Assembly (NCBI GenBank): GCA_026989015.1
Contig: JALSKD010000007.1
Coordinates: 1 to 34,591 of the forward strand
Reading direction: 5' to 3'
DNA: 34,591 bases
Source of the DNA: Gammaproteobacteria bacterium
Lineage (GTDB): Bacteria; Pseudomonadota; Gammaproteobacteria; GCA-001735895
Positions 1 through 34,591 of the stretch are shown here, piece by piece. The notes beneath the pieces were generated by a model, which was given only the letters and a program-made list of their open reading frames with translations, was not told the DNA's origin and did no database searches. Position 1 is the first letter of the stretch, and the number at the start of each line of letters is the position of its first letter. Position numbers and translations under genes: made by a program.

Positions 1-1620
1 GCCCAGGGCGGCGTCAACGCGGCGCTGGCCAATGTGATGCCGGACAACTGGCATTGGCACATGTTCGATACGGTCAAGGGCAGTGACTACCTGGGCGATC
101 AGGACGCCATCGAGTACATGTGCCGCGTGGCGCCGGAGCTGGTCTATGAGCTGGAACACTATGGCGTGCCCTTTTCCCGTCTCGACAACGGCAAGATCTA
201 TCAGCGGGCCTTTGGCGGGCAGAGCCAGAACTTTGGTGAAAAACAGGCCGCGCGCACCTGTGCGGCCGCCGACCGAACGGGCCATGCGATCCTTCATTCG
301 CTCTACCAGCAGAATATCCGTGCGCAGACCCATTTCTTCGACGAGTATTTCGCCACCGACCTGATCCGCAACGAGGAGGGGGTGGTGCAGGGTGCGCTGA
401 TCGTCAGTATCCAGACCGGAGAGACCCTGCTGGTGGAAGCGCGTACCACGCTGCTGGCCACCGGCGGAGCCGGGCAGATCTACCGCACCAATTCCAACGC
501 GCTGATCAATACCGGCGACGGCCTGGGCATGGCGCTGCGCGCAGGTGTGCCGCTGCAGGACATGGAGTTCGTGCAGTTCCATCCCACCGGGCTGGCCGGC
601 ATCGGCATGCTGATTACCGAAGGCTGCCGGGGCGAGGGCGGCTACCTGGTCAACAGCGAGGGCGAGCGCTTCATGGAGCGCTATGCGCCCAATGCGAAGG
701 ATCTGGCCAGCCGCGATGTGGTCAGCCGCTCCATATACCTGGAGGTGAAGGAAGGGCGCGGCTGCGGACCCAACAAGGATCATGTGCTGCTCAAGCTGGA
801 CCACCTGGGAGCGGATACGATCATGAAGCGGCTGCCCGGCATCCGCCAGTCCAGCATCACCTTTGTCGGCATTGACCCGATCGAGCAGCCGATACCGGTA
901 TTCCCGACCGCCCATTATTTCATGGGCGGCATTCCCACCAACCGCAAGGGCGAGGTGGTGGCGCCCTACAAGGACACGCCGGAAGAGCCGGTGCCGGGGC
1001 TCTACGCCGCCGGCGAGTGCGCCTGCGTGTCGGTGCACGGCGCCAATCGTCTGGGCGGCAATTCGTTGCTCGACATCATCGTTTTCGGCCGCGCCGCCGC
1101 CGATGAGATGATCCGCCACATCAAGGAAAACCCCTACCACGAGGCGATCGACGAACAGGCCGTGGAAAAGGCACTGGACCGGTTGCACCGCTGGGACCGC
1201 AAGGGAGAGGGCGAGACGGTGGACGGCCTTCGGGACGACCTCAAAAAGGCCATGGAAGACTACTGCGGCGTATACCGCACCCAGGAGTTGCTGGACCAGG
1301 GGGTCGAAGCCATCCGCAAGATCCGCGAACGGCTGCCGGATGTGTACATCAACGATTTCTCGCGCACCTTCAATACCGCCCGCATCGAGGCGCTGGAGCT
1401 GGAAAACCTGGTGGATGTAGCGATGGCGGTGGTCAAGTCCGCCTCGGTACGCCAGGAGAGCCGCGGCGCGCATTCGCGGGTCGATTACCCCAAGCGTGAC
1501 GACCAGCAGTGGATGAAGCACAGCCTGTATTTTCTTGCCGATGACCGCATGGACTTCAAGCCGGTGCGCACCAGGCCGCTGACGGTCGACACCTTTCCGC
1601 CGAAAGAGCGGGTGTACTGA
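1..1620 (+). CDS. sdhA: Succinate dehydrogenase flavoprotein subunit, 5' truncated by window edge
   Basis: Catalytic FAD subunit of respiratory complex II, oxidising succinate to fumarate on the cytoplasmic face of the membrane. The reading frame is open from base 1, so the true start lies upstream; 539 codons are visible, about 50 fewer than a full-length SdhA, and the missing part is the N-terminal dinucleotide-binding motif. Visible family landmarks are [12 protein letters not shown], the substrate-site block FVQFHPTG, the TEGCRGEGG stretch, the [13 protein letters not shown] segment and [18 protein letters not shown] near the C-terminal part of the FAD domain. The stop codon is followed two bases later by the sdhB start, so the two are cotranscribed. 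Fumarate reductase FrdA is the main alternative; adjacency to sdhB and sdhE favours succinate dehydrogenase. Confidence 0.95.
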
Positions 1621-1622
1621 TC

Positions 1623-2315
1623 ATGAAATTCAACATCTACCGCTACAACCCGGAAACCGACAAGAAACCCTGGATCCAGAGCTACGAGCTGGATGTGCCG
1701 AAGGAAACCATGTTGCTCGAAGCCCTGTTGCAGATCCACCGGCAGGACCCGACGCTGGGGTTCCGCAAGTCCTGTCGCGAGGGCGTCTGCGGCTCCGACG
1801 GCATGAACGTCAATGGGGTCAACCGCCTGGCCTGCGTCACCCCGCTGTCGGAGCTGAAGGAGCCGATCGAGATCCGCCCGCTGCCCGGTCTGGCGGTGAT
1901 CCGCGATCTGATCGTGGACATGGAGCAGTTCTATACCCAGTACCGCACCGTCAAGCCCTATCTGGTTGGCGCCGAGCCGGAACCCGAGGTCGAACGCCTG
2001 CAGACGCCAGAGCAGCGCGACCGCCTCGACGGCCTCTACGAATGCATTCTCTGTGGTTGCTGCTCCACCGCCTGTCCGTCCTTCTGGTGGAACCCGGACA
2101 AGTTCCTCGGCCCCGCCGCGTTGCTGCAGGCCGCCCGCTTCATCGAGGACAGCCGTGACGAGGCGACGGTGGAACGGCTGGAACAGCTGGATGACGCCTA
2201 CAAGCTCTACCGCTGCCACAGCATCATGAACTGCGTGCAGGTCTGTCCCAAGGACCTCAACCCCACCCGCGCCATCGGCAAGATCAAGGAACGCATGGTG
2301 CAGAAGAAGCTGTGA
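1623..2315 (+). CDS. sdhB: Succinate dehydrogenase iron-sulfur subunit
   Basis: Electron-transfer subunit of complex II carrying three Fe-S clusters from SdhA-FAD to quinone. The 230-residue length is normal. The N-terminal ferredoxin-like domain has the [2Fe-2S] ligands in CREGVCGSDGMNVNGVNRLAC-type order (only the pattern is cited). The C-terminal domain has CILCGCCSTACP for the [4Fe-4S] cluster and CHSIMNCVQVCPKDLNP for [3Fe-4S]/[4Fe-4S] ligands. The ATG follows the sdhA stop by two bases, and the end overlaps sdhE by four bases (GTGA), which implies translational coupling. The membrane anchors SdhC and SdhD are not in view and presumably lie upstream of sdhA. Confidence 0.97.
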   Translation: MKFNIYRYNPETDKKPWIQSYELDVPKETMLLEALLQIHRQDPTLGFRKSCREGVCGSDGMNVNGVNRLACVTPLSELKEPIEIRPLPGLAVIRDLIVDMEQFYTQYRTVKPYLVGAEPEPEVERLQTPEQRDRLDGLYECILCGCCSTACPSFWWNPDKFLGPAALLQAARFIEDSRDEATVERLEQLDDAYKLYRCHSIMNCVQVCPKDLNPTRAIGKIKERMVQKKL

Positions 2316-2584
2316 GCGCAGAAGGGGACAGCGAAGTCACGCTGGCGGAGCTGCAATGGCGCTGCCGGCGCGGCATGCTGGAACTGGACGTGTTTCTGCA
2401 GCGCTTTTTGCAGCAGGGGTATGGCCAACTCGATGCCGCCCAGCGGGCCAGTTTTTTCGAGCTCCTCGACTACCCGGACCAGGAACTGCTTGAACTGCTG
2501 CTCGGGCAGATCCACGCCCTCGATCCGGCCCACAACGCACTGGCCGAACGCATCCGCGCCAGCGCGCGCGACGCCGCCGGATAA
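2312..2584 (+). CDS. sdhE: SdhE, FAD assembly factor for succinate dehydrogenase
   Basis: Small (90 residue) soluble protein of the SdhE/YgfY/Sdh5 family, which promotes covalent flavinylation of SdhA. The hallmark RGxxE motif is present as RRGMLE, about residues 20-25, followed by the helical core with FFELLDYPDQELL typical of the family. It begins with a GTG that overlaps the sdhB stop in a GTGA junction, so it is translationally coupled to the enzyme it matures. In E. coli sdhE sits with ygfX away from sdh; here it is directly attached to sdhAB, which fits its role. In E. coli the same family was also named CptB as partner of the CptA/YgfX protein; a CptA-like gene lies two genes downstream. 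Confidence 0.93.
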   Translation: MSAEGDSEVTLAELQWRCRRGMLELDVFLQRFLQQGYGQLDAAQRASFFELLDYPDQELLELLLGQIHALDPAHNALAERIRASARDAAG

Positions 2585-2602
2585 ACCCCGCACAGCCTGC
2601 GG

Positions 2603-2638
2603 CTGAGTCGCCGGCCGCATGCTGCTACAATCGGCCCA
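2603..2638 (+). promoter_or_regulatory. Candidate promoter placing transcription start at the ATG of the radical SAM gene
   Basis: A TACAAT hexamer at 2626-2631 is preceded, 17 bases upstream, by CTGAGT at 2603-2608 (3 of 6 matches to the sigma70 -35). Only six bases separate the -10 from the ATG at 2638, so a normally spaced start site (+7) would fall on the A of the start codon, giving a leaderless mRNA. No purine-rich ribosome-binding sequence lies just upstream of the ATG, consistent with that. This is inference from sequence only; read-through from sdhE is also possible. Confidence 0.5.
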
Positions 2639-4353
2639 TGAACGCCCGCGCCGATACCGTTTCCGACGAGCTTGAGCAGCAGCGTCTGAGGCCGCTGTAC
2701 CTGGCGGCGATGCGCCAGCGCTTCAAGAATCTGATCAACCGCCTGACTTCCGGTGGCGATATGCACCGCCAACTGGGCGATCACCCCGAGGCGGTGGACC
2801 TGGCCTTTCTGATGAGCTATGTCCAGGCCTGGCACTGGCTGCGCCTGCAGCTCAATGACGACTGGCGCGGGCCGATGCTCGACGCCTTCAAGGGCTCCGC
2901 GCGCGCCTTCCTGATGGAACTGCTGGAACACAGCGACAGCCCCGAAGCCTTCATCCGGGGCTATATCGACTTCTGGCGCGCCAGCCCGCCACCGGGACCG
3001 GTACAGCGCCAGCAACTGATGCGCCTGCTGGATGCACGCGGCGGCGATGCCGAACGGCTGGTGGAAGACATCATGGCAGTGTGGCGCGGCATGAATGTCT
3101 ACCCCGCGCCCGACAAGCAACTCTATGTGGAAATTGCCCGCGACGAGCGCAATCGCTACGACGCCATGCTCGGTCCCGAGGACCGCGAACGGCTGGCGCT
3201 GGTAGATGCCTTGCCCGATACCGATGACCGTCCACCGCGCTTCGCCAAACTGGGAATGATTCCGCACATGGGCTGTCCGCAGACCTGCCGCCACTGCATG
3301 TTCATCTTCCGTCCCTTCGTAAAGGGCAAGGAACGGGCCGGTGAAATCTACGAGCTGGCGGACGGGCTGACGGACAGCCTGCTGTTCACCGGCGGCGATC
3401 TGACCCGTCACATGGAACATTTCTACCGCGCCATCCGCGAGATGAAGCACATCCGCAACTTCGCCATTCTGCTCAATGGCGATTTTGCCGACAGCCCCAA
3501 GGCCGTGCGTGAACTGCTCGGCGAAATGGAACGCGCCCTGGGCGCACGCCCGGCCGGCTGGCCGCAGGCGGGCGTGTTGCTGCAGATCAGCTTCGACGAG
3601 TTCCATCAGGAAGTGATGCTCGACAAGCACGGCCGCCTCAAGGAACGGATTCCGGTAGAAAAAATCGCCAACATCGTCGAACAGGCGCCCAAATTCCCCA
3701 AAATACAGCTGGCGCTGCTGCACAAGCAGAACGCCCTCAATTTCTCCATGGACCTGTTCCAGAAGGGCGTGTTTGGCCGCCTGGCGGCCGAACTGGGTGC
3801 GCGAGGGCATCAGGTCCGCGTGTTGTCCTCGGCGCCCGCCGAGCGGCAGAAGGCACACCCGCTGACCGGCGAGCACGGTCAGGTAGTCAAGGACGCCACC
3901 TTTGTGCTGGCCAAATACCCGGATTCCCCGATTCTGCTGACCAGCTCCACCATCGATAGCTACGGCCGCGCCGAACTGCTGGAGCCCGGCGAAGCGGTTC
4001 AGGAACGGGACTACCTGATGCAGGTGCTGGAGCGCGGCCGCTCACCTGGCGAAGGCTTCGATACCGACCTGATGTTCTGGTTCAACGGCTGGGCGACCCT
4101 GTTCTCGGCGGTGCATGTCTGCCTGGGCAATGTCTATGACGAGGGCGCGGATACCGTGCTGGCTCGGCAGCGCAAGGACCCATTGAGCCGGGCGCTGGCC
4201 GATTTCGATACCCGGCTGCTCGAATTCTATGCGGAACGCCGGGACGATCTGCCTCGGCGCATCGAACGGGCTTCCAGTCCGCACCAGCTGTTCCACGCCA
4301 TCACCGAAGACGCTGCGATGCGCCTGCACATGACGCAGCGCCTGCTCGATTGA
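2638..4353 (+). CDS. Radical SAM protein of unknown function
   Basis: A 571-residue protein with the radical SAM [4Fe-4S] cysteine motif CxxxCxxC at C213, C217 and C220 (CPQTCRHC), followed by FTGGDL, a plausible variant of the SAM-binding GGE motif. About 200 residues precede the motif and look all-helical, without a recognised domain. The C-terminal part has FNGWATLFSAVHVC and GNVYDEGADTVLARQR; the latter resembles the end of SPASM-type domains, but only one cysteine is there, so an auxiliary cluster is unlikely. The substrate cannot be named. The gene sits between sdhE and a cptA-like gene with its own apparent promoter, and the isc operon follows a little downstream. It should need Fe-S assembly and reducing equivalents. 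Family membership is firm; function is open. Confidence 0.85.
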   Translation: MNARADTVSDELEQQRLRPLYLAAMRQRFKNLINRLTSGGDMHRQLGDHPEAVDLAFLMSYVQAWHWLRLQLNDDWRGPMLDAFKGSARAFLMELLEHSDSPEAFIRGYIDFWRASPPPGPVQRQQLMRLLDARGGDAERLVEDIMAVWRGMNVYPAPDKQLYVEIARDERNRYDAMLGPEDRERLALVDALPDTDDRPPRFAKLGMIPHMGCPQTCRHCMFIFRPFVKGKERAGEIYELADGLTDSLLFTGGDLTRHMEHFYRAIREMKHIRNFAILLNGDFADSPKAVRELLGEMERALGARPAGWPQAGVLLQISFDEFHQEVMLDKHGRLKERIPVEKIANIVEQAPKFPKIQLALLHKQNALNFSMDLFQKGVFGRLAAELGARGHQVRVLSSAPAERQKAHPLTGEHGQVVKDATFVLAKYPDSPILLTSSTIDSYGRAELLEPGEAVQERDYLMQVLERGRSPGEGFDTDLMFWFNGWATLFSAVHVCLGNVYDEGADTVLARQRKDPLSRALADFDTRLLEFYAERRDDLPRRIERASSPHQLFHAITEDAAMRLHMTQRLLD

Positions 4354-4360
4354 ACCGGCC

Positions 4361-4804
4361 TTGGGCGACTGCCGCGACGATCGTCCATTCCGTCTGCGCC
4401 CCTCGGCCAGCCTCACCCGCATCGAATACGCCGCCCTGGGGCTGATGGCGACCGTGCCGGCCCTGGCCTGGCCGTCGGGTTTCGGACCGGCGATGGCGTT
4501 GCTCATCCTGCTGCTGGCCTTGCGCTGGCGGCTGCAGGGCCAATTGCTGCTGCCGCACCGCTTCAGGGGACAGCTGAAACTGGCGGACCAGCCACCGCGC
4601 CTGATCTGCTATGCTTGTCTGTTCGGGGACGGGGAGGGCGCATGGCCGCTGGCGTCGTGCCGGATGTACCGCTCCCGCTATTTTCTGCTGATCCGCCGCC
4701 GCCATGAGGCGCTGCTGCTGGTGGCCGACCGTTTCGACTCGGCGGCCGAACACGCCCGTTTCCGCCGACGGCTGTTTGAACTGATGGAGAACCATGCTCG
4801 CTGA
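4361..4804 (+). CDS. YgfX/CptA-like inner-membrane protein
   Basis: A 147-residue protein with a short basic N-terminus, two closely spaced hydrophobic segments (about residues 22-37 and 40-52) and a soluble C-terminal domain ending in a LLVADRFDSAAEHARFRRRL-like pattern. This architecture and the ending match the YgfX/CptA family, whose E. coli member is encoded next to sdhE (ygfY/cptB) and has been described both as a toxin-like inhibitor of cytoskeletal proteins and as an SdhE-interacting membrane protein. The start used is TTG, 7 bases after the previous stop; an in-frame ATG at 4445 would cut into the first membrane segment and is less likely. It overlaps the next gene by 11 bases. Assignment rests on architecture and context, not on an alignment. 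Confidence 0.7.
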   Translation: MGDCRDDRPFRLRPSASLTRIEYAALGLMATVPALAWPSGFGPAMALLILLLALRWRLQGQLLLPHRFRGQLKLADQPPRLICYACLFGDGEGAWPLASCRMYRSRYFLLIRRRHEALLLVADRFDSAAEHARFRRRLFELMENHAR

Positions 4805-5261
4805 TACCGAATCCGTCCGCTGTGGCCAGATCGTCACCCCGCGCAGCTTTGCCGGGCTGATGGAGCTGTACGAGCAGAACTACCTGCGCCTGCGGCGCAT
4901 CGCCCCGGATCTGGACTTTGCCGACGAGATGATCTCCATCGCCCCCGGCCATCTGGATCTCTACCTGTCGGTCGTGGAACGCTGCAAATACACCACCTTT
5001 CTGCGCATGACCTACCGGTTCCGTCATCAGGACCGGCTCATCTGCGAACCCGATCTGCACCTGCGCATCTACCACGATGCCCGCACCGCCGAGGCTCAGG
5101 ACCGTCTCGACCGCCAGCATCACCGCATCCGCAACGGAGAGACACTCGAAGAGAAGTGGCGTCTCAACCGCTTTCTGTACAAGTGGCTGGGCTTCTCGTT
5201 GCACCAGGGCCACCGATTCGAACCCATCGCCGGGCTGAAAAAAACCGTGAATCAGGATTAA
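4794..5261 (+). CDS. DUF1249 family protein (YqiB-like)
   Basis: A 155-residue soluble protein matching the DUF1249/YqiB family as I recall it: an N-terminal FAGLMELYEQNYLRLRR block, a central VVERCKYTTFLRMTY strand region, LRIYHDARTAEA, and a C-terminal EEKWRLNRFLYKWLGF helix. Function is unknown. In enterobacteria yqiB is linked to nudF and cpdA; here it overlaps the end of the cptA-like gene by 11 bases and is the last gene before the isc regulatory region. No signal peptide or membrane segment is seen. Confidence 0.8.
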   Translation: MLADTESVRCGQIVTPRSFAGLMELYEQNYLRLRRIAPDLDFADEMISIAPGHLDLYLSVVERCKYTTFLRMTYRFRHQDRLICEPDLHLRIYHDARTAEAQDRLDRQHHRIRNGETLEEKWRLNRFLYKWLGFSLHQGHRFEPIAGLKKTVNQD

Positions 5262-5300
5262 TAATCGTACATAAGTTACTGAAATAAAATCAGTTGGTTA

Positions 5301-5325
5301 AATACTTAGTAAATCAGTCAGGAAT
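5301..5325 (+). promoter_or_regulatory. Candidate IscR type 1 operator (distal site)
   Basis: A 25-base element upstream of the iscR -35, with right half AGTCAGGAAT identical to the right half of the proximal site and a less well-conserved left half (about 6 of 10 positions match the ideal inverted half). It follows the known type 1 layout, an inverted repeat around an AT-rich centre, bound by [2Fe-2S]-IscR for autorepression. Confidence 0.65.
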
Positions 5326-5330
5326 AGATC

Positions 5331-5359
5331 TTGACCTTGGCGGCGGCTTGCGATAGATT
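5331..5359 (+). promoter_or_regulatory. iscR sigma70 promoter
   Basis: TTGACC at 5331-5336 and TAGATT at 5354-5359 are separated by exactly 17 bases. The expected start site is near 5366, giving a leader of about 30 bases with GGAAGG ahead of the iscR ATG. The proximal IscR-type operator overlaps the -10 and the start site, as expected for repression. Confidence 0.8.
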
Positions 5360-5381
5360 CCTGAGCATAATAGTCAGGAAT
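5357..5381 (+). promoter_or_regulatory. IscR type 1 operator overlapping the -10 and start site
   Basis: ATTCCTGA (5357-5364) and TCAGGAAT (5374-5381) form a perfect 8-base inverted repeat around an AT-rich 9-base centre. This has the length and shape of the IscR type 1 site. Its position over the -10/+1 region predicts autorepression when cluster-loaded IscR is abundant. Confidence 0.8.
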
Positions 5382-5395
5382 TAACGGAAGGCACC

Positions 5396-5866
5396 ATGAA
5401 ACTGTCAACCAAGGGCCGCTACGCGGTCACCGCGATGATGGATATCGCTTTGCACGAGAAGGTCGGTCCGGTCACCCTGGCCGATATCTCCCAGTGTCAG
5501 GGCATTTCGCTGTCCTACCTTGAACAGCTGTTCTCCAAGTTGCGGCGCAATGGCCTGGTGCAGGGCGTGCGCGGCCCGGGCGGTGGCTACCGGCTGGCCA
5601 AGCCCGCCAGCGAGATCTCCGTCGCCGACATCATCGATGCGGTGGACGAGAAGATGGATCTGACCAAGTGCGGCGGCAAGGGCAACTGTGACGGTGGCTC
5701 GAAATGCCTGACCCACAAACTCTGGTACGATCTGACCTGCGATCTGCACCGCTTCCTGAGCGGGATTACGCTTGATCAGTACCTGAACCGACCCCATATC
5801 AACGAACTGGTAAAAAAACAGGACGAGCAGTATGGGCGATTCATCAATCGCCGTACCGCTGCCTGA
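5396..5866 (+). CDS. iscR: IscR, Fe-S-sensing Rrf2-family transcription regulator
   Basis: A 156-residue Rrf2-family repressor that senses Fe-S status and controls the isc operon. The N-terminal winged helix begins [11 protein letters not shown] and includes the [14 protein letters not shown] wing. The [2Fe-2S] ligands C92, C98, C104 and H107 fall at the same residue numbers as in E. coli IscR. A strong ribosome-binding sequence (GGAAGG) precedes the ATG. Two type 1-like operators and a sigma70 promoter lie directly upstream, supporting autoregulation. The iscS start lies 16 bases after the iscR stop. Confidence 0.97.
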
Positions 5867-5882
5867 CGGAGACATAAAACCC

Positions 5883-7106
5883 ATGAGCGACATGAGACTG
5901 CCCATTTATCTGGACTACAGTGCCACCACCCCGGTGGACGAGCGTGTTGCCGAAAAGATGGCCGGCTACCTGACCATCGACGGCAAGTTCGGTAACCCTG
6001 CCTCACGCAGCCACAAGTACGGCTGGGAAGCGGAAGAGGCGGTCGAGAATGCCCGCCAGCAGGTTGCCGACCTGATCAACGCCGACCCGCGCGAAATCGT
6101 CTGGACCAGCGGAGCGACCGAATCCGACAACCTGGCGATCAAGGGTGCCGCCCACTTCTATCACAAGAAGGGCAAGCACATCGTGACCGTCAAGACCGAG
6201 CACAAGGCGGTGCTGGACACCTGCCGCCAGCTCGAGCGCGAAGGTTTCGAAGTGACCTACCTCGATCCCATGGAAAACGGCCTGCTGGATCTGGATGCCT
6301 TGCGCGACGCCTTGCGCGACGACACCATTCTGGTCTCGGTGATGCATGTCAACAACGAGATCGGCGTGATTCAGGACATTGCACAGATCGGCGAGATTTG
6401 CCGTGAACGCAAGATCCTGTTCCATGTGGATGCGGCCCAGTCCGCCGGCAAGGTCGAGATCGACCTGCAGCAGCTCAAGGTGGACCTGATGTCCTTCTCC
6501 GGCCACAAAATCTACGGACCCAAGGGGATCGGCGCACTGTATGTACGCCGCAAGCCGCGGGTGCGCCTGGAAGCCCAGATGCACGGAGGCGGTCACGAGC
6601 GCGGCATGCGCTCCGGCACTCTGGCCACCCACCAGATCGTCGGCATGGGCGAGGCCTTCCGCATCGCTCGCGAGGAAATGGCCACCGAGAACGAGCGTAT
6701 CCGCATGCTGCGCGACCGGCTCTATGAAGGCCTCAAGGACATCGAGGAAGTCTATGTCAACGGCGACATGGAACACCGCATCGCCGGCAACCTGAACATC
6801 AGCTTCAACTATGTGGAAGGCGAATCGCTGATCATGGCGCTGCGCGATCTTGCGGTCTCCTCCGGTTCTGCCTGCACCTCGGCCAGCCTCGAGCCCTCCT
6901 ATGTGCTGCGTGCGCTGGGCCGCAACGACGAATTGGCGCACAGCTCGATCCGCTTTACGCTGGGCCGCTACACCACCATCGAGGAAGTGGACTACACCGT
7001 CGACCTGGTGAAGAAGGCAGTCGCCAAGCTGCGCGAACTCTCCCCGCTGTGGGACATGTACAAGGCCGGAATCGATCTGAATTCCGTCGAATGGGTCGCT
7101 CACTGA
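5883..7106 (+). CDS. iscS: IscS, cysteine desulfurase
   Basis: PLP-dependent desulfurase supplying sulfur for Fe-S clusters and other thiolation pathways. With the start at 5883 the protein has 407 residues; the PLP lysine is K209 in [10 protein letters not shown] and the catalytic cysteine is C331 in [20 protein letters not shown] at 5868-5873 is well placed for the 5883 ATG. The next ATG at 5892 starts [10 protein letters not shown] and would give K206 and C328, the E. coli numbering, but has poorer spacing, so the choice between the two is uncertain by three residues. A longer frame opening at 5832 inside iscR has no support. IscS lies between iscR and iscU in the usual order. Confidence 0.96.
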
Positions 7107-7140
7107 GCGCCCCGCAACCAGACAACAGAGGTAATACACC

Positions 7141-7542
7141 ATGGCTTACAGTGAAAAAGTACTCGACCATTACGAAAACCCGCGCAATGTCGGCACCATC
7201 GAGGAAGACGAGAATGTCGGCACCGGCATGGTCGGCGCACCGGCCTGCGGCGATGTCATGAAGCTGCAGATCAAGGTGGGTGACAACGGCGTCATCGAAG
7301 ACGCCAAGTTCAAGACCTACGGCTGTGGCAGCGCCATCGCCTCCAGCTCGCTGGTGACCGAATGGGTCAAGGGCAAGACCCTCGACGAAGCGGCGCAGAT
7401 CAAGAACACCCAGATCGCCGAGGAACTGGCCCTGCCGCCGGTCAAGATCCACTGCTCGGTATTGGCCGAAGACGCCATTGCCGCCGCGATCGAAGACTAC
7501 AAGAAAAAACAGGAACAGGGTCAGCAGAAGAAGGCCTCCTGA
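7141..7542 (+). CDS. iscU: IscU, Fe-S cluster scaffold
   Basis: Scaffold on which IscS-derived sulfur and iron are assembled before transfer. The 133-residue protein has the three cluster cysteines in PACGD, YGCGSA and KIHCSV, with the conserved Asp after the first. The LPPVK peptide recognised by the HscA chaperone is intact just before the third cysteine. The C-terminus has a lysine/glutamine-rich tail (KKKQEQGQQKK). A strong intrinsic terminator begins about 27 bases after the stop, so the transcript ends here; iscA, hscB, hscA, fdx and iscX do not follow. Confidence 0.97.
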   Translation: MAYSEKVLDHYENPRNVGTIEEDENVGTGMVGAPACGDVMKLQIKVGDNGVIEDAKFKTYGCGSAIASSSLVTEWVKGKTLDEAAQIKNTQIAEELALPPVKIHCSVLAEDAIAAAIEDYKKKQEQGQQKKAS

Positions 7543-7568
7543 CGCCGCCTGCATCGCCCGTCAAAACC

Positions 7569-7595
7569 AGCCCGCCTTCCGGCGGGCTTTTTGTT
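7569..7595 (+). terminator. Rho-independent terminator of the iscRSU operon
   Basis: AGCCCGCC (7569-7576), loop TTCC, then GGCGGGCT, a perfect 8-base stem ending in a run of T (TTTTTGTTG). A textbook intrinsic terminator on the plus strand. Confidence 0.93.
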
Positions 7596-7597
7596 GA

Positions 7598-7804
7598 ATG
7601 AACGAAACACGCGACGACAACGCACTGCCACCCTGGGCGCGCTGGCTGGCGATGGATGCCGACGGACAGTGGTGGTGCTACGAAGCCGAGCCGCACCGCC
7701 ACGAGCGCGGGTGGTACGAGAACGAGGTGGGGCGCTGCCGGCGCATCGATCGCTGTGAGGCGGTTGCCGACTGGACGAAGAGCCTCAGTCCGGCCCCACG
7801 GTAA
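7598..7804 (+). CDS. Conserved small protein, 68 residues, unknown function
   Basis: An acidic-to-neutral small protein rich in tryptophan (seven Trp), with a compact core ARWLAMDADGQWWCYEAE followed by RGWYENEVGR. I have an impression of similar small proteins in other gammaproteobacteria but no name for them. The ATG at 7598 directly abuts the T-run of the iscU terminator, leaving no ribosome-binding site; an internal ATG at 7652 starts the core at MDADGQWW and may be the real start. It ends at a hairpin shared with the convergent cytochrome gene. No signal peptide or membrane segment. Confidence 0.6.
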   Translation: MNETRDDNALPPWARWLAMDADGQWWCYEAEPHRHERGWYENEVGRCRRIDRCEAVADWTKSLSPAPR

Positions 7805-7814
7805 GGGGGTAACG

Positions 7815-7843
7815 ACGGGACGGGCAGGGCGTGCCCGACCCGT
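7815..7843. terminator. Hairpin between convergent genes, likely bidirectional terminator
   Basis: ACGGGACGGGCA (7815-7826) and TGCCCGACCCGT (7832-7843) pair over 12 positions with one A-A mismatch around a 5-base loop. It lies between the stops of the 68-residue gene and the minus-strand cytochrome gene. There is no T-run on either side, so termination may depend on other factors. Confidence 0.5.
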
Positions 7844-7850
7844 TCTGCGG

Positions 7851-9080
7851 CTACATGTAGCCGTCGGTCAGTGTCTTCAGGAACGCTTCGAGATCGGTGA
7901 TTTCCTGGTCGCTCAGACCCAGTGCCGGGTTGAGGTTTGGGTCACCAAAATTCAGCTCGGCAGCGATGTTGCTGTCGATTTCCGGATAATCCTTGGCCGG
8001 TGTGAAACCGGCCTCGGCGCTGGAAACCGTGATGTCATAATGCAGAATGACCTCGCGCAATGTCTGGTAGCGCCCGTTGTGCATGTAGGGCGCGGTCAGT
8101 TCTACATTGCGCAGGGTCGGCACGCGGAACTTGCCGCGCTCGCCCTGGTAATCGCTGTCCGAGAAGATGGCCGCATACTGGCCGCCGTTGTTCTCCAGGC
8201 TTTCACCCAGCCCTCCGTCACGAAAGGCGGCGCCCGCCGGGTTGTCCGGGTTCGGCGGCGTGCCGATGTTGTAGTACTTGAAGTTGGTGAACAGTACCTT
8301 GTTGCCGAATTCCGGGTTGGCCTCGAGGCTGTGACAATTGTTGCATTTGCCCTTGTTCTGGAACACCAGCATTCCATTGGCTTCGGACGGCGTCATGGTA
8401 TAGCTGCCCGCCAGCCAGGCATCGAACTTGGACGAGAAGGGACTGACGGTGGAGGATTTCTCGAATTCGGCGATGGCCTCGGCGATCTTGTCATAGACCT
8501 CATCGGTGGGCCGGGTGAAGATGTCGTCTCCGAACACTTCCTTGAAATGCTCCGCATGCATGCCGTTTCTGACCTTGCTGACCACATCCGCGGGGTCCGT
8601 GTTGTTCATTTCCACCGGATTCAGGAAGGGGTCCTTGGCCTGTTCCTTGAGGCTCGGCCGGCGGCCATCGAGAAACTGCCCGCCCTCAAACTTGGCAGTC
8701 GTTTCCGGTGAAGCGCCAAAGCTGGTTGCTGCGCGGAACGGAGGGATGAAGGCCGCATAGGCCGCCGTCGGCGCGTTGCGGTTGCCGAATGCGCCGCTGA
8801 CCGAGCCTTCCGACACCGGTGCCGTGCTGCTGACATCCGGATCCGCGAAGCCGTGATCCGGTGCATGACAGCTGGCGCAGGCCTGGTTGCCTTCGCTGGA
8901 CAGGCTTTGGTCCATGAACAGCATCATGCCCAGCCGCTCCTTGGTGATGCCGCTGCCGCCACCGCCGTTTGAGCCGCCGTTGTTGTTGGAGCCGCCGTTG
9001 TCGTCACTGCTGCCGCCGCCACAGGCGGCCAGCGAAAGTGTCAGGATGCCGGCGATTGCGATGGAGCGTCGGTGTTTCAT
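7851..9080 (-). CDS. Diheme cytochrome c peroxidase (CcpA/MauG family) lipoprotein
   Basis: A 409-residue exported protein. The signal peptide ends in a lipobox LAAC with the lipidated cysteine at C20, followed by a Gly/Ser/Asn-rich linker (residues 21-43) that would tether the domain to a membrane. Two c-type heme sites, CASCH (C68, C71, H72) and CNNCH (C246, C249, H250), have the spacing of the bacterial diheme peroxidase/MauG family. Other family blocks are FLNPVEM, FRVPTLRNVELTAPYMHNGRY and the C-terminal LSDQEITDLEAFLKTLT. It may reduce peroxide or oxidise an unknown partner in the periplasm. No mau or maturation gene is adjacent. Anchoring as a lipoprotein is somewhat unusual for CcpA, which is usually soluble. 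Confidence 0.92.
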   Translation of the reverse strand: MKHRRSIAIAGILTLSLAACGGGSSDDNGGSNNNGGSNGGGGSGITKERLGMMLFMDQSLSSEGNQACASCHAPDHGFADPDVSSTAPVSEGSVSGAFGNRNAPTAAYAAFIPPFRAATSFGASPETTAKFEGGQFLDGRRPSLKEQAKDPFLNPVEMNNTDPADVVSKVRNGMHAEHFKEVFGDDIFTRPTDEVYDKIAEAIAEFEKSSTVSPFSSKFDAWLAGSYTMTPSEANGMLVFQNKGKCNNCHSLEANPEFGNKVLFTNFKYYNIGTPPNPDNPAGAAFRDGGLGESLENNGGQYAAIFSDSDYQGERGKFRVPTLRNVELTAPYMHNGRYQTLREVILHYDITVSSAEAGFTPAKDYPEIDSNIAAELNFGDPNLNPALGLSDQEITDLEAFLKTLTDGYM

Positions 9081-9126
9081 GTTGAAGACCTCGAAATGAA
9101 TGAAAAAAACCAGAAATTTTGTCCGG

Positions 9127-9161
9127 ATTATAATCCTGCGGCCGCTCGACTGTAGCGGCCG
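9127..9161 (-). promoter_or_regulatory. Candidate -10 element and adjacent inverted repeat upstream of the cytochrome gene
   Basis: Read on the minus strand, a perfect TATAAT lies at 9132-9127, inside the self-complementary ATTATAAT. Immediately upstream, CGGCCGCT (9139-9146) and AGCGGCCG (9154-9161) form a perfect 8-base inverted repeat with a 7-base centre. No good -35 is seen at 16-18 bases, so the promoter may need an activator bound at the repeat. Alternatively the hairpin ends the upstream oxygenase transcript, although it lacks a T-run. Confidence 0.45.
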
Positions 9162-9193
9162 GAGATAAGGGGCGGTGTTCCGGTGACAGACGG

Positions 9194-9754
9194 CTATACG
9201 GCGGAATCGGGGTCCACGGGACCGAAGTTCATGCCGATGGACAGCCGACGCTCAGATGAACGGTTGCGGGTAACCCGGTGCGGCGTGGTCGGATCGAAGA
9301 AGCGGTAGACCCCGGCCTCGGCCGATACCCGCAGATCACCCTGCGGGCACTCCAGTACCAGATCACCGGAATTCGGGGGCACGCGCAGATAGATGACGCC
9401 GGACAGCAACTCAAAGCCGTCATCATGCGTGTGGAGCGTGGTGATGTCGCCGGGCAGCATGCGGTTGAACCACCAGCCCGCGCGGAGGGACTCCGGTGGC
9501 ATCCGCAGGAGTTCCGCGGCCAGGCCGGTGGCTTCATCGAGCAGTTGCTGGAGCACCGGCGGAGGCGCCTGGCGCAGGTAGAGGTTTTCGTACCGGCCGT
9601 GGAAGTAATGGGTCGTGTCGAGCCGGTCGCTGCCGGCGTCCAGCCAGGCTTCGAGATGTCGGTCGATCTCGATCAGCTGGCCGTTCCGCAGCGCGCTGCG
9701 GCGGCTGTAATGGCAGCACTCGGCAAACAGTTGCGGACTGTGCAGTTCCGTCAT
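9194..9754 (-). CDS. Putative 2-oxoglutarate/Fe(II)-dependent oxygenase-like protein
   Basis: A 186-residue soluble protein whose C-terminal half reads like a double-stranded beta-helix iron enzyme. An HxD motif occurs at H110 to D112 (THDDGFELLSG), then a strand VIYLRVPP, a distal histidine H159 in FDPTTPHRV and an arginine R170 in SSERRLSIG that could bind 2-oxoglutarate. This H-x-D...H...R order is the 2OG-Fe(II) oxygenase signature. The N-terminal 90 residues include WWFNRMLPG just before the core. The substrate is unknown. It is about 110 bases upstream of the cytochrome gene on the same strand and follows a terminator for the 65-residue gene. A cupin without catalytic activity is the alternative. 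Confidence 0.6.
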   Translation of the reverse strand: MTELHSPQLFAECCHYSRRSALRNGQLIEIDRHLEAWLDAGSDRLDTTHYFHGRYENLYLRQAPPPVLQQLLDEATGLAAELLRMPPESLRAGWWFNRMLPGDITTLHTHDDGFELLSGVIYLRVPPNSGDLVLECPQGDLRVSAEAGVYRFFDPTTPHRVTRNRSSERRLSIGMNFGPVDPDSAV

Positions 9755-9777
9755 TGGAAGCGGGGAAAGGCAGGCAC

Positions 9778-9811
9778 AAAAAAGGCGGGTACAGTACGCG
9801 ACTGACCCGCC
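9778..9811 (-). terminator. Intrinsic terminator of the 65-residue protein gene
   Basis: On the minus strand GGCGGGT (9811-9805) pairs with ACCCGCC (9790-9784); inside, CAGT/ACTG extend the stem with one bulged base. Six T residues follow (9783-9778 read as minus). The structure lies about 30 bases after the stop of the gene at 9841-10038. Confidence 0.88.
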
Positions 9812-9840
9812 CGGAAGACGCTATGAAGCGCGAACCCCGA

Positions 9841-10038
9841 TTACTTCTTGACCCACTTGTCGAAGTTGTCGGTGTTCTTGGCCAGGCCGTCTTCACGACC
9901 GGCGCTATAGGCTTCGGTCACGCGCTGCTCTTCACGCTCGGGGTGGTGCAGGTAACCGCCCTGCCAGCCAATGATGTACTCTTCGTCGACACCCATTGAC
10001 TCCATCTTCTCGGTTGCATCGCGGTAAAACTGATCCAT
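9841..10038 (-). CDS. Small hypothetical protein, 65 residues
   Basis: A charged, soluble small protein with no cysteine, signal or membrane segment. It contains IIGWQGGYLHHPEREEQR in the middle and ends DNFDKWVKK. I do not recognise the family with certainty. Expression is well supported: GAGGAG lies 7 bases before the ATG, and a strong intrinsic terminator follows, so it appears to be a monocistronic unit. It is divergent from the Sel1/moxR operon. Confidence 0.75.
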   Translation of the reverse strand: MDQFYRDATEKMESMGVDEEYIIGWQGGYLHHPEREEQRVTEAYSAGREDGLAKNTDNFDKWVKK

Positions 10039-10138
10039 AACAATCTCCTCAAAATTCAGACAGTAAAGTTCGATTCAAAACGCGGCCGCTGCATCCGTGA
10101 AATGGCCACGAGGCGAAAAATTGTGCGTACTGTAATGA

Positions 10139-10155
10139 AAAACCCTCGGGGTTTT
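10139..10155. repeat. Short stem-loop between divergent genes
   Basis: AAAACCC, loop TCG, GGGTTTT form a perfect 7-base stem within the 214-base gap between the 65-residue gene (minus) and the Sel1 gene (plus). On either strand it resembles a small intrinsic terminator (A-tract, stem, T4). Its position between divergent genes suggests attenuation of a leader rather than operon termination. The rest of the gap presumably holds both promoters; a TATGAT at 10216-10221 is a weak -10 candidate for the plus-strand operon. Confidence 0.4.
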
Positions 10156-10252
10156 AATATCTCTATTGGGGGGATACGCCCATCGGGGATATACGCAAGA
10201 AGGTTGCAAATGCTTATGATTCAGGGCTTTCCAGACAACCGTGGAACCGCGA

Positions 10253-10678
10253 ATGACCACCGACGCAGACATGAATTTTACCAGCGGCATGGCCGCCTTT
10301 GAAGCCAAGGAATTTGCCCGCGCGATGCAGTTCCTGCTGCCGTTCGCCGAAAAGGGCGACCCGGATGCCCAGCACAGGGTGGCCATCATGTATCAGAACG
10401 GCCTGGGGCATGCCCGCAACGAGGCCGAGGCCTTGCGCTGGATGACCGCCGCCGCCGAGCAGGGCCATGCAGTGGCCCAGCACGGGCTGGGTTTCATGTA
10501 CATGGAGGGCGACTGCGTCGAGAAAAACGGCGAGAAGGCCATCGAATGGTTCAGCAAGGCCGCCGATCAGGGACTGGTCGGCTCGCTGACCACGCTGGCG
10601 ATGATCTACGACGAAGGCACGCTGGTGCCGCAGGACAAGGAAAAGGCTCAGGAGCTCTACAAGAGGGCCGGTTTCTGA
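10253..10678 (+). CDS. Sel1-like repeat (TPR-type) protein
   Basis: A 141-residue protein made of about three Sel1-like repeats, visible as DAQHRVAIMYQNGLG, AVAQHGLGFMYMEGD and GSLTTLAMIYDEGT, each followed by a helix such as EALRWMTAAAEQG. Such repeats are protein-interaction scaffolds. There is no signal peptide, so it is cytoplasmic. The ATG at 10253 has GGAA 7 bases upstream; a GTG at 10241 would add four residues. Its TGA overlaps the moxR ATG by one base, so it is coupled to the MoxR/VWA genes and might act as an adaptor for that chaperone system. Confidence 0.85.
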   Translation: MTTDADMNFTSGMAAFEAKEFARAMQFLLPFAEKGDPDAQHRVAIMYQNGLGHARNEAEALRWMTAAAEQGHAVAQHGLGFMYMEGDCVEKNGEKAIEWFSKAADQGLVGSLTTLAMIYDEGTLVPQDKEKAQELYKRAGF

Positions 10679-11718
10679 TGCGTCCGCTGCACCTGAGCCG
10701 TGTGCTCAACGAAGAACTCCAGGGCACGCTCAAGGGCCACCACACTCCGGTCATGCTGTGGGGACCGCCCGGTGTCGGCAAGTCGCAGATCGTCATGCAG
10801 ATCGGCGAGCAGCACGACATTCCGGTGATCGACATCCGTTTGTCGCAGATGGAACCTTCGGACCTGCGCGGCATCCCCTTCAAGCAGGACGGGCGGGTTG
10901 AATGGGCGACGCCGTCGATCCTGCCCGATGCCGGCCGCCACGGCGAGACTGGCATTCTGTTTCTCGACGAAATCAATTCCGCCGCGCCCTCGGTATCGGC
11001 CGCCGCCTACCAGTTGATTCTCGATCGCCGCCTCGGCGACTATCAGGTGCCGGAAGGCTGGGCCATCTTCGCCGCCGGCAACCGCCAGGGCGACCGCGGC
11101 GTCACCTATGCCATGCCGGCCCCGCTGGCCAATCGCTTCTCCCATTACGAGATCGACCTCAATCTCGATGACTGGGTGGCCTGGGCCTATGCCCACGGCA
11201 TCGACGAGCGGATCATCGGCTTTCTGCGTTTCCGGCCGGAACTGCTGTTCGATTTCGATCCGGCCCACAATCCGGTGGCCTTTCCGTCGCCCCGTTCCTG
11301 GGAATTCGCCCACCGTGCCCTGCAGAAATTCGGCGAACAGCCGGATCTGCTGCTCGGCTCCCTGCAGGCCTGTGTCGGCCCAGCCGCCGGCATCGAGTGT
11401 CATGCGTTTATCGAGAGCCTGGACCAGATGCCGGACCTGGACCGTATCCTGTCCGGAGAGGACATCAATGCGCCGGAGGAGATCGACCTGCAGTATGCCG
11501 TCGCCTCGGCACTGGTGGGCCGTGCCATCCGTGCCCAGGGCACGGCCGAGGCGGCCACCATCTACGGTCACATACTCAACTACGCGGGGCATTTCCCGCA
11601 GCGCGAGATGGGAGTGATGCTGGTCTCCGACATGCACCGTGCCATCGGCAATGACCTGTTCGAGGTGCCCGAATTCGCCGACTGGGCCGACTCCATCGCC
11701 GACCTGATTCTCTCCTGA
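10678..11718 (+). CDS. MoxR-family AAA+ ATPase
   Basis: A 346-residue AAA+ ATPase of the MoxR group, which act as chaperones or activators together with VWA-domain partners. Walker A is GPPGVGKS at residues 29-36 and Walker B is ILFLDEIN at 93-100. A sensor-like AAGNRQGD segment and the arginine-containing APLANRFSHYEID stretch follow. It starts at the ATG overlapping the Sel1 stop and is followed after 14 bases by the HExxH/VWA protein, the expected partner. It is not CbbQ or NorQ by context, since no Rubisco or NO reductase genes are present. Confidence 0.92.
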   Translation: MRPLHLSRVLNEELQGTLKGHHTPVMLWGPPGVGKSQIVMQIGEQHDIPVIDIRLSQMEPSDLRGIPFKQDGRVEWATPSILPDAGRHGETGILFLDEINSAAPSVSAAAYQLILDRRLGDYQVPEGWAIFAAGNRQGDRGVTYAMPAPLANRFSHYEIDLNLDDWVAWAYAHGIDERIIGFLRFRPELLFDFDPAHNPVAFPSPRSWEFAHRALQKFGEQPDLLLGSLQACVGPAAGIECHAFIESLDQMPDLDRILSGEDINAPEEIDLQYAVASALVGRAIRAQGTAEAATIYGHILNYAGHFPQREMGVMLVSDMHRAIGNDLFEVPEFADWADSIADLILS

Positions 11719-11732
11719 AAACGGGGCGCGGC

Positions 11733-13115
11733 ATGAGCGAAGAGACGCCGGATTTCGATCTCGAAGCCATCGAGAACAAGCTCAGCGCCGCGCGCACCCG
11801 GCTGATCCTCGACAAGCCCTTTCTCGGCGCGCTGGTGCTGCGCCTGCCGATGAAGGCCGCCGATCCGGCCTGGTGTGCCACGACCGGCACCGATGCCCGA
11901 AACTTCTACTACAACCCGGCCTACGCCGAGGAATTGCGTCCGGAGGAGGCGCAGTTCGTGCTGGCCCACGAGGCGTTGCATTGTGCGCTGTCCCATTTCG
12001 CGCGGCGCGGTCACCGCGTCAAACACCGCTGGGACATCGCCTGCGACTATGCCATCAACGGCATCCTCGTTGACGAAGGCCTGATTCCGCCGCCCGGCGC
12101 ACTGATCCTCGAGGAATACAAGGGCATGACCGCCGAGGAGATCTACCCGATGATCGAGGACAACGATCATTCGGAGACCCTCGATCAGCACCTCTACGAC
12201 AAGCAGGACGATCCGGCCGAGGGCGGGCAGGATCGGCAGCGCAACCCGCTGGACGAGCAGGACAATCCCTCCGGCAATCCCGGCGGCGAAGGCCAGCGTC
12301 AGTCGCCGCAGCAACAGGGGCAGGGCGAGGAGACGCCACCGCCCGATCAGCCACCCCAGCGCGAGGAGGACGGCGACGGCGGCCGCCGGCAACAGCCCGA
12401 CCCAGAGCGCGAAGGTGCCCAGGGCAGCGAGGAGCGACCCGACAGCGGTCTGGCGCCGCCTCCCGAACCCCTGTCGGAAACGGAAAAGGAAGCGCTCAGC
12501 GTACAATGGCAGCAGCGTCTGGCGGGGGCCGCGCAACTGGCGCAGCAGGCCGGCAAGCTGGGCGAGGGCATGGCGCGGATGATCGACTTTTTCCTGCAGC
12601 CGACGCTGCCCTGGCGCGCCCTGCTGGCGCGTTTCATGAACAGCCTGTCGCGTGACGACTACAGCTACACCCGGCCTTCCGGCCGACGCGGTGATCCGGC
12701 CATCTTTCCCAGTCTGCGCAACCCGCAGATGGATCTGGTGGTCGCGGTCGATGTCAGTGGCTCCATTCATCAGGACGAGCTGAACGAATTCATCGGCGAG
12801 ATCGATGCGCTCAAGGCACAGGTACGCGCTCGGGTGACCCTGCTCACCGTCGATGCAGAAATCACCGGCGACAGCCCCTGGCGTTTCGAAGCCTGGGAAC
12901 ACTGCCAGTTGCCGGAGCGCATCATCGGTGGCGGCGGCACCGACTTCCGCCCGGTGTTCGACTGGGTGACGCGGCACGACATGAACCCCGACCTGCTGAT
13001 CTACTTTACCGATGCCGATGGCCCGTTCCCCGATCACCCGCCCGCCTGGCCGGTGGTGTGGCTGGTCAAGGGACGCAAGCCGGTGCCCTGGGGCCAGCGT
13101 ATCCAGCTCAACTGA
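11733..13115 (+). CDS. DUF2201-type protein: metallopeptidase-like domain plus VWA-like domain
   Basis: A 460-residue protein in three parts. Residues 1-150 hold a zinc-peptidase signature HEALH (H79, E80, H83) in FVLAHEALHCALSH. Residues about 160-250 are a low-complexity linker rich in Q, P, E, D, G and R. The C-terminal part is a VWA-like domain with a MIDAS motif DVSGS (D340, S342, S344), a later GGGGTDFRPV and TDADG. This matches the putative metallopeptidase plus VWA-like family often paired with MoxR ATPases. It follows moxR by 14 bases and precedes the DsrS-like gene by 12. Whether it cleaves protein or only scaffolds metal-dependent assembly is unknown. Confidence 0.88.
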   Translation: MSEETPDFDLEAIENKLSAARTRLILDKPFLGALVLRLPMKAADPAWCATTGTDARNFYYNPAYAEELRPEEAQFVLAHEALHCALSHFARRGHRVKHRWDIACDYAINGILVDEGLIPPPGALILEEYKGMTAEEIYPMIEDNDHSETLDQHLYDKQDDPAEGGQDRQRNPLDEQDNPSGNPGGEGQRQSPQQQGQGEETPPPDQPPQREEDGDGGRRQQPDPEREGAQGSEERPDSGLAPPPEPLSETEKEALSVQWQQRLAGAAQLAQQAGKLGEGMARMIDFFLQPTLPWRALLARFMNSLSRDDYSYTRPSGRRGDPAIFPSLRNPQMDLVVAVDVSGSIHQDELNEFIGEIDALKAQVRARVTLLTVDAEITGDSPWRFEAWEHCQLPERIIGGGGTDFRPVFDWVTRHDMNPDLLIYFTDADGPFPDHPPAWPVVWLVKGRKPVPWGQRIQLN

Positions 13116-13127
13116 CGACCACCCGAC

Positions 13128-14240
13128 ATGCCACTTTCCAACGAAGACAATCTGCGGCTCAATGTGCTGCTGGCGCAAGACCTCAAGGCCGTGCGCATCG
13201 ATGAATCGAAAATGATCGTCCATGCGCTCACCGGCAAGGGGGAGGTCAGCATTCAGCTCAACCCGACACTGAAGGACGACAAGTACATACGCCTGGTCAA
13301 GGAACTGCTGTCGAACAAGATCATGGGCTCACCTGGCGGTTATCCGGTGTACATCAAGCGCTGGACGCGGATGGGGCAGGAACGCCGCGAGGAAAGCCTG
13401 GCGCAATTGTTGTTGCTGGGCGAGGAGGAAGCCGTGGTGGCGGTGGTCCATGCGCCGCAATTGACCCCGGACATCGCCCGTCATGCCTGGTGGGCCTACC
13501 CGTCGGCCGACAATGCACGGCGCCTGCTGGAGAAGCAGGAAGTCGCGGAATCGGATCTGGCCCGTGAACTGGCCGAGTTTCTGCTCGAATTCCTGCCCTT
13601 CGAAGTGGAACACCGCGACATGATCGATTCGGTACGCCTGTGCCTCGCTCCGCGCCTGCTCACCGACGATGAAATCGAAGACCTCTGGAAGCGTGCCCGG
13701 CGCAAGCAGAGCCTGTATGTGGGCTTTCTGCACAGCATGCCCGATGAGCTGCCGGAACAGGCGCCGCCCCACCCGGAGCATGCCGCACTCGAAGAGCGGT
13801 TGCGGCCGCTCGCCGACAACCCCTACGCACGGCAACTGCTGCGCCTGCTGTCGGCGCCGGGCCAGATGTATCTGACCACCGTCAATCGGGTCATCGACAA
13901 GGCCGCCAGCCAGGACAGCATCGTCTCGCTGTTTCAGGCGCTGGATGCCCACGCCGCCGATCTGCCACTCTGCGACTGCCATCCACGCGAGATTGCCGAA
14001 GCCGAGGCACGCGCCGATTACTGGCTGGAGCAGGGCGCCGACGCTCGGCTTCAGGCCCTGCTTGAAGCCGCTCCCGAACAGCGCGGCCGCATCCGCTCGA
14101 TGCTGGTGCTGGCGCAAATGGGCGAACCGGCGCTGAACCCCATCTTCGGGCTGACCGATGCCATCGGCAGCGTGATGCGCAAGAAACTCAAGCCCCTCAC
14201 CGACCCCTTGCAGGCGCACATCAAACGCTTGCAGACCTGA
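13128..14240 (+). CDS. dsrS: DsrS-like protein of dissimilatory sulfur metabolism
   Basis: A 370-residue soluble protein with no motif I can assign to a catalytic family. The N-terminal NLRLNVLLAQDLKAVRIDESK, then SPGGYPVYIKRWTRMGQ and ARHAWWAYPSADNARRLL blocks agree with my memory of DsrS, the last gene of the dsr cluster in Allochromatium-type sulfur oxidisers, whose role is unresolved. No dsrAB or dsrEFH is in view, so if the name is right the gene is detached from the main cluster. It is cotranscribed with the MoxR/VWA genes (12-base gap) and is followed by cysG, whose product siroheme is the cofactor of DsrAB. The identification rests on recall without an alignment and is only moderately sure. 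Confidence 0.55.
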   Translation: MPLSNEDNLRLNVLLAQDLKAVRIDESKMIVHALTGKGEVSIQLNPTLKDDKYIRLVKELLSNKIMGSPGGYPVYIKRWTRMGQERREESLAQLLLLGEEEAVVAVVHAPQLTPDIARHAWWAYPSADNARRLLEKQEVAESDLARELAEFLLEFLPFEVEHRDMIDSVRLCLAPRLLTDDEIEDLWKRARRKQSLYVGFLHSMPDELPEQAPPHPEHAALEERLRPLADNPYARQLLRLLSAPGQMYLTTVNRVIDKAASQDSIVSLFQALDAHAADLPLCDCHPREIAEAEARADYWLEQGADARLQALLEAAPEQRGRIRSMLVLAQMGEPALNPIFGLTDAIGSVMRKKLKPLTDPLQAHIKRLQT

Positions 14241-14242
14241 TC

Positions 14243-14271
14243 GTGCGTGGCTTCGGTTTTTCCCATATAAT
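14243..14271 (+). promoter_or_regulatory. Candidate cysG promoter
   Basis: A perfect TATAAT lies at 14266-14271, 35 bases before the cysG ATG. The hexamer 17 bases upstream (GTGCGT, 14243-14248) is a weak -35, so strength may depend on an activator. AGGT before the ATG can serve as ribosome-binding site. Confidence 0.6.
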
Positions 14272-14306
14272 GATTCGCTTATATTCAGACCACGCCAGGT
14301 AGATCC

Positions 14307-15707
14307 ATGAATTATCTCCCCATCTTCTACGACCTCCGGGGCAAGAGCACCCGAGTCATCGGCGGCGGCGGCATCGCCGCGCGCAAGGCCGATCTGCTGC
14401 TCGAGGCGGGGGCACGGGTCGTCGTCATTGCGCCGCAGACCCATGGCGAGATGACCGAGATGGTCCGCGAGGGTCGGGTCGACTGGACGCAGCGGGAATA
14501 CCGCGAAGGGGATCTGGACGACGCGGTGCTGGTCATCGCTGCCACCGATGATCGCCAAGTCAACGAACGCATCGCCGCCGTTGCGGCCAAGCAACATATT
14601 CCCTGCAATGTGGTGGACAACCCCGAACTGTGCAGTTTCATCATGCCCTCCATCATCAACCGCGATCCGGTGCAGATCGCCGTCTCCACCGGCGGTGCGT
14701 CGCCGGTACTGGCGCGGCTGATCCGCACCCGTCTCGAAAGCTGTACCCCTTCGGCCTACGGCAAGCTGGCCAGGCTGGTGGAGCAGTACCGGGATCGCGT
14801 CAAGGCCACCTTCGGCCGGGTGGAGGAACGGCGCAAGTTCTGGGAATCCATCCTTGAAGGCCCGGTGGCCGAGCATGTCTTTGCCGGCCGTGACGCCGAC
14901 GCACGCGAGCTGCTGGAGCGGCTGATCGACGAGGCCGAAGCCGATCCCAAATACCAGGGCGAAGTCTATCTGGTCGGCGCCGGGCCGGGTGATCCGGACC
15001 TGCTGACCTTCCGCGCCCTGCGGCTGATGCAGAAAGCCGATGTCATCGTCTACGACCGGCTGGTCTCCAAACCGATCATGGACCTGGTGCGGCGCGATGC
15101 CGAACGCATCTACGCCGGCAAGGAGCGCGCCAACCACGCCATCCCACAGGAGAACATCAACCAGTTGCTGGTGCGTTTGGCGAAGGAAGGCAAGCGTGTG
15201 CTCCGGCTCAAGGGCGGCGACAATTTCATCTTCGGCCGCGGCGGTGAGGAAATCGCCGAACTGATCGACGAGGGCGTGCCGTTTCAGGTCGTCCCCGGCA
15301 TCACCGCCGCCTCCGGTTGCACCACCTACGCCGGCATCCCGCTGACCCATCGAGACTATGCCCAGGCCTGCATCTTCGTTACCGGCCACCTCAAGGACGG
15401 TACCGCCGACCTCAACTGGGACATGCTCTCCCATGCCCATCAGACTGTCGTCTTCTACATGGGGCTGAACAATGTGGCCGCCATCTGCGACAACCTCAAG
15501 GCCCACGGCCGCGACGCATCCACCCCCGCCGCGCTGATTGAAAAGGGCACCACGCCGGAGCAGCGGGTGTTCATCGGCAACCTCGACAACCTCGCCGATC
15601 TGGTGGCCGAAAACCGGGTCAAGGCGCCGACCCTGATCGTCGTTGGCGAGGTGGTCGAACTGCACAAGAAACTGGCCTGGTTCAAGCCGGGCGAGGAAAT
15701 CAAGTAA
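14307..15707 (+). CDS. cysG: CysG, trifunctional siroheme synthase
   Basis: A 466-residue fusion enzyme converting uroporphyrinogen III to siroheme. Residues 1 to about 150 are the precorrin-2 dehydrogenase/sirohydrochlorin ferrochelatase domain, with the NAD-binding VIGGGGIAARKADLLLEAGA region and CNVVDNPELCSF. Residues from about 215 form the SUMT methyltransferase domain, with VYLVGAGPGDPDLLT, the RLKGGDNFIFGRGGEE loop and VVPGITAASGC. Length matches E. coli CysG (457). It has its own promoter, 66 bases after the DsrS-like gene. In a sulfur oxidiser it would supply siroheme for sulfite reductases of the Dsr type as well as for assimilation. Confidence 0.96.
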   Translation: MNYLPIFYDLRGKSTRVIGGGGIAARKADLLLEAGARVVVIAPQTHGEMTEMVREGRVDWTQREYREGDLDDAVLVIAATDDRQVNERIAAVAAKQHIPCNVVDNPELCSFIMPSIINRDPVQIAVSTGGASPVLARLIRTRLESCTPSAYGKLARLVEQYRDRVKATFGRVEERRKFWESILEGPVAEHVFAGRDADARELLERLIDEAEADPKYQGEVYLVGAGPGDPDLLTFRALRLMQKADVIVYDRLVSKPIMDLVRRDAERIYAGKERANHAIPQENINQLLVRLAKEGKRVLRLKGGDNFIFGRGGEEIAELIDEGVPFQVVPGITAASGCTTYAGIPLTHRDYAQACIFVTGHLKDGTADLNWDMLSHAHQTVVFYMGLNNVAAICDNLKAHGRDASTPAALIEKGTTPEQRVFIGNLDNLADLVAENRVKAPTLIVVGEVVELHKKLAWFKPGEEIK

Positions 15708-15811
15708 CGGCCGTCAGAAGATATCCGGGCTTATGCACCGTGGGGTACAGCGTCAATTTCCTGCTGTTGCCACGGCCTGGTGAGCGAGCTGGACACGGGG
15801 GATTGTGCGTT

Positions 15812-16978
15812 TCAACCCCGGTCGGGAAGCGCGGTCTCACCGAAGCGGGCGAGTGTCATCGTTTGATTGTGCAGCCCCTCATCGGCGTCATTTTCCACGG
15901 AACAGATCTCACCATAGGAATAGAAGCCGGAGATCCTGGCTGCGGAAGGCAGATTTCTGGCCACCGACAGGACTTCGTTTCTGGTGTTGTCTTCCAGCAC
16001 CAGCCGGCGTCCCACGCAGCTGACACATAGGGTGAATTCGTCTCCATCCACAATTGTGTCCGAAGCAAGACCGGCAGCGGCTTCACCGGCGGATTCGACC
16101 AGTGAATCATCGATGGCCCTGGCAAAGGCTATTTTCGAGCCTTGCTCGATATCCCCGAAGAAGGTCATGCTTCCATCGGCCTCGTTGACCGAGGCAACCG
16201 TGCGAATCACCTTGATGGAACCGTCCTCATTGAGTACCGCGAAGGGAACATACAATCCGGAACCCGGGAGGTTGCTCGCGTGCTTCTCTCCGATATACAT
16301 CTTGTAGAAAAACAATGCCTTCTCATCATTCAGGGTGTATACGACATTTTTCTTGGATCGTGTAACGATCTTGGGTGGGCCGTAGGGCTTCCATCCTGCT
16401 CCATAGCCGGTTTTGACATAAGCGTATTCCCCGTAAATTCCGATCGCCACGACCCGTCCGGAGCCTACGGTATCGTTGTGCATGACAACGCTTTCCTTGA
16501 AGTCGAAGCCATCACCGGCCAGACCGCCGGTCAAAACGGCATCAGGGGCCACTGACCGAATACCGCGGACGAACTCGGAGCCGTTCAATTTCAAGCCGTC
16601 ACCCAGTATCAGCATGCCTTTGAGGTGAGGCAGTTCCGACAAGGTGCTGGCAACAGAAACGCCCACGGAATAAGACGCTTCCATGCTGGGCACGGCAAGG
16701 GAAAGAGCCTTTATCCGGCTTTTTCGCCAGTGCAGAGCGGCGATATGGATGCCGCTGTCATCCACTCCCCTGGGGTTGATCTGGCCGGATGTACTGCACC
16801 CTATGATTTCTGCGTGCGGATACCTCTTGCGCAGCACATCGTAGAGTTTTTTGCGGGTGAACTGTTTTCTCTGGGCAAAAACGAGAACCAGATCGGCGTC
16901 TTCGTTTTTGCTCTTGATCACGCCAGGCAATGACCATAACAACGGGTTTCCCGGCATCATCGTTTGCTCAACAATCAC
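15812..16978 (-). CDS. FIST-domain sensor-type protein
   Basis: A 388-residue protein with FIST_N and FIST_C character: ADLVLVFAQRKQFTR, IIGCSTSGQI, VLTGGLAGDGFDF and the C-terminal SCVGRRLVLEDNTRNEV plus ISGFYSYGEI blocks are characteristic. FIST domains are thought to bind small ligands such as amino acids and usually sit beside or within histidine kinases, chemoreceptors or diguanylate cyclases; no such partner is adjacent here. Base composition is clearly less GC-rich than the neighbours, suggesting recent acquisition. It is convergent with cysG and followed upstream by a 440-base non-coding stretch. Confidence 0.9.
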   Translation of the reverse strand: MIVEQTMMPGNPLLWSLPGVIKSKNEDADLVLVFAQRKQFTRKKLYDVLRKRYPHAEIIGCSTSGQINPRGVDDSGIHIAALHWRKSRIKALSLAVPSMEASYSVGVSVASTLSELPHLKGMLILGDGLKLNGSEFVRGIRSVAPDAVLTGGLAGDGFDFKESVVMHNDTVGSGRVVAIGIYGEYAYVKTGYGAGWKPYGPPKIVTRSKKNVVYTLNDEKALFFYKMYIGEKHASNLPGSGLYVPFAVLNEDGSIKVIRTVASVNEADGSMTFFGDIEQGSKIAFARAIDDSLVESAGEAAAGLASDTIVDGDEFTLCVSCVGRRLVLEDNTRNEVLSVARNLPSAARISGFYSYGEICSVENDADEGLHNQTMTLARFGETALPDRG

Positions 16979-17422
16979 GATGCCTTCCTCATGAGTGATG
17001 CGCCCGTATGCGTCTCACGCAGGGTACCTTTCCGAAATCATCGGCAGTCATGCATCAGGCGCTACGGAAAGTGATCCGGGGAAGAACGGATACAGATTGG
17101 AGTCGGGTCGTATTCATATCCCTACTATGGTTCTGGAGAAGTGTCTAAGTCGCTGAGTCCCGCCGAGACGGGGAGATTGCTGAAATGCATCGGATCCCGC
17201 TATCGACATACATGATCCGGTTACACGCACCCATGCATCAACTCGACCCGACATATGGGCCTCACAAACTCATGAAGGATAGAATGAATGTTCATTACGG
17301 TCAATGCCATGCCGTTTTGGGCGCACCGGATGCAGCAGGGTTCGCTTCAGAAGTTTCTTAAGTATGCGCAGCTGCTGAGGTACACTTTAGCGCTTTGTCA
17401 CCTGGACGATTTCGGAGTATTC
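16979..17422. other. Non-coding stretch between FIST gene and substrate-binding protein gene
   Basis: About 440 bases between divergent genes with no supported ORF. A frame open from 17288 only extends the downstream gene and lacks a ribosome-binding site. It contains short inverted repeats (TGCGT/ACGCA around 17013-17025 and CCCG/CGGG near 17160) but no clear promoter. Composition resembles the FIST gene more than the surrounding chromosome, so it may belong to the same acquired segment. Confidence 0.4.
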
Positions 17423-18319
17423 ATGGCCCGTATCCACATCATGGCGCTGCGCCACAGCGCGTTCTACGCCCCCCTGCTGCTGACCGTGCACGGCGATTAT
17501 CTGACACGGCGGGGTTTGCAGCCGGAGTACCGGCTGCAGACGCTGGAGGACCCGATCGATGCCGCGTTGCGTTCCGGCAGCGCGCACCTTTCGCAATCGG
17601 CTCCGGCCGTTTCCTTCGCCAGCCTCGAACGCGGTGAGGAGCAGGATCTGCTGCATTTCGCGGCGATTAACGACCGCGACGGCTTTTACCTGACCGCCCG
17701 CGTACCGATGCCGGATTTCCGCTGGAGCGATCTACACGGACGGGAGGTGCTGGTGGACCACCTGTTCCAGCCAATGGCGACACTGCGCTATGTGATGCAC
17801 CTGAACGAGGCCGATTTCGATGCCATAGAGGTGATCGACGCCGGCGGTGTGGAGGCGATGGATGCGGCCTTCCGCGCGGGGCAGGGCGAGCTGGTGCATC
17901 AGCAGGGTCCCGCGCCGCAACAACTGGAGCAGGACGGTGTTGGCCATTGCGTGGCCAGCATCGGCGAGGCCCTGGGCCCGATCGCGTTCAGCAGCCTCTA
18001 CGCCTCCCGCGACTGGCTGCGCAGCGATATGGCTCTTGAATTCCTCGATGCCTATGAAGAGGCCTTGTCCGATCTGGCTGAAATGACTGCACAGCGTGTT
18101 GCCCGTATCATCGGCCCGGCGCTGCCCGGAATCGATGAGACCGTACTGGTGCACACCCTGGATGATTACAAGAAACTGGGCACATGGAGCACTGAAAGAC
18201 GCATAAAATCCGAAAGTTATGAAACCTTGTTAAAGGTATTTCGACATTCTGGACTGGTCACCCGCGATCATCCGATGTCGGCGCTGATCGTCGATCTGCA
18301 CACGGCACGGCCCGATTGA
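17423..18319 (+). CDS. NMT1/THI5-like substrate-binding-fold protein
   Basis: A 298-residue protein with the fold signature of NMT1/THI5/SsuA-type ABC transporter binding proteins: an N-terminal HSAFYAPLLLTVHGDYLTRRGL block, then ALRSGSAHLSQSAP, where the ligand pocket loop lies. No signal peptide or lipobox is visible, so unlike a normal binding protein it is probably cytoplasmic, closer to the biosynthetic THI5 type or a ligand sensor. No ABC permease or ATPase gene is adjacent. The ATG at 17423 has GGAG six bases upstream. The stop overlaps the start of the HPP gene by one base, implying cotranslation. Confidence 0.75.
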   Translation: MARIHIMALRHSAFYAPLLLTVHGDYLTRRGLQPEYRLQTLEDPIDAALRSGSAHLSQSAPAVSFASLERGEEQDLLHFAAINDRDGFYLTARVPMPDFRWSDLHGREVLVDHLFQPMATLRYVMHLNEADFDAIEVIDAGGVEAMDAAFRAGQGELVHQQGPAPQQLEQDGVGHCVASIGEALGPIAFSSLYASRDWLRSDMALEFLDAYEEALSDLAEMTAQRVARIIGPALPGIDETVLVHTLDDYKKLGTWSTERRIKSESYETLLKVFRHSGLVTRDHPMSALIVDLHTARPD

Positions 18320-18873
18320 TGCCGCTGCGCACCTGGCTGCACCGCATGCGTGGCCCGGGCGAATGCGCCGCCCGGCATTCCGTTGCCTGGATGCTCTGGT
18401 CCTGGATCGGGGCTTTCTGCGGCATCTTTCTGGTCGCTCTGCTCAATCGTTTGTGGCCGGTGTCCGCCACCGATCACATCTTCCTGATCGGCTCCTTCGG
18501 CGCTTCGGCGGTGCTGATCTACGGCACACCTCATGTGCCCTATGCCCAGCCGCGCAATCTGGTCGGCGGGCATCTTGTGTCGGCACTGATCGGCGTGGGC
18601 ATTGTCCAGTATCTGCCGGTGATGATGGAACTGCAGGCTGCACTGGCGGTATCGACCGCCATCTTTGCCATGCACCTGACGCGCACCCTGCACCCGCCTG
18701 GCGGCGCCAGTGCGCTGATCGCCGTCATCGGCAGCGAGCAGGTACATGCCCTGGGCTTCGAATATGTGCTGCGGCCGGTGCTGGGTGGCGTGTTGGTGAT
18801 GCTGCTGGTCGCCCTTGTCGTCAACAACCTGCGCGACGATGAAGAGCGGCATTACCCCAAGTGCTGGTTCTGA
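18319..18873 (+). CDS. HPP-family integral membrane protein
   Basis: A 184-residue protein with four to five hydrophobic segments and the family signature THPPGG-type block, here LHPPGGASALIAV at about residues 130-142. Other blocks are FLIGSFGASAVLIYGTP and QPRNLVGGHLVSALIGVG, which are the usual HPP landmarks. HPP proteins include a plant chloroplast nitrite transporter; bacterial members are of unknown substrate. The ATG overlaps the previous stop (TGATG). The next gene, a SulP transporter, is 246 bases downstream with its own promoter, so both may move inorganic anions but are regulated apart. Confidence 0.9.
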   Translation: MPLRTWLHRMRGPGECAARHSVAWMLWSWIGAFCGIFLVALLNRLWPVSATDHIFLIGSFGASAVLIYGTPHVPYAQPRNLVGGHLVSALIGVGIVQYLPVMMELQAALAVSTAIFAMHLTRTLHPPGGASALIAVIGSEQVHALGFEYVLRPVLGGVLVMLLVALVVNNLRDDEERHYPKCWF

Positions 18874-18890
18874 CACGGCTGAGACGCAGC

Positions 18891-18912
18891 CCTAAGCACA
18901 GGGCGGCTTAGG
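18891..18912. repeat. Inverted repeat after the HPP gene
   Basis: CCTAAGC (18891-18897) and GCTTAGG (18906-18912) form a perfect 7-base stem with an 8-base loop, starting 18 bases after the HPP stop. There is no T-run, so it is at best a weak terminator or transcript-end stabiliser. Confidence 0.5.
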
Positions 18913-18942
18913 CTTATCGGCGTGAGCCAGCTTGCCATCCCG

Positions 18943-18965
18943 CTGTGGATGATAAGCATCCACAG
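18943..18965. repeat. Perfect 9-base inverted repeat upstream of the SulP gene
   Basis: CTGTGGATG (18943-18951) and CATCCACAG (18957-18965) with a 5-base loop. It may be a second hairpin ending the HPP transcript, or a regulator-binding site in the SulP upstream region. No T-run follows. Confidence 0.55.
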
Positions 18966-19052
18966 TAGCGACTGTCGTTGGCGATCGTTGCTGTCATCCT
19001 GTTCGCGGCGCGGCCATCGCTGCACGGTGCCAGACATGCCGAGGCCATTTAT

Positions 19053-19083
19053 ATTAGCGAAAGCTAATTCAATCCGCTAGAAT
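19053..19083 (+). promoter_or_regulatory. Candidate SulP promoter with operator-like inverted repeat
   Basis: TAGAAT at 19078-19083 is a good -10, 36 bases before the ATG. The -35 position falls on a perfect inverted repeat ATTAGC-GAAA-GCTAAT (19053-19068), which would be ideally placed for a repressor or activator controlling the promoter. The -35 itself is a poor match. The regulator cannot be named. Confidence 0.5.
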
Positions 19084-19119
19084 GCGCGGCCGCTTCACCC
19101 CTGATGGATCCCCACCCCA

Positions 19120-20688
19120 ATGTTTGAACTGACCTGTCCCGGTCGCCAGTGCGTCAAGAATGACGTGCTTTCAGGCCTGACCGTCGCCCTGGCCCTGGTG
19201 CCGGAAGCCGTGGCCTTTGCCTTCGTCGCCGGAGTCGAGCCGCTGGTAGGCCTCTATGGCGCCTTCATGATGGGGTTGATCACTGCGCTCATCGGCGGCC
19301 GCCCGGGCATGATATCCGGGGCCACCGGCGCCATGGCGGTGGTGATGGTATCGCTGGTCACTGCCTACGGCGTAGAGTATCTGTTCGCGGCAGTGATCCT
19401 CACCGGGGTGATCCAGATCGGCGCCGGCCTGCTGCGCCTGGGCAAGTTCATCCGGCTGGTGCCCTATCCGGTGATGCTCGGCTTCGTCAACGGACTGGCG
19501 ATCGTCATCTTTCTTGCACAGCTGGGGCAGTTTCAGACCACCGACGCCGCGGGCCAGACGGTGTGGCTGAACGGTCAACAACTGGGCGTGATGCTGGCGC
19601 TGATCGCCTTGACGATGGCCATCATCCAGTTTCTGCCGCGCTTTACCACGGCCATACCGGCTTCGCTGGCCGCGATCGGAACGGTGACGCTGGTGGCCAT
19701 CGGTCTCGATGCCGTATTCGATTTCGGCACCCGCTCGGTGGTCGATGTGTTGCGCGACATGGCCCAGGATCCGCAGGCCACCATTGCCGGCGGCCTTCCG
19801 GAATTCCGTTTGCCACAGATTCCCTGGACCTGGCAGACGCTGGAAATCATCCTGCCCTACAGCCTGGTGCTTGCCGGTGTCGGGCTGATCGAGTCGCTGC
19901 TGACCCTGAACCTGATCGACGAGCTGACCGAAACCCGCGGCCACGGCAACCGTGAATGCGTGGGGCAGGGTGTGGCCAACAGTGTCAATGGCCTGTTTGG
20001 CGGCATGGGGGGCTGTGCGATGATCGGCCAGTCGCTGATCAACATCAATTCCGGCGGCCGCGGCCGGCTGTCGGGGATCAGCGCCGCGCTGTTCCTGCTC
20101 GCCTTCATCCTCTTCGGCTCGGGGCTGATCGAGCGGATTCCGGTGGCGGCGCTGGTCGGGGTGATGTTCATGGTGGTGCTCGGCACCTTCGAATGGGCCA
20201 CCTTCCGCATGATCGGCAAGGTGCCGAAATCGGATATCCTGATCACCGTGCTGGTGGCGGCGGTGACGGTGATTTCCGATCTGGCGATCGCGGTCATCGT
20301 CGGTGTCATCGTCTCCGCGCTGGTGTTCGCCTGGGAGCATGCCAAGCAGATGAGGGCGCACAGCCACATCGACGAGAACGGCTGGAAGGTCTACGAACTC
20401 AACGGCCCGCTGTTCTTCGGTTCGGTGCATGCCTTCAACCGTCTGTTCGACCCGAAGAATGATCCGCAGGATGTGGTCATCGATTTCTACGATTCGCGGG
20501 TGGCGGATCACTCCGGCATCGAGGCCATCGACAGCCTGGCGGAGCGCTATCAGCGCGCCGGAAAACGCTTGCATCTGAAGCACCTGAGCGAGGAATGCAA
20601 GCAGTTGCTGGACAAGGCAGGGGACTTGGTGGAGGTCAACCGCCTGGAAGACCCCACCTACCATGTCGCCGACGACCGGCTGGACTGA
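19120..20688 (+). CDS. SulP-family inorganic anion transporter with STAS domain
   Basis: A 522-residue membrane protein. Residues about 15-400 hold ten or more hydrophobic helices, beginning with the SulP landmark [21 protein letters not shown] and including [12 protein letters not shown] and [15 protein letters not shown]. Residues about 425-510 form a cytoplasmic STAS domain ([35 protein letters not shown]). Members carry sulfate, bicarbonate or other anions; the short loops and the GGCAMIGQS motif are typical of bacterial members, but the substrate cannot be read from sequence. It has its own candidate promoter and is convergent with the FAH-family gene, only two bases apart. Confidence 0.93.
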
Positions 20689-20690
20689 TT

Positions 20691-21308
20691 TCAGGTTGCG
20701 GTCCAGCGGCCCTCGGCCAGGATCCTGCCTTCGGTCAGCACCCGGCCGTGGAAGCGGTCGCCGGGTCGTACTTCACCGACACCGGACGGGGTGCCGGTCA
20801 TCACGATGTCGCCGGGCTGCAGACTCATGAAGCCACGGATCTCCTCGATGATGCGTGCGGGCGGGTAGAGCATCGATTCCGTACCGCCGTGTTGACGGGC
20901 TTCTCCATTGACCTCCAGCACCAGATCCAGTTGGCAGGGCAGGGCGTCCACTTCGGCAAACCGGCTGAACAGCGCCGCGCCGTCGAAGGCCTTGGCACGC
21001 TCCCAAGGCAGGCCTTTTGCCTTCAGCTCGGACTGCAGGCCGCGGCGGGTGAGGTCGAGACCGAAACCCGCCCCCCGTACTGTGCCCTGCTCACCCATCA
21101 TCAGACAGATCTCGCCCTCGTAGTGCAGGGTTTCGCCGCCGCTGTGGCTGATCAGACGGTCGCCGACGGCCGAGGCAGGCTTGCAGAACACCACCATCTC
21201 GTCGGGGACCGGATTGCCCAGCTCCTCGGCATGGGCGGCATAATTGCGCCCGATGCAGACAATCTTGCCCGGAATGACGGGGCGTTCGCCAAGCCATACC
21301 GGGGTCAT
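20691..21308 (-). CDS. Fumarylacetoacetate hydrolase (FAH) family protein
   Basis: A 205-residue single-domain FAH-fold enzyme. The start segment [18 protein letters not shown] is the classic family signature. The metal-binding acidic residues are in [11 protein letters not shown], and the block [19 protein letters not shown] ends the active site. Such proteins are acylpyruvases, oxaloacetate tautomerases/decarboxylases or related C-C hydrolases; the compact length resembles the acylpyruvase (FAHD1/YcgM) group. The ATG at 21308 overlaps the upstream DUF188 stop in an ATGA junction, so a frame extending to 21344 is not the start. Last gene of a three-gene operon with GGDEF and DUF188 genes. 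Confidence 0.93.
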
Positions 21309-21772
21309 GTGCGGGCGTTCCTGGCCAGCCAGCGGTCGAGGCAATTGGCGAACGCCTGCCGGTCCCTCGGGCCGAAGGCGGACTGGCCGCCGCCATGAAT
21401 GCCACTGGAACGCAGGCTGTCCATGAAATCACGCATGTTGAGGCGAGGACGGATGTTGTCACGGGGCAGCTGCTCTCCGCGCGGGGTGACCACCTCGGCG
21501 CCTTTCGCCACCAGTTCGGCGGCCAGCGGGATGTCCTGGGTGATCACCAGGTCGCCGGGTTCGGCGCGGCGCAGGATTTCGTTGTCGGCGACATCGTAAC
21601 CGGCGCTGACCTGCAGCGAGCGGATCTGGCGTGCGGATGGGGTGTCGATGTGCCGGTTTGCCACCAGGGTCAGCGGGACCCCGGTGCGCAGTGCGGCCTT
21701 GTACAGAGTGTCGCGAATGACGGCGGGCAGTGCATCGGCATCGACCCAGATACCGGGTTGCGGCTCAGACAT
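21305..21772 (-). CDS. YaiI/YqxD (DUF188) family protein
   Basis: A 155-residue protein of the DUF188 family, which has a PIN-like fold and no established function. Key blocks are [19 protein letters not shown] at the N-terminus, [30 protein letters not shown] and the C-terminal [21 protein letters not shown]. The conserved Asp residues of DADA and of TQDIPLA suggest a metal site. The ATG at 21772 lies inside the end of the GGDEF gene (8-base overlap); a longer frame to 21835 is just the shadow of that gene. The downstream FAH gene overlaps by four bases. Confidence 0.92.
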
Positions 21773-22673
21773 CCTCGAGCACGAAGACGCGGTTGCCGCC
21801 CAGTTCACGGGCGCGGCTGAGCGCATCGCGGGCACGCAGGTAAAGCTGCGAAAAGTCGTCGTCCCCGGGTACCACCGGCGCCACGCCGACGCTGGCGGTG
21901 AGCCGGATCGCTTCCGGGTCGTCGCCGGCGGGGAACTGGCTGCGTTCGATCAGTGCGCGCATGCGTTCGGCGCTCTTTTCGGCCTGTTCGATGCTGCAAT
22001 CGGTGAGCAACACGCAGAATTCGTCGTCGCCGAGCCGAGCCACACGGTCATAGGCACGGAACAGCAGGTCGAACAAATCGGCAAAATACTGCAATACCTG
22101 GTCACCCACCGGCTTGCCGTATTCCTCGTTGACGCGGGCAAAGCCGTCGATATCGATGAGCAGGATGGCAAAGGGATTCTGGGTGCGCTGGTGGCGTTGC
22201 AGTTCCACATCGACGCTCTCGACGAAGGCACGGCGGTTGAGGAGGCCGGTCAGCGGATCTCGCTTGGCCAGCTCGGCGACGCGCGCCTCGATCTCCTGCT
22301 GATCGCTGACATCGCGCAGGATCGCGGCAAAATACTGCAGTTCGCCCTGTGTGTCCTTGAGCGGCAGGACATTGAGGTCCACCCAGTAGTCGTCACCGGC
22401 CTTGCTGCGGTTGAGGGTACGCACGCGCTGACCTTCGCCGCGTTCCAGTGCCTGGCGCAGGCTGTGCCGGGTTTCCGCATCGCCCTCGGGCGATATCAGG
22501 AAACGCGGGTCACGGCCCAGAGCCTCGTCGGCGGTGTAGCCCGTCAGCGCGGTAAAGGCCTTGTTGACATAGACGATTTCGGGGCCAGGGGCATCGAGGG
22601 GTGCGGCGCGGGTGACGATCACCGCATCGTTGCAGGCGTCAACGATGGTCTGGAAAGGAATGGGAGGATTCAT
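21765..22673 (-). CDS. PAS-GGDEF protein, putative diguanylate cyclase
   Basis: A 302-residue cytoplasmic protein. Residues 5-130 form a PAS domain ([20 protein letters not shown], then [24 protein letters not shown]), and residues about 140-300 a GGDEF domain beginning [14 protein letters not shown]. The signature is GDDEF in [10 protein letters not shown], with the second residue Asp instead of Gly. An RxxD inhibitory-site candidate (RAYD) lies five residues before it. Cyclic-di-GMP synthesis is likely, but the altered signature leaves room for reduced activity. The lack of membrane segments points to sensing an intracellular signal through PAS. First gene of an overlapping operon with DUF188 and FAH genes. 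Confidence 0.92.
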
Positions 22674-22754
22674 GTCGCGAAACTACCGGTTGTTGTTGTA
22701 CAGCCGTAACTGTAGCACCTGGGCGGGTAGTGTGGCGAATCGCGATGCCGTGAT

Positions 22755-22769
22755 CCGGCCGCAGGCCGG
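22755..22769. repeat. GC-rich hairpin between DUF3501 and GGDEF genes
   Basis: CCGGCC-GCA-GGCCGG forms a perfect 6-base stem in the 125-base gap, 30 bases after the DUF3501 stop on the minus strand. It may attenuate read-through into the GGDEF operon, but has no T-run. Confidence 0.4.
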
Positions 22770-22798
22770 GCGCCCGAGCGCCGCGGCCGTGCAACGGA

Positions 22799-23386
22799 TC
22801 AGTCGAGGTCGTTGACGAGGGACTGGCGTACCGCTTCGTCGACCTGGGTGCTGTAGGTGTAGATGCTGTGCTCCACGCCGATGGTGAGGCCGGCGCCTTT
22901 CTTCAGCGCGTCGATCATTTCGTCGCTCAGTTCGAAGCGCATGAAGTGCACCGATGAGGTCTTTTCCTCGTTGGCGCGGTCCAGGTCTTCATCCGGAATG
23001 GCCCAGACCTTGTCGAAACCATCGACCTGCACCCAGACCAGATCCTCGATGCCGATCATCTTGCGCAACTGGGCGTCGCGCACCTCGGGATCGGCGTACT
23101 CGATCATGAAGGTGGCTTTCCAGTTCTTGCCATCGGGGATCAGCGGGTTGTAGGCATTCAGCTCGTCCTCGATGCCCTCGGCTTCGAAGACCTTCTCGAT
23201 GCGCAGCATTTCCTGGATCTGGTACTGGATGGTGAGGCGGTCCTCGAAATACAGTGTGGCGTTGGGGCCGAGGGCAACCTGACGGGTCTTCTTGTGCTCC
23301 ATCACCTGGCTGCGGAACTCGGGGCGTTTTTCCGAATATTCTTCCAGGGACCACAGGTCCTGACGGGAAAGATGATGCTGGCTCAT
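22799..23386 (-). CDS. DUF3501 family protein
   Basis: A 195-residue protein with LSRQDLWSLEEYSEKRPEFR at the N-terminus, FEDRLTIQYQIQEMLRIEKVFE and LIPDGKNWKATFMIEY, matching DUF3501. No cysteine cluster, signal or membrane segment. Its function is unknown, but the family is regularly found beside a rubrerythrin and an HdrD/GlpC-like Fe-S protein, exactly as here. The ATG at 23386 is preferred because GAGG precedes it at good spacing; an in-frame ATG at 23404 would add six residues. The start lies 33 bases after the HdrD-like stop in the same direction. Confidence 0.85.
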   Translation of the reverse strand: MSQHHLSRQDLWSLEEYSEKRPEFRSQVMEHKKTRQVALGPNATLYFEDRLTIQYQIQEMLRIEKVFEAEGIEDELNAYNPLIPDGKNWKATFMIEYADPEVRDAQLRKMIGIEDLVWVQVDGFDKVWAIPDEDLDRANEEKTSSVHFMRFELSDEMIDALKKGAGLTIGVEHSIYTYSTQVDEAVRQSLVNDLD

Positions 23387-23419
23387 GGCGGTAACCTCGT
23401 TCATGTCTTCTGTTCTCGT

Positions 23420-24757
23420 TCAGATGCCGTAGGCACGGCGCAACAGGGTGATCGGGTGCTGGGCGTCGCTGCCGTCGTCCAGACCCTCGGCAATGTGGTG
23501 GCCGGCCATCGGGCAATCACTGGTATAGACATCCGGCTCGGCCTTTTTCACCCGGTTGGCGACCGGGCGCAGAATCTTCATCGACACATCGTGGAATTCC
23601 TTCTTGACCGCGTAGGTGCCATCGTGGCCAGAGCAGCGTTCGATGGCCTCGACCTCGGTATCGGCGATCAACTGCAGCAGTTCCCGGGTCTTCATGCCGA
23701 TGCGCTGCACTCGCTGGTGACAGGCCACATGGTAGGCGACCTTGCCGAGGCTGTTGCGGAAATCGGTGTTCAGTTCGCCGGCCTTGTGGCGCAGCATCAG
23801 GTACTCGAAGGGATCGAACATCGCATCGCGGACCCGTGCCACCTGGGGATCGTCGGGGAACATCAGAGGCAGCTCCTGCTTGAACTGCAGGGTGCAGGAG
23901 GGCACCGGGGATATGATGTCCCAGCCTTCGTCCACCAGCTTTGCCATCAGCGGAATGTTGTGGTTCTTGAGTTCCTCGACTGCATCGAGGTTGCCCAGTT
24001 CAAGCTTGGGCATGCCGCAGCAGCGGGTGTTCGGAATCACCATGGTCGGGATGCCGTTGTGCTCGAACACGGCGATCAGGTCTTCGCCCAGATGCGGCTC
24101 ATTGTATTCGCCGTAGCAGGTGCCGAAGATGGCGACCTTGCCGGTGGTGGCGTCGGTCGGCCTGGCCCGGGTTGGATCCGGTCGGTGGCTCCGTGTTCGC
24201 TTGCTGAGGGTCTTGCTGTGGTATTCCGGCAGGCGGGCGCGGGCATCGATGCCGAGGCTGTCTTCCATCAGCGCACGTGTGTGCGTGTTGCGGTTGACCG
24301 CATTGACCGCGTTGACCACGATCGGGATGCTCGCCAGCTTGCCGACCGCGTCGGTGGAGGTGATCAGCTTGTCGCGCAGCTTGACCTGGCCCTGCTTGTA
24401 GAAAAAGGCCTTGGCCCGCAACATCAGGTGCGGGAAATCGACATTCCACTCGTGTGGCGGCACATAGGGGCACTTGGTCAGGTAGCAGAGGTCGCAGAGG
24501 TAGCAGTGCTCGACGACCTTGATGTAATCCTCCTTCGCCACCCCGTCAACTTCCATGGTGTCGGATTCATCCACCAGATCGAACAGGGTGGGAAAGGCAT
24601 TGCACAGGCTGACGCAGCGCCGGCAGCCATGGCAAATATCGAAGACCCGCTCCAGCTCGCCGTAGAGCTTGCCTTCATCGTAGAAATCGGGATCGTTCTG
24701 ACCCAGCGGATGCCGCGTGGGTGCTTCGAGGCTGCCTTCTCTGGGTGTTGTCGCCAT
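23420..24757 (-). CDS. HdrD/GlpC-like Fe-S oxidoreductase subunit
   Basis: A 445-residue protein with two N-terminal [4Fe-4S] motifs, [11 protein letters not shown] and [13 protein letters not shown], and two C-terminal CCG-type cysteine-rich domains ([14 protein letters not shown] and later [15 protein letters not shown] with [12 protein letters not shown]). This is the layout of heterodisulfide reductase subunit D and anaerobic glycerol-3-phosphate dehydrogenase subunit C. The Asp or His substitutions in the second CCG block suggest a modified non-cubane cluster site. Probably soluble, an electron-transfer partner for rubrerythrin or for the unknown DUF3501 function. It lies between rubrerythrin (upstream) and DUF3501 (downstream); a long structured gap separates it from rubrerythrin. 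Confidence 0.9.
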
Positions 24758-24800
24758 GGTTTTTTCCGTCGGTTCGTGTTGGAGTTTGAATCAATGGGAA

Positions 24801-24859
24801 CGGATTTCCGAAAGCGCCAGCGGGCGCTTGCGGAAATCCGGCTGCGCGAACGCAGCCGG
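24801..24859 (-). repeat. Two overlapping strong hairpins between rubrerythrin and HdrD-like genes
   Basis: Hairpin A pairs 24801-24818 with 24823-24840: 18 positions with a single mismatch and a 4-base loop. Hairpin B pairs CCGGCTGCG (24838-24846) with CGCAGCCGG (24851-24859), perfect over 9 bases, with loop CGAA (UUCG when read on the transcribed minus strand). They share three bases, so the outermost pairs compete. Hairpin B comes first in the minus-strand transcript, 15 bases after the rubrerythrin stop. No T-run follows either one. They probably stabilise the upstream rubrerythrin message or reduce read-through into the HdrD-like gene. Confidence 0.85.
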
Positions 24860-24874
24860 AACGGTGCAAACCGA

Positions 24875-25294
24875 TCAGCCTTCGAGGCTGTCCAGAGCCT
24901 TCTGGAAACGGTTGGCGTGAGAACGCTCGGCCTTGGCCAGGGTCTCGAACCAGTCCGCGATCTCGTCGAAGCCTTCCTCGCGGGCGGTCTTGGCCATGCC
25001 CGGGTACATGTCGGTGTACTCATGGGTCTCGCCGGCGATGGCCGCCTTCAGGTTGTCGGCGGTAGAACCGATCGGCAGGCCGGTGGCCGGATCGCCGACT
25101 TCCTCGAGGTATTCCAGATGGCCGTGGGCGTGGCCGGTCTCACCTTCAGCGGTGGAACGGAACACAGCGGACACATCGTTGTAGCCTTCGACATCCGCCT
25201 TGGCGGCGAAGTACAGGTAACGGCGGTTGGCCTGGGATTCGCCGGAAAAAGCGTCTTTCAGGTTCTGTTCGGTCTTGGATCCTTTCAGGGACAT
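24875..25294 (-). CDS. Rubrerythrin-type diiron protein lacking the rubredoxin domain
   Basis: A 139-residue four-helix-bundle diiron protein used in peroxide detoxification. Iron-ligand motifs are visible as [40 protein letters not shown] and [12 protein letters not shown], i.e. the two E...ExxH pairs. The C-terminal rubredoxin-like CxxC domain is absent, so an external electron donor is needed; the adjacent HdrD-like Fe-S protein is a candidate. A strong GGAGG precedes the ATG. It is the first gene of the minus-strand module, with palindromic elements upstream and two strong hairpins downstream, suggesting it is expressed more highly than the following genes. Confidence 0.95.
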
Positions 25295-25365
25295 GGATTG
25301 CCTCCTCTATGTATCGATGGGTTGAATGATCATTTTTGCCATGAGGCAGAGCCGCTCGGGCTCCG

Positions 25366-25440
25366 CAGCTATAGCTGTGTCTGTGTCGACACGGTTTCAA
25401 GTGTACTCCCCGTGGAGCGGCTGTGAATTTGAATTTCACA
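25366..25440 (-). promoter_or_regulatory. Cluster of palindromes upstream of rubrerythrin
   Basis: Three inverted repeats lie within 75 bases: CAGCTATAGCTG (25366-25377), GTGTCGACAC (25383-25392) and TGTGAA-N7-TTCACA (25422-25440). TTGAAA, a near-perfect -35 on the minus strand, lies next to the middle palindrome (25399-25394), but the TATA of the first palindrome sits 21 bases downstream, an over-long spacer like those used by MerR-type activators. Candidate operators only; the regulator is unknown. Confidence 0.45.
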
Positions 25441-25513
25441 ATGCGCCCGATAGGAACATTCAATTGAAACAAATGCTGTGATAAATATTTTATTGAAGTC
25501 CCGGCCTCACAGG

Positions 25514-25540
25514 CAAAAAGAAAGCCACACGATGGTGGCC
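25514..25540 (-). terminator. Intrinsic terminator of the 71-residue protein gene
   Basis: On the minus strand GCCAC (25539-25535) and GTGGC (25528-25524) form a short stem with a 6-base loop, followed by TTTCTTTTT. It lies about 30 bases after the stop of the gene at 25568-25783. Confidence 0.82.
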
Positions 25541-25567
25541 TGACAAACCGGGTATCCGGATCGGGCT

Positions 25568-25783
25568 TCAGTGGCTGGCGATCTGCGGTGAACCGGGATG
25601 GGTGGTATAATGCTCGAGCGGGTGTCGCTCGGGGTTGCGCAGATAGATTTCGCGGGTTTCCTCGGACTCGAAGTAGATCACGAGGCTTTCGTTGTCGTTG
25701 CTCTCGATGACGAAGGGCATGTCCATCAACTGCTTGAGAGAAGTGCCGGTCACGGGATCTGTCGTTTCGATACGATAGGTCAT
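25568..25783 (-). CDS. Small hypothetical protein, 71 residues
   Basis: An acidic small soluble protein with a PFVIESNDNESLVIYFESEET core that reads as beta strands, followed by a His/Pro-containing tail. No signal, cysteine or membrane segment and no family recognised. Expression is supported by GGAGGAG a few bases before the ATG and by an intrinsic terminator just after the stop. It lies upstream of rubrerythrin on the same strand but is separated from it by that terminator. Confidence 0.75.
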   Translation of the reverse strand: MTYRIETTDPVTGTSLKQLMDMPFVIESNDNESLVIYFESEETREIYLRNPERHPLEHYTTHPGSPQIASH

Positions 25784-25861
25784 GCGTTCTCCTCCTTCCG
25801 TTGCGGATCGTAAAGTGCAGGGTTGAGGTTCCGGAACAGGCCGGGCTGTTCAGCGCCTGTT

Positions 25862-25881
25862 CAGGGTTCCATTAAACCCTG
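25862..25881. repeat. Inverted repeat between the 71-residue gene and the PfkB kinase gene
   Basis: CAGGGTT (25862-25868) and AACCCTG (25875-25881) with a 6-base centre, in the 235-base AT-rich gap between divergent genes. It could be an operator shared by both, or a leader hairpin of the minus-strand gene. Confidence 0.5.
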
Positions 25882-26018
25882 TTTGGACCGGTTTGTATAG
25901 AAAAATGTGATGTGCTTATAACTTTTTTCCGCATCTTCCCGACGGATCAACGGGTTAACGAAATTCATCAATTAAATACATCAAGTATTCCTTGTAACCT
26001 ATTGAATATTAAATATAT

Positions 26019-27041
26019 ATGAAGAAGTATGATGTGTACGCGCTGGGCAACGCACTGGTCGATATCGAATACCATGTGGAGCCGGCGGTATTGACCTCGC
26101 TCGGCATCCAGAAGGGCGTAATGACGTTGATCGACGAGCACCGCCAGATCCAGCTGCAGGCGTTTCTCGGTGACAGCCACGAGAAGATGGCCTGTGGAGG
26201 CAGTGCCGCCAACACCCAGATCGCATTGGCCCAACTCGGTGGCGATGCCTTCTTCTCCTGCCGTGTCGCGGACGACATCGCGGGCGCGTTCTATGTCGAG
26301 GATCTGCGTGAGAACGGCGTCGACAGCAATGCCGACGAGTCGATGGACCCGGCCGGGCACACCGGCAAATGCCTGGTCTTCGTCACCCCGGACGCAGACC
26401 GGACCATGAACACCTTTCTCGGCGTTTCGGCCCACTTCGACGCTTCGCATGTATCGGAGATCGTCATCGCCGAATCCGAATGGGTGTATCTGGAAGGTTA
26501 CCTGGTCACCGCCCCGGACAGTCTGCAGGCCGTTCAGGAGGCACGCCGGCTGGCTCGGGAACAGGGGGCGCGCTGTGCGCTGACGCTGTCCGACCCCTTT
26601 CTTCTTCAGTCCTTCCGCGACGAGATCCTAGGCATCATTGGCGACGGTGTCGATCTGCTGTTTGCCAACGAAGAGGAGGCCTGTCAGCTGGCAGGCACCG
26701 ATCACCTGGAGGCGGCGATCGAACCTCTGAAGGCCCTCGCACGAAGTTTTGCGGTTACCCGCGGCGCCGCGGGCGCGCTGGTCTTCGACGGCGAGTGTCT
26801 GATCGAGATCGAGGGTTTTCCGGTCGAGGCGGTCGATACCCTGGGTGCCGGTGACCTGTTTGCAGGCAGCTTTCTCTACGGCATCACCCACGGCATGGAT
26901 CCTGCCGATGCCGGCCGCCTGGCGGTGTGGACCTCGTCGCGTATCGTCACCCGTTTCGGTCCTCGCCTCGAAGGCGCCGAGTTGCAGGAACTGCTGCGCC
27001 GTTTCAGGGCTGGCAATTTCACTGACGATACGAAAGAATAG
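26019..27041 (+). CDS. PfkB-family carbohydrate/nucleoside kinase (adenosine kinase-like)
   Basis: A 340-residue ribokinase-fold kinase. N-terminal YDVYALGNALVDIEYHV and the GGSAANTQIALAQLGG substrate-binding segment are followed by the C-terminal PfkB signature DTLGAGDLFAGSF with catalytic base D279. The overall pattern, with VDIE and MACGGSAANT, is close to the bacterial proteins annotated as adenosine kinase. Precise substrate is not readable from sequence. No ribosome-binding site precedes the ATG; a TATTAA (26007-26012) lies six bases upstream, so the mRNA may be leaderless. The DAHP synthase gene starts 35 bases after the stop and may be cotranscribed. Confidence 0.9.
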   Translation: MKKYDVYALGNALVDIEYHVEPAVLTSLGIQKGVMTLIDEHRQIQLQAFLGDSHEKMACGGSAANTQIALAQLGGDAFFSCRVADDIAGAFYVEDLRENGVDSNADESMDPAGHTGKCLVFVTPDADRTMNTFLGVSAHFDASHVSEIVIAESEWVYLEGYLVTAPDSLQAVQEARRLAREQGARCALTLSDPFLLQSFRDEILGIIGDGVDLLFANEEEACQLAGTDHLEAAIEPLKALARSFAVTRGAAGALVFDGECLIEIEGFPVEAVDTLGAGDLFAGSFLYGITHGMDPADAGRLAVWTSSRIVTRFGPRLEGAELQELLRRFRAGNFTDDTKE

Positions 27042-27076
27042 CCGCCCTCCCATTCCAGTCCAACCCCGACACTCCG

Positions 27077-28135
27077 ATGCATCAAACCGACGACCTGCGT
27101 ATTTCCGCCATCAAGGAACTCTCCTCGCCACTGACCGTGCACGAGGAGTTTCCGCTGACCGAACAGGCCTCGCGCACCGTTCATGAAACCCGCGAGGCCA
27201 TCTACCGGCGCCTGCGCAAGGAAGACGACCGCCTGCTGGTCATCGTCGGTCCCTGTTCGATCCACGATCCCGCCGCGGCGCTTGACTATGCCGCCCGGCT
27301 CAAGCCGCTGGCCGACCGGCTTTCAGAGCACTTGATCGTGGTCATGCGGGTTTACTTCGAGAAACCGCGGACCACGGTGGGCTGGAAAGGACTGATCAAC
27401 GACCCGGACCTGGACGACAGTTTTCACATCAATCGTGGCGTGCGTCTGGCCCGCAAGCTGCTGCTGGATCTGGCCGAACTGGGCCTGCCGGCCGGCACCG
27501 AATTCCTCGACCTGATCAGCCCGCAGTACATCTCCGATCTGGTGTCCTGGGGCGCCATCGGCGCGCGCACCACCGAAAGCCAGGGGCATCGCGAGCTGGC
27601 ATCCGGGTTGTCCTGTCCGGTGGGGTTCAAGAACGGTACCGACGGGCGTATCCAGATCGCCATCGACGCCATGCGCAGCGCGGCACGGCCCCACAGCTTC
27701 CTGTCGGTGACCAAGGAGGGGCACTCCGCCATCTTCACCACCACCGGCAATCGCTACACCCATGTCATCCTGCGGGGCGGGGCACGCCCCAACTATGACC
27801 GCGAGAGCGTCAATGCGGCGGCGCGGCAGCTGCGCGACGCGGGCCTGTTCGACCAGCTGATGGTGGACTGTAGTCACGCCAACAGCCAGAAGCAATACGC
27901 CAGGCAGGTCGAGGTGGCCGAAGACATCGCGCATCAGCTCACTACCGGTCAGGATGCGATCTTCGGGGTGATGATCGAATCCCATCTGGTGGAAGGGCGG
28001 CAAGACCTGCGCCCCGGCATCGAGCTCAAATACGGGCAGAGCATTACCGACGCCTGCATCGGCTGGGAAGCCACGGAAGCGGTGCTGCAGCAACTGGCCG
28101 AGGCCGTCGCCCGGCGCCGCGAGCTGTCACAGTAA
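27077..28135 (+). CDS. aroG: 3-deoxy-7-phosphoheptulonate (DAHP) synthase, class I AroG/AroF type
   Basis: First enzyme of the shikimate pathway, condensing phosphoenolpyruvate with erythrose 4-phosphate. The 352-residue protein follows E. coli AroG almost end to end: VIVGPCSIHDP, VVMRVYFEKPRTTVGWKG, SWGAIGARTTESQ, HRELASGLSCPVGFKNGTDG, VDCSHANSQKQ and VMIESHLVEG are all present. These contain the metal (Cys, His, Glu, Asp) and phosphate-binding residues of class I enzymes. Which aromatic amino acid inhibits it cannot be told, so the choice of aroG over aroF is nominal. Its last bases overlap the end of the convergent secreted-protein gene by nine bases. Confidence 0.95.
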   Translation: MHQTDDLRISAIKELSSPLTVHEEFPLTEQASRTVHETREAIYRRLRKEDDRLLVIVGPCSIHDPAAALDYAARLKPLADRLSEHLIVVMRVYFEKPRTTVGWKGLINDPDLDDSFHINRGVRLARKLLLDLAELGLPAGTEFLDLISPQYISDLVSWGAIGARTTESQGHRELASGLSCPVGFKNGTDGRIQIAIDAMRSAARPHSFLSVTKEGHSAIFTTTGNRYTHVILRGGARPNYDRESVNAAARQLRDAGLFDQLMVDCSHANSQKQYARQVEVAEDIAHQLTTGQDAIFGVMIESHLVEGRQDLRPGIELKYGQSITDACIGWEATEAVLQQLAEAVARRRELSQ

Positions 28136-28948
28136 CGGGGTGCTGCTGGGGCTGTAGCCCGGCGGGATGCGTAACGCGGATGGCGGTATCGGCGCGCGAG
28201 ACAGGCGCCCCAGCTTCCAGTGTTCGGCAATCCGTCCCTGGGTGTCACGGCTGAGAACCTCCAGCGGCAGCCCCTGCAAGCCCTGCCAGGCCCCGGCTAC
28301 GCCATTGAACCAGCGGCTCAGGCCCGTCTGCTGCAGCTTGCGTGTCAATGCCTCGATCCTGTCGATGTTGGCGCGGTCGGCACCATCGATGCCCAGATCC
28401 CGATAGCGGCCGACGCAGACTTCGCGCGGCGCGGTGCCCGGCTGCAGGACGGCCACCGAATCACAGACCACGCCCAGCACCTCGCCCTTGCGGTTCAGCG
28501 CTTGCAGGCGGATGCGCGCACGCTGCGGGTGCTTGAGCTGGTCGAGAAAGCCTTCGGCCTGCTGGCGTTGTCGCGCATCCAGCTGCCTCAGCCCCTGATC
28601 GATCAGCCCCTGAAACACGCTGCGGTTGTTTTCGTAGAGCCCGCTGTACTGCAGCAGCGTGGACAAGGGGACCGAGAAATAGCGTTTCAGGTCATGGCGC
28701 AGTTGGATCAGCTGCCCCTGATTCAGATCCAGCAACAGGCTCATCCGTGACTGCCCCGGCGCATCGACGCGCAGCATGCCGTTGCCGATCAGTATCCGCT
28801 GAGCCGGGCGCTGTCGGGAACCGTCAATGGCATCGTAGCGCAGGGTCAGATCGGCCTGCGAAGGCGCGCTGAAAATCAGCCACAGGACCGGTATAATCGC
28901 GCATCGCTTGAGCAGGGGGATGGCCGTCATCTTCATATCCAGTTTCAT
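28127..28948 (-). CDS. Secreted protein of unknown function
   Basis: A 273-residue protein with a typical signal peptide: basic start MKLDMKMT, hydrophobic IPVLWLIF and a predicted cut after APSQA. The mature part contains LTLRYDAIDG, a region around VDAPGQSRMSLLLDLNQGQL resembling proteins that carry a beta-rich lipoprotein-carrier-like fold (DUF4412 style), then a helical RQRQQAEGFLDQL region. No catalytic motif is recognised. Starts at 28948, 28936 and 28930 are all possible; 28948 is chosen for GGACGG just upstream. The start is only 18 bases from the divergent mrcB start, so the mrcB promoter lies inside this gene. It overlaps the end of aroG by nine bases. Confidence 0.75.
   Translation of the reverse strand: MKLDMKMTAIPLLKRCAIIPVLWLIFSAPSQADLTLRYDAIDGSRQRPAQRILIGNGMLRVDAPGQSRMSLLLDLNQGQLIQLRHDLKRYFSVPLSTLLQYSGLYENNRSVFQGLIDQGLRQLDARQRQQAEGFLDQLKHPQRARIRLQALNRKGEVLGVVCDSVAVLQPGTAPREVCVGRYRDLGIDGADRANIDRIEALTRKLQQTGLSRWFNGVAGAWQGLQGLPLEVLSRDTQGRIAEHWKLGRLSRAPIPPSALRIPPGYSPSSTPLL
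28869..28897 (+). promoter_or_regulatory. mrcB promoter inside the divergent gene
   Basis: CTGAAA (28869-28874) and TATAAT (28892-28897) are exactly 17 bases apart on the plus strand. The predicted start near 28904 is about 63 bases before the mrcB ATG, and lies inside the signal-peptide coding region of the minus-strand secreted-protein gene. Transcription from here opposes that gene's own transcription. Confidence 0.7.
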
Positions 28949-28966
28949 CACCGTCCAGTCTAACCG

Positions 28967-31324
28967 ATGACTGCCGGCCGCAGCAAAAAGCCGCCGGTCC
29001 GCAGGCGGAGATCCAGCGCTACACGACGCGGCAACGGCAAACGCCGATCCTCCCGCAAAAACGGCACTACCCGCCCGCGGCGTTTCACCGCGCGGCGCAT
29101 CCTGCTGGTGCTGGCGGCCGTTCTCGTGGTGCTGCTGGCGATTCAGATCGCCTATCTGCAGCACCTCATCAATCAGCGGTTCGATGGCGAGACCTGGGCC
29201 CGCCCGTCACGCGTATATGCCCGTCCGCTCGAGCTGTTCAATGGCCTGCAGGCCACACCGCAGCAACTGATGCGCGAACTGGAACTGGCCGATTACCGCC
29301 CGGTACAGCGGTTGAGCCAGCCTGGAGAGTTCCGCTTTTCCGGAAACCGACTCGACATTCACTTGCGGGGCTTCGATTTCATCGACGAACGCCAACCGGC
29401 GCAACCGGTGAGGCTGCGCTTTGGCAAAGGTCGTTTGCTCGGGCTGACCGATCTGGAGACCGGCCTCGACATCGATGTGCTGCGGCTGACGCCGGCCCTG
29501 ATCGGCAGTTTCATCCCGGGCAACGGCGAGGATCGGCGGGTCGTGGATTTCGAGGAAATCCCCCCCGAGCTGATTGGCATACTGCTCACCGTAGAGGACC
29601 GTACGTTCTATGAGCACCACGGCATCAACCCGTTGTCGATCCTGCGTGCGCTGTGGGCGAATCTGCGCGCCGGGCACACGGTGCAGGGCGGCAGCACGCT
29701 GACCCAGCAACTGGCGAAAAACCTGTTCCTGTCCTCCGAGCGTTCGCTGTGGCGCAAGGCCAACGAAGCCCTGCTGGCGCTGATGCTGGAGCTGCGCTTC
29801 GACAAGAACACGCTGCTCACCGCCTATGTCAACGAGGTCTTCCTGCTGCAGCACAAGCGGGTGGCGGTGCATGGCTTCGCACTGGCCAGCCGCCTGCTGT
29901 TCAAGAAACCCCTGTCGTCACTGGATACGGACCAGCTGGCCCTGCTGGTGGGCATGGTCAAGGGACCCGGGGTGTACAACCCGATCCTGCATCCCGACAG
30001 GGCACTGAAAAGGCGCAACCAGGTACTGGCCATCCTCCGTACAGCAGGCCGTATCGATGCCGAGCGCTACGCCACCCTGGCCGCGCGCCCGCTGGGGGTC
30101 ACGCGGCAATTGCCACCGGTCAATCCCTTCCCGGCTTATCTTGATCTGGTCAAGAAGCAACTGGCCAGCAACTACTCGGCAAGGGATCTGTCGGAACAGG
30201 GGTTGAGGATTTTCACCGCCTTCGACCCGACGCGCCAGCTGGCCCTGGAAGCGGGACTCAGGCGCGGACTGCGCCGCTTTGACGACAACGAGATACAGGC
30301 GGCGGTGATATTGGCCGACTACCTGGCCGGCGAAGTGCTGGCGCTGACCGGCGACCGCCAGACCGACTTTCCCGGATTCAACCGGGCGCTGCTGGCGCAG
30401 CGTCCGATCGGCTCGCTGATCAAGCCGATGCTGCTCTACGGCCTGCTGCAGAAGGGCCTGACGCTGGCGACGGTGGTGGACGACCGGCCGATCCGCATCG
30501 AGCAGTCCGACGGCAAGGTCTGGGAACCGGCCAATTACGACAAACGCCTGCACGGCAAGATGACGCTGTACCAGGCCTTCATCAAATCCTACAACCTGCC
30601 GTTCGTGCGGCTCGGGGTGGAGCAGGGCGGCTTGAAGGCCTTGGCCGACAACCTGCAAAAACTGGGACTGCTGAAGCAATCGGTGGTGTATCCTTCCATG
30701 CTGCTGGGCACAACGGCAATGACGCCCTTCGAACTGGCGCAGCTGTACCAGCTCATCGCCAATGGCGGTTATTTCGCGCCGCTGACGACCCTGCGTGGCG
30801 TGGTCGACAAGGACGGCCAGCTGCTGACGCGGGTGCCCCTGTCGTCGCGTGAACTCTACGATCGCAGCGGCATGATTCAGGTACAGCGGGCGATGATCGG
30901 CGTTGCCGAGGAAGGTACCGCACGCTACCTGGCGCAGCGTTTCGCGGGCCAGACCCTGGCCGGCAAGACGGGCACGACCGACGATGCCAGGGACTCCTGG
31001 TTTGCCGGTTTTTCCGATCGGCTGCTGACCGTGGTGTGGCTGGGCCATGACGACAACCGCCCGGTCGGGCTGACCGGCTCATCGGGCGCGCTGAGGGTCT
31101 GGGCCGATGTCATGGCGCAGGTCGGTTTCGACCCGCTGCGCCTGGGCGATGACCCCAACCTGGAGTGGCAGTATGTGGACCGCTTCAGCGGCGGTCTTTC
31201 ATCCGCGGGCTGCAAGGACAGCGTACTGCTGCCGTTTCGCAAGGGGCAGGCGCCGGATTACCGCGCGTCCTGCATCGAGAACAACCTGATTGAACGGGCC
31301 ATTCGATGGTTACAAGGCTACTGA
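28967..31324 (+). CDS. mrcB: Penicillin-binding protein 1B, bifunctional peptidoglycan synthase
   Basis: A 785-residue class A PBP that polymerises glycan strands and cross-links peptides. A very basic cytoplasmic tail (residues 1-44, rich in Arg/Lys) precedes one membrane helix (about 45-66). The UB2H-like region follows, then glycosyltransferase family 51 with catalytic E210 in VEDRTFYEHHGI and QGGSTLTQQLAKNLFL. The transpeptidase has SLIK (S483-K486), SYN (S541-N543) and KTG (K667-G669). No in-frame start lies upstream because of a TAA two codons before the ATG; no clear ribosome-binding site is seen. The lipoprotein gene downstream overlaps the end by 19 bases. Confidence 0.97.
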   Translation: MTAGRSKKPPVRRRRSSATRRGNGKRRSSRKNGTTRPRRFTARRILLVLAAVLVVLLAIQIAYLQHLINQRFDGETWARPSRVYARPLELFNGLQATPQQLMRELELADYRPVQRLSQPGEFRFSGNRLDIHLRGFDFIDERQPAQPVRLRFGKGRLLGLTDLETGLDIDVLRLTPALIGSFIPGNGEDRRVVDFEEIPPELIGILLTVEDRTFYEHHGINPLSILRALWANLRAGHTVQGGSTLTQQLAKNLFLSSERSLWRKANEALLALMLELRFDKNTLLTAYVNEVFLLQHKRVAVHGFALASRLLFKKPLSSLDTDQLALLVGMVKGPGVYNPILHPDRALKRRNQVLAILRTAGRIDAERYATLAARPLGVTRQLPPVNPFPAYLDLVKKQLASNYSARDLSEQGLRIFTAFDPTRQLALEAGLRRGLRRFDDNEIQAAVILADYLAGEVLALTGDRQTDFPGFNRALLAQRPIGSLIKPMLLYGLLQKGLTLATVVDDRPIRIEQSDGKVWEPANYDKRLHGKMTLYQAFIKSYNLPFVRLGVEQGGLKALADNLQKLGLLKQSVVYPSMLLGTTAMTPFELAQLYQLIANGGYFAPLTTLRGVVDKDGQLLTRVPLSSRELYDRSGMIQVQRAMIGVAEEGTARYLAQRFAGQTLAGKTGTTDDARDSWFAGFSDRLLTVVWLGHDDNRPVGLTGSSGALRVWADVMAQVGFDPLRLGDDPNLEWQYVDRFSGGLSSAGCKDSVLLPFRKGQAPDYRASCIENNLIERAIRWLQGY

Positions 31325-31698
31325 CCCTGATGCTTTTATCGCTGGTGATTTCCGCCTGCGCGCTCAAACCGCCGCCGGTGGAGCGCACCGAAACCTATCA
31401 CCGGCCGGCCAAACCGGCCAAGCCCCCGGCCAGCCGCTCGGCGGTCGATACCCTGCGGCGCAAGGCGATCCAGCTGATCAACGCGGAACGCTACGACGAT
31501 GCCATCGGCTACCTGCAGCGGGCGATCAAGATCGACCCGCGCGATGCCCGCAGCTGGCACTATCTGGCACAAACCTACTGGCACATGCAGGATTACCCCC
31601 AGTGCCGTGCCATGGTGCGGCGTGCCATGAGCTACAGCCAGCAGGACGAAGATTTGCAAAAGGCCAACCGCACCCTGTTGCAGCAATGCTTCGAATAG
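31306..31698 (+). CDS. TPR lipoprotein, LpoP-like candidate activator of PBP1B
   Basis: A 130-residue lipoprotein. The signal peptide MVTRLLTLMLLSLV ends in the lipobox ISAC with the lipidated Cys at residue 18. A Pro/Lys-rich linker (PPPVERTETYHRPAKPAKPP) follows, then TPR-type helices from about residue 45, clearly seen in YDDAIGYLQRAIKIDPRDA. In Pseudomonas aeruginosa the PBP1b activator LpoP is a TPR lipoprotein encoded beside the PBP1b gene, and this gene has the same architecture and position. It starts inside the end of mrcB (19-base overlap), which implies coupled expression in stoichiometric amounts. An ATG at 31330 is an alternative but would shorten the signal peptide badly. Confidence 0.82.
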   Translation: MVTRLLTLMLLSLVISACALKPPPVERTETYHRPAKPAKPPASRSAVDTLRRKAIQLINAERYDDAIGYLQRAIKIDPRDARSWHYLAQTYWHMQDYPQCRAMVRRAMSYSQQDEDLQKANRTLLQQCFE

Positions 31699-31711
31699 AG
31701 AGCACGGCCGG

Positions 31712-33649
31712 GTGGTAAGGCTCGCCAGCGAACTGGATGTGGAGGCGGTACTCGGCGAGCAGGGCATCATCGCCGAGCACATACCGGGATTTCGTCCGCG
31801 CCAGGCACAGATCGACATGGCCCGGCGCATCGCCGAGGCCATCGACGCCGGCGAAAGCCGCATCATCGAGGCCAGCACCGGCATTGGCAAGTCCTTTGCC
31901 TATCTGGTGCCGGCTTTTCTTTGCGAGGGCAAGGCGGTCATTTCCACCGGCACCAAGACCCTGCAGGATCAACTGTTCCACAAGGACATCCCGCTGATCA
32001 ACAAGACCCTGATCTCCGGCAAACAGGTGGCGCTGCTCAAGGGCCGATCCAATTACGCCTGCCCGTACCGCATCCGCAAGAGCCGTCAGCAGCGCCGCTT
32101 CCAGACTCGGGAACTGGCTCCGGTGTTCGATGCCCTCAGCGACTGGGTGGCCACCACCCGCGGCGGCGATATCAGCGAATTCTCCCGTCTGCCGGAGAAT
32201 GACAGCCTGTGGTTCCACGCCACCTCCACTGCCGACAATTGCCTCGGTGCCGAATGCCCCGACATCGGCGACTGTTTCGTCGCCAAAGCCCGTCGCAAGG
32301 CGCAGGATGCGGATATTGTGGTCATCAACCACCACCTGTTCTTTTCCGATCAGGCGCTGAAGGAACAGGGATTTGGCGAGTTGTTGCCCAATGTGGATCT
32401 GCTGATCTTCGACGAGGCGCACCAGTTGCCGGATGTGGCCAGTCATTTCTACGGCCGCGGCATCACCCTGCGCCAGCTGGAGCTGTTGCTCAAGGACTGT
32501 GTCGATGCCCAGTTGCGCGAAGCCCCCGACGACCGGGCACTGCAACCGCTGTGCGACGCCAACCGGAAGGCGCTGGCCGATTTCCGGCTGTTGCTCGGCG
32601 GTTTCCCCGAGCGCGGGGAATGGCGACACATCGAGCATGCGCCCCGGCTGAAGGCGGGACTGGCCGAATGGCGGGAGCAATTGCACGCTCTGGAAGACGA
32701 ACTGGAAGTTCTGAGCCCGCGTGGCCGCGAACTGGCGGCCTGCCACGGCCGGGCGGTCGGTTTCCGGGAAACGCTTGACGATTTTCTCGATCCAGCGGCC
32801 GCCTTCGTCAACTGGTACGAATGGAACGAACGCAGCTTCCGCCTGATGCTGTCGCCGGTGGATGTGTCCCGGCAGTTCAGCCAGCAGATCGATGCCAGTG
32901 CGTACCGCAGCATCATCTTTACCTCGGCAACCCTCAGCGCCAATGGCCGCTTCGATTATTTTTCGCGGCGCCTGGGCATCGAGGACATCCCGTCCTGCCG
33001 TTTCGACAGCCCCTTCGACTTTTCCCGTCAGGCACGGCTCTATCTGCCGGAAGACCTCCCGGCGCCCGCCGACGAGGCGTTTTTTCCGGCTTTCGCCGAA
33101 CTCTGTGCCGAACTGATTGCCGCCAGCGAGGGCAATGCCTTTCTGCTGTTCACCAGTTACCGCATGCTGACCCTGACCGCGCACCGACTGCGCCAGAGCC
33201 TGCGCAACCCCCTGTTTGTCCAGGGCGAGCGCCAGCGCAGTGAGCTGCTGGAAGACTACATGCGCACCGATCATGCGGTGCTGCTCGGCACCAGCAGTTT
33301 CTGGGAGGGCATCGATGTCAAGGGGGACAAGCTGCGCCTGGTGATCATCGACAAGCTGCCGTTCCGCTCCCCGGGCGACCCGGTGTACAAGCGGCGGCTG
33401 CAGTATGCGGCGGAGCAGGGGCTCAACCCCTTCACCCAGGTACAGGTTCCGGAAGCGACCATCGCCCTGCGTCAGGGAGTGGGGCGGCTGATCCGTGATG
33501 CCTCGGATCAGGGGCTGGTGATGCTGGCCGACGAACGCCTGCGATCGAAACCCTATGGCCGTGGCATGCTCGACAGTCTGCCGCCGATGACCCGCATCCA
33601 CCGGCTGCAGGAAGCCCTGGACTACCTGCGAGCGCTGAAGACGGGATAG
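31712..33649 (+). CDS. yoaA: YoaA, DinG/XPD-like Fe-S DNA helicase
   Basis: A 645-residue superfamily 2 helicase of the XPD/DinG group, acting 5' to 3' in DNA repair. Motif I is ASTGIGKSF near residue 52 and motif II is FDEAH (DEAH box) in DLLIFDEAHQLPD. The Fe-S domain cysteines are Cys in YACPYR and three in CLGAECPDIGDC, as in YoaA/DinG. Later motifs are ITFTSATLS-like IIFTSATLSANG, the LLFTSYRML block and QGVGRLIRD. Length equals E. coli YoaA (636). The start is a GTG, 13 bases after the lipoprotein stop; an AGAG lies upstream. In E. coli YoaA pairs with the polymerase III chi subunit. Confidence 0.94.
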   Translation: MVRLASELDVEAVLGEQGIIAEHIPGFRPRQAQIDMARRIAEAIDAGESRIIEASTGIGKSFAYLVPAFLCEGKAVISTGTKTLQDQLFHKDIPLINKTLISGKQVALLKGRSNYACPYRIRKSRQQRRFQTRELAPVFDALSDWVATTRGGDISEFSRLPENDSLWFHATSTADNCLGAECPDIGDCFVAKARRKAQDADIVVINHHLFFSDQALKEQGFGELLPNVDLLIFDEAHQLPDVASHFYGRGITLRQLELLLKDCVDAQLREAPDDRALQPLCDANRKALADFRLLLGGFPERGEWRHIEHAPRLKAGLAEWREQLHALEDELEVLSPRGRELAACHGRAVGFRETLDDFLDPAAAFVNWYEWNERSFRLMLSPVDVSRQFSQQIDASAYRSIIFTSATLSANGRFDYFSRRLGIEDIPSCRFDSPFDFSRQARLYLPEDLPAPADEAFFPAFAELCAELIAASEGNAFLLFTSYRMLTLTAHRLRQSLRNPLFVQGERQRSELLEDYMRTDHAVLLGTSSFWEGIDVKGDKLRLVIIDKLPFRSPGDPVYKRRLQYAAEQGLNPFTQVQVPEATIALRQGVGRLIRDASDQGLVMLADERLRSKPYGRGMLDSLPPMTRIHRLQEALDYLRALKTG

Positions 33650-33680
33650 CGGTGCAACGGGCCAATAACGCAGGCTCAAC

Positions 33681-33707
33681 GAAAACGACCGCCACGAGGG
33701 CGGTCGT
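33681..33707 (-). terminator. Terminator hairpin for yidB, possibly bidirectional
   Basis: ACGACCGCC (33685-33693) and GGCGGTCGT (33699-33707) form a perfect 9-base stem with a 5-base loop. On the minus strand it is followed by TTTTCGTT, so it terminates yidB; on the plus strand no T-run follows, but it lies 35 bases after the yoaA stop. Confidence 0.85.
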
Positions 33708-33731
33708 CATGAGCAGTCTGGAAGGTCGTGC

Positions 33732-34154
33732 TCAGCGGCCAAACAGCTTGCCGGCCATGCCCATCACGCCACCCAGTCCACCGATCGAATCGAGCAGGGC
33801 ACCGCCGCTGCTGGCCTTGTCGATCATCTGCGGCACCGCTTCGGCGAGACCGCTGGCCGCATCATCGGGACTCATGCCCAGTTGGGAAGCGAAGTCGGCG
33901 ATACGGTCGCCGCCGAGCATGTCGGCGAGTTGGTTCGGCGCAACCGGGGCGTTGCTGCCGTCGCCGAGCCAGGAAGAGACCAGATCGGCCATGCCGCCGC
34001 CCTGGAATTTACTGATCAGATCGCCAAAATCGAGACCGTCGCTGCCGCCAAGCAGCGAACCCAGCGCGCTGACCACGCTGCCCTGGTCAAGGTTGCCGCC
34101 CTTGTTTTGCATGAATGCCTGGGCGCCGATGGCGAGAATCTGTTGCATGTCCAT
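33732..34154 (-). CDS. yidB: YidB-like DUF937 protein
   Basis: A 140-residue protein of the DUF937/YidB family. It begins MDMQQILAIGAQAFMQNKGG, has the GSVVSALGSLLGG and LISKFQGGGMADLVSSWLG blocks, the NQLADMLG motif and a Gly-rich C-terminus GLGGVMGMAGKLFGR. Function is unknown. AAGGAG lies eight bases before the ATG, which supports 34154 over longer frames reaching 34397. It is monocistronic, ended by the hairpin at 33681-33707. Confidence 0.92.
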   Translation of the reverse strand: MDMQQILAIGAQAFMQNKGGNLDQGSVVSALGSLLGGSDGLDFGDLISKFQGGGMADLVSSWLGDGSNAPVAPNQLADMLGGDRIADFASQLGMSPDDAASGLAEAVPQMIDKASSGGALLDSIGGLGGVMGMAGKLFGR

Positions 34155-34554
34155 AGTTGTGCTCCTTGTATGGGGATTGTTTCCGGAACCGTGATGATAC
34201 GGGACTCGCGCACAGGCTGCAAAACCCGAGCCTTGGCAAGGCCACATGAACCCCGGGATCCCCGTGGACGGTGGTGTTGCTCCCCTGGAGGTTTTTATTA
34301 ACCCGGCAAGTATCCACATCGTATTCAGGGCTTCAAGAATGGGCCGGATCAAGGCGCGGCGCGCAGGCAAGGGTCGTTCCCTTGGCAAGCGCCGCAAAGC
34401 TTAACGCATCCTGCTTTCGCCCCTTGCCCGCATCCCTGCAGGCGGGAACACCCTCTCCTCATATACGCCATCCCATAAACAGGGGATATCGTCCCGCTGC
34501 ATCTTCATGCATCCTGCGGTGACTTGAAAAACCGCAAAAACAGGTCAGGAAGTC
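34155..34554. other. 400-base stretch between yidB and the next gene
   Basis: Holds the yidB upstream region (minus) and the upstream region of the gene starting at 34555 (plus). The part from 34283 to 34330 is AT-richer. No convincing promoter was identified. The only ORF with a plausible ribosome-binding site is the 21-residue basic one reported separately at 34339-34404. Confidence 0.5.
34339..34404 (+). CDS. Possible 21-residue highly basic peptide
   Basis: ATG to TAA, 22 codons. The product MGRIKARRAGKGRSLGKRRKA has 10 Arg/Lys among 21 residues and no acidic residue. AGGG ends eight bases before the ATG, a usable ribosome-binding site. It is too short for statistics and may be chance in GC-rich sequence. 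If real it could be a leader peptide or a ribosome/nucleic-acid-binding micropeptide. Confidence 0.2.
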   Translation: MGRIKARRAGKGRSLGKRRKA

Positions 34555-34591
34555 ATGAACACATTCAATAAAAACGGCAAGAGCCGCATCG
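34555..34591 (+). CDS. Start of a gene truncated by the window end
   Basis: An ATG at 34555 is preceded by AGGAAG (Shine-Dalgarno-like, spacing 2-3 from the ATG) and opens a frame reading MNTFNKNGKSRI to the window edge. Twelve codons are too few to identify the product; the Lys/Asn/Arg start resembles the n-region of a signal peptide or a cytoplasmic tail. Confidence 0.5.
   Translation, partial: MNTFNKNGKSRI

Follow-up and report, generated by a model that had tools for sequence, protein, structure and literature searches.

A member of an unnamed radical SAM protein family with an EpeE-like predicted fold, encoded between sdhE and cptA in a gammaproteobacterial genome

Introduction

The locus studied here raises the question of why a radical SAM gene stands between sdhE and cptA and whether its product serves either neighbor. 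The window (the whole stretch of 34,591 nucleotides that was analyzed) carries this gene with gaps of 53 bp to sdhE and 7 bp to cptA, and cptA is followed by DUF1249 and then by iscR, iscS, and iscU, the isc genes being assigned by sequence (Table 1). The original prediction had been that an uncharacterized radical SAM enzyme is encoded between sdhE and cptA, and this was borne out by the open reading frame, its CxxxCxxC motif, and its orthologues. A first look found orthologues in 5 of 56 other genomes, one of these being cut off by the end of its contig. The species genome set contained 40 orthologous loci, full-length and with 50 to 70% identity, which rules out a chance open reading frame.

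Table 1. Features of the radical SAM gene and its surroundings, in window positions
Feature	Position	Strand	Remarks
sdhE (FAD assembly factor), upstream neighbor	2312..2584	+	Pfam Sdh5, 70 bits
TACAAT, -10-like element with TG extension	2626..2631	+	Ends 6 nt upstream of the ATG; may be a near-leaderless promoter of the gene itself
Radical SAM protein, 571 aa	2638..4353	+	ATG start; open reading frame between sdhE and cptA
Domains of the radical SAM protein			Helical N-domain, residues 4-190; EpeE-like barrel, ~205-437; degenerate SPASM-like tail and C-terminal helices, ~457-571
Radical SAM motif CxxxCxxC, CPQTCRHC (C213/C217/C220)	3274..3297	+	Cysteines invariant in 42 and conserved in 75 sequences
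SPASM-like strand, codons 477-499, DLMFWFNGWATLFSAVHVCLGNV	4066..4134	+	EpeE alignment by eye; model pLDDT <50 at 479-492
CptA/YgfX-like small membrane protein, downstream neighbor	4361..4804	+	Weak match, 14 bits against a 27-bit cutoff
DUF1249 gene	4794..5261		Between cptA and iscR
Lipoprotein-like cytochrome c peroxidase-type protein with CxxCH motifs	7851..9080	-	Downstream of iscU, convergent

Results and Discussion

Domain organization and predicted fold

The AlphaFold model of the window protein (pLDDT of 82.6, pTM of 0.81) contained ten helices up to residue 190 and was of low confidence in the cluster loop (residues 210 to 231) and at residues 479 to 492. The N-domain was also all helical when modeled alone. 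The helical N-domain and SPASM-like tail had been read from the sequence beforehand; the model agreed on the N-terminal ~190 residues, and the tail was found to hold no conserved cysteine. The peptide-binding (RRE) or B12 domain for which a search had been proposed was found neither by Pfam, in which no PqqD-like RRE or B12-binding family matched, nor by structure prediction, as the fold of the N-domain matched no PDB entry at an E value of ≤0.001.

When the whole model was compared with the PDB by the use of Foldseek, EpeE chains alone were matched at an E value of ≤0.001 (eight chains, E values of 3e-6 to 2.4e-5, TM scores of 0.61 to 0.65 by target), and viperin came next at 3e-3. Judged from its invariant motif, the modeled barrel strands, and the fold match to EpeE, the window protein belongs to the radical SAM superfamily. 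Its score against Pfam Radical_SAM (PF04055) was 22.2 bits, below the 29.5 cutoff, and that profile was matched in 38 of 39 family members. The family is unnamed in every library searched: the window protein matched no curated family and had no significant sequence match in the PDB, and a literature search found no paper on the family. In its layout (D...G...lGNv), the C-terminal strand is similar to that of SPASM/twitch enzymes (anSME, AlbA, and others), but the window protein has none of their cluster-binding cysteines.

Comparison with EpeE

EpeE (YydG; TIGR04078; PDB 8AI1-8AI6) shares with the window protein the fold, the radical SAM core, an ISxDExH stretch, and an aspartate at the probable place of EpeE D210. 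HMMER aligned the ISYDEYH of EpeE to the conserved ISFDEFH of the window protein. Residues of EpeE were numbered with the D210A entry of the PDB alignment as the reference point and a construct offset of 25; by that numbering, Cys223 is the second cysteine of YPCC and D210 lies within GYDIVYHHDGE. When DLMFWFNGWATLFS of the window protein was aligned with EpeE by eye, D477 fell on D210 and F489/S490 fell on Cys222/Cys223, and D477 is probably the equivalent of D210. Four residues (D320, H323, D477, and G484) were invariant in all 75 family sequences and F489 was found in 74, while position 490, the place of Cys223, was occupied by S, N, G, or A and never by C. No conserved cysteine was found outside CxxxCxxC among these 75 sequences; C495 was present in 49 of them and was W, T, S, or A in the other 26. 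In the alignment of 42 gammaproteobacterial members, C495 was present in 38. Likewise, the cysteines of an auxiliary [4Fe-4S] or SPASM cluster were absent from the family in the alignments of 42 and of 75 sequences.

In EpeE, Cys223 is the hydrogen donor, and the C-terminal cluster helps to regenerate it (PMC8326336, PMC5682303). Since both the auxiliary-cluster cysteines and this donor are missing, the window protein is no epimerase of the EpeE type in its known form; for all the likeness in fold, the mechanism established for EpeE cannot hold here without change. The window protein further differs from EpeE in that it has no precursor-peptide operon, carries the additional N-domain of ~190 residues, and scores far below the TIGR04078 cutoff (24.3 bits versus 300), the same profile giving weak matches in 32 of 39 family members. 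In a core-profile control, several EpeE-like and ArsS-like proteins reached up to 11 bits, compared to about 3 bits or less for the other radical SAM proteins of the window genome, which is a weak signal. Full-length alignments to EpeE relatives by hhalign were weak, though EpeE-specific.

These comparisons bear on the possibility that the protein is a peptide or protein epimerase, or some other EpeE/YydG-like peptide maturase, that acts on an unlinked substrate with a different hydrogen donor such as C495. We regard this as doubtful. EpeE being the sole fold match, the ISFDEFH alignment, the position of D477, and the frequency of C495 in Gammaproteobacteria are all in keeping with it, but C495 is replaced in 26 of the 75 members of the wider family, the YydG score is low, and the RRE-type domain, Cys223, and the cluster cysteines are absent. 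Moreover, no recurrent precursor peptide, exporter, or protease was seen beside the gene, and no small open reading frame within 2 kb of it was common across clades, those that are conserved being clade limited.

A RiPP cassette was rejected after a small-ORF search that gave a 29-aa membrane peptide and, in another clade, a ~60-aa membrane protein, neither of which was general. The former is a hydrophobic peptide (MQHIDIDEFLMGLSA...) encoded ~55 to 60 bp upstream of the radical SAM gene at three loci of one clade (L007:842-928, L009:1080-1166, and L010:1556-1642) and absent from L008; its open reading frame is preceded, at some distance, by a GGCTCA-N5-TGAGCC-like palindrome. The latter is conserved in the cysQ/yrfG clade at 0.2 to 4 kb from the radical SAM gene (L036:11358-11537, L033:6440-6613, L043:11062-11241, and L044:9904-10080).

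A glycosyltransferase partner in another class

When the whole phylum was searched, strong homologues turned up in 33 genomes from outside Gammaproteobacteria; these homologues were 34 to 45% identical to the window protein and formed one clade (FastTree support of 1.0). The class concerned is presumably Magnetococcia, as one locus looks like that of Magnetococcus marinus MC-1. At most of 26 loci of this class, an slt-ftsY-(thioredoxin-like) block was divergent to a glycosyltransferase gene that was followed by the radical SAM gene. The glycosyltransferase gene was upstream of the radical SAM gene at 23 of these loci, directly adjacent at 18 (mostly with overlapping open reading frames) and close at 5 more. 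All four of the glycosyltransferases tested scored above the cutoff of TIGR04283 (193 to 209 versus 182 bits), which is annotated as an arsenosugar biosynthesis glycosyltransferase, and they have a C-terminal extension of ~120 residues in a form found in that class alone. Two families of the class also encode, just downstream of the radical SAM gene, a 62-aa protein of no Pfam family (L118:9687-9875, with relatives in L116, L119, L125, L131, L132, L148, and L149).

ArsS, the radical SAM enzyme of the arsenosugar route, adenosylates arsenic (PMC12159101). What recalls ArsS (TIGR04167) is that, in the other class that carries the family, the radical SAM gene is coupled to one for a TIGR04283 glycosyltransferase; unlike the case of ArsS, the partner there is extended and the window gene has no adjoining partner. 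TIGR04167 matched neither the window protein nor the alignment members. The window genome itself carries a bona fide ArsS (451 bits) paired with a TIGR04283 glycosyltransferase on contig 44 (L102:1426-3147), with a DsrE-like open reading frame beside them, and its TIGR04283 gene belongs to this pair.

None of the gammaproteobacterial loci examined had a glycosyltransferase gene beside the radical SAM gene. Ordinary TIGR04283 genes are nearly general in Gammaproteobacteria and occur at about the same frequency whether or not the radical SAM gene is present, and co-occurrence there was discarded as an uninformative signal. Four near-complete genomes of Gammaproteobacteria with the radical SAM gene (G189, G290, G743, and G746) had no match of TIGR04283 strength, so that the partner is not obligatory there. 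For the window, the pairing with a glycosyltransferase is therefore a lead, taken from the other class.

Proposed function

From the computed motif, fold match, cysteine losses, and neighborhoods, we infer a chemistry and a substrate that we put forward tentatively, with somewhat less than an even chance of being right: the unnamed family, mobile in Gammaproteobacteria, would subject a metabolite of glycosylated or nucleoside type to a radical step, with neither an auxiliary cluster nor a thiol donor. The core would bind one [4Fe-4S] cluster and SAM and generate a 5'-deoxyadenosyl radical, which would abstract a hydrogen atom from the substrate or add to it. The substrate may sit in an EpeE-like cleft with the barrel on one side and the degenerate SPASM strand on the other, at D320, H323, D477, and neighboring residues. 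With no auxiliary cluster and no conserved thiol to donate hydrogen, the family must resolve the product radical another way, and this could occur by the return of hydrogen from 5'-deoxyadenosine, by internal bond formation, or by the addition of an adenosyl group, as ArsS does. A sugar- or nucleoside-bearing metabolite is the most likely substrate because the gene of the other class is coupled to the TIGR04283 glycosyltransferase. A narrower version is rather improbable but would amount to new chemistry, namely, that an EpeE-like enzyme without cluster or thiol rearranges or adenosylates a sugar-bearing metabolite of a TIGR04283 route, parallel to and distinct from the ArsS arsenosugar route, in sulfur-oxidizing and (probably) magnetotactic bacteria.

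If the proposal of a radical step on such a metabolite is right, a radical SAM family that extends over two bacterial classes would use an EpeE-like scaffold without the parts with which EpeE finishes its reaction. The glycosyltransferase and radical SAM pair of the locus that looks like M. marinus MC-1 would then be a concrete start for a metabolite search, and a role of the window locus in SDH or isc function would be closed as an explanation.

Distribution among sulfur oxidizers

In an even sample of the class Gammaproteobacteria, the radical SAM gene was found in 10 of 370 genomes; in two families it was found in 21 of 54 and 12 of 40 genomes. The sulfur oxidation gene dsrA was present in 9 of the 10 positive genomes versus 112 of the 360 negative genomes (Fisher P = 2.5e-4), in a sample that is phylogenetically clustered in four dsrA-positive families. 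In the tenth positive genome, the hit is a fragment of 62 residues where a contig ends. The window genome carries dsrA, and the named records of the family are from Gammaproteobacteria, several of them labeled Sedimenticola, Thiolapillus, or Chromatiaceae. The best reading of this distribution is that the family occurs mainly in sulfur-oxidizing bacteria, and probably also in magnetotactic cocci, and has spread horizontally among the sulfur oxidizers that are dsrA positive. The same association and the same names could also mean that what the enzyme modifies belongs to dissimilatory sulfur oxidation or is another Fe-S or respiratory protein of sulfur oxidizers, but only 9 of ~121 dsrA-positive genomes have the gene, the sample is clustered as noted, and no dsr, sdh, or isc gene recurs beside it, which makes such a role unlikely. 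Candidate origins in phages or plasmids were dropped, with no relatives found in IMG/VR contigs or PLSDB, as was a defense role, with no notable match to PADLOC or PHROG families.

Position between sdhE and cptA

In the ~40 gammaproteobacterial relatives, the radical SAM gene adjoins unrelated genes (rdgC and, by sequence, dnaE, a MOSC protein gene, galE/cysQ/yrfG, and others), and each recurring set of neighbors is confined to a single gene-tree clade. The cysQ/yrfG genes were rejected as partners, their neighborhood being one clade and thus inheritance rather than recurrence. The sdhE/cptA/isc site was found in the window's genus alone, that is, in the window and, on the 3' side, in a genus-mate (G001, L006) in which the 3' end of the radical SAM gene is followed by cptA-DUF1249-iscR. 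In a genome of the same family without the radical SAM gene (G009, L086), sdhB-sdhE-cptA-DUF1249-iscR is unbroken, with a gap of 20 bp between sdhE and cptA; the order from sdhE to iscR is also partly seen in G010 (L084). Three genomes of one genus (G004, G006, and G008) had radical SAM genes in three distant clades, which, with MAG contamination as a caveat, indicates horizontal transfer.

The intact sdhE-cptA block in the sister genome, together with the scattered sites, makes a late insertion the simplest account of the window position. The best explanation is that in Gammaproteobacteria this is a stand-alone, horizontally moving gene that in the window fell between sdhE and cptA. Accidental insertion, which the original prediction had allowed as its alternative, was thus upheld, and the respiratory or Fe-S link that it had suggested was not supported, with the arrangement limited to one genus, the other sites unrelated, and the site empty in L086. 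Homologues scattered with no shared neighborhood, which were to count against that prediction, were what we found in Gammaproteobacteria but not in the other class, where the glycosyltransferase partner is conserved. That the protein serves SdhE, CptA, SDH flavinylation, or isc, as the short gaps and the partial arrangement in the genus-mate might suggest, is very improbable given that single genus, the intact sister block, and the rarity of the gene compared to sdhE and isc, which are general in Gammaproteobacteria.

A possible promoter

No consensus -35 element or full sigma-70 match was found before the start of the radical SAM gene in the window. The -10-like element just before the ATG suggests that the gene may have its own, near-leaderless promoter. 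Such a hexamer was found 3 to 13 nt before the start in 24 of 40 family members, compared to 52 of 234 control genes taken from those loci (P = 4e-6, a value inflated by relatedness).

Follow-up and report, generated by a model that had tools for sequence, protein, structure and literature searches.

The closest described counterparts of the locus considered here are systems that pair a MoxR-type ATPase with a VWA-domain partner. NorQ-NorD inserts iron into nitric oxide reductase, with NorD laid out as an N domain, a linker and a VWA domain (PMC13036017, PMC9976466), and in CbbQ-CbbO, the RuBisCO activase, the MIDAS of CbbO binds an acidic residue of RuBisCO (PMC4660213). In Allochromatium vinosum the dsr operon (Alvin_1251-1265) is dsrABEFHCMKLJOPNRS (PMC3368242). 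Its last gene, dsrS, is Alvin_1265 (PMC10892978) and has an additional promoter of its own; in 2011 the function of DsrS was still described as unresolved (PMC3368242).

The gene run and its products

The window, by which we mean the whole 34,591-nt stretch of DNA that was analysed, contains a run of four genes on the plus strand. The first (10253..10678) encodes a Sel1-repeat protein of 141 aa (Pfam Sel1, E=1.1e-29, three repeats), a probable interaction scaffold; its ATG is at 10253, with an alternative GTG start at 10241, and its stop, ending at 10678, overlaps the next gene by one base (TGATG). The second (10678..11718) encodes a MoxR-type AAA+ ATPase of 346 aa, the putative motor (Pfam AAA_5, E=4.5e-11), and 14 bases separate its stop (11718) from the ATG of the third at 11733. 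The third gene (11733..13115) encodes a protein of 460 aa, the putative adaptor, which matches Pfam DUF2201_N (E=2.1e-46) and the DUF2201 VWA domain (E=1.4e-24); 12 bases lie between its stop (13115) and the ATG at 13128 of the fourth (13128..14240), whose product is a predicted helical-repeat protein of 370 aa with a small N-terminal beta element. The downstream neighbour is the siroheme synthase gene cysG (14307..15707, plus strand; NCBIfam PRK10637.1, 1.5e-194). Divergent from the run, on the minus strand (9841..10038), is a gene for a 65-aa Alvin_2107-family globule sulfur oxidation protein (NCBIfam NF049856.1, 6.7e-29; 100 bits against a cut-off of 60). A sequence-only reading of this DNA had described the four genes, their 1-, 14- and 12-base junctions, the Sel1 protein, a MoxR with intact Walker motifs and a partner with HEALH and MIDAS motifs, and the reading frames, domain matches and conserved motifs all agree with that description. 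The run recurs in many genomes, and is therefore beyond chance.

The MoxR protein combines an AAA+ core and intact Walker A and B motifs with a paired VWA gene. Walker A (GPPGVGKS, residues 29-36; 10762..10785, plus strand) is present in 65/65 orthologs, and Walker A together with Walker B residues D97/E98 is conserved in at least 97% of them. Sequence relatives in the PDB include Midasin (1.2e-10) and NorQ (0.0034). For the DUF2201 protein we compared 67 sequences, which include the window protein and two second-copy paralogs (L286 and L287). The MIDAS motif (DVSGS, residues 340-344, with T403 and D427; 12750..12764, plus strand) has the form DxSxS in 67/67, and D340, S342, S344, T403 and D427 are each conserved in at least 97%. 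The AlphaFold2 model (pLDDT 79, with most of residues 160-234 below 50) predicts a metallopeptidase-like N domain, a disordered linker, helices and, at residues 330-460, a C-terminal VWA fold (Z up to 12) with a complete MIDAS; a search of the sequence against PDB sequences gave no match. The HEALH motif (residues 79-83; 11967..11981, plus strand) behaves differently from the MIDAS: HExxH is kept in 56/67 orthologs, the window protein among them, and is lost in 11/67, so that it is not kept across the orthologs as in an active metallopeptidase. The variants are RE, HD, KQ and QQ, and they include the dsr-cluster operons L271 and L272 described below. Judged from these motifs, motor and grip are conserved and peptidase chemistry is not, and because of the 11 losses peptidase activity appears not to be essential to the MoxR-VWA-DsrS set.

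Searches of NCBIfam with the MoxR, VWA and 13128-14240 products gave no match, and the last had none in Pfam either; no DsrS model matched in either database. The earlier identification of this product as DsrS is borne out by position and homology. In loci L071 and L280 a homolog lies immediately 3' of dsrR and ends the operon dsrABEFHCMKLJOPNR, which is where A. vinosum has dsrS, and we therefore identify the product as DsrS on these grounds. The window protein is 42% identical to the L071 homolog. In these and the other loci dsrA was named using TIGR02064, and the remaining dsr genes by gene order and tblastn between loci. The dsr cluster of the host genome, from dsrA to dsrR, sits on another contig; the window gene is the sole DsrS copy in the genome, and no DsrS match was found in the fetched stretches of that cluster. 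Secondary promoters for dsrC and dsrS are reportedly described in a 2011 paper on dsr regulation.

The AlphaFold2 model of DsrS (pLDDT 90.3) is a helical solenoid, a predicted shape suited to protein binding. Compared with the PDB, the model gave no match at E<=0.001; the best structural Z was 6.9 over 196 residues, to importin- and armadillo-type solenoids, which may reflect only a common helical-repeat arrangement. A profile search of PDB sequences gave nothing convincing.

Gene order and co-occurrence with dsr genes

Gene order was examined in the best 80 of 416 confirmed DsrS loci, all of which have proteobacterial titles. They come, for example, from Thiohalobacter, Thiogranum, Chromatiales, Ectothiorhodospiraceae and many Gammaproteobacteria. 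Of the 51 loci among these best 80 that have at least 4.5 kb of upstream sequence, 30 have MoxR no more than 4 kb upstream of DsrS and 44 have Sel1 no more than 5.5 kb upstream. In every one of the 55/80 loci that have the Alvin_2107-family gene it lies upstream and is divergent; 53 loci offer at least 2.2 kb of upstream sequence, and 47 of these carry it. Three further copies of it were confirmed by NCBIfam. CysG follows DsrS on the same strand within 4.5 kb in 24 of the 54 loci with at least 3 kb downstream, and is not its neighbour in the other 30.

In two loci of family f43, L271 and L272, the order is dsrABEFHCMKLJOPNR-MoxR-VWA-DsrS on one strand. A further locus (L273) reads MoxR-VWA-DsrS-dsrA. 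In L282 and L068 one contig carries both the MoxR-VWA-DsrS trio and a dsr cluster; in L283 dsrA has Sel1-DsrS close by, and about 500 kb separate MoxR from them. Three related genomes carry a second MoxR, 61-63% identical, with its own VWA gene; two of these second pairs were scanned: both have response-regulator genes next to them, one has a histidine-kinase domain there as well, and neither has DsrS alongside.

We then analysed 369 gammaproteobacterial genomes drawn evenly from the class, using cut-offs of E<=1e-50 for MoxR and E<=1e-60 for dsrA. MoxR was found in 107, DsrS in 106 and dsrA in 117. Joint presence of MoxR and DsrS is seen in 101 genomes (MoxR alone 6, DsrS alone 5, neither 257), of DsrS and dsrA in 96 (DsrS alone 10, dsrA alone 21, neither 242), and of MoxR and dsrA in 95 (MoxR alone 12, dsrA alone 22, neither 240); Fisher p-values for these tables ignore the relatedness of the genomes. 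MoxR is thus present in 95/117 dsrA-positive and 12/252 dsrA-negative genomes. This phyletic profile supports the proposed dedication to Dsr, and the run, whose wide occurrence without dsr genes would count against it, is not widespread in dsrA-negative genomes. Comparative evidence strongly supports the link to Dsr, which is much stronger than the sequence-only reading could see.

Co-occurrence of MoxR and DsrS does not require the genes to be adjacent: they share a contig in 62/101 genomes and lie within 3 kb in 54/101. For DsrS and dsrA, a shared contig is found in 42/96 genomes and a distance of at most 30 kb in 33/96. Being on one contig in itself makes closeness likelier, and hundreds of kb lie between the two genes in several genomes that consist of one contig. 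DsrS occurs with a dsrA match in 96/106 genomes, and four of the other ten show evidence of dsrB (a full match in G253 and G272, a partial one in G303 and G102). The remaining six, one of them listed as 100% complete, show neither dsrA nor dsrB.

Conversely, 18/117 dsrA-positive genomes have neither MoxR nor DsrS, and nine of these show dsr genes through dsrN and dsrR. Because at least nine long oxidative dsr operons do without MoxR and DsrS, the MoxR-VWA-DsrS set is accessory, and the dsr pathway can run without it.

Of 56 relatives besides the host, 18 have DsrS, every one together with strong MoxR and VWA matches; 16 of them also have a dsrA match above the cut-off, the exceptions being G014 and G019. 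In the relatives as a whole dsrA passes the cut-off in 32/56, including 16 genomes without DsrS, mostly from one genus of the host's family, and MoxR-VWA without DsrS occurs in three (G001, G021 and G030). In a sample of the phylum DsrS was found in 3/398 genomes, which shows only how rare the family is in that sample.

A tree of DsrA with 80 rows was built by a quick method, from 60 fetched dsrA genes of positive genomes, second copies included, and 20 from the loci; 29 of its 77 inner branches are open. MoxR and DsrS are both present in 56 rows and both absent from 18, with three rows having only the one and three only the other, and each gene needs 17 changes on the tree. In 11 independent contrasts (starred branches) DsrS changes with MoxR in 10.3 on average and in the opposite direction in 0.0 (median sign-test p 0.002). 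In roughly 10 of the 11 contrasts, then, gain or loss is shared by the two genes. Joint absence can be mimicked by incomplete assemblies where MoxR and DsrS are neighbours, but the listed completeness is 95-100% for many of the 18 genomes that lack both. Residues of DsrA that track the set were sought by comparing 48 pair-positive with 18 pair-negative rows, second dsrA copies dropped, and none of the 2432 residue tests survived correction; the lowest p, 1.9e-4, came from the trimmed C-terminus.

A possible machine and its client

On balance we favour the view that the run encodes a protein-remodelling machine of the MoxR-VWA type which is dedicated to the Dsr pathway in its oxidative form and has DsrS as its obligate third component. 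We are led to this by the fusion of dsrR-MoxR-VWA-DsrS into one operon, the co-occurrence with dsrA, the joint gain and loss, the divergent Alvin_2107-family gene, the invariance of the MIDAS (67/67) and of Walker A (65/65), and the downstream CysG (24/54). Against it stand the 18/117 genomes with neither gene, the six unexplained DsrS genomes, and the lack of any DsrA residue tracking the set. In general terms, the four gene products probably make up an ATP-driven machine that helps the enzymes by which sulfur-oxidizing bacteria consume stored sulfur.

In such a machine MoxR would form an ATP-driven ring, in which the DUF2201 protein would dock and grip the client through its VWA MIDAS. The metallopeptidase-like domain would serve as a binding module, and DsrS and the Sel1 protein would present or hold the client. 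By analogy with NorQD and CbbQO, ATP hydrolysis may then open the client, allowing a cofactor to be inserted or a dead-end state to be cleared. We infer, as the sequence-only reading had suggested, that the set may mature a Dsr-pathway enzyme, with DsrS as its possible specificity factor. The first-choice client would be DsrAB, via siroheme/Fe-S loading or reactivation, since siroheme synthase often follows DsrS. The proximity of CysG is the only basis that favours DsrAB, and as CysG is not a neighbour in 30/54 loci the siroheme reading is weakened. We therefore suggest only tentatively that MoxR, the DUF2201-VWA protein, DsrS and the Sel1 protein make up a cofactor-loading or reactivation machine for the reverse-acting DsrAB, with DsrS recognizing the client and the former peptidase domain gripping it.

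The same machine could instead act on the DsrMKJOP membrane complex, on sulfur-transfer proteins or in globule mobilisation, an alternative that we regard as unlikely but deserving of serious attention. The divergent gene for a globule sulfur oxidation protein of the Alvin_2107 family fits it, as does the failure of any DsrA residue to track the set; moreover, the known clients of MoxR-VWA pairs include membrane respiratory complexes, as with NorQD (PMC13036017) and with RavA-ViaA, which acts with fumarate reductase (PMC10585395). The adjacency of CysG in 24/54 loci, in contrast, favours a siroheme enzyme.

It is improbable that the set serves a different enzyme whose genes simply accompany dsr in sulfur-oxidizing autotrophs, such as RuBisCO or a siroheme-containing nitrite or sulfite reductase. 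CbbQO is associated with sulfur-oxidizing chemolithoautotrophs (PMC5437159). We analysed RuBisCO, as the one co-travelling marker covered, in a class sample of 228 genomes, in which matches weaker than 1e-60 were counted as absent. The MoxR-DsrS pair was present in 53/67 genomes with dsrA and RuBisCO, 7/10 with dsrA only, 4/42 with RuBisCO only and 0/109 with neither. Within dsrA-positive genomes RuBisCO makes no difference (53/67 vs 7/10, p=0.68), so that once dsrA is known RuBisCO fails to account for the pattern; an identity with CbbQO is not supported in these 228 genomes, as the pair follows dsrA and not RuBisCO. CysG could serve a putative NirB of the host, named from the size of its 835-aa frame, which matches the dsrA profile weakly, and six DsrS genomes show neither dsrA nor dsrB; however, large frames with weak dsrA-profile matches also occur in genomes without the set (for instance G037, G047 and G056), and in L271 and L272 the MoxR-VWA-DsrS trio forms part of the dsr operon.

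We give very little credence to an active DUF2201 metallopeptidase in an ATP-dependent protease, or in regulatory proteolysis, acting on Dsr or globule proteins: HExxH is intact in 56/67 orthologs and Pfam labels the domain a putative metallopeptidase, but the motif is lost in 11/67, L271 and L272 included, while the MIDAS is invariant. A PADLOC search for MoxR-vWA conflict or defence systems gave weak matches only (E>=3e-4).

To return to the dedicated MoxR-VWA machine, the sequence-only reading had proposed a dedicated chaperone for sulfur metabolism. Of this, the dedication to Dsr is supported by the co-occurrence with dsrA. HExxH, lost in 11/67, is not required, and with 18/117 dsrA-positive genomes lacking both MoxR and DsrS the set is not essential for Dsr. 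Its observation of MoxR-VWA-DsrS was right, and a chaperone role appears to be the best reading of these genes.

If true, the proposal would be the first in the open-access literature searched to provide a sulfite reductase with such a machine. DsrS, the last gene product of a textbook sulfur-oxidation operon, would be tied to a MoxR-VWA motor and so acquire a concrete, testable role, and a sulfur-oxidation pathway would be added to the few that have a MoxR-VWA machine of their own. For DUF2201, an uncharacterized family, it would be the first pathway assignment found in that literature, where we found neither DsrS and MoxR together, nor DUF2201 and MoxR together, nor a function for such pairs. 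There, papers that mention MoxR as well as dissimilatory sulfite reductase deal with other genes, and those with MoxR and Allochromatium are RuBisCO reviews alone.

Comparison with known systems

Compared with the dsr operon of A. vinosum, in which dsrS is the last gene, dsrS in the window genome is displaced and joined to MoxR-VWA. A position outside the dsr cluster is also described for dsrS of Sulfurifustis and Sulfuricaulis (PMC5024460). The MoxR-DUF2201 gene pairs share the two-gene core with the window set, and DsrS is absent beside the two second pairs scanned.

CbbQ-CbbO resembles the set in combining a MoxR motor with a VWA adaptor, and it too is found in sulfur oxidizers (PMC5437159). 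However, the window set tracks dsrA and not RuBisCO, its adaptor has a different N domain, and DsrS has no counterpart in CbbQO. With NorQ-NorD it shares a MoxR ATPase, a partner composed of N domain, linker and C-terminal VWA/MIDAS, a predicted layout of the DUF2201 protein that resembles that of NorD, and an association with the enzyme of one pathway; the window MoxR has NorQ among its sequence relatives in the PDB (E=0.0034) and is only distantly similar to it. The window set differs from NorQ-NorD in the DUF2201 metallopeptidase-like N domain, in the additional DsrS and Sel1 proteins, and in its putative client pathway.

Genomes that keep the dsr operon

A long oxidative dsr operon is retained in five genomes of about 1.0–1.1 Mb (G074, G177, G289, G320 and G384), and in these both DsrS and a MoxR-VWA pair of the window type are absent.

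MoxR-VWA pairs apart from DsrS

An additional MoxR-VWA pair, with its MoxR 61–63% identical to that of the window, was found in loci L286 (genome G016) and L287 (G005) and at G023:C175 in a related genome. Response-regulator genes adjoin the second pair in L286 and L287, with a histidine-kinase domain also nearby in L287, and a scan of the neighbouring genes in these two loci found no DsrS. The second pairs may form a sensor-linked branch of the same family. Locus L285 (G021) has MoxR-VWA but no DsrS, and the gene after the pair matches hemN, which encodes oxygen-independent coproporphyrinogen oxidase and is thus a further tetrapyrrole gene.

Surroundings of the run

An Alvin_2107-family globule sulfur oxidation protein is encoded divergently from the run (9844–10038, − strand), a placement kept in most loci, and the two probably share a regulatory region. 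Close to the run lie a SulP-family transporter (19120–20688, +), found again near the run in related genomes, and a FIST-domain protein (15812–16978, −) with weak, below-cut-off likeness to the NO sensor NosP. At 5396–7542, the place immediately after iscR-iscS-iscU, where the rest of the isc genes usually lie, is taken by a MauG-like di-haem peroxidase gene on the opposite strand.
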